Below are positions 1 through 64,000 of a stretch of DNA of 64,000 bases, one piece after another. The stretch is from Chloroflexota bacterium (GTDB lineage: Bacteria > Chloroflexota > Anaerolineae > J102). Positions within the stretch are counted from its first letter, which is position 1. Every line of letters starts with the position of its first letter. The stretch lies in the NCBI GenBank assembly GCA_013151415.1, contig JAADII010000133.1, forward strand, positions 4,832-68,831, read 5' to 3'. A program made the position numbers and the translations under genes. A model generated the notes under the pieces. That model had not been told where the DNA came from, did no database searches, and saw only the letters and a program-made list of their open reading frames with translations.

Positions 1-43
1 GCTTTTTTGGTTGCGAACTTCGTCGCGCCAGCTCATCGTCGCG

Positions 44-2131
44 TCAGCGCCCGTGCGGCTCCCAGGCTGGGTCCCATTCGGCCGCGCGATTCGAGGTGAG
101 CTGGCGAAAGCCGGAGCCGTCGCGTCGTATCACGGCCAACTCGCGGTCGCCATCCATCATGATGAACGCCAGGTGTTGGCCGTCGTTCGACCAAACCGCA
201 GGCGCTTCTGAAAAAACAGGGCCGAACAATCGAAATCGCTCGCCTCCATCCGCATTTATGAGATAAAGCCCCCAAACGTCGCCTTCTTCACCACGAATAT
301 GCGCAATGAACTGGGCGTCGGGCGACCAAGATGGGGCCTGGCTCCACACATCCAACGGCGTCATGCGCAGGGGGGTGGGCGCGTCGAGGCTGCCGCGATA
401 AATGCCCGCGTTGCCATCCAGGGTCGAGGCGAAGGCGAAGCGTCGAGAATCAGGCGCCCAGGTGGGGTTCCAACTGCTATAAGAGGCGTCGGTTAAAGGT
501 CGGGGGGTGGTTTCATCGACGCCGATAAGGTAAAGCGCGGGCGCAGGTTCGATGCTCTCGAACAAAATGCGCTGGCTGTCCGGCGACCACACGTAGGCCG
601 TTTGATTGCCGGGTAGTGAAACCCAGGGCCGGCTATCCAGGAAGATGTCGAATTGTTCGTCTTGGAGGCGCGCAAATGCCACATGCTGTCCGTTGGGGCT
701 CAGGCTATAGGCGATGGCGCCATCAGCACTGAGCAATTCGGTTTGTTCGCTGCCGTCGGGACGCATAGACCATAAAGCCAGCCGGCCACTGCGATCGCTG
801 GTGAAAAAGATCAAACTGCCGTCGGCCGCCCAAAATGGATGTTCGTTCCGCCCTTCGAAAGTGAGCTGAATATCGTTGTCGCCATCGCTTTGGATGAGGA
901 ATATTTGCGGGTCGCCGGTGCGGTCGGAGACGTAGGCGATGCGCGGCGGCCGGTTCGGGGTTGCTGTGGGCGTGGCCGAAGGGGCGATGAGCGGGGTGGG
1001 CGCGTTTTCTGGGGTGGGCGAGGCCGTGGGCGTGTCTGTGGCCCGAACGACGACCGGCGCCGCGGTTGGCGGCCCTCCTATAACGACCGGGCTGGGCGCT
1101 TGGGGGGGCGCTGAAGGGGGCGGAGCCTGCCCTGCGCTCTGAAGAATGAAATATCCCGTAAGCGAGAGCGCGGCCAATAAAAGAAAGAAAAGAATGCCCG
1201 CATATAGCCAGGGGCTGGGCCCCGCGAGAGCCGGTTTCTCGATGGGAACGGGAGACGTTTTGGACGGCGCGGCCATCGCGCCCGTGGCCGCGCTCAGCGC
1301 TTGCACAAAGGCTGAGGCCGTTGGATAACGTTGATATGGCTCTTTGGCCGTGACCACGGCCAGCACGGGCGCGATGGCTTGCGGCAGCTCTGGGTTGATG
1401 AGCAACGGATCCGGCAGAGGCTGATGCACATGCGCGTAGAGAATGGCTTGTGCGTTTTCCCCTCGAAACGGCGGACGACCTGTGAGCATATGAAAGGCGA
1501 CCACGCCCAAGCTGTAGACATCGCTGCGGCCATCCACAACGCGGCCGGTGGCTTGCTCGGGCGACATGTATTCGGGCGTTCCCACAATGGTTCCGGTCTG
1601 CGTTTGGTCCGAATGGCTGGCCGCGCGCGCGATGCCAAAATCGGTTAATAGCGCGTGTCCGTTGTCGCGCACCAAAATGTTGCTGGGCTTGATGTCGCGG
1701 TGCACAATGCCTCGAGCGTGCGCATAATCCAGCGCCGCCGCCACCTGTTTCAGTACGCTGAGCGAAAAATCCAATGGCAAGGGCCCAGCCACCCGCTGCA
1801 ATATCTCGGCCAGAGACTCGCCCTCCACAAATTCCATGGCAATGTAATCCACCCCATCAATGTGTCCTGCATCATGCACGCGAACGATGTTGAAATGATC
1901 CAATCGCGCCGCGGCCCGCGCCTCGAAAAGAAAACGCTCGACAAAAGCTTCGTTGCTTTGCAAATGCGCGTGCAACACCTTAAGCGCGACGGGACGATCG
2001 AGGCGCTGGTGGGTGGCCAGATAAACCACGGCCATGCCCCCGCGTCCGATTTCGCGTTCGATTCGATAGGGGCCGAGAAGATCGCCGGGCTGGAGCATAC
2101 GCATCAGGTGATTTTGTGTCCCGCCAACCAA
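44..2131 (-). CDS. Serine/threonine protein kinase with TM segment and C-terminal TolB/PD40-like beta-propeller
   Basis: GxGxxG-type loop (IGRGGMAVVYLA), HRDIKPSN, DFGIA, GTPEYMSPEQ; hydrophobic segment LYAGILFFLLLAALSLTGYFIL; repeated IAYVSDRTGDPQIF / FFTSDRSG / WSPDSQRI motifs. Start may be the internal M at 2098. Confidence 0.93.
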   Translation of the reverse strand: MVGGTQNHLMRMLQPGDLLGPYRIEREIGRGGMAVVYLATHQRLDRPVALKVLHAHLQSNEAFVERFLFEARAAARLDHFNIVRVHDAGHIDGVDYIAMEFVEGESLAEILQRVAGPLPLDFSLSVLKQVAAALDYAHARGIVHRDIKPSNILVRDNGHALLTDFGIARAASHSDQTQTGTIVGTPEYMSPEQATGRVVDGRSDVYSLGVVAFHMLTGRPPFRGENAQAILYAHVHQPLPDPLLINPELPQAIAPVLAVVTAKEPYQRYPTASAFVQALSAATGAMAAPSKTSPVPIEKPALAGPSPWLYAGILFFLLLAALSLTGYFILQSAGQAPPPSAPPQAPSPVVIGGPPTAAPVVVRATDTPTASPTPENAPTPLIAPSATPTATPNRPPRIAYVSDRTGDPQIFLIQSDGDNDIQLTFEGRNEHPFWAADGSLIFFTSDRSGRLALWSMRPDGSEQTELLSADGAIAYSLSPNGQHVAFARLQDEQFDIFLDSRPWVSLPGNQTAYVWSPDSQRILFESIEPAPALYLIGVDETTPRPLTDASYSSWNPTWAPDSRRFAFASTLDGNAGIYRGSLDAPTPLRMTPLDVWSQAPSWSPDAQFIAHIRGEEGDVWGLYLINADGGERFRLFGPVFSEAPAVWSNDGQHLAFIMMDGDRELAVIRRDGSGFRQLTSNRAAEWDPAWEPHGR

Positions 2132-2589
2132 TCGTAGCCAATGGCGGGATCGTCGTGCGGGATGCGGCCCTCGTCCTCGGGATTGTAGGTCTGGCTGGTG
2201 ATATACAACATATGCGCTTCAGCGCTGAGCACCTTGTAACCGTGCGCAACGCCCGGTGGAATGTGCAACACGATGGCGGGATAGTTGTCCCCCATGTAGA
2301 GTTCCATGATTTGGCCGTGGGTGGGGCTATCTGGCCGGGTGTCGTAAAGCGCAACCTTGATGTTGCCAATAGGACAATACCACCAGTCGTGTTGAATCCG
2401 GTGCACATGCCAGGCCTTGATCACGCCATGGAAATTGCGTGCGTGACTCCATTGTGCAAAACCCGCGCCGAAAAAATCATCGGTCACGCGAATGATCTCG
2501 CGAAAAAAACCACGCGGGTCCGCATGGGTGACAAGCTCTTTGATTTCCACGCCATCGATATGGCCGGTGATATTGTTGGTGTGGGGCAT
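2104..2589 (-). CDS. RmlC-like cupin, dTDP-4-dehydrorhamnose 3,5-epimerase family
   Basis: DPRGFFREI, HARNFHGVIKAWHVH, LHIPPGVAHGYKVLS; start chosen at MPHTNN. Confidence 0.75.
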   Translation of the reverse strand: MPHTNNITGHIDGVEIKELVTHADPRGFFREIIRVTDDFFGAGFAQWSHARNFHGVIKAWHVHRIQHDWWYCPIGNIKVALYDTRPDSPTHGQIMELYMGDNYPAIVLHIPPGVAHGYKVLSAEAHMLYITSQTYNPEDEGRIPHDDPAIGYDWLAGHKIT

Positions 2590-2786
2590 GGTGAACCGTA
2601 GTGAAAGAGTGGATTGGGATGGAATGGCGTATTGCGTGGACGCGCGGCCCAAAGCGAGCCTGGAATAGCCAGGATGCTTTGGCGGCGAAATGAATCATGT
2701 TTAGATATGATACCAGGATTTCACCGCGAGATGAAAGACTGGGCCGCGCGCTTGCCCGTTCAGGCGGATGCTGCTAGGATCGGCGC

Positions 2787-3596
2787 ATGGCCACCCACTT
2801 CATTAAGCTTGGCGGCAGCCTGATCACCGATAAAACGCGGCCGCTAACTCCACGACCGTTGGTTATTGAGCGCCTGGCGCGAGAGATTGCGGTTGCCAGG
2901 CGCGTGGTTCGCGATCGAAGGTTTCTTCTCTCTCATGGCAGCGGCGGCTATGGTCATGCGATGGGGCGTCGGCATCGCACCCGCGAGGGGGTGCGGGATG
3001 ATCAGGGATGGCGGGGCTTTGCTCAGACCGCTCATGCGGCCGCACAGTTGAATCGTTTGGTCGTGGCGGCCCTGGTGAGGGCGGGCGTGCCCGCCATTGG
3101 CCTGGCTCCTTCTGCGCTGGCCTACTGCCATGATGGCGAGATCGCGGAGTTTTGGGCCGAGCCGGTGCGGCGAGCGTTAGACGCAGGGTTGGTTCCGGTG
3201 GTCTATGGCGATGTGGCGTTGGATGAAGTGCGTGGCGGAACCATCGTTTCCACCGAACAGGTGTTGGCTGCGTTGATTCGGCCGCTGCGGGCCGAGCGGG
3301 TGACGTTGGCAGGATTGGTGGACGGCGTTTTCGAAGCGGATCCCGCTCGTTATCCCACCGCCCGACGCATTCCTCGCTTAAGCGTGGATGCGCTGCCCGC
3401 GCTGGCGACCGCGTTGGGCGGTTCGCATGGCATCGATGTAACGGGCGGCATGGCGGCTAAAATTCAGCTTATGGCCGATTTGCTCACCCGTTTTCCTCAT
3501 CTGCGCATTCATCTTCTCTCCGGCGAGATCCCCGGCCATTTGCAACAGCATTTGATCCACCCCAACGATTCGTTGGGAACCGTGTTGCACAGATGA
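2787..3596 (+). CDS. Isopentenyl phosphate kinase (amino acid kinase superfamily)
   Basis: IKLGGSLITDK N-terminus, LSHGSGGYGH (His-containing glycine-rich loop typical of IPK), GIDVTGGMAAKI. Confidence 0.8.
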   Translation: MATHFIKLGGSLITDKTRPLTPRPLVIERLAREIAVARRVVRDRRFLLSHGSGGYGHAMGRRHRTREGVRDDQGWRGFAQTAHAAAQLNRLVVAALVRAGVPAIGLAPSALAYCHDGEIAEFWAEPVRRALDAGLVPVVYGDVALDEVRGGTIVSTEQVLAALIRPLRAERVTLAGLVDGVFEADPARYPTARRIPRLSVDALPALATALGGSHGIDVTGGMAAKIQLMADLLTRFPHLRIHLLSGEIPGHLQQHLIHPNDSLGTVLHR

Positions 3597-3698
3597 AGCC
3601 CCATCGATATTTTCTCGCGCGCGTTATTTCCCCATCCACCCCATCTCGCGGGTATAATAAGAAGTTGCGACTATAAATTCCTGCCAAACCCTTTTCTC

Positions 3699-5126
3699 AT
3701 GCTACAAACCTGTCATCGCTGCGGCGCTCCTGTTTCTCAAGGCGAGGCCGTTTGTCCCAACTGCGGAGCGGCCGTGAAACCGCTTCCTTCGCATATTCGT
3801 TGTAAGCACTGTCATCGTCGCGTTTCCTCGAAACTGACGGTGTGTCCTCATTGCGGACGCCGTCTGGAGCCGTGGCAACCTTATCGCCTGTTGTTGGCCG
3901 CGCTGGTTGCGGTTTTGGCGCTTCTATGGCTGCAATTGGGCGGTCGCGTGTGGTTTGGTGAGGTCGCGTCTCGCGCCGCGGCGTTGTTGCCCGAACGCAT
4001 CATCCAGTCGCCCACGCCCCTCCCCATTGCAGAGGCGCCGGTTATCGAGGCGCCTGCTGCAAGCGCGCCTGCCTTGGAAACGCCCACGGCCACGCCCGTG
4101 ATCATTATTTTGCCTACGGCCACCGATACGCCCACCCCGTCACCCACCGATACGGCCACCCCCACGGTTACGCCCACCCCCTCGGGTAAAGGATACGTTG
4201 TCAAGCGGGGGGACACGCTTATCGGCATTGCTCAACGCTTCGATATCTCCCTGGAAGCGCTCATGAAGGCGAACAATATCGCCGATCCCGCTTCTTTGCG
4301 AGTGGGGCAGGAATTGCTCATTCCTGCGGCCACGCCCACGCCCAAACCCAGCCCCACGCTCACGCCATCTCCCAAATCGACTCCGACGCCCACATCCACG
4401 CCGACGTTGCAACCGAAGCAGACCGCGTCGCCCACTGTCAAGGCCAGCGAATCGCCCACTCGCACCGCCACATTTACGCCCACCCCGCGAGCCACGGCCA
4501 CGCCTACGGCCACAAAGGCCGTCGCTTCGGACCCGGATGTTTACATCGTGCAACCGGGCGACACGCTTTTGGCCATTGCTCAACGCGTGGGGCGAAGCGT
4601 CGAGGCCCTGATGGCTTATAACAATATCACCGATCCCACGACCTTGCGCGTGAACCAAAAGCTGAACATTCCACCGGCCAGCTACACGCCGCCCCCGCCT
4701 ACGCCCACGCCCAAACCCACGCCCAAATCCACGCCCACGCCAACGAAAAGTCCAACCCCGGCCATCACGCTGGCTGCGCCCATACTGCTCACGCCCGGCG
4801 ACAACGCCGCGTTCAAAGGTCAGGACGCGCTGATTGTTTTGGAGTGGCGGAACCCGAACGGTTTGCCCGAGGGAGTGGAAAATGTGCTTTACATCGGCGT
4901 CAAAGTCGGCCCAGAACCCGATGCGATCGATTGGCGTTTCAAAGAGCCGGTGGGCGGCGCCACGGATTTTCGCGTGCCGAGTTGGCTCTTTGGTCAGGCT
5001 CCGCAGGCGTATGGTCGCACATATGTATGGTATGTCGAGGCCGCGGTGGTCACATCCGGCGGCGATGCATTCACCTCTTCGCCCGTTTCGCCACCCAGTG
5101 AACAACGGCGTTTTGTGTGGAATTGA
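3699..5126 (+). CDS. Zinc-ribbon, TM, Thr/Pro-rich linker and two LysM domain protein
   Basis: CHRCGAPVSQGEAVCPNCGA and CKHCHRRVSSKLTVCPHCGRR ribbons; YVVKRGDTLIGIAQRF and YIVQPGDTLLAIAQRV LysM repeats. Confidence 0.88.
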   Translation: MLQTCHRCGAPVSQGEAVCPNCGAAVKPLPSHIRCKHCHRRVSSKLTVCPHCGRRLEPWQPYRLLLAALVAVLALLWLQLGGRVWFGEVASRAAALLPERIIQSPTPLPIAEAPVIEAPAASAPALETPTATPVIIILPTATDTPTPSPTDTATPTVTPTPSGKGYVVKRGDTLIGIAQRFDISLEALMKANNIADPASLRVGQELLIPAATPTPKPSPTLTPSPKSTPTPTSTPTLQPKQTASPTVKASESPTRTATFTPTPRATATPTATKAVASDPDVYIVQPGDTLLAIAQRVGRSVEALMAYNNITDPTTLRVNQKLNIPPASYTPPPPTPTPKPTPKSTPTPTKSPTPAITLAAPILLTPGDNAAFKGQDALIVLEWRNPNGLPEGVENVLYIGVKVGPEPDAIDWRFKEPVGGATDFRVPSWLFGQAPQAYGRTYVWYVEAAVVTSGGDAFTSSPVSPPSEQRRFVWN

Positions 5127-5289
5127 GCAAAGCCGCGGTTCAGCTCCTTTTGGGGGCGATGGCCAGAGGAAATTCGACGATCCTCCAAGACTCCAGACTT
5201 CCATTTCCGCTCCGCACTGGCGTTGGAAGATTCGGAGACGTTCAAATTTTGTCTTGTTCACAGGCAAACACCCCTAGCAAACACGGCTC

Positions 5290-6330
5290 ATGACTCGCAG
5301 ACTTGCCGATATTTTGGTCAGCATTGGCGAAAACGAAAAATTCAATTATCAAGCGCTGAGCAACCTTTCAGATTTGAACGCCCAAGAGATGGCGCAGTTC
5401 AAGGCCGCATGGTCGCGCTATTCGTTGGAGCGCCGACAAAAACTCATGCGCACCTTGGTCGAGTTGAGTGAAGAGCGCATCGAATACGATTATCGTCCCA
5501 TTTTTCGATGGGCTTTGCGCGACGCGGATCCCTTGGTGCGCATTTTCGCCATCGAGGGTTTGTGGGAAGACGAAAACCCCGCGCTCATTCCCATTCTGCA
5601 TCGCATGTTGCGCGAGGATGAAGAGGCCGCTGTGCGAGCGGCCGCAGCTTTGGGGTTGGGTCGTTTTGTGCAATGGCACGAATTGGGCGCGTTGGAAACC
5701 GAGTTCATCGAAGAAATCACTCAGGCGCTTTGGGATAGTTTTCAGAACGAGTCAGAATATCTGGATGTGCGGAGGCGCGCGCTCGAAGCCATCGCCACGT
5801 CCAGTCGTCCTGGCGTCGAACGTTTGATAGAGCAGGCGTTTTATATGGAAGAGATCCCCATGCGGGCCAGCGCTCTCTATGCCATGGGGCAAAACGCGGA
5901 TACGCGTTGGATCCCTTACCTGTTGCCCGAGCTGGAGCGGGTGGAGGCGGAATTGCGGCTCGAGGCCGCTCGCTCATTGGGCGAGCTGGAGGCGCGACCA
6001 GCCGTGCGCCCGCTCATTCATCTCATTGCGGTCGAGTCTGATCTCGAAGTGCGTCTGGCGGCCATTGCAGCCCTGGGCCAAATAGGCGGCGACGAAGCGC
6101 GCCGGGCGTTGGAAGCCGCGCTGGAGTGGGAGGATGAAGCCGTAGCGCAGGCGGCTGAAGACGCCTTGGACGAGCTTCATCATAGCTTGGGAAGCGATTT
6201 CGAGCTTATCGAGAGTATTTTGGGCCTGGAAGCCGACCATCCAGAAACCCTCTGGCCCGATGATTTCACCTACGACGATCCGCTGGAATCGGAGCTTCGT
6301 CGCCTGCTTAGCGAACGCGATCCCTGGTAG
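5290..6330 (+). CDS. HEAT-repeat protein
   Basis: Repeated VRAAAALGLG / LRLEAARSLGELE / VRLAAIAALGQIGGDEAR motifs. Confidence 0.85.
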   Translation: MTRRLADILVSIGENEKFNYQALSNLSDLNAQEMAQFKAAWSRYSLERRQKLMRTLVELSEERIEYDYRPIFRWALRDADPLVRIFAIEGLWEDENPALIPILHRMLREDEEAAVRAAAALGLGRFVQWHELGALETEFIEEITQALWDSFQNESEYLDVRRRALEAIATSSRPGVERLIEQAFYMEEIPMRASALYAMGQNADTRWIPYLLPELERVEAELRLEAARSLGELEARPAVRPLIHLIAVESDLEVRLAAIAALGQIGGDEARRALEAALEWEDEAVAQAAEDALDELHHSLGSDFELIESILGLEADHPETLWPDDFTYDDPLESELRRLLSERDPW

Positions 6331-7248
6331 ATGTTTCAATCTCTGGCGCAACTTTTTGTCCAGGTGCTGGCTCCGATTCTTATAATGACAGGGGCCGGGT
6401 ACGCGCTTCAGTCGCGCCTTCACCTCGACACCCGCTCCATCAGTCGTTTGGTTTTCTATATCCTGGCTCCTTGTCTGATCTATACATCGATTTTGACAAC
6501 AGAGTTCGAAAGCGGCGTCATTGGTCGCATGGTTGCATTTGCGGCCGTGAATATGATGCTTATGGGACTGACGGCCTATGCTTTAGGACGAAAATGGGGC
6601 TACAAAGGCGCATTGGGCAGCGCGTTTGTGGTCACCAACATCTTGCTCAACAATGGCAATTATGGCCTGCCATTGAACCTGTTTGCGTTTGGCGAGCAAG
6701 GGTTTGCTTACGCCGTGGTCTTGTTTATGTTCAACAGCCTGGTGGGCAGCGCCATTAGCATTTATTTGCTGGCGCGTAGTCGCAACGGAGCCGATGGTCG
6801 CCTGGCTTTACGACGCACATTGGGCGCGCCCGTCATTTGGGCCATGACTTTGGGTTTGTTGAGCCGCGTCACTGGCATTGCGCCCCAAGGCTCCTTGTTG
6901 AACATGTTGCAAATGGCGGGACGGGCGGCCATACCCGTGTTTTTGGTGGTGCTGGGCATGACGCTCACCACCACAAGAGCGCGGTTGGGCCCCAATCCCA
7001 TCACGCGCTTGACTCTTCTGCGCATGTTGGGCGGTCCTGCGCTGGCTATTCCTTTGGCCCTTTTTGTGGGTCTTTCGGGCGTGGCCTATGCGGTGGCGGT
7101 CATGCAGGCTTCCATGCCCACAGCTGTGAATTCCATCATCCTGAGCAATGAGTTCGAGGCCGCGCCCGATTTCGTGGCTGGCGCGGTCTTTTTCACGACT
7201 ATTGTGAGCGTGTTTACGTTGCCGTTGTTGTTATTTTGGTTGAAATAA
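6331..7248 (+). CDS. AEC (auxin efflux carrier) family transporter
   Basis: Multiple hydrophobic helices, NYGLPLNLFAFGEQG, MPTAVNSIILSNEF. Confidence 0.85.
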   Translation: MFQSLAQLFVQVLAPILIMTGAGYALQSRLHLDTRSISRLVFYILAPCLIYTSILTTEFESGVIGRMVAFAAVNMMLMGLTAYALGRKWGYKGALGSAFVVTNILLNNGNYGLPLNLFAFGEQGFAYAVVLFMFNSLVGSAISIYLLARSRNGADGRLALRRTLGAPVIWAMTLGLLSRVTGIAPQGSLLNMLQMAGRAAIPVFLVVLGMTLTTTRARLGPNPITRLTLLRMLGGPALAIPLALFVGLSGVAYAVAVMQASMPTAVNSIILSNEFEAAPDFVAGAVFFTTIVSVFTLPLLLFWLK

Positions 7249-7352
7249 GTCGAGCGCATTTCTTGTTTGGTCCATGATGGTCGGCGCCAGCCCCTTTTAT
7301 AGCAGCCGGCGGGCGACCGACCGTAGCGTCTGTTCTGAAAGCGATTCGTGTT

Positions 7353-7889
7353 ATGAGCATTTCGAAATCTTCAGATGAGATCCAACGTCAGCGCGTGCAC
7401 CGACTTTTAAATGAAGGCGCGCGTTTATTGCGCGCCGAGCGCGCCGAAGAGGCTTTGGCGCCGCTTGGCCGCGCGTATGAGTTGGCGCCCGATGATCCTG
7501 ATGTGGCCATGACGTATGGCGGCGCGCTGATTATGAACGCGAAATGGAGCAAAGCCGTGGCTGTGCTCGAGAAAGCTGTGAGCCAGCACCCTGAAAACGC
7601 TCGTCTGTGGTTGAATTTGGCCGCGGCTTATTTGGGTCGCCTGAAGCTTTCTTCGCGGCAAGCGCAAGAGCGAGCCATCGAGGCTTATGAACGCGCCATC
7701 GCCATTGATCCGGTCGCTCCCAGCGCGCATTACAATGTGGGCCTGATTCATGCTGAACGCAAAGATTGGGAGCAAGCGGAACAGTGGTTTCAGGCCGCAT
7801 TGCGGGCGAACCCGGCCGATAAAGATGCCGCTTACTGGCTCGAACGCGTTCGAGCCGCGCGAGAAACGGATGGAAAACGGTCATCATGA
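7353..7889 (+). CDS. TPR-repeat protein
   Basis: TPR pattern: AEEALAPLGRAYELAPDDPDVAMTYGGAL, AIEAYERAIAIDPVAPSAHYNVGLI. Confidence 0.85.
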   Translation: MSISKSSDEIQRQRVHRLLNEGARLLRAERAEEALAPLGRAYELAPDDPDVAMTYGGALIMNAKWSKAVAVLEKAVSQHPENARLWLNLAAAYLGRLKLSSRQAQERAIEAYERAIAIDPVAPSAHYNVGLIHAERKDWEQAEQWFQAALRANPADKDAAYWLERVRAARETDGKRSS

Positions 7890-8161
7890 AGCGATTGAAA
7901 GCCATTGTTCATGGCCGGGTGCAGGGCGTGGGCTTCCGCGTGTTTGTGTTGCGCCATGCACAGGCGCTCGGCCTCACCGGAACCGTACGCAACGTCTATT
8001 CACCTACGCGTCATGTCGAAGTCATCGCCGAAGGGCCGGAAGACAAATTGAAGCAGCTCCTCGCTCAGTTGAAGATTGGCCCCTCAATGTCTTGGGTTGA
8101 GCGCGTTGAGGTTGAATGGAGCGAACCAACAGGCGAATTTTCTTATTTTAGCATCGTCTAA
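7886..8161 (+). CDS. Acylphosphatase
   Basis: HGRVQGVGFRVFVLRHAQALGLTGTVRN; overlaps the upstream stop by 4 nt. Confidence 0.92.
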   Translation: MKRLKAIVHGRVQGVGFRVFVLRHAQALGLTGTVRNVYSPTRHVEVIAEGPEDKLKQLLAQLKIGPSMSWVERVEVEWSEPTGEFSYFSIV

Positions 8162-8315
8162 ACCGCCAATGTTTTGAGACCAGGCGCGATCGGGCTTTGC
8201 GACTCATGAACAAAGAGCGGCCCGCGACGCCCATGCGCTGAGACGAGACGTTTTATGGTTTGATTTCATAGCACAGAGCCGTTGGTCTCAAGACGACTTT
8301 AGTTTCAGAATCAGA

Positions 8316-9608
8316 ATGCTCATGACATCTTTTGCCAAGCCAGATGGTGAGAGCGCCGCGAGCGCGACTACGCCCACGGTTTCTTACGATCATGTCGGTC
8401 GCCAGGCGTGGATCATGCTTTGGAGCGCTTTTTTCGCCTTTCTGGTGGTGATCATCGGCGCGCCTTTGTTGGCCCGGTGGTATATTCAGCATGCGACCAC
8501 GCCCAAGACCACAGTGGTCGAGACCATTCGGGGCGCGATATTGGTGTTTCACGCCAACAAGGAGGAGACGTCGGCCGTGGTGGATAGGTTGGAATTGCGC
8601 GAGGGCGATATTGTGCGCACCGATGAAAATGCGCGCGCCAATATCACTGTGGCCGATGGCGAGGAAAGCGCGCAACCGTTGGTTTCGTTGCAGTTGCGCA
8701 GCAACAGCGAAGTCATCTTTCAAAAGGCTCGCGAGCCCCGTTTTCAGCGCAGCACATTGCCGCAGGAAGTGACGTTTCATCTCACATTGGGGCAGGCTCG
8801 CATCACCAGTAGCGCCCAATCCTCGCGACCCCTGGAGCTATTGGTGGAAACTCCTCATGGGCGCATTCGCATGCAAGCCGGCGACGATGCCGCCATCAAT
8901 GTGAGCAACGAAACCACCGAGGTCAGCGCGCGCGGAGGGCGTATCGAGGTGGAGGCGCAGAATCAAATGGTGGTGCTGGAGGAAGGTCAGCGCACCGCCA
9001 TTGTCCTCGGCGAACCGCCCGCTCCGCCCCAGGCGGGACCGATCAATCTGGTCAAGAACGGCGATTTTAGCGAGCCATTGGAATCGGCATGGCAGATCGA
9101 AGCCATTGTGGATGCCGGAGACCCCAGCACGGTGGAGAAAGGAACGGTGAGCATCGTGGAAAGCGGCAACCGTCGCGCGGCCTATTTTGTGCGCGACGGC
9201 GAGCAGGGCATCCACACCGAAACCGCGATCGTGCAGGAAATCAACGCGGATGTGCTCGATTTCGATAGTTTGAAATTGCGCATGGATGTGCTGATCCTGA
9301 GCCAAAGTTTGCCGGGCGGCGGGCAGCAGTCGTCAGAGTTTCCCCTTATGGCCCGCATCGACTTCATTGATGTGAACGGCAATCCTCAATTTTGGACGTG
9401 GGGATTTTATTCTGAAGATCCAGTGGCGAATTGGCCTATTCGCAATGGGGAAAAGATACCCAAGTTTGTCTGGTACGATTATGAATCGCCCGATTTTCTC
9501 AATAGCCCCACCTTTCCCCGACCGGCTAAAGTCGTGCGCATTCGCATTTATGCCAGCGGTCACAATTATCGTAGCCAGGCCTCTGGCATAGGGTTGATTG
9601 CGCGATAA
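8316..9608 (+). CDS. FecR-like domain membrane protein
   Basis: N-terminal TM; EGDIVRTDENARANITVADGE ... SVQLRSNSEVIF FecR-like pattern; start uncertain. Confidence 0.6.
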   Translation: MLMTSFAKPDGESAASATTPTVSYDHVGRQAWIMLWSAFFAFLVVIIGAPLLARWYIQHATTPKTTVVETIRGAILVFHANKEETSAVVDRLELREGDIVRTDENARANITVADGEESAQPLVSLQLRSNSEVIFQKAREPRFQRSTLPQEVTFHLTLGQARITSSAQSSRPLELLVETPHGRIRMQAGDDAAINVSNETTEVSARGGRIEVEAQNQMVVLEEGQRTAIVLGEPPAPPQAGPINLVKNGDFSEPLESAWQIEAIVDAGDPSTVEKGTVSIVESGNRRAAYFVRDGEQGIHTETAIVQEINADVLDFDSLKLRMDVLILSQSLPGGGQQSSEFPLMARIDFIDVNGNPQFWTWGFYSEDPVANWPIRNGEKIPKFVWYDYESPDFLNSPTFPRPAKVVRIRIYASGHNYRSQASGIGLIAR

Positions 9609-9610
9609 GC

Positions 9611-9648
9611 AAAGGCGACGGGTCTTGCAAACCCGTCGCCTTTTTGTT
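9611..9648 (+). terminator. Intrinsic terminator between convergent genes
   Basis: AAAGGCGACGGGT-cttgcaa-ACCCGTCGCCTTT followed by TT run. Confidence 0.85.
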
Positions 9649-9672
9649 AAAGCGGGTTTTGGCTAACGGCGA

Positions 9673-11349
9673 TCAGCCTTCATCGCGCAATTCGCGACGC
9701 AACACTTTGCCCACAGCGCTCTTGGGCAATTCGGAGCGGAACTCAATGTGCTTGGGAACTTTATACGCAGCCAGTTTCTCCTTGCAATAGGCGCGAAGCT
9801 CCTCCGCGGTGAGTTGGGCGCCCTCTTCCAACACAACCCACGCCTTCACCGCCTCGGTGGTGCGCGGATCGGGCACACCGGCCACGCCAACCTCGCGCAC
9901 GGCTGGATGACTGGCGATCACTTCTTCGACCTCGCGCGGCCAAACCTGGAAGCCGCTCGGTTTGATCACGTCTTTCTTGCGATCCACAATGAAGAGATAG
10001 CCTTCTTCATCGAGATAGCCCAAGTCGCCTGTGTAAAGCCAGCCGTCCTTGATGGTCTCCGCGGTGGCTTCAGGTCGTTTCCAGTAGCCCAGCATCAATT
10101 GATCCGCCTTGATTAGAATTTCACCCACTTCGCCCAAAGGAAGGTTCTGCTCACCCGTTTCCACATCGACGATGCGCACATCGACATCGGGCAATGGCAT
10201 GCCCACCGAACCGACCTTATACTTGCCCATAATGGGCGTAATCACCGCGGCCATCATGGATTCGGTCAGCGCATAGCCCTCGACAATACGACAACCGGCC
10301 ACGGCCTCGAAACGCTCTTTTGTGTCCTGTAGCAAGGCCGATGCGCCTGAAATGCAAAGCTTGATGGAGGTCAGATCGGCTTTCCCCGATTTAACCTTAG
10401 GATGGAGCAGCAGTGCATTGAAAAATGTGGGCACGCCAGGGACAAAGGTGGCCTTTGTTTTTTCGATGCTGGCCACGACGTCGTCAATATCGCGGGGATT
10501 GGGCACCAGCGCCATCATGCCGCGGCTGGTCAAGGCCGCCATTTGCACGCCTACGGCCGCGAACACATGGAAGAGAGGCAGGCTTGTCAGGAAGACCTCG
10601 TTCCAATCCTCCAACGTATTTTTGAACCATTCATGGATCTGCCAACCCGACATCATAATGCCCATGTGCGAGCCGAGTGCGGCTTTGGAGGGGCCAGTGG
10701 TGCCGCCCGTGAAAAGAATTAGGGCTGGATCTTGTGGCTCCACCTTCACGTCGGGTCGCGACGCGCCCTGGTTTTGCGCCAAAATATCTGCAAACCATAC
10801 ATCCCCTGCTTGCAGTTCGATGCGATGCCCCTCTTTTTTCTCTTTGAGCAAGGTGAATAGAAAACGAAGGATCGAGGGAAGGTAGTCCTTGATGGGAGCG
10901 GCGATAATGCGTTTGACCGGCGTCTTGTCTTGAATGCCCTTCACTTTGTCGTAAAATAGGGTGAGCACAATTGCGGTTTCGGCTTCGCATTCGTTGAGCA
11001 TGTGCTCCAACTCGGGCCCAGTGTAAAGGGGGTTGATGGAAGCCACAATGCCGCCCGCTTTCCAAATGCCCAACTCGGCAATGACATAATGCGGCGTGTT
11101 TGGCATGAGTATGGCCACCCGATCGCCCTTTTTCACTCCCATCTTCACCAGGCCCGCCGCGAAAGCGTCGCTAAGGCGGTCGATTTCCCCGTAAGTAAGG
11201 GTGACGCCCTTAAACCATACCATAGGGCTCTCGGGTCGCGTCTGCGCCGATTCGTGCACCAGGTCAACGACTGTTTGTTGTGGATAGGGCTTGAGGCTGT
11301 GGCGCACCCCTTCGTCGTAATGTTCGAGCCAGGGTCTTGGATAACTCAT
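9673..11349 (-). CDS. Long-chain fatty acid-CoA ligase / AMP-binding enzyme
   Basis: LFTGGTTGPSKAAL, YTGDLGYLDEEGYLFIVDRKKDVIKPSGFQVWP, PKSAVGKVLRREL; start at MSYPRPW. Confidence 0.92.
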   Translation of the reverse strand: MSYPRPWLEHYDEGVRHSLKPYPQQTVVDLVHESAQTRPESPMVWFKGVTLTYGEIDRLSDAFAAGLVKMGVKKGDRVAILMPNTPHYVIAELGIWKAGGIVASINPLYTGPELEHMLNECEAETAIVLTLFYDKVKGIQDKTPVKRIIAAPIKDYLPSILRFLFTLLKEKKEGHRIELQAGDVWFADILAQNQGASRPDVKVEPQDPALILFTGGTTGPSKAALGSHMGIMMSGWQIHEWFKNTLEDWNEVFLTSLPLFHVFAAVGVQMAALTSRGMMALVPNPRDIDDVVASIEKTKATFVPGVPTFFNALLLHPKVKSGKADLTSIKLCISGASALLQDTKERFEAVAGCRIVEGYALTESMMAAVITPIMGKYKVGSVGMPLPDVDVRIVDVETGEQNLPLGEVGEILIKADQLMLGYWKRPEATAETIKDGWLYTGDLGYLDEEGYLFIVDRKKDVIKPSGFQVWPREVEEVIASHPAVREVGVAGVPDPRTTEAVKAWVVLEEGAQLTAEELRAYCKEKLAAYKVPKHIEFRSELPKSAVGKVLRRELRDEG

Positions 11350-11666
11350 GATGGTTTCTCCTTCGTTAGGGTGAATGCTGTGGGATTTTGGCCGCGTTTC
11401 CTTCAATGGATGTTGCATATGGCATGATTCACTGGATGACAGCCTGTGTTGTTGAGCGGACCCGCCGTTTCGACGACCATGTTTCCATCTTCAAGTCCTA
11501 TGCCATAAATCAGTATCTTCCCACTATTGTAACAAAATACGCGGAATGTGTCCATGCATCCATTTCTTTCCTTGCCGCGGTGCGTGGGTCTTGTTATACT
11601 TCGGTGCAATACCCGTTTAGGCCCGTCGGCTTCGCCCCCCGTCCTCTTTTTCTCCTGCTTTCAACG

Positions 11667-12329
11667 ATGCCCACAATTCCCGTCATTCAAAACATCCTCA
11701 GCGCCAATGATCAGGTCGCCTTGGAAAATCGAGAACGCTTTTTCGAGAAGGGCGTTTTCGCCCTCAACCTCATGGCCTCGCCTGGCGCGGGCAAGACCAG
11801 CGTGATCCTGGCCACTAGTGAACGTCTCTCTCCCTCGCTTCGCGCCGGGGTCATTGAAGGCGATCTGGCCTCGAACATTGACGCCGATAAGATCGCCGCG
11901 CGCGGCATCCCCGTGGTCCAGATCAATACGGGCGGCGGTTGCCACCTCGACGCGCCCATGATCAGAGCCGCTTTGCCCAATTTGCCTCTCGACGACATCG
12001 ATCTGCTCTTCATCGAAAACGTGGGCAATTTGGTGTGCCCCGCCAATTTTCAGCTTGGTTCACATCTCAATGTGGTGGTGGCCAGCGTTTCCGAGGGACA
12101 CGACAAGCCCTATAAATATCCCGGCATGTTCACCGCGGCCGATGTGGTGTTGCTAAACAAGGCCGATCTTATCGATGTGTTCGAGTTCGACGTGGATTAT
12201 TTCCGCCGCGGCCTGCTCATGGTCAACGAATCCGCGCCCCTCTTCATTCTCTCCTGCAAAACCGGCGAGGGCGTGGACGAGTGGGTTGAATGGCTACATC
12301 AAACATGGCATAATAGGGAGCGCGACTGA
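11667..12329 (+). CDS. hypB: Hydrogenase nickel incorporation GTPase HypB
   Basis: NLMASPGAGKTSVI P-loop, GDLASNIDADKI, FIENVGNLVCPANF, LLNKADLI; start at MPTIPVIQN. Confidence 0.95.
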   Translation: MPTIPVIQNILSANDQVALENRERFFEKGVFALNLMASPGAGKTSVILATSERLSPSLRAGVIEGDLASNIDADKIAARGIPVVQINTGGGCHLDAPMIRAALPNLPLDDIDLLFIENVGNLVCPANFQLGSHLNVVVASVSEGHDKPYKYPGMFTAADVVLLNKADLIDVFEFDVDYFRRGLLMVNESAPLFILSCKTGEGVDEWVEWLHQTWHNRERD

Positions 12330-12354
12330 GGCATCTCAGGGCTTGGAGGTTTTT

Positions 12355-12567
12355 ATGCTGACCAAAAAATCTGTCATCGAGCATGAACAATTCATTGTTA
12401 ATGAACACGGTGAACGCATCGCCGCAATTTTGCCCATCGACATTTATGAACGTTTACTTGAGGATATTCATGATTTGAAAGTGATCGCAGAACGAAAAGA
12501 GGAGCCGACAATTAGCTTAGAGGCTGTACGCAAACGTTTGCTGGAAGATGGCTTCTTATCGGATTGA
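12355..12567 (+). CDS. Phd/YefM-like antitoxin of a RelE-type module
   Basis: 70 aa, small; VNEHGERIAAILPIDIYERLLEDIHDL; overlaps the downstream RelE-like ORF by 20 nt. Confidence 0.7.
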   Translation: MLTKKSVIEHEQFIVNEHGERIAAILPIDIYERLLEDIHDLKVIAERKEEPTISLEAVRKRLLEDGFLSD

Positions 12568-12808
12568 ATTCAAACGTTCTGCTGAAAAAGATTTGCGAAA
12601 GGCGCCCAAGAACGTTATCAAGCGTGTGTTTCGGCAAATCGATGCGTTGGCTGAGGAGCCGTTGCCGCGTCAGGCGGTAAAGCTGACAGGTCAAGAGCGT
12701 TTGTTTCGGATACGAGTGGGCGATTATCGCATCATATACGAAATACTACCCAAAGAATCCGTTGTCGTTATTCACTACATTCGCCATCGTCGCGAAGCAT
12801 ATCGATAA
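12548..12808 (+). CDS. RelE/ParE-family toxin
   Basis: YRIEFKRSAEKDLRKAPKNVIKRVFRQIDALA ... VKLTGQERLFRIRVGDYRIIYEI ... IRHRREAYR. Confidence 0.9.
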   Translation: MASYRIEFKRSAEKDLRKAPKNVIKRVFRQIDALAEEPLPRQAVKLTGQERLFRIRVGDYRIIYEILPKESVVVIHYIRHRREAYR

Positions 12809-12845
12809 CTGTTTCTTCCAAAGCGCAGTTTACGGACATCCAATC

Positions 12846-13103
12846 ATGTGCCTAGGCGTTCCCGGAAAAGTCATCGAAATTCAAGAAAATCCCCTTGGCA
12901 TGACCATGGGCAAAGTCAGTTTTGCCGGCATTGTCAAGGAGGTGTGTTTGGCCTATGTGCCCGATGTGCAGGTGGGCGATTATGTCATTGTGCATGTGGG
13001 ATTCGCCATCAGCAAGGTGGACGAGCAAGAGGCCATGGAAGTGTTCAAATACTTGCAAGAGATGGACGAACTCGGGGAATTGGACATCCCGCAACCCGAT
13101 TGA
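12846..13103 (+). CDS. hypC: Hydrogenase maturation factor HypC
   Basis: [13 protein letters not shown]-terminus, [21 protein letters not shown]. Confidence 0.95.
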
Positions 13104-13182
13104 GCGGACAAAAGCCGATTTCCGCGAGTTTTCCGCAAAAAATTACGCAACACGCACTACGCAACGCGCACCACCTATTATT

Positions 13183-14274
13183 ATGAAATTCGTCGATGAG
13201 TATCGAAACGAAACCGAAGCGCAGAAATTCGTCCAGGCCATTCACCAGGTGACCACGCAGCCCTGGACGTTGATGGAAATCTGCGGCGGCCAGACGCACA
13301 CCATCATCAAATTCGGCATCGACCGCCTGTTGCCCGAGGAGATCACGCTGGTTCATGGGCCGGGTTGTCCGGTGTGCGTCACGCCGTTGGAGCTTATTGA
13401 CAAAGCCATCGCCATCGCTCGGCGGCCTGAGGTCATTTTCACCACTTTTGGCGACATGATGCGCGTGCCCGGCTCGGAGGCCGATCTGCTCAGCGTCAAA
13501 GCCCAAGGCGGCGATGTGCGCATGCTTTATTCGCCCCTGGACGCGGTGAAGCTGGCCCAGCAGAACCCGGATCGTCAGGTCGTGTTCTTCGCGGTGGGGT
13601 TCGAGACCACCGCGCCGGCCAATGCCATGGCTGTGTGGCAGGCGAAGCAATTGGGGTTGGATAATTTTTCCATTCTTTGCTCGCATGTGTTGGTTCCGCC
13701 GGCCATGGAGGCCATTCTCAGTTCGCCACACAATTTGGTGCAGGGGTTTTTGGCCGCGGGTCATGTGTGCGCGGTAATGGGCTATTGGGAATATGAACCC
13801 ATTGCCGAAAAATATCGCACGCCCATCGCGCCCACCGGGTTCGAGCCTCTGGATTTGTTGCAAGGGATTTACATTGTTGTGAAGATGTTGGAAGAAGGGC
13901 GTTGGGGCGTGGAAAATCAGTATGTGCGGGCGGTGACGCGCGAGGGTAATGTCTCTGCGCAAAAATTGGTGAAGCAGGTCTTTCAGGTGTGTGATCGTCC
14001 CTGGCGCGGCATTGGCGTGATTCCTAAAAGCGGGCTTTGTTTAAAGCCTGAGTTCGCCGATTTCGACGCGGCCGAACGTTTCGAGGTCACCGGCATCGTC
14101 ACCCAGGAATCGTCGGTTTGCATCGCCGGCGAGATCATGCAGGGCCTGAAGAAGCCTCACCAGTGCCCCGCATTTGGCGCGGAATGCACGCCCGAACATC
14201 CTCTCGGCGCGCCTATGGTGTCCACCGAAGGCGCTTGCGCGGCCTATTATCAATATGGTCGAGTGGTGACCTGA
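13183..14274 (+). CDS. hypD: Hydrogenase maturation protein HypD
   Basis: [77 protein letters not shown]. Confidence 0.96.
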
Positions 14275-15338
14275 TGACTGCCCCCCGCGATCTTCTAACT
14301 TCCCTCCAGTGTCCCATCCCTATCCGCGATTATCCCACCGTGCTGCTGGCGCACGGCGGGGGCGGCAGCCTGACGCAGATGCTCATCGAGCGCATGTTTG
14401 TGCAGGCGTTCGACAATCCCACGCTGGAAATGCTGCACGACGCCGCGGTGATGGATGTCAATGGCGCGCGGCTGGCTTTTTCCACCGATTCGTTTGTCAT
14501 CAGCCCCCTTTTCTTCCCCGGCGGCGACATCGGCTCGCTGGCCGTGCATGGCACGGTGAACGATTTGGCCATGGCTGGCGCGCGACCGCTGGGCCTTTCC
14601 TCGGCCCTGATCCTGGAAGAAGGCTTGCCCATGGAAGATCTGTGGCGGATCGTGCAATCCATGCAGGCCGCGGCCGCGGAGGTTGGGGTTCCCATCATCA
14701 CCGGCGACACGAAAGTGGTGGATAAGGGCAAGGGCGACGGCGCGTTCATCAACACCACGGGCATCGGCCTTATCCCGGACGGGATTCGCATCTCGCCCAC
14801 CCGCGCCCAACCCGGCGATGTGGCGCTCATCAACGGCCCCATCGCGGATCACGGCATCGCCATCATGTCGGTGCGCGAGGGGCTTGAATTCGAGACCACC
14901 ATCGAGAGCGATTCGGCCCCGTTGCACGATCTGGTGGCCGCCTTGCTCGGAGCCGTGGGGGATGGCGTGCATGTGCTGCGCGACCCCACCCGCGGGGGCG
15001 TGGCCAGCGCGCTGAATGAGATCGCCCAAAAGGCGCGCGTGGGGATTCGTTTGGACGAGAAGGCCATCCCCATTCGCGAGCAGGTGCGCGCGGCTTGCGA
15101 AATTCTGGGTTTCGACCCGCTCTACGTGGCCAACGAGGGCAAGTGCATCGCTATCGTCGCCGCGTCCGCGGCGGAAACCGCACTGGAGGTCATGCGCGGC
15201 CATCCTTTGGGCCGCGACGCGGCCATTATCGGTCGGGTGGTGGAGGAGCATCCCGGCCGGGTGTTCCTGCGCAGTCGCATCGGCGGCTTGAGGGTGGTGG
15301 ATATGCTGAGCGGAGAGCAATTGCCGCGAATTTGTTGA
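14274..15338 (+). CDS. hypE: Hydrogenase maturation protein HypE
   Basis: LLAHGGGGSLTQMLI, DSFVISPLFFPGGDIGSLAVHGTVNDLAM, DPTRGGVASALNEIA, C-terminal PRIC; start overlaps the hypD stop (TGATG). Confidence 0.96.
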   Translation: MTAPRDLLTSLQCPIPIRDYPTVLLAHGGGGSLTQMLIERMFVQAFDNPTLEMLHDAAVMDVNGARLAFSTDSFVISPLFFPGGDIGSLAVHGTVNDLAMAGARPLGLSSALILEEGLPMEDLWRIVQSMQAAAAEVGVPIITGDTKVVDKGKGDGAFINTTGIGLIPDGIRISPTRAQPGDVALINGPIADHGIAIMSVREGLEFETTIESDSAPLHDLVAALLGAVGDGVHVLRDPTRGGVASALNEIAQKARVGIRLDEKAIPIREQVRAACEILGFDPLYVANEGKCIAIVAASAAETALEVMRGHPLGRDAAIIGRVVEEHPGRVFLRSRIGGLRVVDMLSGEQLPRIC

Positions 15339-15356
15339 GACAAGGGGGTGGGTTTC

Positions 15357-16040
15357 ATGCCTCATCGACGTTCGATCTCCGCTTTCGACATCATTGGTCC
15401 TATCATGGTGGGGCCCTCTAGCTCGCATACGGCTGGCGCGGTGCGACTAGGGCAGGTGGGCCGCGCGGTGCTGGGCGTGCAACCCAAAGAGGCGCTCATC
15501 GGTTTGCATGGCTCGTTCGCGGAAACAGGTCGCGGACACGGCACCGATCGCGCCTTGGTGGCCGGTTTATTGGGCATGGACACGCACGATCCGCGCATTC
15601 GCGATAGCTTGGATATCGCCAGAGAAAAGGGGATGCGGGTGGCGTTTGAGAAAGTGGATTTGGGCGAGGACGCACATCCCAATTCGGCGCGACTCCATCT
15701 CAAGGCCTGGGGGCGCGAGGTGGTGATAGAGGGCGCGTCCGTAGGCGGGGGTGTGGTGGAAATCACCCAGATTCAGGGCTTTCCTGTGAGATTTAGCGGA
15801 AAATACGACACCCTAATCGTGGTGGCTGAAGACCGCCCCGGCACCATCAATATCGTCACCGGTCTCATGTTGGACCATCGAGTCAATGTGGCTTTTTTGC
15901 GCGTGGGGCGTAAACAACGCGGAGGCGACGCCATCATGGTCTATGAGACCGATGATCACATTCCCGAAGAGCTGGTGGAGGCGTTGGAAGATTTCCACTG
16001 GGTGCGTTGGGTGCGGCATGTGCCCCCGATCATGGGCTAA
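15357..16040 (+). CDS. sdaAB: L-serine ammonia-lyase, iron-sulfur-dependent, beta subunit
   Basis: SAFDIIGPIMVGPSSSHTAGAVRLG, GTDRALVAGLLGM, C-terminal ACT-like region. Confidence 0.93.
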   Translation: MPHRRSISAFDIIGPIMVGPSSSHTAGAVRLGQVGRAVLGVQPKEALIGLHGSFAETGRGHGTDRALVAGLLGMDTHDPRIRDSLDIAREKGMRVAFEKVDLGEDAHPNSARLHLKAWGREVVIEGASVGGGVVEITQIQGFPVRFSGKYDTLIVVAEDRPGTINIVTGLMLDHRVNVAFLRVGRKQRGGDAIMVYETDDHIPEELVEALEDFHWVRWVRHVPPIMG

Positions 16041-16091
16041 GTGCAACCATCAACTCTCAACGATCAATCGTGAACTCCGAACTGTGAACTT

Positions 16092-16982
16092 ATGATCGAA
16101 TCCATTGCCGAGATGGTGGATCTGGCCGAGAACCAGGGCCTGCCATTACACGAAATCGCACTTCGGGCCGAGATGCAACATAGCGGCCGCAAACGGGAAG
16201 AACTGCGCGAGCGGATGCGTGAACGGCTGGAAACCATGCGCGAAAGTGTGGAGCATGGATTGGCCGAGCCGGTTATGTCGCTTAGCGGCCTGAGCGGCGG
16301 CAACGCACATCGACTGTGGAACTGGTTGTCTGAACCGGGGTGCGAGCCGATCACCGGTCCTATTTTGAGCCGAGCGGTTGCGCGGGCCATGGCGGTGAAT
16401 GAGGTGAACGCGGGCATGGGCTGCATCGTGGCCACCCCCACGGCCGGTTCGGCCGGCATCTTGCCCGGCGTGTTGCTCACGCTGCAAGAGATGCGCGGGT
16501 TTTCGGATGAGCAATTGGTGGATGCGCTGTTTACGGCTGCCGGGATTGGCGGGGTGATCTTTCGTCGGGCGAGCGTTTCGGGCGCGGCTGGCGGGTGTCA
16601 GGCTGAAACGGGGAGCGCGGCCGCAATGGCCGCGGGCGCAGCCGTGGAATTGTTGGGCGGGGCCCCGCGTCAATCAGCCCATGCCGTGGCCATGACGTTG
16701 AAAAACATGTTGGGCCTGGTTTGTGATCCTGTGGCCGGCTTGGTGGAGATCCCTTGTGTAAAACGCAATGCGGCCGGCGCGGCGCAATGTTTCATAGCCG
16801 TCGATCTGGCGTTGGCCGGGGTCGAAAGTGTAATCCCGGCTGATGAAGTCATTGATGCCATGGGCGCGATTGGTCGTCGAATGGATGAACGCTTTAAGGA
16901 AACCGCGCGCGGCGGTTTGGCCGCCACACCCACGGGAAGACGTTTGGCCAGGCTGATATGGGAAGAGAAAAGAGAGGATTAA
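16092..16982 (+). CDS. sdaAA: L-serine ammonia-lyase, iron-sulfur-dependent, alpha subunit
   Basis: VNAGMGCIVATPTAGSAGILPGVL, GCQAETGSAAAMAAGA, GLVCDPVAGLVEIPCVKRNA. Confidence 0.95.
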   Translation: MIESIAEMVDLAENQGLPLHEIALRAEMQHSGRKREELRERMRERLETMRESVEHGLAEPVMSLSGLSGGNAHRLWNWLSEPGCEPITGPILSRAVARAMAVNEVNAGMGCIVATPTAGSAGILPGVLLTLQEMRGFSDEQLVDALFTAAGIGGVIFRRASVSGAAGGCQAETGSAAAMAAGAAVELLGGAPRQSAHAVAMTLKNMLGLVCDPVAGLVEIPCVKRNAAGAAQCFIAVDLALAGVESVIPADEVIDAMGAIGRRMDERFKETARGGLAATPTGRRLARLIWEEKRED

Positions 16983-17032
16983 CCGCCCCTCCGGTTATGA
17001 CGCTGCGTTCATCTTGAGGATTATGCGTCGGT

Positions 17033-18091
17033 TCAAAAAAATCGACGCAGCATTTGTTTGACCAGTATCCAGTTTGAGAGATTGAGTTCGCGACGCAAAC
17101 GGAGGGTTATTCGAAACTTGCGCCATGCTCCTGGGAGATTGTGTAATTTTATGTAAGCCAGCGCTCGGGCCAATTCGATCCGCCATAACAGGTCATAATA
17201 CGCACCGTATGGGCGAATGGCGTCATCAGCCTTGGCGAGCAAGGTCAAGGCCGCGTTTGGTTGACCGGTTTCGATCAGCATTTCGCCATATTTCCATTGC
17301 GTGCGCGCGACCTGACGTTGATATTGTCCCGGGTGACGGGCGAGTATTGCCAAACTTTGCCGAAAACAGGGTTCAGCTTCGGTGAAACGCCTTTGCATGC
17401 TCAAAATCTCGCCCAAATCCGCCAACGCGCCCGCCACCAAAATATCGCCATCCGCAACCTGAGCATGAGCTTCGAGCGCGGCGCGCATAGCCTGTTCCGC
17501 CTCTTCCAACCGCCCTTCGTCGCGAAGCAGCCACGCCCTCACTTGCAATGGATTCCCCCGCCAGGGATCATGCTCATCGACGTTTTGGAGGATATCGCGA
17601 ATGATATTCTGAGCTTTTTCCCGATCACCTAACGCCCGATGACATAACGCTGTCATGAACCAATTCTTTAGCGCTTCAAAGGGTTGATCCAGTTGGGTGT
17701 AAAGAGCGTAGGCTTGTTCGAACGACTCGATAGCCTCTTCATGATAGCCTTTTCTATGGAGATTATGCCCTTGCGCGCCCAAAAAATCGGCCAGGTTTTG
17801 CCAATCCTCCAGCCTCTTGGCCGATTCGATGGCTTCTCTTTCTAATCGTTGCATGGTTTGCAGGCCCGTCACCGTGTCTCGAGCCAGCAAGAAGCCAAAG
17901 AGCAAGCGCAAACGCACCACGGCTTCGTCGTCGCGTTCGCGAAGCGCCCGAGATAGCGCTGAGTCCAACTTCGACCATTCGGCTACATCGAGCCCGGTTG
18001 GCGTGAGATCGGCGCTATCCAGTTTTTGGGCGAGGAGGTGAAGCGCGTCCCAATCGATGGTCATGTCATCCTCTTGAGGCGAGAAACTCAT
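17033..18091 (-). CDS. TPR-repeat sensor partner of the upstream XRE-NTPase
   Basis: TPR-like helices (EEAIESFEQAYALYTQLDQPFEAL, ALCHRALGDREKAQN); overlaps the 18088-19719 ORF by 4 nt. Confidence 0.75.
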   Translation of the reverse strand: MSFSPQEDDMTIDWDALHLLAQKLDSADLTPTGLDVAEWSKLDSALSRALRERDDEAVVRLRLLFGFLLARDTVTGLQTMQRLEREAIESAKRLEDWQNLADFLGAQGHNLHRKGYHEEAIESFEQAYALYTQLDQPFEALKNWFMTALCHRALGDREKAQNIIRDILQNVDEHDPWRGNPLQVRAWLLRDEGRLEEAEQAMRAALEAHAQVADGDILVAGALADLGEILSMQRRFTEAEPCFRQSLAILARHPGQYQRQVARTQWKYGEMLIETGQPNAALTLLAKADDAIRPYGAYYDLLWRIELARALAYIKLHNLPGAWRKFRITLRLRRELNLSNWILVKQMLRRFF

Positions 18092-19719
18092 TGTCTGGAA
18101 ACGAATTCCGCTAAAGATGGCGTGATGGCGAAATCGCCTTGCTCTAAATCGTTGTTGACGATCAGAAACCTCTCATAAAGAAGCGTCAGGCTTTGGGGAA
18201 GCAGTTCGAGACGTCTGTCGGCCTTGAACCAACCGCGCATTGTGTCAAAAGTAATGCGATGGCCCGAGTGCGTATGATGGGCGATTCGCTGCAAAACGCG
18301 TTGGGCTGCTCGACCGGCCCGGCCCTCGGCTTGCAATTCTCGCCACGCCTGCTCATAGAGGGAATTGAGCAATGCATCTCCCAACAGCTTGGGCAGGTCA
18401 TCGAGATAGCTCCATGATAATCGGGCCACATTGCTGGCGACAATTTGCATGAGTAGGGGCATTCCGCCTGTGACCTGAATAAGGCGTTGAAGATGCGCTT
18501 CATCAAGCGAGAGGGATAAACGAGTTAGTAAGGGGTTTTCATGCCGATACCGATCGATGTGCCATCTCAGAAAGATGGCGGCGTCGCTGATATCTGTAAT
18601 GGGGCGCAAGTGAACAAGCGCGGTTTTGCCCGGATATTCCGTTTCTCGAAAAGCGCGTCGCGTCGTCACCAACGCTCGGATGTTCGGCGAAACCACAGCC
18701 GAAAGGAAGCGAACGATCTGATCGCGGGCCGCGACCGTCTCCAGATTATCGACGAAGATGATCGCTCGACGACCGTACAATCGATCGCGAATATCTCGCG
18801 TGTATTGCTTGGGGCTGATGCGCGTTTGTTGCGGCAGCCCCAATTGTTCTCGCAAGCGGTAAAAGAATCCAATAGCATCCGAATAACCCGGTTCAATGGC
18901 TTTGGGTTCGCCGAGATTCGCGTCGATGATTTTCGATTTGGCGCTGTCTCCCAGTATGACGTCCGCCGCGCCCAACTCGAAAAGGCAACGTATGATTTGC
19001 GCCGCCACCGTGCTTTTGCCCATGCCGCCATACGAAGCCAGAATGATGATGTGCGTTTCATTGCTCAATAAACGTTGCACCACATCGACATAGGCGATCG
19101 TCGAAGCCGGATGGGCGTCTCCCATCTCCAATTGGTTTTGCAGACTCACAAACGAGTTCTCTCGCTCTAACAGGCCGACAAAGTAGACGCCAAACGCGGC
19201 GGAAAGAGCCAGGGTTTGCTCTTGCAAGCGAACGGGCGCATGGCCACAATGTCTCGGAATGGCGAGCGCGGGCCTTTTTCCACGTCGAAAACCGCGTCTT
19301 AAATTGGCCCACCGCGCGGTAATCGAAAAGCGCGAAGGGCTAGATGAGGGTTCGGATGCACGGTCCTCTGGCAATGATGAGATGTCCCAATTAAGGTCGA
19401 GGGGCTTGTTGGCGCCCTTTTCGCGCGTACGCGAGCTTTGTGGTCCGATTGATGTCGCGTATCCGGCGGCGGTGAGAAGCTCGTTGATGGCCTCTGGCTC
19501 CGTAATGCCCAATGCCCTGGCAATATCGATGACTCGCTCGGGCGTTTGCGGACGCGTCTCGCCAGAAAGCCAACGGTTTGCCGTGGCCGCCGACACGCCC
19601 ACGCGGCGGGCCAACCAACTGGCCGAACGTTCGCGCGCTTCCAGATGACGTGCAAGCAGAGTGGAAAATCGAATATGATGCATTACAGGAATTGCACAAA
19701 ACTTTTGCGGCGAATGCAA
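18088..19719 (-). CDS. XRE-type HTH plus STAND/NB-ARC-like NTPase
   Basis: HTH LARRVGVSAATANRWLSGETRPQTPERVIDIARALGI; Walker A ASYGGMGKSTVAAQ; Walker B AIIFVDNLET. Likely start at the internal M at 19683 (MHHIRFSTLLARHLEARE). Confidence 0.85.
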   Translation of the reverse strand: MHSPQKFCAIPVMHHIRFSTLLARHLEARERSASWLARRVGVSAATANRWLSGETRPQTPERVIDIARALGITEPEAINELLTAAGYATSIGPQSSRTREKGANKPLDLNWDISSLPEDRASEPSSSPSRFSITARWANLRRGFRRGKRPALAIPRHCGHAPVRLQEQTLALSAAFGVYFVGLLERENSFVSLQNQLEMGDAHPASTIAYVDVVQRLLSNETHIIILASYGGMGKSTVAAQIIRCLFELGAADVILGDSAKSKIIDANLGEPKAIEPGYSDAIGFFYRLREQLGLPQQTRISPKQYTRDIRDRLYGRRAIIFVDNLETVAARDQIVRFLSAVVSPNIRALVTTRRAFRETEYPGKTALVHLRPITDISDAAIFLRWHIDRYRHENPLLTRLSLSLDEAHLQRLIQVTGGMPLLMQIVASNVARLSWSYLDDLPKLLGDALLNSLYEQAWRELQAEGRAGRAAQRVLQRIAHHTHSGHRITFDTMRGWFKADRRLELLPQSLTLLYERFLIVNNDLEQGDFAITPSLAEFVSRQ

Positions 19720-19898
19720 AGAAATAACGCGTTTAATGATCGGGGATTTCGGTTACCCTGTACGTAGATTCTCCGATGCGCAGGAGAGAATAGCATCGAT
19801 TAGGTTTGTCGGCCAGCATGCAGCGACCTTAGTCGGTCGGGATCGATCCGCCGGTGAACCTCCTCTTCTCAATCCATTGCTCGAACGGAGGTTTGCTC

Positions 19899-20093
19899 AT
19901 GAAAACGCGCTTCTGGTTCCGCGCCATGATCTTGGCGCTGTTCTTCGCCGGCGTTCTGCTGGTCCATTCCACCGCTCAATTGGTGCATCGTAGCGCTCGG
20001 GTCGATCAATCGGCTTTTGTTGTGGCCGATAGCGGCACGCCGACGCCTACGCCACAGTTAATTGACTGTGAAGATGGAACTTGCGGCGGATGA
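19899..20093 (+). CDS. Small secreted peptide precursor (64 aa)
   Basis: ATG preceded by GGAGG; Arg/Lys plus hydrophobic signal MKTRFWFRAMILALFFAGVLLVHSTAQ; C-terminus GTPTPTPQLIDCEDGTCGG. Confidence 0.6.
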   Translation: MKTRFWFRAMILALFFAGVLLVHSTAQLVHRSARVDQSAFVVADSGTPTPTPQLIDCEDGTCGG

Positions 20094-20113
20094 CGACATC
20101 CTCATTTTGGAAG

Positions 20114-20146
20114 TGAGGGGCTTCGGTTTATCTCCGGAGCCCCTCA
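20114..20146 (+). terminator. Stem-loop downstream of small peptide gene, weak U-tract
   Basis: TGAGGGGCTTCGG-tttatct-CCGGAGCCCCTCA. Confidence 0.5.
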
Positions 20147-20151
20147 TTCAT

Positions 20152-21360
20152 TCAGGGCGGCGCTTTATTCTCCTGGCCGCGAATGGCTTGTAAATGTTTG
20201 GTGATTTCGTTGAACAGGAAAGCCTGACGCGGGGTTTGCCCTGTGGCGGGGACCAACCGCAAAGCTCGTTCGAGCTGTTCAATGGCTTCATCGAGGCGGT
20301 TCTGGCGTAAGTAAACAAGTCCCAAACCGGCGATAGCATTGGCCAGCCTTTCGGCGTCCTGGAGCCGTTGAAAACTCTCGATGCCCGCGAGATAAGCCTC
20401 TTCAGCCTGCTTCCAATCGCCAAGTTCGCGATAAGCTAAGCCAAGATTGATCTGAATTAGGGCCAGATTGTGCGCATCGTACACTTGTCGAAAGATGGAA
20501 AAAGCGCTCCGATATTGTTCGATGGCCGCCGCGGGCTGATCCTGTTTTAAGAGCATATTGCCCAGGTTCATTTGGGCAATGGCGCGATTGATGGGATCAT
20601 CGATTTTCTCGAACAGCGTCATCGCTCGATGAAAGCAACGTTCGGCCTCCTCGAACGCTTGTTGCCGCGTCAATGTGGTCGCCAAATTGGCGCATCCCCA
20701 TGCTGCAAGCCGCAACAAGTCCTCTCTTTGCTGCGCAAGTTCCACGGCTTTGCGAAGATAAGACTCCGCCTTCTCCCATTGATGTTGGTCGTGATGAATC
20801 GCGCCCAAGAGCAGAAAACTGTGGGCTGTTTCCGGATCGCTTTCTCCCAGAATGTGGATAGCCTTCCACAGCAATTCCCGCGCTTTGGCAAATTCGCGCT
20901 TGCGCTTTAGCGCCGCGGCCTGGCGGGTGAGCGTTCGCGCGCGCGAACGCTCGTCGCCCAAGCGCGCGTAAAGAGTTTCGCTCCGGGAGAAATGTTCAAT
21001 GGCTTCGTCGTAGCGGCCCAGCTGATGCGCGAACACGCCCAAATAAAAGCGAATGGCCGCTTCCGTATCGATTTCATGATGTTCTTGGCTTTGCGCGAGC
21101 CCCTCGTAGAGATAAGGAAGCCAGTCGCTCCAGCGTCCGGCCCGTTCCATATGGGGGGTGACCAACAGAAGAATGCGGCTCACCGCTGGCCAGGCGTCGG
21201 GCGATTGGAGCCCATAATTCAGCAGCGCCAATGCGTGCTGAACCGCATCGTTGGCCGCGTGATCGTGAAGCCGCTCCAGGCGTCGGCGCATGTGTTCGGC
21301 CGCTCGCTGGATGTTTTGGTGAAAGATCGCGTTCGCGTCGAAAGAGGAGGCTACCGCCAT
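20152..21360 (-). CDS. TPR-repeat sensor partner of the upstream NTPase
   Basis: Multiple TPRs: YDEAIEHFSRSETLYARLGD, AIEQYRSAFSIFRQVYDAHNLALIQINLGLAYRELGDW; overlaps the NTPase ORF by 10 nt. Confidence 0.85.
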   Translation of the reverse strand: MAVASSFDANAIFHQNIQRAAEHMRRRLERLHDHAANDAVQHALALLNYGLQSPDAWPAVSRILLLVTPHMERAGRWSDWLPYLYEGLAQSQEHHEIDTEAAIRFYLGVFAHQLGRYDEAIEHFSRSETLYARLGDERSRARTLTRQAAALKRKREFAKARELLWKAIHILGESDPETAHSFLLLGAIHHDQHQWEKAESYLRKAVELAQQREDLLRLAAWGCANLATTLTRQQAFEEAERCFHRAMTLFEKIDDPINRAIAQMNLGNMLLKQDQPAAAIEQYRSAFSIFRQVYDAHNLALIQINLGLAYRELGDWKQAEEAYLAGIESFQRLQDAERLANAIAGLGLVYLRQNRLDEAIEQLERALRLVPATGQTPRQAFLFNEITKHLQAIRGQENKAPP

Positions 21361-22811
21361 TGTAAAATTTGTTCTTCCAAAAAGGCGCGCGTGAGGCTGT
21401 GAATTGTGTAATAACTCTCCCGCAGATCTCCCCGACGGTCCACCAGATTAAGATCCACCAGGCGGCGAAGCGCATCACGCGTGGTTTCTGGCGGCAGGCC
21501 AGACGCCTCTAAAATGAACGTCACATTCCCGGGGCGCGGCGCCACCAGCGGCAAGGTTAGTAGAACGGTCCTCTCTTCGCTGCTCAGTTGTTTCCATGCT
21601 CTTTGATAAATATATCGATACATTTCCTTAATGCTTTTGCCGCGCGCGGCTCGGACGTCGGCCAGGATGTCGTCCAGGGCATGATAGCGTAGTTGCCCTA
21701 GCACCAATTTGAGGGCCATAGGATTCCCGCCCACCGTTTCATATAATGCTGCAAACTCGCTCTCAGTGGCCTGTCGCCACGCGGAGATGCCGCGCAGTTC
21801 GGCTTCATAATTCGCAAGCGCTTTGGCGTCATTTTCGTCCAACTCCTGCATGCGATAATGGTATATCTCCGATTCAACAGGCAAACTCATGCGGGATGTG
21901 AGTAAAATCGGTGCGGAATTGGATAATTTGCGTAAAATCGGCAATAAAGCTTCTAGATCAGTCACCGTTTCTAAGTTATCGAACACCAAGAGGCTAGGTT
22001 TTTCCTTCAGTTGTCGTTGCAAAAGCCAAACCTGGCGTTCTAAGGTCGTCACTGGCGCGGCCGATTCCGCGTCTTCTAAAAGCTGCGTTGTCAATGCGTC
22101 CAGTAACAGGGTGGTGGAGCGCAAGGGATCAGGCAGAGGGCGAATCGCTCCATCGGTTGTAAATCGCATCATTTGGGCGCTAACCCAGCCCAAGTCGTTG
22201 ACCTGCCCATTCACGATGGCTTGTAGCGCGACCCGTTCAGCAAGGGTGGTCTTGCCTATGCCGCCCACGCCCTCGATGAGAACAATGGGACGATTTTCCC
22301 GTTCGAACAACAATTCCAGAACACGGCGAATCGCGCGGTCGAGACCAAACACTTTCCCCATAGCGCTGGGCGAGACCCGTTGAAAAAAACGAGCTTCCAG
22401 TTCTTGATAGATGCGTTTTTCCGCTTCCCACACAATTTCAGCCAACTGTCGCAGTGCAAACTGCTGTTCTCGATAGGCTGTGGATTCCCCCCAATTTCCC
22501 ACCCGGCAGGCGATGGACATTGGCTTCCCCTCGAGCAAATGAATGCACAGTAATTCGTGATGGATAGGATGGCTCCGACGCAGCTGTTCCAGCGCATCCC
22601 TTAATACATGGTTGCCGCCATCATCGCGTTCATGTTTGGCCATGGAAGCGCGAGAGGCTCTCAAGTAGGAAATGGCATCATGCCGGCCTGTGCGCGCATA
22701 TTGTTTTAACGCCTTATGAATGTCCTTTTGTAATTGTTCGATATCAATGGTTGGGGTGAAGGCGGCCAATAGAGCGTTCATGCCAAACATTGTACACGAA
22801 ATGGCGGCCAT
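21351..22811 (-). CDS. STAND/NB-ARC-like NTPase with N-terminal sigma-region-4-like HTH
   Basis: Walker A IEGVGGIGKTTLAERVA; Walker B SLLVFDNLETV; ILLTSRMSLP; N-terminal HIHLLEGKPMSIACRVGNWGESTAYREQQFALRQLA-like HTH (weaker call). Confidence 0.82.
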   Translation of the reverse strand: MAAISCTMFGMNALLAAFTPTIDIEQLQKDIHKALKQYARTGRHDAISYLRASRASMAKHERDDGGNHVLRDALEQLRRSHPIHHELLCIHLLEGKPMSIACRVGNWGESTAYREQQFALRQLAEIVWEAEKRIYQELEARFFQRVSPSAMGKVFGLDRAIRRVLELLFERENRPIVLIEGVGGIGKTTLAERVALQAIVNGQVNDLGWVSAQMMRFTTDGAIRPLPDPLRSTTLLLDALTTQLLEDAESAAPVTTLERQVWLLQRQLKEKPSLLVFDNLETVTDLEALLPILRKLSNSAPILLTSRMSLPVESEIYHYRMQELDENDAKALANYEAELRGISAWRQATESEFAALYETVGGNPMALKLVLGQLRYHALDDILADVRAARGKSIKEMYRYIYQRAWKQLSSEERTVLLTLPLVAPRPGNVTFILEASGLPPETTRDALRRLVDLNLVDRRGDLRESYYTIHSLTRAFLEEQILQWR

Positions 22812-22816
22812 TGGCG

Positions 22817-22884
22817 AGAGTTTGTGAGAGTTTGAAAGAGTTTGTGAGAGGAAATATGAAAAATTGAGAAGGCGTCAGAGTTTG
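22817..22884. repeat. Four AGAGTTTG direct repeats in 10-bp register, candidate operator
   Basis: AGAGTTTG starts at 22817, 22827, 22837 and 22877, immediately upstream of the minus-strand NTPase start. Confidence 0.6.
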
Positions 22885-22919
22885 AAATGGTGTTTCTCTG
22901 CTAGAATAGAATTGCCGAC

Positions 22920-23041
22920 GTCTTCGCGAACAATGGCTGTTCGCGAAGACCCACCACCGAATGAGTTTCTCGTTTCGGTGGGCGAGGGTGGCAGGCGTTG
23001 GTGTTTTTGGCGAGAGGGCGCCAACGTCTGCTAATTTTTTT
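22920..23041 (+). ncRNA. Candidate structured RNA: three consecutive hairpins and a T-run
   Basis: GTCTTCGCGAACA/TGTTCGCGAAGAC (13 bp); CCACCGAA/TTCGGTGG (8 bp); GCAGGCGTTGG/CCAACGTCTGC then TAATTTTTTT on the plus strand. Confidence 0.35.
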
Positions 23042-23058
23042 GTTACACGAGCAACGCC

Positions 23059-23463
23059 TTATTCATACCCCAACAGCTTCCACCATAAGCGCCAATTGGG
23101 TTCTGGACGGGTTTGCTGAATGCGAGGTTCGGGGGCGGGTTGCGGGTCGATGGGTGCATCGCGAATGATGGGCGCCACCGGTTGATCGCCCGGTTTCACC
23201 CAGTTGCGTTCTTCGCGGGCATATGCATCGATGACCGCCGGATCGTCCACATGCTCCAGCAGCGTTTCCACCTCTTGACGGAACGCTTCGCGTTCGGCCA
23301 CGGTCTTTTGCAGTTCGACCAATTTGCGCTGAGCGCGCACTCCCGCTACAACCCGGCCGCTATATAAGATGATATACGCCAAACAGGCCAACACCGCGAT
23401 GGCCGTGAGCATCTGACGCGTGCTCAACAATTGGCGCTGAAAAAGAGGGTTGGACTTGGCCAT
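23059..23463 (-). CDS. FtsB/DivIC-like septum formation initiator family protein
   Basis: Short protein, single TM plus coiled coil (RAQRKLVELQKTVAEREAFRQEVETLLEHVDDPAVIDAYAREERNWVKPGD). Confidence 0.75.
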   Translation of the reverse strand: MAKSNPLFQRQLLSTRQMLTAIAVLACLAYIILYSGRVVAGVRAQRKLVELQKTVAEREAFRQEVETLLEHVDDPAVIDAYAREERNWVKPGDQPVAPIIRDAPIDPQPAPEPRIQQTRPEPNWRLWWKLLGYE

Positions 23464-23476
23464 GATCCCGCTCCAA

Positions 23477-23503
23477 GAAAAAACCCGCCGATTTTCGGCG
23501 GGC
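23477..23503 (-). terminator. Intrinsic terminator of tRNA-Leu
   Basis: Minus strand GCCCGCCGAAAATCGGCGGGTTTTTTC. Confidence 0.85.
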
Positions 23504-23516
23504 TGTTTTGGGAAAG

Positions 23517-23600
23517 TGCCGATGGAGGGATTTGAACCCCCACGGGCCTATGCCCACTGCGCCCTGAACGCAGCGCGTCTGCCAGTTCCGCCACATCGGC
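23517..23600 (-). tRNA. tRNA-Leu (anticodon CAG)
   Basis: GCCGATG/CATCGGC acceptor, anticodon arm CTGCG-TTCAGGG-CGCAG, long variable arm, GGTTCAAATCC T arm. Confidence 0.96.
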
Positions 23601-23628
23601 CTATCCATATAAGCAATTATATTTTACA

Positions 23629-25317
23629 CTATTCCTGGAGTTTGTCAAACTTCAGTGTGCGCCTTTCTGAAAGCGTCACCTTTCTTTGCAACAGGTGCCA
23701 TTGAGCAAAGGTGCGGAATCGTTCAGAGGGTTCATTCAGGCGTCCGACTTCCATATTTTGCACTGCTGTGGACGCGCCGTAAGTGTAAAGCGGATAATAG
23801 AGCAAAATTCCGGGCAGTTCTTGAGCAAACACCTCTTGAAACTGATAATATAGTTGACGTCGGATTTCTTTGTCAGCCGTCACCCGCGCTTGCTCCATGG
23901 CGATATCGGCCGTGCGATTGCGCCAACCGCCATAGTTTTGCCCTTCGGGGGCAATTTGAGTCGAATGCCACAGAGGATATGGATCGGGGTCGCCGATGAA
24001 TTCCCAACTGACAATGGCGGCGCTAAAATTGCGCGGGACCAAAAAGTCGCTGACCAGGCCAGTGAAAGAAACGGGTTGCGAGATCGTCCGCACGCCGATG
24101 CGGGTCCAATCCTCGGTTATGGCTTGATTGACCAAGGTGGAGGATGGCGCGTCATCGCTGAGCAGAATCAATTCAAGTTGTTGCCCCTCTTGTTCGCGTA
24201 CGCCATCGCCATCTGAATCGATCCAACCGGCCTCTTCCAACAACGCCTTCGCGCGCGAGGGGTTGTAATCATAGGTGGGAATATCGGGATTGTAGGCCCA
24301 TGTTCCGGGCAATATGGGGCTATCGGCCTTGAGCCCTACGCCGGGTATGGTTTCTTTGAGTAAACGGTCGCGATCGATGGCATAAGCAAGGGCCTGGCGC
24401 ACGCGCACATCGCTCAGAAAGGAGGCGTTCGGTGAATCCAAATTGAGCAAGATCAGGGTGTATCCGGGCAGGGGCGAGGTGAACAATTGCAGGTTGGGCA
24501 TGGCTTCGGCTCGCGCCAGGTGTTCGGGAGGGATGCGTCTGATCCCATGCACCTCGCCAGCCTCCGCGGCCGCCAGGATGCTGGCGTAGTCGGGGAAAAA
24601 ACGGAATTCCAATGCATCGAGAAATGGCAGGGCGTCAAACGCGCGCGGATTGGGCTCCAGGCGTACATGCAAGCTGTCGATCTCCGTCACGCGGAACGGT
24701 CCGCTGCCAATGGGTTGCGTATTTAACTGCGCGCGCACCAGCTCGCGCGGGGTGTATCGTTGCCAATAGTGTTTGGGAAGAACCCCGAACCAACGAATGG
24801 TCGTGAAATCGGGAAACGCTGCAAAAGGTTCAGAGAGTTGGAATTGCACCGTGCGATCATCGATCTTTTTGGCGATGACTGTGCGCCACAGTGCGGCAAG
24901 GTCGGGCAAAACGGGCAGGTCGGGGTCCTGCATGAGCTCGACGGTGAAAAGCACATCATCCGCGGTGATGCGCAGGCCGTCATGCCAGCGCGCGTCGCTG
25001 CGCAAGGTGAAGGTGAATACATCGCTATTGGGGCCGATTTCCCAGCTTTCGGCCAAATCGGGTTGCAGCTCTCCTTGTTCATCAAATTTCAACAACCCGT
25101 TAAACACCAACGCGCAAAGGTCGCGGTCCACCTCATTGTATTGGCACAGAAGAGGATTGATATATTGAGGATTGCCCGCGACGCCCTCCACAAAAACGCC
25201 CCCACGGGCGGGGACGTATTCGGTCGTATATGAATAGGCCGCGTAACTTAAGAGGGATGCAACAAGAAGAATGCCCAAAAGGGCTAACGCGGCTTGCCAA
25301 CGAACGTGACGACTCAA
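23629..25317 (-). CDS. Peptide/oligopeptide ABC transporter substrate-binding protein (SBP family 5)
   Basis: DLAESWEIGPNSDVFTFTLRSDARWHDGLRITADDVLFTVELM; VRQALAYAIDRDRLL. Confidence 0.93.
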   Translation of the reverse strand: MSRHVRWQAALALLGILLVASLLSYAAYSYTTEYVPARGGVFVEGVAGNPQYINPLLCQYNEVDRDLCALVFNGLLKFDEQGELQPDLAESWEIGPNSDVFTFTLRSDARWHDGLRITADDVLFTVELMQDPDLPVLPDLAALWRTVIAKKIDDRTVQFQLSEPFAAFPDFTTIRWFGVLPKHYWQRYTPRELVRAQLNTQPIGSGPFRVTEIDSLHVRLEPNPRAFDALPFLDALEFRFFPDYASILAAAEAGEVHGIRRIPPEHLARAEAMPNLQLFTSPLPGYTLILLNLDSPNASFLSDVRVRQALAYAIDRDRLLKETIPGVGLKADSPILPGTWAYNPDIPTYDYNPSRAKALLEEAGWIDSDGDGVREQEGQQLELILLSDDAPSSTLVNQAITEDWTRIGVRTISQPVSFTGLVSDFLVPRNFSAAIVSWEFIGDPDPYPLWHSTQIAPEGQNYGGWRNRTADIAMEQARVTADKEIRRQLYYQFQEVFAQELPGILLYYPLYTYGASTAVQNMEVGRLNEPSERFRTFAQWHLLQRKVTLSERRTLKFDKLQE

Positions 25318-25347
25318 GATGGAACCGGTTTCAGATTGATGTCAGTC

Positions 25348-25581
25348 TTAGACCAAACGGGCCGCGACAAGGGAAATAATGAAGAAGAGCGCGCCCACCA
25401 CAATGGTGGCCTGATAAAGCGTTTTTTCCAGTCCGCGTCGGGTGCGATAGACCGATGTGTCGCTACCAAATACGCTGCCCGCACCGCTGGTTTGCGTTTG
25501 CAGGATGACCAATACAGAAATGACCACGCTGAGCAACAGCTGCGCTATGAGAACGAACGTTTCCATGAAAAAAGACCTCAA
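25348..25581 (-). CDS. secG: Preprotein translocase subunit SecG
   Basis: Two TMs; LLSVVISVLVILQTQTSGAGSVFGSDTSVYRTRRGLEKTLYQATIVVGALFFIISL. Confidence 0.9.
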   Translation of the reverse strand: MRSFFMETFVLIAQLLLSVVISVLVILQTQTSGAGSVFGSDTSVYRTRRGLEKTLYQATIVVGALFFIISLVAARLV

Positions 25582-25750
25582 GGGTGAATTGGGTTTTGAA
25601 TCGGCAAAAGATTATAGCACCGCGGGCCGATGAGAATCAAATCTTCATCAGGATGGGGATCGAGGAGCCGCGATTGGGAATCGAGACGAAGATGGCCCAA
25701 CCATGAGTCGTTCCTTGAGTCGCGTTCCGGTTCATGGCATAATGGCGCGC

Positions 25751-27304
25751 ATGACAGCGATTCATCCCCCTCGCGCTCAAACCTTGGGTCAGTTGGCGCA
25801 GGCGTTGGGCTTGTCGTGCTCTCAGCCAGACCTGCTCATTCGTCACATCACGGCCGATTCGCGACAGGTCCGTCCGGGAGCGCTTTTCGTGGCCTATGTT
25901 GGCGTGCGCGTGGATGGTCATCGATTTATCGAACAGGCGCTTCGTCGCGGCGCTGTCGCTGTGGTGGGGGAAAAGGCGCTGCAACTGCCGACGCCTTATC
26001 TTCGCGTGCGCGACGCTCGTCGGGCATTGGGTTTGCTCGCGGCTGCGTGGGAAGGATTTCCCACGCGACGCATGGGCGTCATCGGCGTGACGGGGACCGA
26101 TGGCAAAACCAGCACCAGCGCCTTTATTCACAGCATTCTCACGGCCGCGGGGCGCAATGCCGGATTGCTCACCACCGTGCACGCGCGTATTGGCGAACGG
26201 ATTGTGGAGACAGGGCTGCACACCACCACGCCAGACGCGCTCACCTTGCAAGCGGCGCTGCGTGAAATGGTCGATGCGGGCGGCCAATGGGCCGTGGTGG
26301 AAACAACTTCGCATGGGCTAAGCCAATGGCGTGTGGCCGGCGTGGATTATGATCTGGCCGTAGTGACCAACGTGACCCATGAACATTTGGACGAACATGG
26401 CGATTATGCGGGTTATCTCGCGGCGAAGGCGCGGTTGTTGGATATGACGCGGGCGAATCGATTCAAATCTCACTTGCCTAAAATGGCTATTCTCAATGCA
26501 GACGACATCTCTTTTGAACCGATGCTGGCTCATGCGCCGCGACAAATGCTTAGTTATGGGGTGCGCGGCGGGGATGTGCGGGCCGAGAAAATCGAGTTGG
26601 GCGCACAAAGCGTTCGATTTGTTGCTCGCGGGTTGGGCCGGCGAGTGGAGGTGGAGGCGCGAATGCCGGGGCGATTCACCGTATATAACGCGCTGGCCGC
26701 AATAGCGGTGGCCTTTGCTTTGAACATCGACGATGCGGCTATCCAGCAAGGCGTGTTCGCGATGAAGGGCATCCCAGGACGCATGGAGCGCATCGAACGC
26801 GGCCAAGATTTTGTCGCCATTGTCGATTTTGCGCACACGCCCTTTGCGTTGGATGCTGCGCTGCGCGCCGCGCGCGATTTGACCTCGGGACGAGTCATTG
26901 CGGTGTTTGGGTCGGCCGGCCTGCGCGATGTGGACAAGCGCGAGATGATGGGCGAGGTGGCGGGTCGCTTGGCCGATCTTGCTATCATCACGGCCGAAGA
27001 CCCGCGCACCGAGGATTTGCAGGCCATTATGGCGGCCATTGCTCGCGCGTGTCAACGCGTCGGAGGCCAAGTCTTGTTAGAACCAGACCGTTATCGCGCC
27101 ATGCGCTTGGCGCTGACGCACGCCCGCCCTGGTGATGTCGTCATGGTTTGTGGCAAGGGGCACGAGCAGTCCATGTGTTTTGGAGAAATCGAACACCCCT
27201 GGGATGATCGCGTCGCCTTGGCTCATGCGCTAGATGCACATTTGGGGCGAACCACCTCCCCACCCCCTTTTGTTTTGCCGACATATGAGAAAACGCGCGT
27301 TTAG
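25751..27304 (+). CDS. murE: UDP-N-acetylmuramyl-tripeptide synthetase (MurE type)
   Basis: DSRQVRPGALFVAYVG, GVTGTDGKTSTSAFI, FAHTPFALDAALRAAR, ITAEDPRTEDL, VCGKGHEQSM; start chosen at MTAIHPP. Confidence 0.93.
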   Translation: MTAIHPPRAQTLGQLAQALGLSCSQPDLLIRHITADSRQVRPGALFVAYVGVRVDGHRFIEQALRRGAVAVVGEKALQLPTPYLRVRDARRALGLLAAAWEGFPTRRMGVIGVTGTDGKTSTSAFIHSILTAAGRNAGLLTTVHARIGERIVETGLHTTTPDALTLQAALREMVDAGGQWAVVETTSHGLSQWRVAGVDYDLAVVTNVTHEHLDEHGDYAGYLAAKARLLDMTRANRFKSHLPKMAILNADDISFEPMLAHAPRQMLSYGVRGGDVRAEKIELGAQSVRFVARGLGRRVEVEARMPGRFTVYNALAAIAVAFALNIDDAAIQQGVFAMKGIPGRMERIERGQDFVAIVDFAHTPFALDAALRAARDLTSGRVIAVFGSAGLRDVDKREMMGEVAGRLADLAIITAEDPRTEDLQAIMAAIARACQRVGGQVLLEPDRYRAMRLALTHARPGDVVMVCGKGHEQSMCFGEIEHPWDDRVALAHALDAHLGRTTSPPPFVLPTYEKTRV

Positions 27305-27398
27305 GTGGTCATTGACGAATATTGTTGTAGAGCGATGTGCGGCTTGTTAGGAGAAAATCTGCCATGAGACGTTTTGCCTGTAGGTCAGTGGTTGCTTG

Positions 27399-27875
27399 CT
27401 ACTTCTTTTTGACCGACCTTTTCCGAGAAGCGGATTTGGCGCGTTGGTATGTTGGCGCGCTTGAGCGCGATCGACGAACGGTTTTTGTCGAGGATTTACG
27501 AATCTCGCGTAGTTGTCGGCGTTGTTGCAAGAACACTTCCGTCATCACCAGCAAGGTGAACAAAACAAAAACCAAAACCCAGTCGAGCAAGCGGAAAATG
27601 CGCAAAAAGATGACCATGCTGACGAACAGTCCTGTCCAAACGCCCTGGCGCGTCGCGATGTAAGGCAGGCTTCCGGTTGCGGTTTTCGGCGACCAACGTT
27701 GTTGCACGCGATACCAGATAGGCGCGGAGCCCGCGGCTATGGCCAGGAAAAGCAACAGTAAGGCCAGGGCCACCAGGCCATCGACGGGGGGAAAGCGCCA
27801 TATGAGCATAACCAGCCCCGCGCCGGCCAGCGCGGCGAAGAGCCAGGAAAGGATGAGAAAAGCTCGTTGCGACAT
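27399..27875 (-). CDS. Hypothetical membrane protein
   Basis: Four or more hydrophobic segments and a basic C-terminal tail. Confidence 0.6.
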   Translation of the reverse strand: MSQRAFLILSWLFAALAGAGLVMLIWRFPPVDGLVALALLLLFLAIAAGSAPIWYRVQQRWSPKTATGSLPYIATRQGVWTGLFVSMVIFLRIFRLLDWVLVFVLFTLLVMTEVFLQQRRQLREIRKSSTKTVRRSRSSAPTYQRAKSASRKRSVKKK

Positions 27876-27918
27876 GATATCGAAGGAGCGAGAAGGGAAT
27901 GAATTCGGGTTTGCCTAC

Positions 27919-29904
27919 TTATTCTTGAAGCGTCAAGGGCAAATAGAGTGGTCGGCCCGAAGTGCAAAAACGAACATCATCCACGAAAAAACGGGTGATG
28001 GCGGGATCGGGGCCGTTGTCTGCATAGAACCATATTTGGATTTCCTCGTGTTCGCGCAACAATGTCAGCTCGTCGGCCGAGAAGACGTGCAGATAGCGGT
28101 CCCAAGGCAGTCCTGTCGCCAGATTGAAATTTGCATTGCCGGCGCGCAGCAGTTCAAGCAGTGGTTCGCCATCGCGAGTGCGCAGCCAGGCCCGCAGAAA
28201 ATCGCGTCCGGGGGCTGCCGGATCATCGCCTAAATCGCGGTCATCATTTTCCGCGCGCAGCGCAAAAGCCAGTGTGGCCGCGTTTAGGTCTGCGGGAAGG
28301 GAAACGATTTGAAAAGCATCACCCTGCGCGGCCGGAGCGCCCGCCAGAAAAAGCGAGCGTTTCCCTTCGGCCGCCACTGTGTCAGTGAAAGCCGCTGTTC
28401 CTGTCAGGGTCCAACTTTCATTCGCGCCATTTTCAAATCCGCCGGATGCAACGCGTTCGGTGCACAATGGCGGCCATACTTGCGCGCGTAGCCAATCGGG
28501 CATGCGCGGGGGAATTTCGCCCTGATAAGGGGGGACGGCTTCAAGAGCCGCTTGGGCGTCGATGCGGCCATGTCCGAATGCCTTATCCCATCCCTGCGCG
28601 CCCAGATCTGTGGCGCTATTTTCGATGATCGCTCGAACTTCGGCCGGCGCGAGGGTGGGGTTGCGGGCCAGCACCAGCGCGGCCAGGCCCGCCACGTGCG
28701 GCGCGGCCATGCTGGTGCCGCTGTTGGCTACATACCCTCCCCAACGATTGAGCGACCAGATCGAGGAGCCAGGCGCGGCCACATCGATGTAATCGCCCAT
28801 GTTTGAATAAGATGCGCGCTGATCTGTGGCCGTGGTGGCTGCCACGGCGATGGCGGCTTCGTGCGCAGCAGGCCAGTGGTGAATCTCGCGACCATTGTTG
28901 CCCGCCGCGGCCACGACCACCACGCCATGACGCACCGCGTATTCCACTGCTCGTTGTTCACCCAGGCTGTAAGCTGTGCTGCCAAGGCTGAGATTGATCA
29001 CGCTCGCGCCCATGTCGGTGGCGTAAAGAATGGCTTCCACTTCGTCTGCGAAAGTGCCAAACCCTGGCGGCGAAAACACGCCCACCGCCATGACTTTGGT
29101 CTTGGGCGCAATGCCGGCAATACCCCGACCATTGTTCATGCGCGCGGCCACGATGCCGGCCACATGGCTTCCGTGTCCGTGCCAATCATCCACATTGGGC
29201 GATTCAGCAGCAAAATTCCAGCCATAGACATCGTCCACCAAACCATTGCCATCGTCGTCAAGCCCGTTGTCCGGGATTTCGCCGGGATTTTGCCAAAGTC
29301 CGTCGGCTATATCTTCGTGATCCAGGGCGATGCCGCTATCGATGATGGCTACAATGATATTGGGAGCGCCACGCGTCATGTCCCACGCCTGCTCTATGTT
29401 GATGCGATTCAAATAACCGCCTCCCGCAATGGAATCGTTGGCCGCGTATTGAATATAGTAAGGATCGTTGGGTGAGAAAGAGGGAAAAAGCAAATAATTG
29501 GGCTCCGCGAACTCGATATTTGGATCGGCGTTGAGCGCCGCGAGCAACGGAGCCATGTCTGTGGCGACGCGATAACGCACCATATTGAGGCTGGGAATCG
29601 TTTCAATGGTTTGGGCCTTAGCCAAACGCTCGGGGCGTTTCAACGTTGGAGCCGAGAAAACCGCCGGAGGATAAGCCACCAGGATCTCGCCATCGGCATG
29701 GGGCTGTTCCAATGCTTTTCGCCAATAAGACGGATCAGTGAAATCGATGGCTTTGGATGACGCGGGCTTTGGCGCAAACGCGCGGGTCGTCGCCAAGTCT
29801 CGGGGCATGACCGCGAAAAATGCAAGCAATGTCAGCGCTGCAAGCAATCTTGCGCCGCGAAAATGCATATTGAACTCGATGGCCAAACGAACAAAGTGGG
29901 ACAT
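27919..29904 (-). CDS. Secreted subtilisin-like S8 family serine peptidase
   Basis: IVAIIDSGIALDHEDI, DWHGHGSHVAGIVAAR, NSGTSMAAPHVAGLAALVL catalytic D/H/S motifs; signal-like N-terminus. Confidence 0.95.
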   Translation of the reverse strand: MSHFVRLAIEFNMHFRGARLLAALTLLAFFAVMPRDLATTRAFAPKPASSKAIDFTDPSYWRKALEQPHADGEILVAYPPAVFSAPTLKRPERLAKAQTIETIPSLNMVRYRVATDMAPLLAALNADPNIEFAEPNYLLFPSFSPNDPYYIQYAANDSIAGGGYLNRINIEQAWDMTRGAPNIIVAIIDSGIALDHEDIADGLWQNPGEIPDNGLDDDGNGLVDDVYGWNFAAESPNVDDWHGHGSHVAGIVAARMNNGRGIAGIAPKTKVMAVGVFSPPGFGTFADEVEAILYATDMGASVINLSLGSTAYSLGEQRAVEYAVRHGVVVVAAAGNNGREIHHWPAAHEAAIAVAATTATDQRASYSNMGDYIDVAAPGSSIWSLNRWGGYVANSGTSMAAPHVAGLAALVLARNPTLAPAEVRAIIENSATDLGAQGWDKAFGHGRIDAQAALEAVPPYQGEIPPRMPDWLRAQVWPPLCTERVASGGFENGANESWTLTGTAAFTDTVAAEGKRSLFLAGAPAAQGDAFQIVSLPADLNAATLAFALRAENDDRDLGDDPAAPGRDFLRAWLRTRDGEPLLELLRAGNANFNLATGLPWDRYLHVFSADELTLLREHEEIQIWFYADNGPDPAITRFFVDDVRFCTSGRPLYLPLTLQE

Positions 29905-30116
29905 GCGTGAAAGAACCTGGTAAGGATAAACTGTGAACCACCGGTTGTTATAGTATAATAGAGTGCGACTCGATACAACTCTTCTGTTTCAGCCGACAGC
30001 TGAATGTTTGTAAAGGTCAGCGCTCGAGGCGTTATGATCTGGCGTCAGCGAGAATCTGTATTCATTCTCCATCCTTGCCAGGAGTTTCGTGGTTTTGCGC
30101 TACATGCAAAACGTTT

Positions 30117-30671
30117 ATGAGAGTCATCGCCGGAACGGCCAAAGGCCGTCGCTTAGATTCTGCGCCGGGTGAGCGCACGCGTCCCATCACAGATAGGGCC
30201 AAAGAGGCTCTATTTAACATTCTGGGAGCGAGCGTCGTTGGTTCGCGCATGCTGGATTTGTTCGGCGGCACGGGTGCGGTGGGAATCGAGGCGCTTAGCC
30301 GCGGCGCGGCCGAAGTCGTCTTTGTCGAACGCTCAGGCGTTGTTTTGAAAGTGCTTGGCCGCAATCTGAAACAGACCGGTCTGGTCTCGCGCGCGCATGT
30401 GGTTCGGGGCGATGCATTCAAATATCTGGCGCGGCAGGATGTGGATCCCTTTGATTACATTTTCGTGGCCCCGCCTCAATATCGTAGACTTTGGCGCAAA
30501 GCTCTGGAGATGATCGACGCTCATCCTGAACTACTCACGCCCTCTGGCGAGGTTATCGTCCAGATTCATCCCAAAGAATTCGAGGAAGTGGAATTGGCGC
30601 GATTGAAGCGCTACGATAGCCGTCGTTATGGCAGCGTGCAGCTGGACTTCTATCAGCGCACGTCGGATTAA
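30117..30671 (+). CDS. rsmD: RsmD-family 16S rRNA (guanine966-N2) methyltransferase, atypical motif IV
   Basis: MRVIAGTAKGRRL ... RPITDRAKEALFNIL ... MLDLFGGTGAVGIEALSRGA; motif IV reads FVAPPQY. Confidence 0.88.
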   Translation: MRVIAGTAKGRRLDSAPGERTRPITDRAKEALFNILGASVVGSRMLDLFGGTGAVGIEALSRGAAEVVFVERSGVVLKVLGRNLKQTGLVSRAHVVRGDAFKYLARQDVDPFDYIFVAPPQYRRLWRKALEMIDAHPELLTPSGEVIVQIHPKEFEEVELARLKRYDSRRYGSVQLDFYQRTSD

Positions 30672-30753
30672 AGGTTTTTTCTAAAAGCTGTGGGCGCGAA
30701 AAAGCGAGGTTGCATTCGCGACCAATGAGGCATAAATCAAAAATGATCTCGGT

Positions 30754-32517
30754 TTAGCTCAGAAGGCGCGCCAGCGCCGGCAGCAAATAATCCCGCGCCA
30801 CCACCTCCCAGCTCATGCGCGATCCCGCTTCCTGACCATAATCGAGCAGGCGCTGGGTCTGGGCGTCGTTGAGGGGGAGTCGCGAGGCGATGCTTTCGGC
30901 CACGATGCGACTGTTCGCTATCTCGATCTGGTCGCGGTCGTATTGGTCGATGCGCAACGCGTCCCAGGGCGTCTCGAAATGTTGGCCGGGGGGCGGGGTC
31001 ACGTAATCGGCCACGATGAGGTTGGGGAAATGGGGCATGTCCGCGGCCGCCTTTTCCACAAAACCCACACATCCGCACACATTAGAGGGGACGCACAGCG
31101 CGCCAAAACTCAGCGGCTCGACCTGCGCGATGCCAAAAGGTTCGTAGATGCTCTGGCCGAATTCCAGATCCGAGCCGTGTCGCAGGTGGGCGAAGGTCAT
31201 GTCCGCGGGCATGCGCTCGCCGCAACGGTCGCGGCTCCAGCCAAACTGATTGATCAGCACGATCTTCGAGGCCAGGCTCGCGCGATTGAAAGGCGCGATC
31301 CCGTTGAAGAAATAATCGGCCTCCAACCCCAACAGATCGCCGTTGTCCGCGCGGTGGTTCACAGGCCAGCCGTATTCCCTCTCCCAACGAAACACGTTCT
31401 CGACCGGCCGACCCGTAGGCTCCGCGCTGGAGAGGGTGAAAAGCGCGGCCGTCTTGCCTGCAACCGCCAACATGCGGTCGAGATGCTCCATCACGCGTAG
31501 GTCGCGCCACATGCCTTTGCTGGTGACGAAGCGCGTCACATGCGTGAAGATGAAATCGGGCCGAAAACCGAGCAAATTGTAGGCGTATTCTTGCAAGAGG
31601 CGTTTGCCGGCCTGTTTTTCCGCCAGGGTCAGGGGCGCGACCGGCGCGCCGTTGTAGACCAGGTCGATGCGTTTGTCTTCAAACCCGCCGCCCAGAAAAC
31701 GGAGCTCATCCACCACCCAGTCGCCCACCGCGAACACGCCGTCGCAGATGACCGCGCGCTGCACCAACGCGTGCTTGAAGTAATGGCTCTGGTCGCCGAA
31801 CACGGCGTCCAGGTTCAGGCCCTGGGCGCGCGCCAGGCGCAGGGCATTGTAAAAACGGGTGTCATGGCCGGGATGCCCCTCGACCAACAGCCGCGCGGTG
31901 GCCACCTCGTGCGCGTAGAACGCGCTGCGCCAGAGCGCGGGGTCTTTCAGCCGCGCGGCCATGACCAGAGGAAGCCCCATCCATTCGTGCGCCAGCAGCA
32001 CGCGCGGGCCGGTCACCTCATTCGCGAGATGGTAGAGCGCGGCGTAGGCAGGCTCGGCCAGATTCACAAAGAGCCGGAATTCCTCGTCGCTCTCATAGCG
32101 CGCGCAGTCCAGACCGAATTTGTCCCATAAGAAGTATTTGAATCCCCCAACCGCGGATGGATCGATGTCGGCCGCGTGGATCAGCAAGACCTCGTGCTCG
32201 ACCCCGCGAAAGGGTCGGCGGCCATAGTAGATGCGCACATTGTAATGCGCTTCGATGTCATAGAAATGGCGGCTTAGTGCGGGGGGAAGCGTATCCAGAC
32301 CCAGGGGCGTGGCGAAACGCAGCTTGAGACCGTTGCGCGGGTGGAACAGACGCTCCATCTCTGCGCGATTGCCCATATTGAGCGGCCCCACCAAAATGCT
32401 GCGCGGGATGGCGTCGTTGTAACTTTTGGCCGAGAGCAGCCCATCCAGCACCGCGCCAATGCCGCCAACCTTGACGCCCGCTTCATGGGTGATGTGAACG
32501 AGGAGCTCGATGGGCAT
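30754..32517 (-). CDS. Glycosyltransferase, glycogen synthase-like (GT4/GT5-like)
   Basis: ITHEAGVKVGGIGAVLDGLL N-terminus, LLAHEWMGLPLVMAARLK, QSIYEPFGIAQVEPLSFGALCVPSNVCG. Confidence 0.75.
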   Translation of the reverse strand: MPIELLVHITHEAGVKVGGIGAVLDGLLSAKSYNDAIPRSILVGPLNMGNRAEMERLFHPRNGLKLRFATPLGLDTLPPALSRHFYDIEAHYNVRIYYGRRPFRGVEHEVLLIHAADIDPSAVGGFKYFLWDKFGLDCARYESDEEFRLFVNLAEPAYAALYHLANEVTGPRVLLAHEWMGLPLVMAARLKDPALWRSAFYAHEVATARLLVEGHPGHDTRFYNALRLARAQGLNLDAVFGDQSHYFKHALVQRAVICDGVFAVGDWVVDELRFLGGGFEDKRIDLVYNGAPVAPLTLAEKQAGKRLLQEYAYNLLGFRPDFIFTHVTRFVTSKGMWRDLRVMEHLDRMLAVAGKTAALFTLSSAEPTGRPVENVFRWEREYGWPVNHRADNGDLLGLEADYFFNGIAPFNRASLASKIVLINQFGWSRDRCGERMPADMTFAHLRHGSDLEFGQSIYEPFGIAQVEPLSFGALCVPSNVCGCVGFVEKAAADMPHFPNLIVADYVTPPPGQHFETPWDALRIDQYDRDQIEIANSRIVAESIASRLPLNDAQTQRLLDYGQEAGSRMSWEVVARDYLLPALARLLS

Positions 32518-32529
32518 GAATAATAATGC

Positions 32530-33792
32530 TTATGCCGCGGCGGCCAGGGCCTGGGCGAAGATGGTCACTGCGTCGTCGATTTGTGAGCGGTTCACAATCA
32601 GAGGCGGTATCCAGCGAATGACGTTGTTGTAGCTTCCGCAGACCAGCAGGAGCAGGTTGCGTTCGAGGCAGCCTTTCAGCACGGCGCTCGCGGTCGCGGG
32701 GTCGGGTTTGCCGTCCCGACCGGTGAACTCGACCCCCACCATCAACCCGCGGCCTCGCACGTCGCCCATGACCGGATATTGCGCCTGAAGTTCGCGCAAC
32801 CGCGCCATGAGATAATCACCCATCTCGGCCGCGTTTTCCACTAGCTTCTCCTCGCGGATCACGTCGATGGTGGCGCAGGCCGCGGCCGCTGAAATGGCCG
32901 CGCCCCCGCCATAGGTGCCGCCATGCGTGCCCGGCTTCCAGCGGGCCATCAAATCCGCGCGCGCGGCGATGCCCGAAATGGGCAAACCGCTACCCAGCCC
33001 CTTGGCCATGATGATGATGTCCGGCTCGGCGCCCGCATGCTCGAACGCGAAGAACTTGCCCGTGCGCCCAAAACCCGACTGCACTTCATCCACCACCAGC
33101 AGAATATCATGCTCGGTGCAGACCTCGCGCAGCGCCTGCATGAAGCCATCGGGCGCGGGCACATAGCCCCCCTCGCCTAGCACCGGTTCGATGACCACAG
33201 CCGCGGTTTCATCGGGCGCGCTCTGGCCATGCAGCACATAATCGAGTTGGCGCAGACAAAATTCGGTGGTCTGCTCTTCGTCCCAGCCGTAATAATAGCT
33301 ATACGGATAGGGCGCGACGAAAATACCGCCGGGCAGCGGCTGGTAATCGTAACGATAGATGTATTTCGAGGTGGTCATGGCCATGGCCTGATGGGTGCGG
33401 CCATGAAAACTCCCCTGAAATACGATGATATTGCGACGTTTCGTGGCCTGTCGCGCCAGCTTCACCGCGGCCTCCACAGCCTCCGCGCCGCTGTTGGAGA
33501 AGAAAAAGCGGTCGATCGCGGCCGGCGTGAGTTCGTTCAGCCGTTCGGCCAGGGCCACGGTCGCGGGCGGAATGACGATGTTCATCTGGCCGAAGATGAG
33601 CTTTTCGGCCTGTTCCTGGATGGCTTTCACCACGCGCGGATGGCAATGGCCGGTGTTGGTCACGCCGATGCCCGAGGTGAAGTCGATGGTGCGATGGCCG
33701 TCCGCGTCGTAGAAGTAAATTCCCTCCGCGCGGGCGGGTTGCAATTCGGTTAGATGCGTCCAGACTGGGGAGAGGAGGTCGGTGTTCGACAT
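32530..33792 (-). CDS. Class III PLP-dependent aminotransferase (acetylornithine/4-aminobutyrate type)
   Basis: DFTSGIGVTNTGHCHPRVV, FFSNSGAEAVEAAVKLAR, LLVVDEVQSGFGRTG, IIMAKGLGSGLPISG. Confidence 0.9.
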   Translation of the reverse strand: MSNTDLLSPVWTHLTELQPARAEGIYFYDADGHRTIDFTSGIGVTNTGHCHPRVVKAIQEQAEKLIFGQMNIVIPPATVALAERLNELTPAAIDRFFFSNSGAEAVEAAVKLARQATKRRNIIVFQGSFHGRTHQAMAMTTSKYIYRYDYQPLPGGIFVAPYPYSYYYGWDEEQTTEFCLRQLDYVLHGQSAPDETAAVVIEPVLGEGGYVPAPDGFMQALREVCTEHDILLVVDEVQSGFGRTGKFFAFEHAGAEPDIIIMAKGLGSGLPISGIAARADLMARWKPGTHGGTYGGGAAISAAAACATIDVIREEKLVENAAEMGDYLMARLRELQAQYPVMGDVRGRGLMVGVEFTGRDGKPDPATASAVLKGCLERNLLLLVCGSYNNVIRWIPPLIVNRSQIDDAVTIFAQALAAAA

Positions 33793-33952
33793 GGGAAGCT
33801 CCAGGAGGTGAAGTGACATCGGGTTGTCAGGTCGTAACCGAGGAACGCCAAATGGGATGTCGATATGTCGCGGCCCATTCGCATGGAGAACCGCAGAGAA
33901 TGCGCTGGGCTGATTCTATCGGGCGTGTGGGCAAAAGTCAAAACGCTTACAG

Positions 33953-33997
33953 TTGTACATTTATCCTCTCGTCGATATAATACACGTACATTTGTAC
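33953..33997 (+). promoter_or_regulatory. Promoter and palindromic operator of PIN-toxin operon
   Basis: TTGTAC-N17-TATAAT, then GTACA-tt-TGTAC palindrome at 33986-33997. Confidence 0.6.
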
Positions 33998-34017
33998 AAT
34001 TGTGTCCAGGAGTCACC

Positions 34018-34416
34018 ATGCGAATCGTCATCGACGCCTCGGCGATCATCGCGGTTATCGCCAATGAGCCGGAGAAAAGCGCATTGCTTCAATTAACAGC
34101 AGGCGCCGATCTCCTCGCACCTGTCTCTATCCATTTCGAGATCGGCAATGCGTTCTCGGCCATGTTAAAGCGCAATCGGATTACATTGAATCAAGCCAGG
34201 ACCGCCATCGCTTTATACCAACAACTTCCCATTCGTTTCGTGGAAATTGAACTGTCAGCTTCCATTGAGATCGCTGCTCGGCTATCGATATATGCTTACG
34301 ATGCCTATTTGATTCGTGCGGCGGAAAAATACCGAGCGCCATTGTTGACGCTCGACAATGCTTTGCGACATCACGCGCGACGCTATGGCGTCCGGACGCT
34401 CGAGGTGAACCCATGA
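34018..34416 (+). CDS. VapC-like PIN-domain toxin
   Basis: MRIVIDASAIIAVIANEPE; YDAYLIRAAEKYRAPLLTLDNAL. Confidence 0.88.
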   Translation: MRIVIDASAIIAVIANEPEKSALLQLTAGADLLAPVSIHFEIGNAFSAMLKRNRITLNQARTAIALYQQLPIRFVEIELSASIEIAARLSIYAYDAYLIRAAEKYRAPLLTLDNALRHHARRYGVRTLEVNP

Positions 34417-34643
34417 GCACAGTCGTCACTTATTCCGAAGCGCGGCAAAATCTGGCCTCTTTGCTGGATAAAGCCCTGGTCGAGGGCGAAGTCCGCATCA
34501 AACGCCGCGATGGTCAGGTTTTTGTGGTCAAGCCTGTCGAAGAAAAGTCATCGCCGCTGGACATTGATGGCATCGACTTGGGAATCACAACCGACGAGAT
34601 CGTCGCCTTTATCGCCGAAGGACGACGAGATTTTACATCCTGA
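34413..34643 (+). CDS. Phd/VapB-like antitoxin
   Basis: VVTYSEARQNLASLLDKALVEGEVRIKRRDGQVFVVKP; overlaps the toxin gene by 4 nt. Confidence 0.85.
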   Translation: MSTVVTYSEARQNLASLLDKALVEGEVRIKRRDGQVFVVKPVEEKSSPLDIDGIDLGITTDEIVAFIAEGRRDFTS

Positions 34644-34685
34644 CATCCTCACTTATTGGGCGCTGGCGTGCTTTCGCTCTCGACG

Positions 34686-34745
34686 CGAATGAACACGAAT
34701 CATACGAACAAAGGAAGAAAAATTCCTCAAATTCGTGTTCATTCG
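34686..34745. repeat. 60-bp inverted-repeat element (MITE-like in form)
   Basis: Perfect 15-bp ends CGAATGAACACGAAT / ATTCGTGTTCATTCG, inner AGGAA/TTCCT hairpin. Confidence 0.65.
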
Positions 34746-34807
34746 TGTCAAAAAACGGCCTGGAAAGCAGCCAAAAATGATAATCCTCCCGCATTTGTCT
34801 TTCTTCA

Positions 34808-37330
34808 TCAATTCGCCACGATATTCACCATGCGGCCCGGAACGACGATGACTTTGCGGATGGTCTTGCCGGCCGTCCATTTTTGCACGCGCGGGCTGGC
34901 CAGGGCCGCGGCCTCGATGCCCGCCTTGTCCGCGTCCACGGCCACCTGGATGCGATCGCGCACCTTGCCGTTAACCTGGATCGCGATCTCGACCACTTCC
35001 TCTTTGGCCAATTCGGGGTCGCCCTCGGGCCAGGGCTGCTGGTGGATGCTGTAAGGCTTGCCCAATCGCGCCCACAGCTCCTCGCTGATATGGGGCATGG
35101 CCGGAGCCATCATCAGCAGCAGAGAAGTGATGGCCTCATCCCAGGCTTCGGTTCCATAGACGGGCGTCTCTTTGGCCGCGATGAGCGTGTTGCTAAAGCC
35201 CATCAAGGCCGCGATCATGGTGTTGAATTTGAATTTCTCGTAGTCTTCGGTGACCTTGAGCAGTGTTTTGTGGGTCGCGCGGCGCAAATCCGTGATGGCT
35301 TTGTCATCGGCTGGCTGGTCATGTTGCTTTTTGGGCGGGTCCACCACCAGCGACCACACGCGATGCAGGAATCGATGCACGCCCTCGATGCCGCGCGGGT
35401 CCCACGGCCCGCCCTGGTCCCACGGCCCGATGAACATCAGGAACGCGCGCACCGTATCCGCGCCGTATTTGCTCACATAGTCATCCGGGTTGACCACATT
35501 GCCGCGCGATTTCGACATCTTCTCGCCGTCCGCGCCCAGGATGATGCCCTGATTGAACAGACGCAGCATGGGCTCGTCGAAATCCACCAGCCCTACGTCG
35601 CGCATGGCCTTGGTGAAGAAACGCGTATAGAGCAGGTGCATGGTCGCGTGTTCGATGCCGCCCGTATACTGATCCACCGGCAGCCAGTACTCGCCTACAG
35701 CCTTATCCCAGGGGATATCGTCGGGGCTTAAAGTTTCGCCCTCTTTCCAATAAGGCGAGACATACGCATATTGATACCAGGAGGAGTCCATGAACGTGTC
35801 CATGGTGTCGGTTTCGCGGGTGGCGTCCGCGCCGCAAACCGGGCATTTCACATGCAGGAACGCCTCATGGAATTTCAGCGGGCTCTCGCCGGTGGGCCTG
35901 AACTGCGCGTCTTCGGGCAAAATGACGGGCAGGTCTTCATAGGGCACGGGCACGGTTCCACACTCGGGGCAGTAGATGATGGGGATGGGCGTGCCCCAAT
36001 ATCGCTGGCGGCTGATGAGCCAGTCGCGCAGCCTGTAATTGATCTTGCGCTCGCCGGCCGCGTGCTCTTCCAGCCATTTGGCGGTCGCGTCGAAGCTTTG
36101 GGGCCAGGCCGTCCCGTCGAACGGCCCGCTGTTGACCATGACGCCGCCCTCTTTCAGCGTGTAGGCAGCCTCCATCGCGGCCGCGGCCTCCTCGCTCCAG
36201 GCCGAAGCGTCGCCCGCTTCCCACACCTCCTTGGGGACGATGACGATGGGCGTGGGCAGACCGTATTTGCGCGCGAATTCGAAATCGCGCTGGTCGTGCG
36301 CGGGCACGGCCATGATCGCGCCCGTGCCATAGGTCATCAGCACATAATCCGCGATCCAGATGGGCACAGGCTGACCGTTGACCGGATTGATGGCGTATGC
36401 GCCGATGAACACGCCGCTCTTTTCGCCGGCCTCTTGCTGGCGCACCAACTCGCTCTTGCGCTTGGCTTTGGCCACATAGGCTTCCACTTCCTCGCGATAT
36501 TCGGGCGCGGTGATCTGCTCGACCAGTGGATGTTCGGGCGCGAGCACGGCGAAACTCATGCCAAAGGTCGTGTCGGGTCGGGTGGTGAACACGCGAAAAC
36601 TCAGGTCTTCACGGCCCTGGATCTTCATCTCGAATTCCACGCCCTCGCTGCGACCGATCCAGTTTCGTTGCAAGGTCTTCACCCGCTCGGGCCAGTCGAT
36701 CTTGTCCAGCCCCTCCAGCAGCTCATCCGCGTATTTGGTGATGCGGAACTTCCATTGCTCCAGCTCTTTGACGATGACAGGCGTGCCGCAACGCTCGCAA
36801 TGGCGGTCTTCGCCCCACACCTGCTCGCGGGCCAGGGTCGTGTTGCAGGTGGGACACCAATCCACGGGCGCTTTGTCGCGATAGGCCAGGCCCATGTCGT
36901 AGAATTTGCGGAAGAACCACTGATTCCACTGGTAATAGCCCGGGAGGCAGGTGATGGCCTCGTGCTCCCAATCGAACATGGTTCCCATTTGCCGCAGTTG
37001 CCCGCGCATCCGCTCGATGTTGCGCATGGTCCATTTGTGGGGGTGGATATTGCGCTTGATGGCGGCATTCTCCGCGGGCAGGCCGAACGCGTCGAACCCG
37101 ATGGGAAACCAGACGTTCATGCCGCGCATCCGGCGATAGCGCGCGGCCGCGTCCGAGGGCGCCATCGCGTACCAGTGGCCGGTGTGAAGATCGCCGCTGG
37201 GATAGGGAAGCATGGTGAGGAAGTACCATTTCTCCTTATCCGGGTCTTCGACGCGGCGATACAATCGCGTCTCTTCCCATTTTTGTTGCCATTTCGATTC
37301 GATGGTTTGGGGTTCGTAGCGGTCGGTCAT
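34808..37330 (-). CDS. leuS: Leucyl-tRNA synthetase
   Basis: MLPYPSGDLHTGHWYAM (HxGH), editing domain FTTRPDTTFGMSFAVLAPEHPLV, KMSKSRGNVV. Confidence 0.97.
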   Translation of the reverse strand: MTDRYEPQTIESKWQQKWEETRLYRRVEDPDKEKWYFLTMLPYPSGDLHTGHWYAMAPSDAAARYRRMRGMNVWFPIGFDAFGLPAENAAIKRNIHPHKWTMRNIERMRGQLRQMGTMFDWEHEAITCLPGYYQWNQWFFRKFYDMGLAYRDKAPVDWCPTCNTTLAREQVWGEDRHCERCGTPVIVKELEQWKFRITKYADELLEGLDKIDWPERVKTLQRNWIGRSEGVEFEMKIQGREDLSFRVFTTRPDTTFGMSFAVLAPEHPLVEQITAPEYREEVEAYVAKAKRKSELVRQQEAGEKSGVFIGAYAINPVNGQPVPIWIADYVLMTYGTGAIMAVPAHDQRDFEFARKYGLPTPIVIVPKEVWEAGDASAWSEEAAAAMEAAYTLKEGGVMVNSGPFDGTAWPQSFDATAKWLEEHAAGERKINYRLRDWLISRQRYWGTPIPIIYCPECGTVPVPYEDLPVILPEDAQFRPTGESPLKFHEAFLHVKCPVCGADATRETDTMDTFMDSSWYQYAYVSPYWKEGETLSPDDIPWDKAVGEYWLPVDQYTGGIEHATMHLLYTRFFTKAMRDVGLVDFDEPMLRLFNQGIILGADGEKMSKSRGNVVNPDDYVSKYGADTVRAFLMFIGPWDQGGPWDPRGIEGVHRFLHRVWSLVVDPPKKQHDQPADDKAITDLRRATHKTLLKVTEDYEKFKFNTMIAALMGFSNTLIAAKETPVYGTEAWDEAITSLLLMMAPAMPHISEELWARLGKPYSIHQQPWPEGDPELAKEEVVEIAIQVNGKVRDRIQVAVDADKAGIEAAALASPRVQKWTAGKTIRKVIVVPGRMVNIVAN

Positions 37331-37342
37331 GATGCTTCTCCC

Positions 37343-37531
37343 TTACATTCTTAACGCTGCTGAAAGGGTTTTGCGGAATAGATGGTTCTTTCTGGGGATT
37401 TCAAGACGATGGGACGATAGGACGATGGCAGCCCAACGGACGTCATTTTCGTTTAACAATTGTATAAACTCTTTGAAATCCTGGTTGAGCATGGTATTTC
37501 CACTGATGATACTCGGTTCGAATCTGTTCAA
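37343..37531 (-). pseudogene. Truncated nucleotidyltransferase (N-terminal fragment)
   Basis: MLNQDFKEFIQLLNENDVR is the usual N-terminus of a nucleotidyltransferase family; the catalytic region is missing and the frame becomes unrelated at a GACGAT repeat. Confidence 0.55.
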
Positions 37532-37643
37532 GCGCAGCTAGTCGCGCTTGTGGCGATTGTTTTCGCCAGTAAGCGGCGTCACTTGGTTGTTGGCTAAGGG
37601 GGAACTTTCGGTATGTCTTGACAATGCCTCGCTTCTTGCTCAT
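37443..37643 (-). CDS. Small partner protein of nucleotidyltransferase module
   Basis: SDAAYWRKQSPQARLAALEQIRTEYHQWKYHAQPGFQRVYTIVKRK; typical small ORF upstream of such nucleotidyltransferases (from memory). Confidence 0.6.
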   Translation of the reverse strand: MSKKRGIVKTYRKFPLSQQPSDAAYWRKQSPQARLAALEQIRTEYHQWKYHAQPGFQRVYTIVKRK

Positions 37644-37966
37644 AGGTACTCCTCCCGCACCGGGCTGAAGACCTCGATGAGGACGGTGGGTTCGAGGAAG
37701 TGGGCTGCGTGTTGAACATGGCCGGGGATGGCGTAGGAGTCGCCCGCCTGAGCGACGAATGTTTCATCCTCGACCGTGAACTCAACCCGACCGGAAAGCA
37801 CATACCCCACCTGCTCGTGGGGATGGTTGTGCATGGGGATGAGCACGCCCTCTTTGGCCGTGAATTCGCAGATCATGGCTTTTTCACCCCAGGCCAGGGT
37901 GCGGCGGATCAGGCCAGGCAACATTTCCACCGGTTGCGCATCCGCGCGCGAGATTCGAGTTTGCAT
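37640..37966 (-). CDS. Cupin domain protein
   Basis: PMHNHPHEQVGYVLSGRVEFTVEDETFVAQAGDSYAIPGHVQHAA. Confidence 0.9.
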   Translation of the reverse strand: MQTRISRADAQPVEMLPGLIRRTLAWGEKAMICEFTAKEGVLIPMHNHPHEQVGYVLSGRVEFTVEDETFVAQAGDSYAIPGHVQHAAHFLEPTVLIEVFSPVREEYL

Positions 37967-37986
37967 AATGAATTTCGTCTTGACGC

Positions 37987-38105
37987 CTACAGGTTGTTCA
38001 TAAACTCTTCGGGAGTGACGCGGGCTTGTCGAAGAATGCCGCGTAAAGTTCCAATGGTAAGTTCATGTCGTGAGCCAAGGGCGAGTTGTTTTTGGTATGG
38101 GAAAC
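37987..38105 (-). pseudogene. HicA C-terminal remnant
   Basis: Reading frame LALGSRHELTIGTLRGILRQARVTPEEFMNNL* with no N-terminal HicA portion. Confidence 0.6.
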
Positions 38106-38257
38106 TCTTCGAGATAGAGTTCCGTGGCCTCTTTCAGATTCCGGATAACCTCCTCGATGGTGTAGCCTTGGCTGACCGTTCCCACTTCGGGGCATTCGGC
38201 GACAAAGATGTCATCTTCTTTATGAATGATCGCTGAGAATACTCGCTGTTCCGCCAT
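38063..38257 (-). CDS. HicB-family protein, orphaned
   Basis: MAEQRVFSAIIHKEDDIFVAECPEVGTVSQGYTIEEVIRNLKEATELYLEEFP. Confidence 0.8.
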   Translation of the reverse strand: MAEQRVFSAIIHKEDDIFVAECPEVGTVSQGYTIEEVIRNLKEATELYLEEFPIPKTTRPWLTT

Positions 38258-38300
38258 AATTGAGACTCCTTCCTCGGCTTATCACATGGACGCATGGTTT

Positions 38301-38549
38301 CTAAACTGATACGCGATGGCGGGCCATGACCGGTGGTTCGGGAACCGCGATGTGGGTGGCGAGGGAGAACGTTTCGGGTATGGTCTCACCTTCCTCCACC
38401 ATGGCCTCTAGATGCATCTGAATGGCTTCGTACATATTCTTCAGCACTTCATCATACGTCGCTCCGGTCGCCACGCACCCTGGAAGATCGGGCGAATACG
38501 CGGAGAGGTTTTGCTCACCGGTTTCGATAATGACTAAAAATTGTCTCAT
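38301..38549 (-). CDS. hicB: HicB-family antitoxin
   Basis: FLVIIETGEQNLSAYSPDLPGCVATGATYDEVLKNMYEAIQMHLEAM. Confidence 0.88.
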   Translation of the reverse strand: MRQFLVIIETGEQNLSAYSPDLPGCVATGATYDEVLKNMYEAIQMHLEAMVEEGETIPETFSLATHIAVPEPPVMARHRVSV

Positions 38550-38554
38550 ATAGG

Positions 38555-38746
38555 TTAATCCTCCCTCAATTGGGCTTGGCGTAAGATGCTCTTTAGTGTT
38601 TTTGGATGCAGAGTATCACCGGGTTTTCCTGCTATAGTCACCGTTCCTCTTTTACGAGGATGTTTGTACTGACGATGACTACCTCTTGTGCGATGGAGAT
38701 ACCAGCCATCCCTCTCAATCAGCCTAATAACTTCTCTCACCTTCAT
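38555..38746 (-). CDS. hicA: HicA-family toxin
   Basis: MKVREVIRLIERDGWYLHRTRGSHRQYKHPRKRGTVTIAGKPGDTLHPKTLKSILRQA. Confidence 0.92.
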   Translation of the reverse strand: MKVREVIRLIERDGWYLHRTRGSHRQYKHPRKRGTVTIAGKPGDTLHPKTLKSILRQAQLRED

Positions 38747-38903
38747 TCTCTCGGGCATGAGCATGCTCCAGTCATCTACACTGATTCAGGGGGTGGGCGC
38801 TATGTTGAGATAAAAGCGCAAAAACCATTCCTTAACAGGGCGCTCCGCGTCTCATCGTGCTATTCTTGTGGACGAAAACTTTCGACCTGAACATGATGTC
38901 GGT

Positions 38904-39854
38904 CTACAGAGGCCATTCGCCTTCCTCGTAGACATGGTCCAGCCATCCATGCTCGTCCGGATATTCGCCCGAGGTGATGGCGAAGAAGCGCTCCTGGATG
39001 GCCTTGGTGATGGGACCGCGGCTTCCCGAACCGATAGGAACATGATCCACCGAGCGGATGGGCGTGACCTCGGCCGCGGTGCCGGTGAAGAAAAGTTCGT
39101 CTGCGATATAAAGCATTTCGCGCATGAGCACGGCAAATTGCACTTCGTAGCCGAGGTCGCGGGCGATGGTGATCACCGCGTCGCGGGTGATGCCGCCAAG
39201 AATGGAGGAGGAAAGGGGTGGGGTGTAGATGACGCCGTCGCGCACCATGAAAATGTTTTCGCCCGAACCCTCGGACACATAGCCGTGGATGTCCAGACTG
39301 ATGGCCTCGATGAAACCGTTATCGTGCGCCTCCATGGCGATGAACTGGCTGTTCACATATTGGCCGCCGATCTTGCCCAGGGGAGCGAGCGTGCCGGGGG
39401 CCATGCGTCGCCACGAACTCACGGCCACGTCCACGCCCTGGGTCAGCGCCTCTTCGCCCAAATAAGCGCCCCAGGGAACCGTGCCGATGATCACCTCCAC
39501 CGGGCACTTGCGACCGTCCACGCCCAGGCTTTCGTAGCCGCGGAAGACCAGGGGTCGGATGTAACAAGCGTTTTGCTTGTTGGCGCGGATCGCGGCTTTG
39601 GTCGCTTCCATCAGCTCTTCGATGCTGTATTTCAACGGCAGGCGCATGATCTTGCAGGAATCGTGGAGCCGGCGATAGTGTTCGGGGCCGCGGAAGATGG
39701 CCGGGCCTTTGGGCGTGCTATAAGCGCGAATGCCCTCGAACGCGCTGCTACCGTAGTGGAGAGCGTGCGTGAAGACGTGAACCGTGGCCTGATCCCAGGG
39801 AATGAGTTGGCCGTTCATCCACATCCAGTCAGCTTTCATAGGCATGATGATCAC
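38904..39854 (-). CDS. ilvE: Branched-chain amino acid aminotransferase
   Basis: VHVFTHALHYGSSAFEGIRAY, AYLGEEALTQGVDVAVSSWRRM, SGENIFMVRDGVIYTPPLSSSILGGITRDAV. Confidence 0.94.
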   Translation of the reverse strand: MIIMPMKADWMWMNGQLIPWDQATVHVFTHALHYGSSAFEGIRAYSTPKGPAIFRGPEHYRRLHDSCKIMRLPLKYSIEELMEATKAAIRANKQNACYIRPLVFRGYESLGVDGRKCPVEVIIGTVPWGAYLGEEALTQGVDVAVSSWRRMAPGTLAPLGKIGGQYVNSQFIAMEAHDNGFIEAISLDIHGYVSEGSGENIFMVRDGVIYTPPLSSSILGGITRDAVITIARDLGYEVQFAVLMREMLYIADELFFTGTAAEVTPIRSVDHVPIGSGSRGPITKAIQERFFAITSGEYPDEHGWLDHVYEEGEWPL

Positions 39855-40226
39855 CTCGTTGTGAATTCAGATGAACCAGGCCAGCGTTGAGGTCCATTGG
39901 TCGTCGCGACGCTCCCTTGACAATAAGACGATGAGACGATAACGTTTTTTCAAGCGAAGATTATCGTCGATGTTCAACGCTTCGTCTTGTACGAATGGGG
40001 TCAGTGACGACCGTCAGCCTCGATGCCTCCTGGTTTTCAGAAGTGTATACGCGTCAAAAAAGCGTTTCGAGCCGTTGGACAAGGGAATTGACCGGTGACG
40101 ATGGCTTCTGAGGCCCATCGTCCCACCGCTTCATCGTCCCATGGTCCTGTTCACGGCAAACGACTTTTACAAACGCTTAGAAACGCGCCGCAGAGTCGCT
40201 GGTCAGCGCTATTGTAGCATACAACA

Positions 40227-40262
40227 CAAAAAATCCCTTCGCCCAAGCAGGGACGAAGGGAT
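40227..40262 (-). terminator. T-box-controlled intrinsic terminator
   Basis: Minus strand ATCCCTTCG-...-CGAAGGGATTTTTTG. Confidence 0.85.
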
Positions 40263-40590
40263 CTCCGCGGTGCCACCCTGGTTGCCGGAAAAAAGGAACC
40301 GGTCGTCCGAAACGACCGGCCTCCAAAAGGTGGAGCTGGGGGGACTCGAACCCCCGACCCCCACAATGCCATTGTGGTGCTCTCCCAGCTGAGCTACAGC
40401 CCCAAGATGGAGCGTTCCGACCACTCTGCCGCGATAACGGGCGGAACCCGTCGCCGACTACTTGCGCAAGCGTTCATCGACGCCGCTCCCAGGCGAGTTC
40501 GGCCTTGTTGCGGACCCGTTGACCGCATTGTCGGGCTTGCACTCTCCCCGACTCGCTACCGGGTTGGCCTACTACTCCTGTTCGTTGCGA
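40228..40590 (-). promoter_or_regulatory. T-box riboswitch leader, interrupted by a tRNA-Ala gene
   Basis: Minus strand, in order: AACAGGAGTAGTAGG (K-turn/S-turn), AGCGAG-TCGGGGAGAGTGCAAGCCCGA (Stem I distal motifs), GAACTCGCCTGGGAGC, GATGAAC, Stem III-like GACGGGTTCCGCCCGTTATCGCGGCAGAGTGG, [tRNA 40403-40331], CAGGGTGGCACCGCGG T-box with pairing strand CGTCCCTG, terminator. Confidence 0.82.
40331..40403 (-). tRNA. tRNA-Ala (anticodon GGC)
   Basis: GGGGCTGTAGCTCAGCTGGGAGAGC ... CCACA-ATGGCAT-TGTGG ... GGTTCGAGTCC ... CAGCTCCA. Confidence 0.96.
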
Positions 40591-40631
40591 TGTTGGCTTT
40601 TGAATTGTCAGCCCGGGCGAGCCAGGCCAGG

Positions 40632-40704
<73 letters not shown>

Positions 40705-40726
40705 GGGAAAACGTAATTCTGGTCAT

Positions 40727-40756
40727 AGTCTAATCGCGGGAGGGCTGTTTTGTCAA
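40727..40756 (-). promoter_or_regulatory. Promoter upstream of tRNA-Ala(CGC)
   Basis: Minus strand TTGACA (40756-40751), 18-nt spacer, TAGACT (40732-40727). Confidence 0.65.
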
Positions 40757-40928
40757 ATTCGCGCGCGTCGGGGACGCGTCTCAGAACCAGGAGCAGTATT
40801 GCATTGGCCCCGGTTTTCCGTCTTCTTGGGTGGATAGACTTACTCTACGGACTGACGACAGGACGATGGACGATAAGACGATGCCCACCCGGCAAAGCCA
40901 TTCATCTAGGTGTTTAATAGCAACCGCT

Positions 40929-41777
40929 TTACAATTCCCACCGCTCGCCGAAGCGGCCTATGTCAAAGCCTTGTTGGTGCAGCCAGTCGAGTTGGGGGCC
41001 GGGATGAAGCAGGGGGTTGGTGTGGTTAAGATGGATGAAACGCACGTCCGCGGTGAGATGGCCGAGCCGGGATACGGTGTCGGGAACCAGAGGATGGGGG
41101 ATGTCGCGGATGTCGCGGCCGGGAAGCTCGGTCGCATCGAAAAATGCGCCGTCGAGCAGGGCCACATCAGCCCGCGACACCATGCCGGCCAGATCGAACT
41201 CATCCCAGCCGTCGATATCGGGGCAATAGAACAGGCGACGTTTTGCCCCGCGCACGAAATAGGCCATTGTGTCGCTATATTCCCCGCGATGCGGTATGGG
41301 AACAGGCGTGACGCGCAACGCGGGAGTGAGTGCGAACTCGACGCGCGGCGTGATCTCGACCAGATCGATGTTTCTCTCCTCCACCAGGCCGGACCAGGGC
41401 GCGTTGTTTCGCAAAAACGCGGCCATGCGCGGGCTGGCGTAGACGGGGAGCCGCCGCGCGTTCATCACCTCGCGACCGAGATGAATCAGCCCGGCGTAAT
41501 GGCCGATGTGGGCGTGGGTGAGCAGAATGCCCGACAGGGCGAGCGAAGCGTCGAGGAGCGCCTGAAGTTGGGTCGGGAAATCGGGCGTCGCGTCGATGAG
41601 CCAGGCGCGATGGTCATCCACCAAGGCCAGGGAGACGACCAATCGCCGCTCGTCCGGCTCTTTTCTGGCCCGGATGCAGGTGAGGCATTGGCACCCCGCG
41701 TGCGGCACGCCGCCATCTTGCGCGACGCCGAGGAGAATGGCCTGGGACATGAGAGACAAGAAGGGGATAAAGATCAC
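40929..41777 (-). CDS. PqqB-like MBL-fold hydrolase
   Basis: LLGVAQDGGVPHAGCQCLTC, LLTHAHIGHYAGLIHLG, IHLNHTNPLL; no other pqq genes in the window. Confidence 0.75.
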   Translation of the reverse strand: MIFIPFLSLMSQAILLGVAQDGGVPHAGCQCLTCIRARKEPDERRLVVSLALVDDHRAWLIDATPDFPTQLQALLDASLALSGILLTHAHIGHYAGLIHLGREVMNARRLPVYASPRMAAFLRNNAPWSGLVEERNIDLVEITPRVEFALTPALRVTPVPIPHRGEYSDTMAYFVRGAKRRLFYCPDIDGWDEFDLAGMVSRADVALLDGAFFDATELPGRDIRDIPHPLVPDTVSRLGHLTADVRFIHLNHTNPLLHPGPQLDWLHQQGFDIGRFGERWEL

Positions 41778-42212
41778 ATCATGGACGGTGGGGATGGCTT
41801 CGGGGCTATCGCCCCTTACAATGACGGCGAAAGGTTAGAGCAATCCATCCGGATTTGCAAATTGTAGGGTTGGAGGTCGATTCCACATTCTTTAACCGCT
41901 CCTAAAAAATTTCGAGGGATGAATTACAAAAATCGAGCGTCATTTTATGATCCGGGTCATGTACAGGGTGTTGTTTGGCTGTTACACTCAAGATTTAGAA
42001 GGATTCAGCCCCCTTTCATCTGTAAACTCATCCTTGCTCTTTAGGCGAGGCTTAAGAACCGGCAAGGCGAGGCCAAATGCGAGACGCGTTCAAAATTCAC
42101 GATGCGCTCGCCTCGACGAACGCCCCATCGCCTTCCGTCTTATCGTTCGACCTTCTTGACGACAATAACTTTTGTTCTCAGAAGCGACTTCTGTCTAATC
42201 CCGCCAACTCCC

Positions 42213-42911
42213 ATGCAAGCTGCCACAGGCGCAGGCCCAGACGCAAGCGCAAACGAATCGTCTATGAGCGAAGCCATTGAAATGTATCTGCTTCGCATCG
42301 CGCTGCTGTCTGAGCGCCGAGACCCGGTTCCCCTCTCGCAACTGGCCGAGGAAATGAACATTTCCCCGGTCTCCACCAACCAAATGTGCCGCAAGCTGGC
42401 CGAACGAGGGCTGGTGGATTATTTGCCTTACAAGGGCGTGACCCTGACCGAAGAGGGCGCGGTCATTGCCCGTCGCATCTTGCGCAAACGCCGTTTGTGG
42501 GAGGTGTTTCTGGTCGAAAAGTTGGGCGTGGCCCCGGATGAGGCCGAGGACGCGGCCTGTCGTTTCGAACACGTCACGCCCGACCACCTGGCCGAACGAC
42601 TGGCCGACTACCTGGGCCATCCCGCGCTTAGCCCTCAGGGCCAGCCCATCCCGGCCCGGCCCGGTCATTCCGAGACGCCGTCGGCGCAAAAACTCAGCGC
42701 TCTAAGCGCCGGCATGGAATGTCGCATCCTGGACGCCGCGGCATCGGGCCCGATGCGCGAGTTTCTTCAGGCGCAGGGTTTGCGTCGCGGCGCGCGAGCC
42801 CGGGTGCTGGCCGTGGCTCAGAACAACGCGCTCTTGCTCGATGTCGATGGCCGCACCATCTCCCTTTCACCGGAACTGGCCGAAACCATTCAAATCCATC
42901 TCCTCGATTGA
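42213..42911 (+). CDS. DtxR/MntR-family metal-dependent transcriptional regulator with C-terminal SH3/FeoA-like domain
   Basis: SEAIEMYLLRIALLSERRDPVPLSQLAEEMNISPVSTNQMCRKLAERGLVDYLPYKGVTLTEEG; start could also be 42264. Confidence 0.88.
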   Translation: MQAATGAGPDASANESSMSEAIEMYLLRIALLSERRDPVPLSQLAEEMNISPVSTNQMCRKLAERGLVDYLPYKGVTLTEEGAVIARRILRKRRLWEVFLVEKLGVAPDEAEDAACRFEHVTPDHLAERLADYLGHPALSPQGQPIPARPGHSETPSAQKLSALSAGMECRILDAAASGPMREFLQAQGLRRGARARVLAVAQNNALLLDVDGRTISLSPELAETIQIHLLD

Positions 42912-42966
42912 AAGAATTTGCTCATGCTTGCACCCTTTCTACATCCAATCCGGCAAGAAGCCTGAA

Positions 42967-43269
42967 ATGCTCATGTTTCACTCCAGACGTCGTTTTTCGG
43001 AAAATTCTGTTTCATCCAATGGTCATAACCGCGTGCAGTCATTGACCGAAATCCCTCGCGGCCGAAAGGTGAAGCTGGTGGAGATCAACGCGGGTTGTCG
43101 CGCCGCGCGACGCCTGGCCGAGATGGGGCTGACTCCGGGCGTGGAACTGGAAATCCTGCAAGATTCGGGTGGGCCGCTGTTGCTATCGGTGCGCGGGGCC
43201 AGGCTGGCCATTGGTCGCGGCATCGCCGGCAAGCTGTTGGTCCATGCCAACGGACGCGAGCCCTCATGA
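42967..43269 (+). CDS. feoA: FeoA-like ferrous iron transport protein A
   Basis: [68 protein letters not shown]. Confidence 0.9.
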
Positions 43270-45491
43270 AAACGGAGCGAGTCATCGCGCTGGCGGGAAA
43301 TCCCAATACGGGAAAGAGCACGCTGTTCAACGCCTTGACCGGCGCGCGGCAACATGTGGGCAATTGGCCGGGGAAGACGGTGGAGAAGAAGGAGGGGCGC
43401 TGGGTGTTCGACGGCCGCGATTTCCTGGTGGTGGATTTGCCCGGCGCGTACAGCCTCTCAGCCTATTCGCTGGAGGAATTGATTACGCGCGAATTCATCA
43501 TCGATGAGCGGCCCGACGCGGTGATTATCGTGTTGGACGCGACCAATCTGGAGCGGAATCTTTATCTGGCCGTGCAAATTTTGGAGATCGGCGTTCCGGC
43601 CGTCATCGCCCTGAACATGATGGATGCGGCCCGCGCTCAGGGGCTGGAGATCGACGCGGCGCGGCTTGCGCAGGCTTTGGGCGCGGCCGTGACGCCGCTC
43701 GCGGCGAGAACAGGGTGGGGACTGGATAAGCTCCAACAGGCTGTGGTCGAATCCACAACCAGGAAGTCTCCCTCGCCTCCTCTCAAGATCGACTACGGCC
43801 CGGCCATCGAGGCGGCCCTTGGTCGCTTGCAGGCGATTATCGAGCAAAATGAGGCTCTTGCCCGGCGCTATCCCGCGCGTTGGCTGGCCATCAAACTGAT
43901 CGAAAACGATGACGCGATTCGGGCCGCGTTGGCGGGCATGAGCGCCGGCCAACGCGTTTTGGCGCTGGCGCAAGAAGAGATCCACAAGCTGCGCCGCGAG
44001 GGGAGCGAAGATGTGGACATCCTCATCGCGGACCGTCGCTATCGATGGATCAACCGCCTGGTGCATGAGACGGTGCAGCAGGCGGGCGGCGACCGCGCGA
44101 CTCTGACCGACCGCATCGACCGCATTGTCACGCATCGTTGGTTGGGCGTTCCCATTTTCTTTTTGGCCATGTGGCTGGTCTTCGGTTTCACCATCGAGGT
44201 GACCGCGCCCTATCTGGACTGGCTGACCGCGGTGCTGGAAGGCCCCGTCTCTCATGTGACTCGGGCCGGGTTGGCGTGGCTGGGCCTGGCCGGAACGTGG
44301 GTGGAAAGCCTGTTGCTGGACGGCGTGATCGCGGGCGTGGGCGGGGTGTTGGTCTTTTTGCCGGTGCTGATGGCGTTGTATATTGCGATGGCTTTGTTGG
44401 AGGATTCGGGCTATATGGCTCGCGCGGCCTTTGTGATGGACCGCTTCATGCGTAGGTTGGGGCTGCACGGCAAGAGTTTCATTCCGCTGGTGCTGGGTTT
44501 TGGCTGCAATGTGCCGGCCATCTACGCCACGCGCACGCTGGAATCGCGCCGCGACCGCATTCTCACGGGATTGCTGGTTCCTTTCATGAGTTGCGGCGCG
44601 CGTTTGCCGGTTTATGCGCTCATCGCCACGGTGTTCTTTTCCCGTTATGGCGGGCTGGCCATTTTCTCTATGTATCTTATGGGCATTGCCGCGGCCTTGC
44701 TGGTGGGATTGATTCTTCGTCGAACCCTGTTGAAGGGCGAGGACGGAGAAGGCTTGCTTTTGGAGTTGCCCGCCTATCGCGCGCCCACTTTGCGCCATAT
44801 CTGGCGCTATGCCTGGGAGCGCACGGCTCATTTTTTGCGCGGCGCGGCCCGGGTGATCGTCATTGCCAGCATGGTGGTGTGGCTGCTTATGGCCATCCCC
44901 ATGGATGGCGAGAGCGCGTTTGCCGAGGCGCGGGTGGAGGATAGCGCGTTTGCGCGTGCGGCCGGCCTTGTCGCTCCCGCGTTCGCGCCATTGGGCTTTG
45001 GTAGCTGGCAAGCCGTGAGTTCGCTGATCAGCGGGTTTGTGGCCAAAGAGGTGGTGGTGAGCACCCTGGCGCAGGCTTACGCCGCGTCAGGCGAGCCTAT
45101 GACAAGCGCGGCCGCGGGTCCATCCTGGCGCGAGGATGTGAACACGCTGATTGTGGGATTTGTTCAGGCCACCATCGAGGCGCTCAAGGCCATTCCCGGT
45201 ATGTTCGGCATTCGTTTGGGCCAACCCCCCGCGCAAGAAACCCCGCCCAATTTGATTCAAAACATTCGGGCGGGGTTCGAGGCCAGTAGCGGCGGTCATG
45301 CGAATGCGGCCGCGTTCGCGTTTATGGTCTTTGTGTTGCTCTATACGCCTTGCGTGGCCACTCTCGCGGCCCTGCGTCAGGAATTCGGTTCGCGCTGGAT
45401 GTGGACCAGCATTGTCATGCAACTCACGCTGGCCTGGCTGGCCGCGTTTGTCATCTTCCAATTCGCCTCGCGCTTGCAACCGCTTATGTAA
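43266..45491 (+). CDS. feoB: Ferrous iron transporter FeoB
   Basis: [75 protein letters not shown]; overlaps the feoA stop (ATGA). Confidence 0.96.
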
Positions 45492-45498
45492 GACGTTC

Positions 45499-46287
45499 TC
45501 ACTCCGACCGCGAAAGCTGTTCCAGCCGCTTTCTGGCCCAGGCCGCGTCCTCCTCCCCCAATGGCGGCTCTGGGTCCTGACTATAATCAATGCGCAAATC
45601 GTAGCCTGCGCGGTCATAGAGTTCGCGTAGCAGACGATTGAGTTCGACCAAGGGCCATTCGTCACCCTTTTGCAGGGGCAAGGGAAAGGTGGGGATGGGC
45701 TGACGCAGACCAAAAGGATAAAGATCGGCCTGGGGTCGCCGCGGTCGCGGGCTGATGAGAATGCGGTAGTCACTCTCGATCTCGGTCTCGCTCCACATGA
45801 GCATGGGTTCGCCCGCGCGCAACAGATCGATCTCCACCAGGTGCGCGGTCGAAGCCAGCACGGCCATGCGCTTTTCCAGATACAAATCCCTTCCCTTGCC
45901 CGGCTTCTTGTTCGTGGGCGAGAGGATTTCCAATACGGTCACGACCCGGTCATCCTCCACCGTACGCACTTCCAGAAAAGATTCGCGGATCTCCTCGGGC
46001 ATAGGCAGCGTCACAGGCACCGGCTCGACTCGCGTGGTCGCGTAAATGGCTACAGGCTCGTTCAAACCCGTGGGCTGCGGCTTCACCACCGCCACATCCG
46101 GCCTGAGAAAAAGAGTCAGATCACTTGCAGGCGCAAGATAGGAGCGCTCCTCGATAGACACATAATATCGCGGTCGCAACCGGGACGCGAGATCATCCCG
46201 AATGGCCACAATCAGGCTGTTATGCACATTCGGCCATAGATTCGGCTGTTCGAGATACGGGTCCATGCCCGGAAAGGGGGAGGGCAT
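45499..46287 (-). CDS. DUF4058 family protein
   Basis: MPSPFPGMDPYLEQPNLWPNVHNSLIVAIRDDLASRLRPRYYVSIEER. Confidence 0.88.
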   Translation of the reverse strand: MPSPFPGMDPYLEQPNLWPNVHNSLIVAIRDDLASRLRPRYYVSIEERSYLAPASDLTLFLRPDVAVVKPQPTGLNEPVAIYATTRVEPVPVTLPMPEEIRESFLEVRTVEDDRVVTVLEILSPTNKKPGKGRDLYLEKRMAVLASTAHLVEIDLLRAGEPMLMWSETEIESDYRILISPRPRRPQADLYPFGLRQPIPTFPLPLQKGDEWPLVELNRLLRELYDRAGYDLRIDYSQDPEPPLGEEDAAWARKRLEQLSRSE

Positions 46288-46344
46288 ATGAATGCTCCCA
46301 AAAGAGAAGCAAAAGCAATCGGTGCAATCTGTGGTTTCACACCC

Positions 46345-47418
46345 TCAAATAATCCGCAACTGCGGATCGGGCCGATAGCTCTGTACGCTGACGGCCGCAG
46401 CCAATTGCCGGGCGACCTCGCGAAACGCCTGCGCGATCTCGGAATCAGGATGAGACACCACCACAGGCACGCCTTTGTCGCCGCCCTCGCGCGCTCGCGG
46501 GTCCAGAGGCAGACGCCCCAGGAAGGGCACGCTTAGCTCGTTGGCCGCGCGCTCCGCGCCGCCGTAGCCGAAAATATCATAGCGCTGGCCGGTGTCGGGC
46601 GCGACGAAATAGGCCATGTTCTCGATGATGCCCAAAACCGGCACCTGAAGCTGTCGGAACGCGGCCAGCCCGCGACGCGCGTCCGAAAGGGCCACATCTT
46701 GCGGGGTGGAGACAATGACGCCACCGGTGAGGGGCACGGATTGGGCCAGGGTGAGTTGCGCATCGCCCGTGCCGGGAGGCAAGTCCACAATCATATAGTC
46801 CACTTCCTCCCAGGCCACGTCGGTGAACAACTGGCGAATGGCCGAATGCAACAGCGGCCCGCGCCAGATAATGGCCTGATCTGGCTTGACCATGAAGCCC
46901 ATAGAAATGAGCTGCACGCCATGCGCTTGAGCGGGCGTTAGCTTTTGGTTCTTGGGCGGGGGCATGTGCTTCACGCCCAGCATCTGGGGAATATTGGGAC
47001 CGTAGACATCCGCGTCGAGCACGCCCACGCGCGCGCCCATTTGGGCCAGGGCCACGGCCAGGTTGACGGCCACGGTGGTCTTGCCCACGCCGCCCTTGCC
47101 GCTGGCGATGGCGATGATATTGCGGATGGGCAATTGCAACCGGCCCGAGATGCGGTTGTCCGCGCGCACGTTTGCGTCCCAGCGCACGCGCACATCCTTC
47201 ACGCCCGGCACGCTTGCCAGGGCCTGGCGGATGTCTCTTTCCATGACGCTTTTCAGCGGGCACGCGGGCGTGGTGAGCACAACGGCCATGCTCACGACGC
47301 CATCCTTGATCTCTACATCGCGGATCATATTCAGCGAAACCAGGTCCTGATGCAACTCAGGCTCCTGGACGGTGCTCAACGCGGCCATCACGGCCTCTTT
47401 GCTGGGGTTGTTGGACAT
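46345..47418 (-). CDS. Mrp/ApbC-type iron-sulfur cluster carrier ATPase
   Basis: [48 protein letters not shown]-terminal MIP18-like domain. Confidence 0.94.
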
Positions 47419-47453
47419 AGCTTGTGACCTCGATAGAATTAAAGATGCTCAAT

Positions 47454-48063
<610 letters not shown>

Positions 48064-48216
48064 TTATTATCGAGCTAAAGATGCTTTGGAAAATAGATGA
48101 TAGACCATGGACAACAAGATTGACGCCACCTATCGTCTTATCGTCTGAAGCCAATCGATCAGTGCGCATTCGTATCGATGTAATCGTGGCAAAGATGCGA
48201 ATGAATTGCAATTATA

Positions 48217-49521
48217 TCACGTTTCGTCCAGATCTTCCATCACCATCCCGGCCACTCGGCGGCCGATTTCCACCGCGAAATTGGTGCCGCGATCCCATGG
48301 GTAAACCTGGCTCATGCTTGCGAAATAGAGACCGGGAACAGGCGTGCGCAGGGGTGGGATGTTGCGCGAGTGATTGACCAAAGGGATGGGTTGCGCGTAG
48401 CGCGTCTTCCACAACCAACTATCTTTCACCCAGGAAGGGTCGAAATCGGGGTTGAAGCGGCGGAAGGAAGGCAAAAAGCGGTCGAGAAGCTCTTCCTTGC
48501 TCAGGGTGAAGTATTCATGGTCGGGATCGAGATAATCGCCGCAATAGATGATATGATCGCCGCCGAAGTGCTCGGAACTGACGAAATTTGTGTGCTCCAC
48601 CAGGGCCAGGAAGGGAAAACCCGCCTCTTTGGGCAAATTGTGCCAATAGAATTGCGTGAGGGGACGATCCAGCGAGACGATGAGCACCACCGCGCCCATG
48701 GATTTGAGCGATCGCAAATGTTCCGCGTAACTATCGGGCAGGTCCGCGGCAATGTGCGCCATGAGGGCCGGAGAACTGGTGGAGATGACCGCGTCGAACG
48801 TTTCCGCACCCGCGTCCGTGGCCGCGGTCAGGCCGTTTGCGCTGCGCCGGATGTCGGTGACCGGGCTGTTCAGGCGAATGTCCACCCCATTTTCTCGTAA
48901 CAAATCGGCCAATTTATCCAAAAAAGCCTGAAATCCGCCCACGAACGTGCCCAGACGAGTGGTGCGCGTCTTCAATCGCGCCCACATCCAGGCCATGTTC
49001 ACCTCTTTGTAATATTTTTCGCCGAATTTGCCCACCAACATGGGCCGCCAGAGCGTGTTGTAAATATTCTCTCCCACCCGTTTTCGCATCCACTCGTGCG
49101 CGGTCACCTTTTCCAACGGCTGCCAGCGCGGGGTCAGGCGCAAGTAAAGGCCGGTCGCGCCAAAACGCACGAAATCGATTGGGGAAAAGTGCTTGAGCGT
49201 GAATTTCGCGGCCTCGACGATGGAATCGAGCGGATAGAACCGGCCCTCGAAATAGACCACCGTATAGGGCCGCGGGAAGAGCACCTGGTCGCTCCAGCCC
49301 AGCTCGTCGATGAAGCCCAACATGTGACGGTCGCTCTGGAACCAGTGATGATAGTATTTTTCGATGGTCCAATCCCAGTGAGGGGCCTTGAACCCAGCCG
49401 CCAATCCGCCCACCTGGCCCGCGGCCTCATAGATCACCACCTCATGACCCGCTCTATTCAAATCGTAGGCGGCCGCCAATCCGGCCATCCCGGCCCCCAC
49501 GATGGCGATTCGTTTACTCAT
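48217..49521 (-). CDS. FAD-dependent amine oxidoreductase / protoporphyrinogen oxidase-like
   Basis: RIAIVGAGMAGLAAAYDLNRAGHEVVIYEAAGQVGGLAAGF; C-terminal GLYFASMSQVYPWDRGTNFAVEIG. Confidence 0.88.
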   Translation of the reverse strand: MSKRIAIVGAGMAGLAAAYDLNRAGHEVVIYEAAGQVGGLAAGFKAPHWDWTIEKYYHHWFQSDRHMLGFIDELGWSDQVLFPRPYTVVYFEGRFYPLDSIVEAAKFTLKHFSPIDFVRFGATGLYLRLTPRWQPLEKVTAHEWMRKRVGENIYNTLWRPMLVGKFGEKYYKEVNMAWMWARLKTRTTRLGTFVGGFQAFLDKLADLLRENGVDIRLNSPVTDIRRSANGLTAATDAGAETFDAVISTSSPALMAHIAADLPDSYAEHLRSLKSMGAVVLIVSLDRPLTQFYWHNLPKEAGFPFLALVEHTNFVSSEHFGGDHIIYCGDYLDPDHEYFTLSKEELLDRFLPSFRRFNPDFDPSWVKDSWLWKTRYAQPIPLVNHSRNIPPLRTPVPGLYFASMSQVYPWDRGTNFAVEIGRRVAGMVMEDLDET

Positions 49522-49984
49522 CGGCTTCGTTCAACGTCTCCAAGATTTGAAATAGCTTTTCCACATCGGGCACCTGGGTCAATTCGTGCACTTCGGCGTA
49601 ACGCACCACGCCCTCCTTATCAATGATGAATGAAGCGCGCTCGCAAAATCCCTCGGAACGCAACACGCCGTAGGCCGCGCTGACATGCTTGCCGAAGAAA
49701 TCGCTCAGCAAGGGAAATTCCAGGCCTAACTCGGCCGCAAACGCGCGGTGCGAATGGGGGCTGTCGGTGCTCACGCCCAAAACCACGGTGTCCAAGCGCC
49801 GAAAGCGTTCCATCTGCGCCTGCAAGCCAGGCAGTTGCTTGGAGCAAACCGGACTAAAATCAAAGGGATAGAAAGTCAGTAATACGTGAGCGCGACCGCG
49901 GTATCCGCTCAGACGAACAATCTCTCCATTGGGGCCGGGCAGCGCAAAATCAGGGGCCGAGTCGCCCACTGCTGGCCTATTCAT
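49514..49984 (-). CDS. Peroxiredoxin (AhpC/Bcp family)
   Basis: GDSAPDFALPGPNGEIVRLSGYRGRAHVLLTFYPFDFSPVCSKQLPGLQ. Confidence 0.9.
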   Translation of the reverse strand: MNRPAVGDSAPDFALPGPNGEIVRLSGYRGRAHVLLTFYPFDFSPVCSKQLPGLQAQMERFRRLDTVVLGVSTDSPHSHRAFAAELGLEFPLLSDFFGKHVSAAYGVLRSEGFCERASFIIDKEGVVRYAEVHELTQVPDVEKLFQILETLNEADE

Positions 49985-50370
49985 AACAACGCCTCGTCTA
50001 ATGCCTCGTCGCTCTCGTCCACTGCTTCAGGCATTAAAGTGTCTGGCAGGGGCATGCCCTTTTCCAGGTAATTCTTGATGTCGCTCTGCGCTTGAGCGTA
50101 TAATTCCAAAAGCTCCTCGTCCTCCCCTTTGAATTGCATGGTGCTTTGAATCGCGCACGCCTCGCATCCGCGCATGAATTTATAGCTGCCGCTGTAGCAC
50201 TTTAGGCAGTTGCTCAAACGGATCATCAGCAGACAAAAAGCCAGCGTATCGGGATGCGTTTCGGAGAGGCGCGACACGCGACGCACCAATTTGGCCCATT
50301 CGGGGCCGCGCAAATCGCGCAACTTGGGAATGAGCGGCGCGGGGAAAAGGATTTCAGCTTTGGGATACAT
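49981..50370 (-). CDS. Hypothetical protein with conserved-looking Cys motif
   Basis: CLKCYSGSYKFMRGCEAC; start chosen at MYPKAEILFP. Confidence 0.5.
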   Translation of the reverse strand: MYPKAEILFPAPLIPKLRDLRGPEWAKLVRRVSRLSETHPDTLAFCLLMIRLSNCLKCYSGSYKFMRGCEACAIQSTMQFKGEDEELLELYAQAQSDIKNYLEKGMPLPDTLMPEAVDESDEALDEALL

Positions 50371-50487
50371 GGTGGAGTTTTGCGTGTTATGTATGGCGCA
50401 TTGCATGCATCGCCGCGTGAAAAGGTTGTCTTGAAAATAGCGCCCAATGAAAGACGCGTGGTTCACATCATGCAATGCGCCAATCTG

Positions 50488-50925
50488 CTACTGAAGTTGA
50501 ATATTGATCAAAGGGATGGGCTCGACATCCTGGTTTTGCAAAGCAGCCAAAAACGCGGCCTGATCGACGCCCAGACGAGTGCAGGCTTCGGCGATGGTTT
50601 CGTCGGGCGAGACAGCGCAACTGTGGCAGCCGCCCATATGAAACGCGGCCATGATGCGATCGGCCAAGGGATGAACGGCCTGCACTTCGCGAATGGTGGT
50701 TTCAGGGCCAAAGCGCACCTGTCCGGTCGCGTTTTTGATCTCGAAACGAAGCTCCTTGCCCTGAGTCTCCAAGCGTTCTTCTAGAGTTTCAAGGCTGGCG
50801 AGCAACTCATAAATGTGGCTGCTGGCGCGCGAAAGACGACGATTGACTTCTTGCAATTGTCGCCGCGTGGATAGCGCGAGCCCAAGCGCGACCAACGCCG
50901 CGATGATGGCGATGCTCGTGAGCAT
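50488..50925 (-). CDS. Membrane-anchored protein with C-terminal DUF1858-like domain
   Basis: N-terminal TM, coiled coil, then VHPLADRIMAAFHMGGCHSCAVSPDETIAEACTRLGVDQAAFLAALQ. Confidence 0.6.
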   Translation of the reverse strand: MLTSIAIIAALVALGLALSTRRQLQEVNRRLSRASSHIYELLASLETLEERLETQGKELRFEIKNATGQVRFGPETTIREVQAVHPLADRIMAAFHMGGCHSCAVSPDETIAEACTRLGVDQAAFLAALQNQDVEPIPLINIQLQ

Positions 50926-51004
50926 GCGTCACCTCCTGAAAAAAAACGCGAGGAGCCAGATGGGTGTGGGGACATCGGCTCCCCGGCGTTGTTTGTGGCG
51001 GTTC

Positions 51005-51694
51005 TCAGTCCAGCTCCAAGATTTCTCCCGATTGCATCACTTTGCACGTTGCTTCGGTTTCGCTTACAACTCGCTGAGCAAACGCGTCCACATCGATCTC
51101 GATGTAGGGCCAGGTGTTGTAATGGTCGGGAACAACCACTTTGGGTTGGATCAGTTTAACGGCCTTGATGGCGTCGTCCGGCCCCATTGTGAAATTATCG
51201 CCCACACAGAGTAGGGCCACATCTACATCGTCATCGGCCAACCATTTCATATCATAGGTCAGGCCCGTATCCCCAGAATAGTAAATGGTCTTGCCGTTGT
51301 TTAGCTTGAGCAAAAATCCGCCCGGGTTGCCGCCATAGCTGCCATCAGGCAACATGGAGCCGTGATGGGCGATGGTCATTTTGCAGCGGCCAAATTTGAA
51401 CTGATTTCCGCCGCCAATATGAAGCGGATGACCATTTTCTACGCCCTGATTGCCCAGCCAGGAAACGATCTCGAAATTGGAAATGACCTGAGCGCCTGTG
51501 CGTTTAGCAATGGAGGCCGCATCTGCGATGTGATCGAAATGTCCATGCGAAACAAGGATGTAGTCGGCTTCGACTTCTTCGGCCTTCACATGACACATGG
51601 GATTCTCGTCGAAGAATGGATCGATGAGAATCTTAATGTCGTCGCTTTCGATCATAAAAGTGGAATGTCCGTAAAAAGTGATCTTCACGCTCAT
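51005..51694 (-). CDS. UPF0173-type metallo-beta-lactamase fold hydrolase
   Basis: MSVKITFYGHSTFMIESDDIKILIDPFF, ILVSHGHFDHIADAASIAKRTGA, YYSGDTGLTYDMK. Confidence 0.88.
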   Translation of the reverse strand: MSVKITFYGHSTFMIESDDIKILIDPFFDENPMCHVKAEEVEADYILVSHGHFDHIADAASIAKRTGAQVISNFEIVSWLGNQGVENGHPLHIGGGNQFKFGRCKMTIAHHGSMLPDGSYGGNPGGFLLKLNNGKTIYYSGDTGLTYDMKWLADDDVDVALLCVGDNFTMGPDDAIKAVKLIQPKVVVPDHYNTWPYIEIDVDAFAQRVVSETEATCKVMQSGEILELD

Positions 51695-51842
51695 GACAGT
51701 GCTCCTTTGCACGGATGGAGATGGCTGGTCGAATGATGATCCACCTGTCCGCGTCGAATCTTTTGCGGTGAATTCATCTTGGTTTTTCAAATCAAAAGCC
51801 GCGCCATCAATGGGAATGGCCCGGCTCTTTAATCGAAGCGTG

Positions 51843-52745
51843 CTAGAGCTTGATTTCCTTGCCTTCGGCCTTGCGACGCTCGCGATAATGCAAAAGCTGC
51901 TTTTCGCGTAATTCCATGATACGCTTCCAGGGCACGCCACTGGGGCTAACCCCTTCAGCGGGAACAGGCGGCAGAGGGAGTTCTGAGGTGATAAGCGGGC
52001 CGGTGTAACCTTCGGGTATGGGAGACCAATGGCCGCCCTTGGGCTTGGGCCGCGGCGCGGCTTCGGTTGCCGGCGCGGGAGCGGCCGGTTCGGCCTTGGC
52101 TGCTGGCGCGGGCTCCTTTTTGGCGGGGGGCTTGCTCGGACCTTTTTTGGCTGGCCGGCGCGGTTTTTTCGCTTTTTTCGCCCGCTTTTCCTCTTCCTGC
52201 TTCCAGGCTTGGGGATAGAGCGCGGCGTAATAACTGGTGGGCACGCTCAATTCGTCTTTATCATAAATGAGACCCGGAAAACGATCGTACACCGCCAGCT
52301 CGTAGTCATGATTCATCTTGATGGCGTCGAAGGGGCAGAACTCGGCGCAAAAACCGCAGCTCATACAGATGCTGGCGTCGATGTAGAATTCGGCCGGCCG
52401 TTTGATGGGCTTGCCCTTCTCATCCTTGTCGCGCACGATCCAGATGCATTGCGGCGGGCACACTTTGGAGCAAATGCCGCAGGCTGTGCAGCGATCCTCC
52501 CCCGTCTCTTCTTCGTACAAGAGCATGGGGATGTAGCGGAAATTCTCCGGCAACTCGCGCCGCTCTTCCGGATACTGCACAGTGACAATGCCAGTAATAT
52601 TGGTAGGTTGGCGCAATATGCGACCAGCAGCCGTTTCGTAAGAATCCGCGTAACGCGTCGGTGTTCGCGAAAAATCGTCGATATAGGTGCTGACGGTGTG
52701 CTTCAGCGTGACGCCTAACCCTTTGAGGATGCCTATTCCGAACAT
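51843..52745 (-). CDS. nuoI: NADH-quinone oxidoreductase subunit I with Ala/Lys/Pro-rich C-terminal extension
   Basis: CTACGICSKVCPPQCIWI and CMSCGFCAEFCPFDAIKM ferredoxin motifs; low-complexity tail. Confidence 0.93.
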   Translation of the reverse strand: MFGIGILKGLGVTLKHTVSTYIDDFSRTPTRYADSYETAAGRILRQPTNITGIVTVQYPEERRELPENFRYIPMLLYEEETGEDRCTACGICSKVCPPQCIWIVRDKDEKGKPIKRPAEFYIDASICMSCGFCAEFCPFDAIKMNHDYELAVYDRFPGLIYDKDELSVPTSYYAALYPQAWKQEEEKRAKKAKKPRRPAKKGPSKPPAKKEPAPAAKAEPAAPAPATEAAPRPKPKGGHWSPIPEGYTGPLITSELPLPPVPAEGVSPSGVPWKRIMELREKQLLHYRERRKAEGKEIKL

Positions 52746-52854
52746 GGGGTTGTCCTGGGATGATGAATGAATTGTTTGGAATTACTTACCGCGTAGTGTG
52801 CGCACTGCGCATCGCATTCATGGCAGCCGGTTGCGCATGAGGCAATACGCACTA

Positions 52855-54606
52855 TCAACGATCCGTCTCACCCAACACGATGTCAATGGCGCCAAGAATG
52901 ACCACTGAGTCGGCCACTTTATACCCAATGCACATGGGCGCCAATGCGTTCAGGTTGATATAGGACGGGGCGCGAATATGATAGCGCCAGGGGTTATCGG
53001 TTCCATCTGAAACAACGTAAAAGCCGAGTTCGCCTTTGGGGCCTTCAACCGCGCCGTATGCTTCGCCCTTGGCTACGCGAGTGACATAACCCGGCTTACC
53101 CTTGAAAACCGGACCTTCGGGAATATCGTCCAAAGCCTGTTTGAGGATGCGCACCGACTGCCGCATCTCCTCCATTCGCACTCGATAACGAGCATACACA
53201 TCGCAGCCGTCATCGGTGACCACGTCGAATTCAAAACGGTCGTAGATGCTGTAAGGGCGAGAACGGCGCAGGTCGTAGGGCACGCCCGACGCTCGCAACA
53301 TAGGCCCGCACACGCTCAAGGCGATGGCGTCTTCGGCCGAAAGATAACCCACGCCCTTGGTGCGCGCCAGCAAGATTTCATTATTGGTGAGATATTCGTC
53401 CAATTCATCTATTTTGGCGGGGATGCGGTTATGCACCAGGTCGCGGCAGCGGTTCAGCCAGTCCTCATCCACATCGCGACGGACGCCGCCGAACCGCATG
53501 TAATTGCACATCATGCGGCTGCCCGAAGCCTCCTCGAACAAGTCGAGAATCATCTCTCGTTCCTGGATGGTGTAAAGGGCCGGCGTGAAGAACGCGCCCA
53601 AATCGTTGAGCAAGAAGCCGATAGACCACATGTGGTTGGCGATTCGGGTGAGTTCGGCCATGATCACCCGCAAATATTCGGCCCGCTCGGGCGGCTTGCC
53701 CTTCTCGCCCATCAACTGCTCCACGGCCAACACATAACCAAAATTGTTGGACATGCTGGAGAGATAATCCAGGCGATCGGTGAAAGGAATGTTGCCGAGC
53801 CATGTATTGCGTTCGCCGATCTTTTCATGATTGCGGTGCAAATAACCGCACTCTGGCTCCAGCCCAACCACGGTTTCGCCGTCGAGGGCCACGATCATGC
53901 GAAATACGCCGTGCGTCGAGGGGTGTTGCGGCCCCATGTTCACAATCACCCGATCGGTCTTGATCTCTTCACCGGGGATATCGTGGATGGTGGGAAGGGG
54001 CGGCGGCGCGGGCTCGAACGCGTTTGGGTCCCAACCCTGCGGATATTTTACATTGTCGCCCCACGGGACCCGATCCTCGGCCCAATGGTAATGCCCGTTG
54101 GGCCAACGACTCTTGAACGGCTTGTGTTCGGCTTCGTAATAGGCCTCTTTCCAGTCCTTGCGCATGGGATGACCATCGAAGCCCTCCCAAAGGAAAATGC
54201 GGCGCAGACGGGGATGGCCGTTGAAACGAATGCCATAAAAGTCATAGACTTCGCGTTCTTGCAAGTCTGCGCCGGGATAGACCATGATGAGACTGGGAAG
54301 TTGGGGATCGTCCTCGGGCAAACGCACCTTGAGCACGACGCCGTCTCCGCCCTTTTTCGTATCGAACAGATGATAGACCACCTCGAACCGATCTTCCGCG
54401 GTGCGGCCCTCGAAGCCGAGATAATCCACTGCGGTGAGCGAAGACAAATAATCGAAGCCTTCGTTATTGCGCAGATACAGCGCAAACTCCACCAGCTTAT
54501 CGCGATTGACAATAATGCCAAACTCGTCGGCGCCCACCACCGCGCCGGGAACCGCGTCGGCGTAGGGCAAAGCCGGAGCCTCCATCGTGGTGATGTCGTC
54601 GGTCAT
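52855..54606 (-). CDS. nuoCD: Fused NADH-quinone oxidoreductase subunits C and D
   Basis: NuoC-like EREVYDFYGIRFNGHPRLRRIFLWEGFDGHPMRKD; NuoD-like VNMGPQHPSTHGVFRMIVALDGE, GYLHRNHEKIGERNTW. Confidence 0.95.
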   Translation of the reverse strand: MTDDITTMEAPALPYADAVPGAVVGADEFGIIVNRDKLVEFALYLRNNEGFDYLSSLTAVDYLGFEGRTAEDRFEVVYHLFDTKKGGDGVVLKVRLPEDDPQLPSLIMVYPGADLQEREVYDFYGIRFNGHPRLRRIFLWEGFDGHPMRKDWKEAYYEAEHKPFKSRWPNGHYHWAEDRVPWGDNVKYPQGWDPNAFEPAPPPLPTIHDIPGEEIKTDRVIVNMGPQHPSTHGVFRMIVALDGETVVGLEPECGYLHRNHEKIGERNTWLGNIPFTDRLDYLSSMSNNFGYVLAVEQLMGEKGKPPERAEYLRVIMAELTRIANHMWSIGFLLNDLGAFFTPALYTIQEREMILDLFEEASGSRMMCNYMRFGGVRRDVDEDWLNRCRDLVHNRIPAKIDELDEYLTNNEILLARTKGVGYLSAEDAIALSVCGPMLRASGVPYDLRRSRPYSIYDRFEFDVVTDDGCDVYARYRVRMEEMRQSVRILKQALDDIPEGPVFKGKPGYVTRVAKGEAYGAVEGPKGELGFYVVSDGTDNPWRYHIRAPSYINLNALAPMCIGYKVADSVVILGAIDIVLGETDR

Positions 54607-54609
54607 GGT

Positions 54610-55227
54610 TTAGCTCTCCTCCGCGGGGATGGGGCGCAGGGTGAACATGGCGATTTCTTCAGCCCGGTCGGGCTGGAAAATGTCCGGCCCCAATTCCGGC
54701 ACCGCGATGCCTTTGGGCGTTTCTTTGCGATACCAGGGAACGGTCTTGACAGATTGATTTTCCACCTTTTCGTGCAACTTCAGGATGCCATATAAGAGCG
54801 CTTCAGGCGTAGGCGGGCAACCCGGCACATACACATCCACAGGAATATATTTATCGATCCCCGACACGACATTGTACCCTTCTTTGAAAGGCCCGCCCCC
54901 TGTGGCGCACGCGCCCATGGATAACACGTAACGCGGCTCGGCCATCTGATTGTATAAGCGGACAATGGTGGGGGCCATTTTCTTGGTCACCGTCCCCGAA
55001 ACGATCATCAAATCGCATTGGCGAGGCGATGGCCGCATAACCTCCATGCCAAAACGGGCCAGATCATAACGGCCCGCCGCGGTGCAAATCATCTCAATGG
55101 CGCAACAGGCGAGGCCGAACAGCATAGGCCACATGCTGTTTTTTCGACTCCAATTGTACAGAAAGTCCACCGTCGTCATAAAGACGTTGCGCTGGAGCTC
55201 CTCGGGAATGTGTTGATCGTTAGCCAT
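54610..55227 (-). CDS. nuoB: NADH-quinone oxidoreductase subunit B
   Basis: [61 protein letters not shown]. Confidence 0.96.
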
Positions 55228-55457
55228 ACCCTATGCATTCCTTGGCTTTGCTGGATGAACGGCGATAAAAACAAAGCGGGTGGGCGAACATGCGCCGCCC
55301 TGGCGCGTTTGGGTCGCGCTTGGACCCAAGTGACCCTGATTATAGCCGCGGGATAAGTGCGCTGTCAAGTGAAATTTCCAACAAATTCGCGCGCCTCGTC
55401 CCTGCCATGGCATGACTCAGGCCGCATAAACCGCCCAACTTTTGTACAAGCATTGCG

Positions 55458-58019
55458 TTATCTTGATTTTGTTAGCGCTTCTTCGAGCAGGACTCGCGTC
55501 AGTTCTTTGACATCCCATTCCATCGCCATCGCGCCTTCGGGCGAGGGGCCAACGCATGCAGGGCAGCCTTGCGCGCAAGGGCAGCCTTTTACAACCTCTG
55601 CCGCCGCTTCCAACAACATAATCAGAAGATCGTAGAGTCGTTCGGCCAGGCCAATGCCGGCTGGCGCTTGATCGAAAAGTACGATGCTGGGGAGGCCCGT
55701 ATGCGGCGCTTCGGCTTCGACATGCGCGCCTAAATCGGCTGGATCGCACATCAAGTGTAGAGGCGCCAGTTTGCCCAAAAGGTAGGCCAACCCCGCCAAG
55801 CCAGAACGCAAACGCACGCCCTGCTCCATTCGATGATGACAGGCGCGGCACAGGGTGCGCAGGTTCTCGAGGCGGTTGGCCTCGAGGTGGGCGTTGTTCA
55901 CGCCAGGGATATAGCCAAAACTGCGAAAGGGGCGAATGTGGTGCACATCGTGTTGACGATGCCCGCGTTCGGGCGCGCCGCACTGTGTGCAGCGAAAGCC
56001 ATCGCGGGCGCGAGCAAGCTCGCGCTGCTCGACCCAGTTCGGGCCGTAGTCAATGGGATCGCTTTTCCATAGGTTGCGGTCGCGTAAGCGTTGCACCAGA
56101 CTTTTCTCAAACGCCAACCAACAACCCGCCGTTTCCAAAATCACTTCTGGTAAATGGATCTCACCATACCCCAATGTTTCGTGCGTCCACCGTTTCACCC
56201 GGCGATAACCAATGGCCTGGCTGCGCACCTCGATATCGCCAAACCCTTTCAGCAACTCGCCTACACGAGTTTCTTGATGCACATTGAGCACCTTGACTTC
56301 GGTCACCGTCGAGGCCTCGGTGTAGTAATCGACCGAAACCGGCGCAACGAATGCATGACCGGCCTCCCAATCCAGCTTTTCCACCCGAAAGGTTTGGCCT
56401 TCATGCAAATAGACGGCGCCTTCGTATAGCAATTTGGGGGCGGATTCTCGCTCCAATTGACCGATGACTTCTGGCGACTTTTGCTCTTCCGCCTCTTGAA
56501 TGATGATTAAAATGGGATCAGGCGAGGCCGTGCGCAGGCTGACTTCGGCCGCTGGATACGCGCTATCGGTCCAGTGCCAGCGGTCTCCCGCCAATTGCAC
56601 CTCCCCCTCTTCGGCCAGCAGGGCCAACACATCTTCGGTGAACTCCACATCGCCGAAGCGTTCGCCCACGCGAAAGGGCAATTCGAACGCGGCGCAGCGA
56701 ATGTGATTGGTGAGAATGACCAGGTTATCGGGATTAATGAGCGCGTGTTCAGGCGAACGCTCGAAAAAATATTCGGGATGTTGGACAATATATTGGTCCA
56801 GCGCGCTCGCACTGGCCACGAAAATCGCCAAAGATGCATCCCGCCGACGTCCGGCGCGACCCGCTTGCTGCCAGACGCTGGCGATGGTTCCGGGAAAACC
56901 GGTGAGCACCGCGGCCTGCAATTGGCCAATGTCCACCCCCAGCTCCAGCGCGTTTGTCGCCACCACCGCGCGAATACGGCCCGATTTCAGGCCGCTTTCT
57001 ATGGCGCGCCGCTCGGCAGGCAAATAGCCTCCGCGGTAGCCGCGAATGTCGTCTGTGGGCGCAGCCCCGCGCTTGCGGGCTATGGCGTCGCGCAAATAGG
57101 TGAGTAGCAGCTCCATGCGTAACCGCGAACGGGCGAAGAATATGGTTTGCACATCATGATCTAGCAAGCGTTCGCCAATGCGCTGCGCCTCTAAGAGGCT
57201 GCTACGCCGAAGGCCCAACTCGCGATCGATGAGAGGCGGGTTATAAAAAAGGAAATGCTTTTCTCCGGCGGGCGCCGCGTTTTCTTGAATGAGGGTGACA
57301 GGTTCGCCAATGAGTCGCCGGGCGTGTTGCTCTGGATTGGCGATGGTGGCTGAGGTCATGAAATATTGAGGCTGCGAGCCATAAAACGCGCAGATCCGTT
57401 GTAAGCGGCGAAACAAGTTGGCGACATGCGCGCCAAAAACGCCGCGATAGGTGTGAATTTCGTCGATAACAACCAGGCGCAGACCGTGAAAAAATTGGGC
57501 CCAGGCTGGATGATGGGGCAAAATGCCGGTGTGCAGCATATCGGGATTGGAGAGAATGATTCGCGCATGCTCGCGGATGCGCTTGCGCTGACCGCGTGGA
57601 ACGTCGCCATCATAGGCGGCTGCGGTCAGGTCGCTTTGCAGAATGCCGATGAGATCGCGCAGTTCGGTCAGTTGGTCTTGGGCCAGGGCTTTGGTTGGAA
57701 AAAGGTAAAGCGCGCTCGCTTTTGGCTCGTTGAGCAGCATGTGCAGCGCGGGCAGATTGTAGGCCAGGGTTTTGCCCGAAGCAGTGGGCGTGACCAAGGC
57801 GACATGTTCGCCCCGCAAAGCCGCCTCCACCGCCCGAGCCTGATGGCGATATAGCAAAAAGATGCCTCGTTCTCGCAACGCCAGAGGCAGTCGCGGGTCG
57901 AGAGATTTGGGAAAAGCGGCATATTGGGCGGAACGCGCGGGCAATCTGCGCCAAACAGTGATCTGGCGCATGAAGTCTGGGTCGAGCTGAAAGGAGGAGA
58001 GGAGGTTTTCGAGAGACAT
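55458..58019 (-). CDS. DEAD/DEAH helicase, DUF1998/YprA (MrfA)-like, with internal HNH-like module
   Basis: TPTASGKTLAYNLP, VIDEIHTYRG, TSATIANP, GYRGGYLPAERRAIE, AGRAGRR; CAQGCPACVGP near the C-terminus; HNH-like CTQCG...HDVHHIRPF...N...CRACHHRMEQ at about 55815-56020. Confidence 0.88.
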   Translation of the reverse strand: MSLENLLSSFQLDPDFMRQITVWRRLPARSAQYAAFPKSLDPRLPLALRERGIFLLYRHQARAVEAALRGEHVALVTPTASGKTLAYNLPALHMLLNEPKASALYLFPTKALAQDQLTELRDLIGILQSDLTAAAYDGDVPRGQRKRIREHARIILSNPDMLHTGILPHHPAWAQFFHGLRLVVIDEIHTYRGVFGAHVANLFRRLQRICAFYGSQPQYFMTSATIANPEQHARRLIGEPVTLIQENAAPAGEKHFLFYNPPLIDRELGLRRSSLLEAQRIGERLLDHDVQTIFFARSRLRMELLLTYLRDAIARKRGAAPTDDIRGYRGGYLPAERRAIESGLKSGRIRAVVATNALELGVDIGQLQAAVLTGFPGTIASVWQQAGRAGRRRDASLAIFVASASALDQYIVQHPEYFFERSPEHALINPDNLVILTNHIRCAAFELPFRVGERFGDVEFTEDVLALLAEEGEVQLAGDRWHWTDSAYPAAEVSLRTASPDPILIIIQEAEEQKSPEVIGQLERESAPKLLYEGAVYLHEGQTFRVEKLDWEAGHAFVAPVSVDYYTEASTVTEVKVLNVHQETRVGELLKGFGDIEVRSQAIGYRRVKRWTHETLGYGEIHLPEVILETAGCWLAFEKSLVQRLRDRNLWKSDPIDYGPNWVEQRELARARDGFRCTQCGAPERGHRQHDVHHIRPFRSFGYIPGVNNAHLEANRLENLRTLCRACHHRMEQGVRLRSGLAGLAYLLGKLAPLHLMCDPADLGAHVEAEAPHTGLPSIVLFDQAPAGIGLAERLYDLLIMLLEAAAEVVKGCPCAQGCPACVGPSPEGAMAMEWDVKELTRVLLEEALTKSR

Positions 58020-58233
58020 GGAGGAGGTGATGCCTAGTGCGCGGCGCAACGCCCATGAGCCGCGCTTCACTTGCGACGGCAAGATGGTCTATAATGGCGA
58101 TCTGTGTTTTTGAAGATGGTTTACAGCTGACTGCTGGCTATCTTTTATCGCCTTCTATCGTCCCATTCTCTTTTCTTTTCGTCAAATATTTGCTCTCTAA
58201 GCAGCGCTCATTCACATTTATAGGAGTTTCGCC

Positions 58234-59181
58234 ATGACCAACCGCCCCACCGCCCTCATCGCCATTGGCGGCAACTCACTCATTCGCGACAAACATCATC
58301 CCGAATTGGAGCATCAATGGGCTGCGGTGCGCGAAACATGCACCCACATCGCCGACCTGGTGGCCGATGGCTGGAACACCATCATTACGCATGGCAATGG
58401 CCCCCAAGTCGGTTTCATTTTGCGTCGCTCCGAGTTGGCCATGCCCGAAGTGCATCCTGTGCCGTTGGATATTATCGTGGCCGACACCCAAGGCTCCATC
58501 GGTTACATGGTGCAGCAGGCTCTCGATAATGAGTTTCGCAAGCGCCAGATGTATCGACGCGCCATCACCATTGTGACGCAGGTTTTGGTGGATAAGGATG
58601 ATCCCGCGTTTCACCATCCCACCAAGCCTATCGGTGGGTTTATGAGTTATGAAGAGGCCAGGAAGTTCGAACAACAGGGCTGGCGGGTGGTGGAAGACGC
58701 CGGGCGCGGTTGGAGGCGAGTGATCGCCAGTCCCAGGCCAAAGGAGATCATCGAGGTGAACGCGATTCGCACCATGGTGGAAGCAGGCTGGGTGGTGGTT
58801 GCAGTGGGGGGAGGCGGCATTCCGGTGATTCAAAATCAGAAAGGGGAGTTGCGAGCGGCCCCGCCTTCGGTTATTGATAAGGATTGGGCCAGCGCGCTCA
58901 TGGCCGTGGACGCCCAGGTCGATCTATTTCTTATTTCCACAGGCGTGGAAAAGGTGGCCTTGCATTTCAATACGCCTCAGCAGCAGTGGCTGGATCGAAT
59001 GGATGCTTCCGATGCGCGGCGCTATTTGGAAGAGGGTCATTTCGCAGCCGGCAGCATGAAGCCGAAAATCGAGGCCATTCTCTATTATCTAGAACGCGGA
59101 GGCAAGCGCGCCATTATCACCGACCCGCCCAATATCGCCCGCGCGCTTCGCGGAGAAACCGGCACCCATATTTTCCCTTGA
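58234..59181 (+). CDS. Carbamate kinase
   Basis: LIAIGGNSLI, ITHGNGPQVGFILRRSELA, VAVGGGGIPVI, GSMKPKIEAILYYLERGGKRAIIT. Confidence 0.94.
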   Translation: MTNRPTALIAIGGNSLIRDKHHPELEHQWAAVRETCTHIADLVADGWNTIITHGNGPQVGFILRRSELAMPEVHPVPLDIIVADTQGSIGYMVQQALDNEFRKRQMYRRAITIVTQVLVDKDDPAFHHPTKPIGGFMSYEEARKFEQQGWRVVEDAGRGWRRVIASPRPKEIIEVNAIRTMVEAGWVVVAVGGGGIPVIQNQKGELRAAPPSVIDKDWASALMAVDAQVDLFLISTGVEKVALHFNTPQQQWLDRMDASDARRYLEEGHFAAGSMKPKIEAILYYLERGGKRAIITDPPNIARALRGETGTHIFP

Positions 59182-59204
59182 TGTGATCAAGTCACCATGG
59201 GGGC

Positions 59205-59256
59205 GCGAAGAGCGCAGAGAAAAATAATGCTCCCCATTTTCCTTTGCGCTCTTCGC
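59205..59256. repeat. Inverted repeat between convergent genes
   Basis: GCGAAGAGCGCA (59205-59216) / TGCGCTCTTCGC (59245-59256), perfect 12 bp. Confidence 0.55.
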
Positions 59257-59314
59257 TTCTCGGCGGCCATCTTTTGGGCGAGGCCGCCGAACAAAGCCTG
59301 AGAACAGGCCGATA

Positions 59315-59725
59315 TCAATCGGATTCGATCTCGATCTCTTGCGTGATCTCACCCGCCAAGGAGCTAGAAACCGTGCAATAGCGCTCTTTGGCCAACCAGG
59401 CCGCGCGTTCCATGATCTTTTCGGTGATCCCCTCGCCTTTCACGCGATAGGTCAGATGGTAACTGGTGAAGGTTTTGGGCCAATCGGGGATATGGTTCCC
59501 GCGGACTTCCACCTCGAAGGATTCCACGGGCAGACGACGCTTGAGCAAGACGGCAATGATGGTGGTCCCCATACAGCCGCCCAGCGCGGCCAACAATAAT
59601 TCGCTCGCGCTCATGCCTTGTTCGGGTGGGTTCATCGCATTGATGCCTGCAAATCCGCCGTTTTCGCTTTCGGCGATGAATTCTCGCTCATTTCCCGTCC
59701 AACGGACGATGACGGTTTTGGTCAT
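59315..59725 (-). CDS. OsmC family protein
   Basis: GMSASELLLAALGGCMGTTIIAVLLKRRLPVESFEVEVRG. Confidence 0.92.
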   Translation of the reverse strand: MTKTVIVRWTGNEREFIAESENGGFAGINAMNPPEQGMSASELLLAALGGCMGTTIIAVLLKRRLPVESFEVEVRGNHIPDWPKTFTSYHLTYRVKGEGITEKIMERAAWLAKERYCTVSSSLAGEITQEIEIESD

Positions 59726-59920
59726 GGTTTGTTTTGCTCCTGGGATGTGGGTTGCGTATTGCGTACATTGGATGATCTCGTTTTGTCTTCCGTTACACGA
59801 GTCGGCGCGCGTTCTGCGCCATGATTCTGACCAGACGAACCGGTTCTGCGCAAATTTGCCGTTAAGAAGCGCGGTCGCGACCGCGTTCTATCTTGCAAAG
59901 CGCGGCCGACAGGATGACCT

Positions 59921-60094
59921 ATGTCCAAGATATCCCAATCCACTTCTCGGATTTTGCCCGGTTTCTGGCTGGAGGTGGGCTGGCTGTGGCAAGAGCCGTT
60001 GCCCGCGGCCGATGATGAGCTCTTGCAGATCATGGGCGAGGATTAGGCGCGGCGCTGGATTCAGCGATTGCGCGAGCAGGGATTCTTGACGTGA
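59921..60094 (+). pseudogene. C-terminal remnant of Uma2-family protein with in-frame TAG
   Basis: SRILPGFWLEVGWLWQEPLPAADDELLQIMGED*ARRWIQRLREQGFLT*. Confidence 0.6.
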
Positions 60095-60095
60095 A

Positions 60096-60124
60096 GTGAG
60101 TCGCACCTGCCAGGTGCGGCTCAC
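60096..60124. repeat. Near-perfect 13-bp hairpin, candidate REP-like element
   Basis: GTGAGTCGCACCT-gcc-AGGTGCGGCTCAC. Confidence 0.55.
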
Positions 60125-60158
60125 CTTAAGAACCAAAAAAACGTCAGTGTCCAGGTCT

Positions 60159-61970
60159 TCAATAAAACGCCGGCGCGTAGATGACGGCGGTGAGAGGGAG
60201 ATCGATGATGGCGAAAATAAAGAAGCTGGTGATGAGACCGGGGTTGTCGGAGCGATGGATGTAAAGCGCCATGCCGGCCGCGGCCGCCAGGAAGATGAGC
60301 AGGGGCAAAAGCAAAAGCATGGCGCTCGCCACCAGGGGGTCGAGTGAGCGGGTGAGGGTGGGGGAAGTTAGCGCGGGCGCGAAAGCGGCCGTTTTGATGA
60401 CATAATAAATAACAATCGCCGCGGTCAACTGGATGCGACCCGCGCGGGTGCGCAGGCTTCGATCCCAGCCCGTTAGCGCGAGCAAGGCCAACAGAACCAG
60501 GGGCAAAACCAGAATGAAAACCAACATGGGAATCAGGCCGCCCGCGGCCAGTAAACCGAACCCGAGCTCACTTAACATGTCTTGCAAGACATCCTCATCC
60601 TTGAGCTGCAAAATGCCCTCTTGCCAGGCGGCCGAGGTGGAGGAAAGGAAGATGAGATATTGCCCCGCGCCGCGAAAATCGCTCCACGCGGCGTACAACG
60701 CGCCCGCGCGGTCGCCCACACCCACCGGAAAATAGCTGAGAAAGCGCGTGCGCGCAATAGGCGCATAGCCCACTTGGTCGCCATCCTGCAGGATGACCAT
60801 GACCGGCTGCATCTCGCTCTTTAGGCGATAGGTCAGCTTGGCGCTCATGAGCAGCATGAGCCGGTCACCGGGCGTGGGGACGCGAACGGCCGAGGGATGG
60901 AGCGCGTAGGGACTCCGAAACGCCACCACATCGTCCGACGCGATGGGGATGAAATCCATATTCTCGGGCCAGGCGTCCGCAGAGGGGATCATCTCGGGAA
61001 TGGCCAGATCGAAGCGGTGGGTTTGCGCGGGATCGTTTTTGGGAAAGGAAACCGCGCTGACCGTGGCCGTGCCTGCGGCCAGGCCGGAGAAGAATTCCTG
61101 ATGCCAGAACGCGTAGAAGTGATCGTCGTCATAAGCCAGCGCGGGCGAGGAGAAATTCACGCCCTCGCTGCGTCCATGTTGCACGATGACCTCTCCTTCC
61201 ACCGGGCCGATCTCGGTTGCATCCAACTCGGCATAAAGAATGAGCCGGTCACCCACTTCGCGATCGTCATGCCAGAGCAGATGCAGCGCGCCCGAAGGCT
61301 CGATGACCAGCGAAGGCCCCTGGCCTCGCTCGACCAGGACGACCGGTTTGCTCGTGCTCAGGCCATCCTCGAGGCCGGTCAGTCGCTGATGACGCAATCC
61401 CCCGCCCACGTCTGCGCTCGCCTCCCAAACCAGCTCGATGGCGTCGGGCGAACGAAACGCCGCGTCGTAGCTTTCCACGCCCCAACCTTCGGGCGTAACC
61501 CGCTCCGGTCGGGCCAGGAGCTCGCCCGAGGATGAAAGACGGAGGTAAAAGACGCCCGGCAACGCGTCCTTGTTGGGCCTGGCCAGGGTGAGCAACCGCA
61601 TTTGGCCGTCGGGAAGCAGGAAGAGACGAAACGTGCGCGGCAAAAATAGCCCCGCGTCTAGTTGCGCCTCGGCCGCGATCCCTGCGTTTTGATCGATCTG
61701 CGCGGTGTGGATGCCGATGCCCTGTTCGCCCTTTTGCGCCCAGACGAGATAGAGCCGCGTACCATCCGGCTCGACCGCGAGCGCGATGGGTTCGCGCAGA
61801 TGGCCCGTCCCCACCCATAACCCTCGCCCCCAATTCGTATCCAGAGGCAAGGTGCGATTAGGCTGCGCCTGACACCCGGCCAACAGCAGGGCCATAAGCG
61901 CGGCCATCCACAAGGGCCATCGTCCGAGCGGTCCTATATGCCTCCCACAGAACCCACTAGCTTTTCGCAT
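60159..61970 (-). CDS. Hypothetical lipoprotein with C-terminal membrane helices
   Basis: Lipobox-like ALMALLLAGCQAQ; several C-terminal hydrophobic helices. Confidence 0.7.
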   Translation of the reverse strand: MRKASGFCGRHIGPLGRWPLWMAALMALLLAGCQAQPNRTLPLDTNWGRGLWVGTGHLREPIALAVEPDGTRLYLVWAQKGEQGIGIHTAQIDQNAGIAAEAQLDAGLFLPRTFRLFLLPDGQMRLLTLARPNKDALPGVFYLRLSSSGELLARPERVTPEGWGVESYDAAFRSPDAIELVWEASADVGGGLRHQRLTGLEDGLSTSKPVVLVERGQGPSLVIEPSGALHLLWHDDREVGDRLILYAELDATEIGPVEGEVIVQHGRSEGVNFSSPALAYDDDHFYAFWHQEFFSGLAAGTATVSAVSFPKNDPAQTHRFDLAIPEMIPSADAWPENMDFIPIASDDVVAFRSPYALHPSAVRVPTPGDRLMLLMSAKLTYRLKSEMQPVMVILQDGDQVGYAPIARTRFLSYFPVGVGDRAGALYAAWSDFRGAGQYLIFLSSTSAAWQEGILQLKDEDVLQDMLSELGFGLLAAGGLIPMLVFILVLPLVLLALLALTGWDRSLRTRAGRIQLTAAIVIYYVIKTAAFAPALTSPTLTRSLDPLVASAMLLLLPLLIFLAAAAGMALYIHRSDNPGLITSFFIFAIIDLPLTAVIYAPAFY

Positions 61971-62500
61971 TCGCTCACTTGCGCCTTTGAGTCATTGGTG
62001 ATTCGGCTAAGTAAGTTATGACTTGAAACTTGAGTGGCTTGAGATTAGGACGCGAAAGCATCGGCGTCTCGCCTGGCATGCCAGCAGACCAACATAGACC
62101 ATAAGACGAAGATGGACGAAGCAAAACTCGGTCTACTTTGGTCCACTTTCGTCTGCCTTGGTCGGCATAGGTCAAAAATATGGCTCAAGTTTCAAATGAG
62201 TAAGCACTTAGAAGAGAAGAGAGATCGGAGCCAACGCTTCAATTCTAACAGATCAGCGCTCATCCTTTATAATAATCTCAAGGCCGAACAAGCTCACGCG
62301 TTTTTTGGCGAGTTGTGCGCTGAGCGCCGTCCGCGGCTATCGAGGGTGACCAATGTCACCGAAGAATTGACTTCAAAGCTTCTTCAGCTTAGACTTTCGG
62401 AAAAACCACCTAATCCTATCCGATAATCTCGGTCAAGAAGCGACGTGGATTGCAAAGATCGTTTATTGCGACTCCTGATCGCAACAGCCGGTTCCGAGTT

Positions 62501-63667
62501 ATGAGAACGAAAACTGTGCGCGTGTCGGTGGCCCCAGAAATGCTGCGCTGGGCGCAAGCGCGGTCCGGTTTGCGCGCCTCTGAGTTGCAAAAGGCCTTTC
62601 CCAAACTGACAGCCTGGGAGCAAGGAACGCTGCAACCGACTCTCAAACAACTGGAAAAGTTTGCTCGCAAGACCAAGACGCCCATTGGTTACTTCTTTTT
62701 GGAAACGCCCCCAGAAGAGCGATTGCCCATTCCCGATTTCCGCACCATGCCAGGAGTTGTGGGGCGCCGCCCAAGTCCTGATCTGCTGGAAGTCATCTAT
62801 CTGTGCCAGCAGCGTCAGGAATGGTATCGAGACTATATTCAGGGTATGAGGGAGAGGCCTTTGGATTTTGTAGGCTCCGTGGAGTTGAATGACGCCGTTG
62901 TTCAGGTGGCCGCGACCATACGAACCAGGGTGGAGTTTAATATCGAACAGCGTCGTAGGATGGCTTCGTGGGAAGAGGCCCGACGACGCTTCATCGAATC
63001 GGTGGAAGCAACGGGTGTGCTGGTCATGGTCAGTGGCGTCGTGGGGAGTAATACTCATCGGAAACTAGATCCGGAAGAGTTTCGAGGATTCGCCCTGGTG
63101 GATGAGTGGGCGCCCTTGATCTTTATCAACGCCGCGGACAGTAAAGCCGCTCAAATGTTCACTTTGGCCCATGAATTGGCCCATGTGTGGTTGGGCCAAT
63201 CAGGCGTGTCCGACGTTCAAATCACCAAACGCCCTGGTGAACCCCAGGTGGAACGTTGGTGCAACCAAGTGGCTGCCGAGATGTTGGTCCCCATGAGCGT
63301 TTTGCAGAATCTTCACCGCAGAAATCGGCCCCTTGATGAAGAAATGAAGCGTTTGGCTCGCGAATTCAAAGTCAGCACCTTGGTGATTTTGCGCCGGCTC
63401 CATGACGCGGGAGCGATAGATGGGGAAGTGTTCCGGCGAACCTTTGCCTCGGAATTAGAGCGTCTGAAGGGCTTCAAAAAGGCCGCCGAACCGGGAGGCG
63501 GAGATTTTTATCGCACGTTGAAAACCCGAGTAGGCCGGCCATTCGCCGAAGCCGTCATTGTTAGCGCATTAGAGGGACGCACCCTATTCCGCGACGCATA
63601 TCAAATGCTGGGCATTCGAAATCCGAAAACATTCGAACGACTGACGCATGAGTTGGGAGTTTTCTGA
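62501..63667 (+). CDS. XRE HTH plus ImmA/IrrE (M78) metallopeptidase-like protein
   Basis: APEMLRWAQARSGLRASELQKAFPKLTAWEQGTLQPTLKQLEKFA; MFTLAHELAHVWLGQSG (HExxH); VERWCNQVAAEMLVP. Confidence 0.92.
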   Translation: MRTKTVRVSVAPEMLRWAQARSGLRASELQKAFPKLTAWEQGTLQPTLKQLEKFARKTKTPIGYFFLETPPEERLPIPDFRTMPGVVGRRPSPDLLEVIYLCQQRQEWYRDYIQGMRERPLDFVGSVELNDAVVQVAATIRTRVEFNIEQRRRMASWEEARRRFIESVEATGVLVMVSGVVGSNTHRKLDPEEFRGFALVDEWAPLIFINAADSKAAQMFTLAHELAHVWLGQSGVSDVQITKRPGEPQVERWCNQVAAEMLVPMSVLQNLHRRNRPLDEEMKRLAREFKVSTLVILRRLHDAGAIDGEVFRRTFASELERLKGFKKAAEPGGGDFYRTLKTRVGRPFAEAVIVSALEGRTLFRDAYQMLGIRNPKTFERLTHELGVF

Positions 63668-64000
63668 TGTATTTGCTGGACGCCAACGTATTCATTCAGG
63701 CGAAGAATCTACACTATGGGTTTGACTTTTGTCCCGCATTCTGGGATTGGTTGATCAAAAGCAATGCCGATAACATTGTGTTTAGCATCGAAAAAGTGGG
63801 AGATGAATTGAAGGCCGGGAGTGACGAACTAGCGATATGGGCTAAAATTCGCGGCGATGCATTTTTTCTGCCACCTGAGCCTTCGGTGATCCCGGCTTTT
63901 GGGGTGGTGAGCAATTGGGTGCAAAATCAGCCCTATGATCCCGTAGCCGTGAACACTTTTATGCAAGTGGCCGATTATTATCTCATCGCCCAGGCTCTGA
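63667..64000 (+). CDS. DUF4411-like PIN-type protein, truncated by window edge
   Basis: MYLLDANVFIQAKNLHYGFDFCPAFWDWLI; start overlaps the upstream stop (TGATG). Confidence 0.8.
   Translation, partial: MYLLDANVFIQAKNLHYGFDFCPAFWDWLIKSNADNIVFSIEKVGDELKAGSDELAIWAKIRGDAFFLPPEPSVIPAFGVVSNWVQNQPYDPVAVNTFMQVADYYLIAQAL

Follow-up and report, generated by a model that had tools for sequence, protein, structure and literature searches.

Bacterial STAND regulators are related to the NLR immune receptors and to Apaf-1, and most of them have no known ligand; the input of MalT is maltotriose together with ATP, and that of AfsR is phosphorylation. FxsT and HaaT, from the FxSxx-COOH and HaaA cyclophane RiPP clusters, are single chains accompanied by radical-SAM modification enzymes, and their peptides carry no Sec leader. 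Communication of the RRNPP type has the following signature: a Sec-secreted propeptide of 10–100 aa, a receptor of 250–500 aa with TPRs, genes that are direct neighbours (−60 to 400 bp), a mature peptide that binds the TPR receptor, HTH and TPR on one chain or a Rap-type phosphatase, and close homology to known members (PMC10075063). No peptide quorum sensing is described for Anaerolineae, most of which are uncultured, in the papers that we searched, and the open-licence literature searched holds no earlier description of the system reported here, although such an absence is not proof. Our analysis of 64,000 nt from a Chloroflexota bacterium (hereafter, the window) and of its relatives points to what is apparently a widespread, undescribed peptide signalling system of uncultured Anaerolineae, in which a tiny exported-type peptide, usually ending in a two-cysteine loop, would be bound by a TPR protein.

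The window contains two NTPase-TPR gene pairs with a 64-aa ORF on the opposite strand between them (Table 1). A first, sequence-only reading had reported these five ORFs, with overlaps of 10 nt (NTPase1/TPR1) and 4 nt (NTPase2/TPR2), and the window's ORF list agrees with it in every coordinate and strand. The peptide gene is convergent with TPR1, from which 59 nt separate it, and divergent from NTPase2.

Table 1. Features of the locus (positions in the window)
Feature	Positions	Strand	Evidence
NTPase1	21351..22811	-	Pfam, alignments, AF2, Foldseek, family search
TPR1	20152..21360	-	Pfam, AF2, PDB profile matches, Asn columns
64-aa exported-type propeptide	19899..20093	+	ORF/sequence; same-position, same-type ORFs in relatives; tail type in common with own paralogue
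Shine-Dalgarno GGAGG, 7 nt 5' of peptide ATG	19887..19891	+	Sequence; family-wide SD enrichment
Hairpin between TPR1 and peptide stop codons	20110..20149	.	RNA fold; similar repeat at paralogue
Tandem direct repeats of ~10 bp (CTCACAAACT/CTTTCAAACT) 5' of NTPase1	22814..22850	.	Repeat and pattern searches
NTPase2: Xre-type HTH and STAND-like NTPase, orphan	18088..19719	-	Pfam; 150-genome search
TPR2, 352 aa	17033..18091	-	Pfam, ORF list

The two halves had been read as one design, each with an HTH-bearing NTPase and flanking the mini-protein. Their layout is indeed alike, but they are not sister copies. NTPase2, which from its sequence probably starts at 19683, does carry an HTH (Pfam HTH_31, E=9e-8, and HTH_3) beside a weak NB-ARC match (E=5e-4), whereas the Pfam search found no HTH domain in NTPase1. 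TPR2 matches Pfam TPR models and leaves no room for a peptide ORF, with 50 nt to a convergent serine dehydratase gene. A search of 150 genomes for NTPase2 relatives returned only G000 and one weak match; module 2 has generic STAND similarity only, and we rejected the notion of a sister copy as well as that of a conserved partner. Judged by this search, module 2 is an orphan, and two modules flanking a peptide are therefore not the conserved arrangement; what stands of the proposed split-STAND peptide system is the pairing of NTPase and TPR with an exported-type mini-protein, the usual unit being one NTPase-TPR pair plus one peptide. At some loci (L125, L176, L190, L237) a second codirectional gene follows the peptide, and which gene this is varies.

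Of the 396 Anaerolineae genomes sampled, 82 carry the NTPase1-TPR1 family. NTPase and TPR remain paired, either side by side or fused into a single chain (L240-L242). The small ORF, too, recurs at the same position, in dozens of loci and at far more than the control rate, so that both tests set for the earlier proposal came out in its favour. Signal-peptide ORFs of this family lie on the opposite strand, mostly directly behind the TPR gene (−10 to +150 nt in most relatives) and, in some clades, in front of the NTPase; behind fused NTPase-TPR chains the peptide is retained. Among 100 loci gathered after the pattern was first noticed, and with no filter on the peptide tail, such an ORF follows 35 of 68 TPR genes against 4 of 130 control gene ends (p ~1e-15), none of them codirectional. 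With the tail filter the counts are 51/101 and 6/329 (p=5e-31), and four of the six control positives are module peptides in other arrangements. Under the criteria used, 36 NTPases, about one third of those scorable, have no peptide, and a monophyletic clade with long TPRs has none at all.

The family peptides (74 members) measure 41–96 aa and show a basic N-terminus, a hydrophobic core and frequently an AxA motif, as judged from hydropathy only. At the level of sequence, these ORFs carry translation signals and evolve under purifying selection: Shine-Dalgarno sites precede 56 of 73, compared with 9% of controls, and pN/pS ranges from 0.05 to 0.81, below 1 in 22 of 22 pairs. Two cysteines are found in the tails of 37 loci, none in 11 and a single one in no locus. 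Tail type clusters on the NTPase tree, to a degree that none of 200 shuffles reached, and single genomes hold several paralogous units with different peptides. Our own genome is such a case: the window peptide ends in ...LIDCEDGTCGG, while the paralogous unit (L059) encodes, at 9792-9950, one that ends in ...CKENTCG. No close homologue of the window peptide was found, and the case for it therefore rests on position, signal sequence, Shine-Dalgarno site and tail type. The hairpin behind it (−29.3 kcal/mol, z −3.7) is likely, on the folding model, to be a terminator shared by both strands; an inverted repeat behind the paralogue's TPR (L059, 9730-9759) resembles it.

NTPase1 matches NB-ARC above the Pfam cut-off (E=1e-11), and family alignments show its STAND motifs to be conserved (P-loop GVGGIGKTT, DNLET, GGNPMAL); with its P-loop, Walker B, GLPL-like motif and winged-helix-like C-terminus, it has the marks of the STAND NTPase superfamily. 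Its predicted model (AF2 pLDDT 89) resembles NLR resistosomes, Apaf-1 and CED-4 in Foldseek and begins with helices. The helical fold, the missing Pfam HTH and the weak match of the paralogue (Sigma70_r4_2 only, E=0.006) together make an N-terminal HTH in NTPase1 likely but unproven. Judged from the sequence, its probable start codon is at 22781 (MNALL..., matching L040), and a TACAAT box lies 7 nt before it. TPR1 is a predicted 402-aa TPR superhelix (AF2 pLDDT 95) matching many Pfam TPR models (E down to 9e-39) and no HTH. Its PDB profile matches include the peptide-binding TPRs LGN, KLC, NprR and Rap, as well as AfsR (E=6e-27). Conserved asparagines (N225/N265/N305/N341) form a ladder at 40-residue spacing; we discarded it as a marker of peptide-bearing TPRs, which it separates weakly from the long-TPR clade (p=0.04) and not at all from other peptide-less units. 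NTPase promoters show a family-wide excess of 10–11 bp direct repeats: at least three exact 6-mer copies occur in 36 of 106 (3.2 expected), and the best repeat lag is 10 or 11 in 50 of 106, against 6 of 106 inside coding sequence. In the window a further copy lies at 22874-22887, upstream of NTPase1. Before peptide genes such repeats are rare and mostly were not found.

Set beside the described systems, the unit shows both similarities and divergences: (i) As in RRNPP/RRNPPA (Rap-Phr, NprR-NprX, PlcR-PapR, AimR-AimP), a small propeptide gene of putative Sec type (64 aa) adjoins a TPR gene of fitting size (402 aa, 59 nt away), the mature peptide would be C-terminal, paralogous pairs carry different peptides, and the TPR has profile similarity to NprR and Rap. 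In contrast, the TPR chain has no HTH and is no Rap-type phosphatase or close homologue of a known member, its constant gene neighbour encodes a STAND NTPase, the peptide gene lies on the opposite strand, the tails have two cysteines and the hosts are Anaerolineae, not Bacillota. Since TPR1 lacks an HTH, finds its best PDB folds in LGN/Pins and resembles NprR and Rap only as TPRs generally do, we do not count the unit as a member of RRNPP, although it would work like one. (ii) With MalT, AfsR and GutR it would have in common an HTH-type output, an NB-ARC NTPase, a winged-helix-like part, a TPR sensor and promoter direct repeats (NTPase1 matches the NCBIfam MalT model at E=7e-7 and the AfsR profile at E=9e-12), but in the window and most relatives these parts occupy two chains, with fusion confined to a clade such as L240-L242, and the partner is an exported-peptide gene. 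(iii) As with FxsT and HaaT, a short peptide gene whose product is conserved at the C-terminus lies close to a STAND-TPR protein; the NCBIfam models, however, match far below cut-off, and no maturase is a recurrent neighbour. (iv) NLR, Apaf-1 and CED-4 ATPases have the predicted NTPase fold, but other sensor and output domains, and are not split into two genes.

We favour, with moderate confidence, the reading that NTPase1, TPR1 and the peptide form an RRNPP-like peptide-receptor pair with a separate STAND NTPase as DNA-binding switch. It builds on the observed layout, association, translation signals, purifying selection, tail types, predicted folds and promoter repeats. The small gene would encode a Sec-type precursor that is exported and cleaved, leaving a C-terminal peptide whose loop may be closed by a disulphide between the two cysteines (C-EDGT-C-GG in the window). 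After re-import or by some other access, this peptide would bind the TPR groove; TPR and NTPase would form a switch of the MalT/AfsR/Apaf-1 kind, in which a bound ligand triggers nucleotide exchange and assembly into an oligomer. Through its N-terminal HTHs this oligomer would read the tandem 10–11 bp repeats of its own promoter and perhaps further promoters of a regulon. In this way the set would work like the Bacillota pairs Rap-Phr and NprR-NprX, except that a STAND protein of its own serves as DNA-binding switch. Neighbour genes of the family units include no recurrent importer or processing gene, and an SBP_bac_5 gene (23629-25317), considered as a linked oligopeptide transporter, is not a recurrent neighbour; yet permease domains abound in the genome (79 matches), so that re-import is possible though unlinked.

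Instead of the ligand, the small gene could encode, as an output controlled by the STAND regulator, a secreted peptide of antimicrobial or RiPP-like kind. We consider this unlikely: Gly-rich and two-Cys tails do resemble small bacteriocins, and RiPP precursors are known to have fused NB-ARC-TPR proteins as neighbours (the NCBIfam HaaT and FxSxx-COOH models match weakly), but no modification, transport or immunity gene recurs near the units, just three long frames across all loci contain the radical-SAM motif CxxxCxxC, and the repeats mark the regulator's promoter. A RiPP cluster with maturation enzymes was rejected on the same grounds. Less likely still, the peptide may be a bait for the state of the envelope or of export, its unexported precursor binding the TPR in the cytosol and signalling Sec failure, with no message between cells. 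The Sec-type hydrophobic N-terminus of every peptide, the lack of a linked importer gene and a gene of the DJ-1/PfpI type, whose family includes stress-response proteins and which lies divergently before many NTPases, would suit this, but a bait needs no paired cysteines, and the mature tails, not the leader alone, are conserved among near relatives in clade-specific types. It is quite improbable that the unit is an anti-phage STAND sensor whose effector is a small membrane-active peptide: the NTPase is of STAND/NLR type and TPR1 matches a generic PADLOC TPR model (E=9e-14), but the NTPase finds only weak generic matches among defence models, the tails are polar and rich in cysteine and glycine, and both the promoter repeats and an N-terminus resembling an HTH speak for control of transcription; known defence systems, including Avs, were discarded, as PADLOC gave generic P-loop and TPR matches only. 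That the small ORFs are spurious and their association an artefact of convergent gene ends, as the window ORF without close homologue might suggest, is scarcely credible, chance being rejected at family level on the strength of control gene ends taken from those loci, Shine-Dalgarno sites and pN/pS, and contradicted by the conserved tails.

For the peptide-receptor reading, we tentatively extend the proposal to peptide signalling of a separate bacterial class, one that lies outside Bacillota and is widespread among Anaerolineae. Its exported peptides, looped by two cysteines, would be recognised by a TPR protein, which would make an NLR-like STAND ATPase oligomerise on direct repeats in helical phase, while the peptide code and its receptor would diversify jointly. 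Dozens of STAND regulators here adjoin a genetically encoded candidate ligand and, with NTPase and TPR split, sensor and motor are biochemically separable. If the proposal is true, these loci would offer ready receptor-ligand pairs for tests of the way in which a STAND ATPase is switched by its ligand, and RRNPP-style communication would extend beyond Bacillota.

The window (C68:4832-68831 of a 4.5 Mb draft genome in 197 contigs) contains all five genes described in the sequence-only reading, and the pairing that this reading proposed, of split NTPase and TPR genes with a small exported-type ORF, recurs at family loci far above control gene ends. A profile built from an alignment of NTPase1 with 21 relatives matched (E<=1e-60) in 82 of the 396 class genomes on which it was run, the named relatives with an NTPase1-like protein being Anaerolineae/Chloroflexota MAGs; the host is thus probably a member of the Anaerolineae. 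We fetched about 120 NTPase1-family loci and scanned the region beyond each TPR gene on the opposite strand, where ORFs of 41-96 aa with hydrophobic N-termini were found. With a tail filter chosen after looking, a peptide ORF was present at 51/101 NTPase-TPR pairs versus 6/329 control gene ends (p=5e-31), 4 of these 6 being module peptides themselves in other arrangements. The scan was hence repeated on loci L159-L258, requiring only an ATG, a Shine-Dalgarno (SD) site and a hydrophobic N-terminus: peptide ORFs then lay at 35/68 TPR ends versus 4/130 controls (p=1e-15), and codirectional ones at 0/68. A second NTPase-TPR pair in the window's own genome (L002/L059) has a 52-aa exported-type ORF at the same convergent site, whose end, FDECKENTCG, has C-x4-C-G in common with the window tail, DCEDGTCGG. 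In some clades the peptide gene lies ahead of the NTPase gene, in divergent orientation, rather than behind the TPR gene; the fused NTPase-TPR single chains of L240, L241 and L242 keep the convergent peptide (tails ACGSGHGGGC, GGIDDGGGC and ACGSGGHGGGGC). The association, although strong, does not extend to every locus: no peptide gene was found in one monophyletic clade, whose TPR proteins are longer, nor in some other loci.

Features of the window and of NTPase1-family loci (L)
Feature	Position	Strand	Remark
TPR2	17033-18091	-	
NTPase2	18088-19719	-	
64-aa ORF	19899-20093	+	product MKTRFWFRAMILALFFAGVLLVHSTAQLVHRSARVDQSAFVVADSGTPTPTPQLIDCEDGTCGG
TPR1	20152-21360	-	
NTPase1	21351-22811	-	
Direct repeat	22814-22850, 22874-22887		unit CTCACAAACT, upstream of NTPase1
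Perfect 13-nt inverted repeat	22920-22950		GTCTTCGCGAACA/TGTTCGCGAAGAC, between DivIC-like gene and NTPase1
tRNA-Leu (cag)	23516-23600		~700 nt upstream of NTPase1
SecG-like ORF	25348-25581		
DJ-1/PfpI-like gene	L039 2941-3402		
DJ-1/PfpI-like gene	L045 7402-7857		
DJ-1/PfpI-like gene	L171 899-1354		
DJ-1/PfpI-like gene	L204 153-617		
Peptide precursor	L068 1909-2199		
HTH-membrane-propeller gene	L237 4777-6660		directly behind a family unit's peptide

Judged by their sequences, the small ORFs are real genes: 56/73 of them have an SD-like site (random positions: 9%), and none of the 22 comparable pairs reaches a pN/pS of 1 (range 0.05 to 0.81). In the window, GGAGG lies 7 nt 5' of the ATG, and a strong hairpin (z -3.7) lies between the ORF and the convergent TPR1 stop. 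When no tail filter is applied, the C-terminal 20 residues contain two cysteines at 37 loci, none at 11 and one at 0, which suggests that the two cysteines pair up, the simplest link being a disulphide. Tails fall mainly into C-x4/5-C-G, as in the window, GDCP-xn-C, AC-xn-GGGC and Gly-rich types with no cysteine. Peptides of one tail type group together on the NTPase tree (0/200 shuffles), and several units with different tails occur within single genomes; both observations fit receptor-ligand specificity. The L068 precursor has its tail motif, STDGDQGGG-type, in three copies; multi-copy tail motifs are a trait of some pheromone precursors.

NTPase1 contains an NB-ARC domain (Pfam, E=1e-11), and its fold is nearest NLR resistosomes, Apaf-1 and CED-4. 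Both NTPases had been read as HTH-bearing; this holds for NTPase2, with an Xre-type HTH. The N-terminus of NTPase1 gave no Pfam HTH match; it is modelled as a helical bundle (AF2, pLDDT 89), and the paralogue in the second pair has a weak Sigma70_r4_2 match, so an HTH is probable there. TPR1 is predicted as a 19-helix TPR superhelix (AF2, pLDDT 95); its nearest solved folds are LGN/Pins TPR domains, mostly peptide complexes, and its profile matches also include kinesin light chain, AfsR, NprR and Rap. Its asparagines 225, 265 and 305, exactly 40 residues apart, and 341 are 60-82% conserved among 57 TPRs. In LGN, kinesin light chain and RRNPP receptors, the backbone of the bound peptide is gripped by Asn ladders of this kind, but a motif count cruder than the Asn columns separated peptide-bearing from peptide-less TPRs only weakly.

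Tandem direct repeats of 10-11 bp often lie upstream of the NTPase genes: 36/106 loci had at least 3 exact 6-mer copies (3.2 expected), and the best lag was 10 or 11 at 50/106 loci upstream versus 6/106 inside coding sequence. The unit varies by clade (TGTCTCA at L053, CTATCCGCGAG at L045, ACTGTCGAAAA at L056), and such repeats are rare before peptide genes. Direct repeats in phase would fit a DNA-binding protein that acts as an oligomer, and they hint at autoregulation.

The NTPase1-TPR1 unit is flanked by a tRNA-Leu-side block (SecG-like ORF, SBP_bac_5, DivIC-like) and by serine dehydratase genes. At 43 loci a short gene with a partial DJ-1/PfpI match (PF01965), absent from the window's unit, lies ahead of the NTPase gene in divergent orientation, and is possibly a fourth component of the unit. 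NTPase2 has generic STAND similarity, and a search of 150 genomes gave no relative beyond one weak match; its HTH shares 48% identity with the HTH of the L237 HTH-membrane-propeller protein. The window peptide gene is divergent from NTPase2 as well, which may share it.

With the five-point RRNPP signature (PMC10075063) the unit has in common peptide size, TPR, receptor length and gene neighbourhood, and Sec export of the peptide is probable; it lacks the single-chain HTH-TPR (or Rap) architecture, and we therefore do not file it as RRNPP. MalT and AfsR are likewise STAND proteins but differ in their single-chain layout, and the FxSxx-COOH/HaaT NB-ARC-TPR proteins present a common theme, although their maturation enzymes are absent here. 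No earlier description of a split STAND-peptide unit was found in the open-licence papers searched. There are two main rival explanations: that the peptide is a secreted effector under the regulator's control, or that the system is a cytosolic sensor of export failure. We prefer a peptide-sensing STAND switch split over two chains: the peptide would be exported, matured and returned to the cytosol, to be bound and sensed by a switch divided between the TPR and NTPase chains, which would oligomerise and govern a regulon.

Follow-up and report, generated by a model that had tools for sequence, protein, structure and literature searches.

On the minus strand of the window (the whole 64,000-nucleotide stretch of Chloroflexota DNA analyzed here), the leader of the operon that runs from ilvE to leuS is a T-box with the leucine specifier CUC, and a complete tRNA-Ala(GGC) gene lies in the apical loop of its Stem III. 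We consider it probable that this is a dual-output leader, one that yields the tRNA constitutively and leucyl-tRNA synthetase (LeuRS) conditionally. The arrangement is present in a total of 69 distinct loci, mostly from Chloroflexota and always with tRNA-Ala(GGC), and, as a gene architecture, it seems not to have been described before: an apparently single-copy, presumably essential tRNA gene has been kept inside a riboswitch across much of a phylum.

The presence of a complete tRNA gene within a T-box leader had been proposed in a preliminary description of this DNA, and the Rfam T-box model bears this out. RF00230 aligns end to end (model positions 1–219 of 219) with minus-strand positions 40594–40246 at 73.6 bits (E = 7e-16), with an insert of 119 nt falling within the loop of Stem III. 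This insert holds the tRNA-Ala(GGC) gene (40331–40403), which both ARAGORN and RF00005 (63.7 bits) call. The preliminary description had made a Stem I upstream of the tRNA its own decisive check; segment 40625–40404, which lies entirely upstream of the nested gene, by itself gives a Stem I match of 43.3 bits (E = 1.1e-8). Counting against our preferred reading, the full match falls below the RF00230 gathering score of 93, although that score is a curation threshold and not a biological defining feature. Insert-free T-boxes of the same family, found in a T-box search of 20 family genomes, often exceed 93 bits and reach 119.8. Because of its score the T-box in the window is missed by a default Rfam scan, and since standard annotation reports the tRNA and misses the riboswitch at default thresholds, similar nestings may be overlooked elsewhere.

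Reading in the direction of transcription, the unit begins with a sigma-70-type promoter sequence, TTGACA-18-TAGACT (40727–40756), located 5′ of a second tRNA gene that the preliminary description had overlooked. This gene, tRNA-Ala(CGC) (40632–40704; ARAGORN and Rfam, 65.2 bits), lies 38 nt upstream of the T-box. Stem I (40485–40590) contains the AGTAG sequence, the AGCGAG K-turn, the AG-bulge/distal loop and the specifier loop, as delimited by the RF00230 alignment. Beyond it, the purine motif RRRxG (as described in PMC7583486) is represented by GAGUG (40422–40426), and is followed directly by the 5′ strand of Stem III, GUCGGAA (40415–40421). After the nested tRNA comes a terminator-like hairpin followed by CCTTTTTT (40297–40321), then the 3′ strand of Stem III, UUCCGGC (40284–40290), and the AA dinucleotide at 40283–40282, so that the discriminator element reads GAGUG-GUCGGAA...UUCCGGC-AA with the tRNA between the two strands of the stem. 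In the preliminary description a hairpin ending in CCGTTATCGCGGC had been taken for Stem III; that hairpin is instead an element between Stem I and Stem III, and the true Stem III encloses the tRNA.

The switch half consists of the T-box core CAGGGUGGCACCGCGG (40265–40280), which forms the 5′ half of the antiterminator and carries the UGGN bulge, and a family-conserved intrinsic terminator (40228–40266) that takes up the 3′ strand of the antiterminator, CGUCCCUG (40255–40248). Thus the competing terminator of the preliminary description is indeed present at about 40266–40229, overlapping the antiterminator 3′ strand, and the antiterminator pairing CAGGG/CCCUG and the terminator are mutually exclusive by sequence. 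The first gene of the regulated operon is ilvE, encoding a branched-chain amino acid transaminase (38904–39854, minus strand; NCBIfam TIGR01122, 415 bits), and the operon also contains leuS (34808–37330, minus strand; TIGR00396, 990 bits). Single-sequence folding of the isolated leader was uninformative and, if anything, counts against our preferred reading: the fold was not clearly more stable than those of shuffled sequences, and in the minimum-energy structure the nested tRNA no longer has an intact acceptor stem.

The register of the specifier codon (40495–40497) was taken from the RF00230 alignment and was tested on sister T-boxes, where it gave GUC, UUC and ACC upstream of ORFs resembling, as identified by eye, ValRS, PheS and ThrRS, respectively. 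The CUC so obtained agrees with the downstream ilvE...leuS operon, and CTC is an invariant part of the specifier motif across loci. Since both specifier and operon point to leucine, the nested tRNA is not the ligand of the T-box in which it resides. We considered self-sensing of tRNA-Ala through the three letters that follow CUC (GCC in the window). Unlike CUC, which is constant in the motif, these letters differ from locus to locus, and they extend into the conserved CC helix; as the nested tRNA-Ala mismatches this leucine specifier, self-sensing is not supported.

Strong evidence that Stem III has been maintained around the tRNA comes from covariation. Using 48 distinct 3′ strands, we paired the strand before AA with the strand after the RRRxG motif. 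Within loci, 6.31 of the 7 positions pair; shuffling partners among loci, with the same freedom of site choice, gave a mean of 4.34 (sd 0.14) and a maximum of 4.85 in 2000 shuffles, and sliding the strands by 1–3 nt gave 3.6–4.0 pairs. At most positions the pairs change on both sides, with several Watson-Crick types represented. The RRRxG–Stem III–AA element with its covariation is kept in most distinct loci, and a terminator-like hairpin follows the T-box core in 55 of 66. Stem III can evidently host a whole folded tRNA and yet keep its pairing.

Within the window's family, we ran ARAGORN on the loci returned by the T-box search of the 20 genomes and aligned 16 leaders. All 16 share the promoter, tRNA-Ala(CGC) upstream of the T-box, Stem I, CUC, Stem III, tRNA-Ala(GGC), core and terminator. 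TTGACA and an AT-rich −10-like element occur at the same place in every one, and no conserved promoter was seen in the interval between tRNA-Ala(CGC) and Stem I in these alignments; TTGACA/TAGACT is likely to drive the whole unit. The two tRNA-Ala genes of the window share one T-arm sequence, although most relatives have two different ones; this suggests gene conversion between the pair.

Beyond the family, 397 genomes of the class were searched with a pattern, which matched in 36 of them, mostly with tRNA-Ala ends. A GTDB-wide scan with one genome per species (85,462 species) returned 73 matching stretches, 55 of which hold a nested tRNA close before the core, in every case tRNA-Ala(GGC). No other tRNA nested with convincing Stem I landmarks upstream was found among the 73, in a scan that required the T-loop of a tRNA at a defined spacing ahead of the T-box core and to which tRNAs nested elsewhere in a T-box are invisible. 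Other matches to the global pattern, among them L142, L152, L157, L159, L174 and L197, contain other tRNAs with no convincing Stem I landmarks, and we take these to be chance. The linkage to the downstream operon is equally consistent: all 47 nested loci with more than 450 nt of downstream sequence are followed by leuS (45 loci) or by ilvE of the same operon (two loci). Most of the records are Chloroflexota by title, and a few are labelled Bacillota, Candidatus Aquicultor (Actinomycetota) or Proteobacteria. Nested leuS leaders L162, L189 and L195 come from MAGs labelled Bacillota and Actinomycetota; the Syntrophomonadaceae genome of L162 carries 13 T-boxes, as expected of a real Bacillota genome, and L189 and L195 group together on a LeuRS tree. 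As judged from these sequences, the nesting is ancient and conserved in many Chloroflexota, and its occurrence in so many distinct loci excludes chance. The preliminary description had also suggested that the tRNA uses a variable region of the T-box as an insertion site; the place was right, namely the apical loop of Stem III, but the insertion is an old and conserved one and not a one-off.

The nested gene has the features of a functional tRNA, with a cloverleaf, a GGC anticodon and the G3-U70 identity pair. It is the sole GGC isoacceptor found among the 45 tRNAs of the window's genome, where GCC is one of the commonest alanine codons. The cell would therefore have to transcribe the leader and free the tRNA from it, and as the sole GGC gene the nested tRNA is very likely expressed.

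In the dual-output reading, a single transcript from the tRNA promoter would comprise tRNA-Ala(CGC), Stem I/II, the Stem III 5′ strand, tRNA-Ala(GGC), the Stem III 3′ strand, the antiterminator/terminator and ilvE...leuS. Because both tRNAs lie upstream of the terminator, their synthesis should be independent of the switch, and both would be made whatever it decides. LeuRS would be made on read-through only, when uncharged tRNA-Leu stabilizes the antiterminator. Stem III and its purine flanks would keep sensor and switch correctly aligned, the tRNA folding as the tip; from there RNase P and 3′ processing would excise it, most likely after the decision. Pairing in Stem III could hold the two leader halves together until excision and perhaps beyond. 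We infer co-transcription, this order of decision and cleavage, and continued sensing of tRNA-Leu. One feature of the window counts against this reading, in that the linker hairpin with CCTTTTTT could terminate transcription before the switch, and therefore full function in the window's genome is not to be assumed. The hairpin itself is kept in the family and the T6 tract after it occurs in the window only among the aligned family leaders. As a candidate for a conserved tRNA terminator the linker hairpin was rejected, a terminator-like hairpin with a T tract being found there in just six loci.

Cut sites for tRNA maturation fall between the sensor and the switch at all nested loci, and this raises the possibility, listed among the readings of the preliminary description but in our view fairly unlikely, that RNase P/3′ cleavage competes with antitermination or sets the fate of the leuS mRNA, so that tRNA maturation feeds back on LeuRS. 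We give the same low credence to the corresponding proposal that maturation is part of the switch itself, cleavage either separating the leucine sensor from the antiterminator or leaving a nicked Stem III. If true, alanine-tRNA supply, tRNA processing capacity and LeuRS expression would be coupled in one RNA. Such coupling gains some appeal from locus L242, in which Stem III is about 1 nt from the tRNA on each side and leader–trailer pairing could hinder cleavage. Across loci, however, the linkers between Stem III and the tRNA vary from about 0 to 58 nt on one side and from 3 to 72 nt on the other, and this unconserved spacing argues against any fixed processing geometry and fits tolerance rather than a rigid structural role.

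Comparison of leuS leaders bears on the same question. Among 60 regions upstream of leuS sampled across the phylum, 14 gave a T-box match containing tRNA-Ala(GGC) and one more did so by motif only; in five the tRNA precedes the T-box (L262 with only the tRNA 3′ end inside the region analyzed), three have a T-box without a tRNA, and in a further eight tRNA-Ala(GGC) immediately precedes leuS with no T-box detected (L216, L219, L223, L234, L235, L238, L250 and L263). This tRNA and leuS are separated by a terminator-like hairpin in L216 and L219. Related leaders lacking a nested tRNA, for which the preliminary description had recommended a search, therefore exist, and the three tRNA-before-T-box leaders examined (L210, L211 and L260) all have an ordinary small Stem III loop. 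On a LeuRS tree nested leaders occur in all main parts, and the nested state changes 9 times as against 21 when shuffled; this pattern fits an old nested state with later losses, although, with a quick midpoint-rooted tree and a sample enriched for nested loci, the direction of change is not proven. Persistence of nesting across deep branches would be expected were cleavage part of the switch, but it can also be explained by a tRNA gene that is essential and hard to move, and the same leuS gene is in places preceded by a leader with the tRNA outside or by none.

A tRNA placed before a T-box for another amino acid has a second conserved case in the window's family. At ten loci (L006, L039, L040, L042, L048, L050, L055, L059, L063 and L081) a T-box closely follows tRNA-Val(GAC); nine of these T-boxes have the specifier ACC (Thr), and the next ORF is ThrRS-like in all four that are readable. 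A further T-box, L004, has an AUC-like specifier and precedes an ORF that by eye resembles an alanyl-tRNA editing protein (AlaX-like).

A T-box that is dead, as the preliminary description had contemplated, would leave tRNA-Ala(GGC) as the selected element, the family's leucine sensor having been lost with tRNA-Leu(GAG) and the leader serving as a tRNA precursor with a terminator. We judge this unlikely. In its favor, searches for tRNA-Leu(GAG), whose anticodon is the Watson-Crick match to CUC, found none among the 45 tRNAs of the window's genome, in two relatives rated 100% complete or, using a real tRNA-Leu(GAG) as query, in nine family genomes, where the nearest match, if its anticodon is known, is tRNA-Leu(CAG). 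The terminator-like linker in the window points the same way. But CUC codons are used normally in the family, so another tRNA-Leu must read them; the CAA, CAG, UAA and UAG isoacceptors are all present in the three family genomes checked in full, and the nested lineages G411 and G399 do possess tRNA-Leu(GAG). The failure to find tRNA-Leu(GAG) also counts against the dual-output reading, since leucine sensing in the family would then depend on wobble pairing, with tRNA-Leu(UAG) for instance, and from gene content we predict that the switch there must be read by another tRNA-Leu or respond poorly. Moreover, genera throughout the family, and lineages beyond it, retain the specifier loop, K-turn, RRRxG/AA, Stem III pairing and core. 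Conservation of Stem III, specifier, core and usually the terminator in the 69 loci, together with the strong covariation, disfavors both a dead T-box and a recent insertion.

It is very unlikely that the nested tRNA serves the switch structurally, as a folded cap without which Stem III and the discriminator would not work. Nesting is always in Stem III where it is found, by scans designed for that place, but the linkers vary on both sides and ordinary small loops serve equally in related leaders. Finally, an assembly artefact or recent chance insertion is scarcely credible even for genomes that are mostly metagenome assemblies, since the same order with covarying flanks is found in independent assemblies of many families, and the number of distinct loci refutes it.

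The arrangement makes a question testable, namely whether the T-box decides before RNase P cuts or whether the cut belongs to the decision. In the open-access literature searched, which does not extend to central T-box reviews and so leaves priority uncertain, no report of a T-box containing a tRNA gene came to light, and the accessible parts of surveys covering T-boxes or Chloroflexi make no mention of such an arrangement. In mixed tRNA-mRNA operons such as E. coli thrU-tyrU-glyT-thrT-tufB, one promoter serves both the tRNAs and an mRNA, which are then separated by processing. The tRNAs of those operons stand ahead of the mRNA, whereas here one tRNA is inside a regulatory RNA, between sensor and switch. 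The spacer tRNAs of rRNA operons are likewise released from within a larger structured and functional transcript, but the host RNA here is a riboswitch that decides during transcription. With leucine/leuS T-boxes (RF00230) the leader has in common a Stem I with CUC, the CCGUUA element, RRRxG–Stem III–AA, the UGGN antiterminator, a competing terminator and a leuS operon downstream; it differs in that its Stem III loop is taken up by a complete, functional-looking tRNA gene specific for another amino acid. In some T-boxes Stem III, like other domains, is known to have insertions to which no function has been assigned (PMC7583486). tRNA genes are unmentioned in that account, and the insert described here is, by contrast, a gene whose product translation needs.
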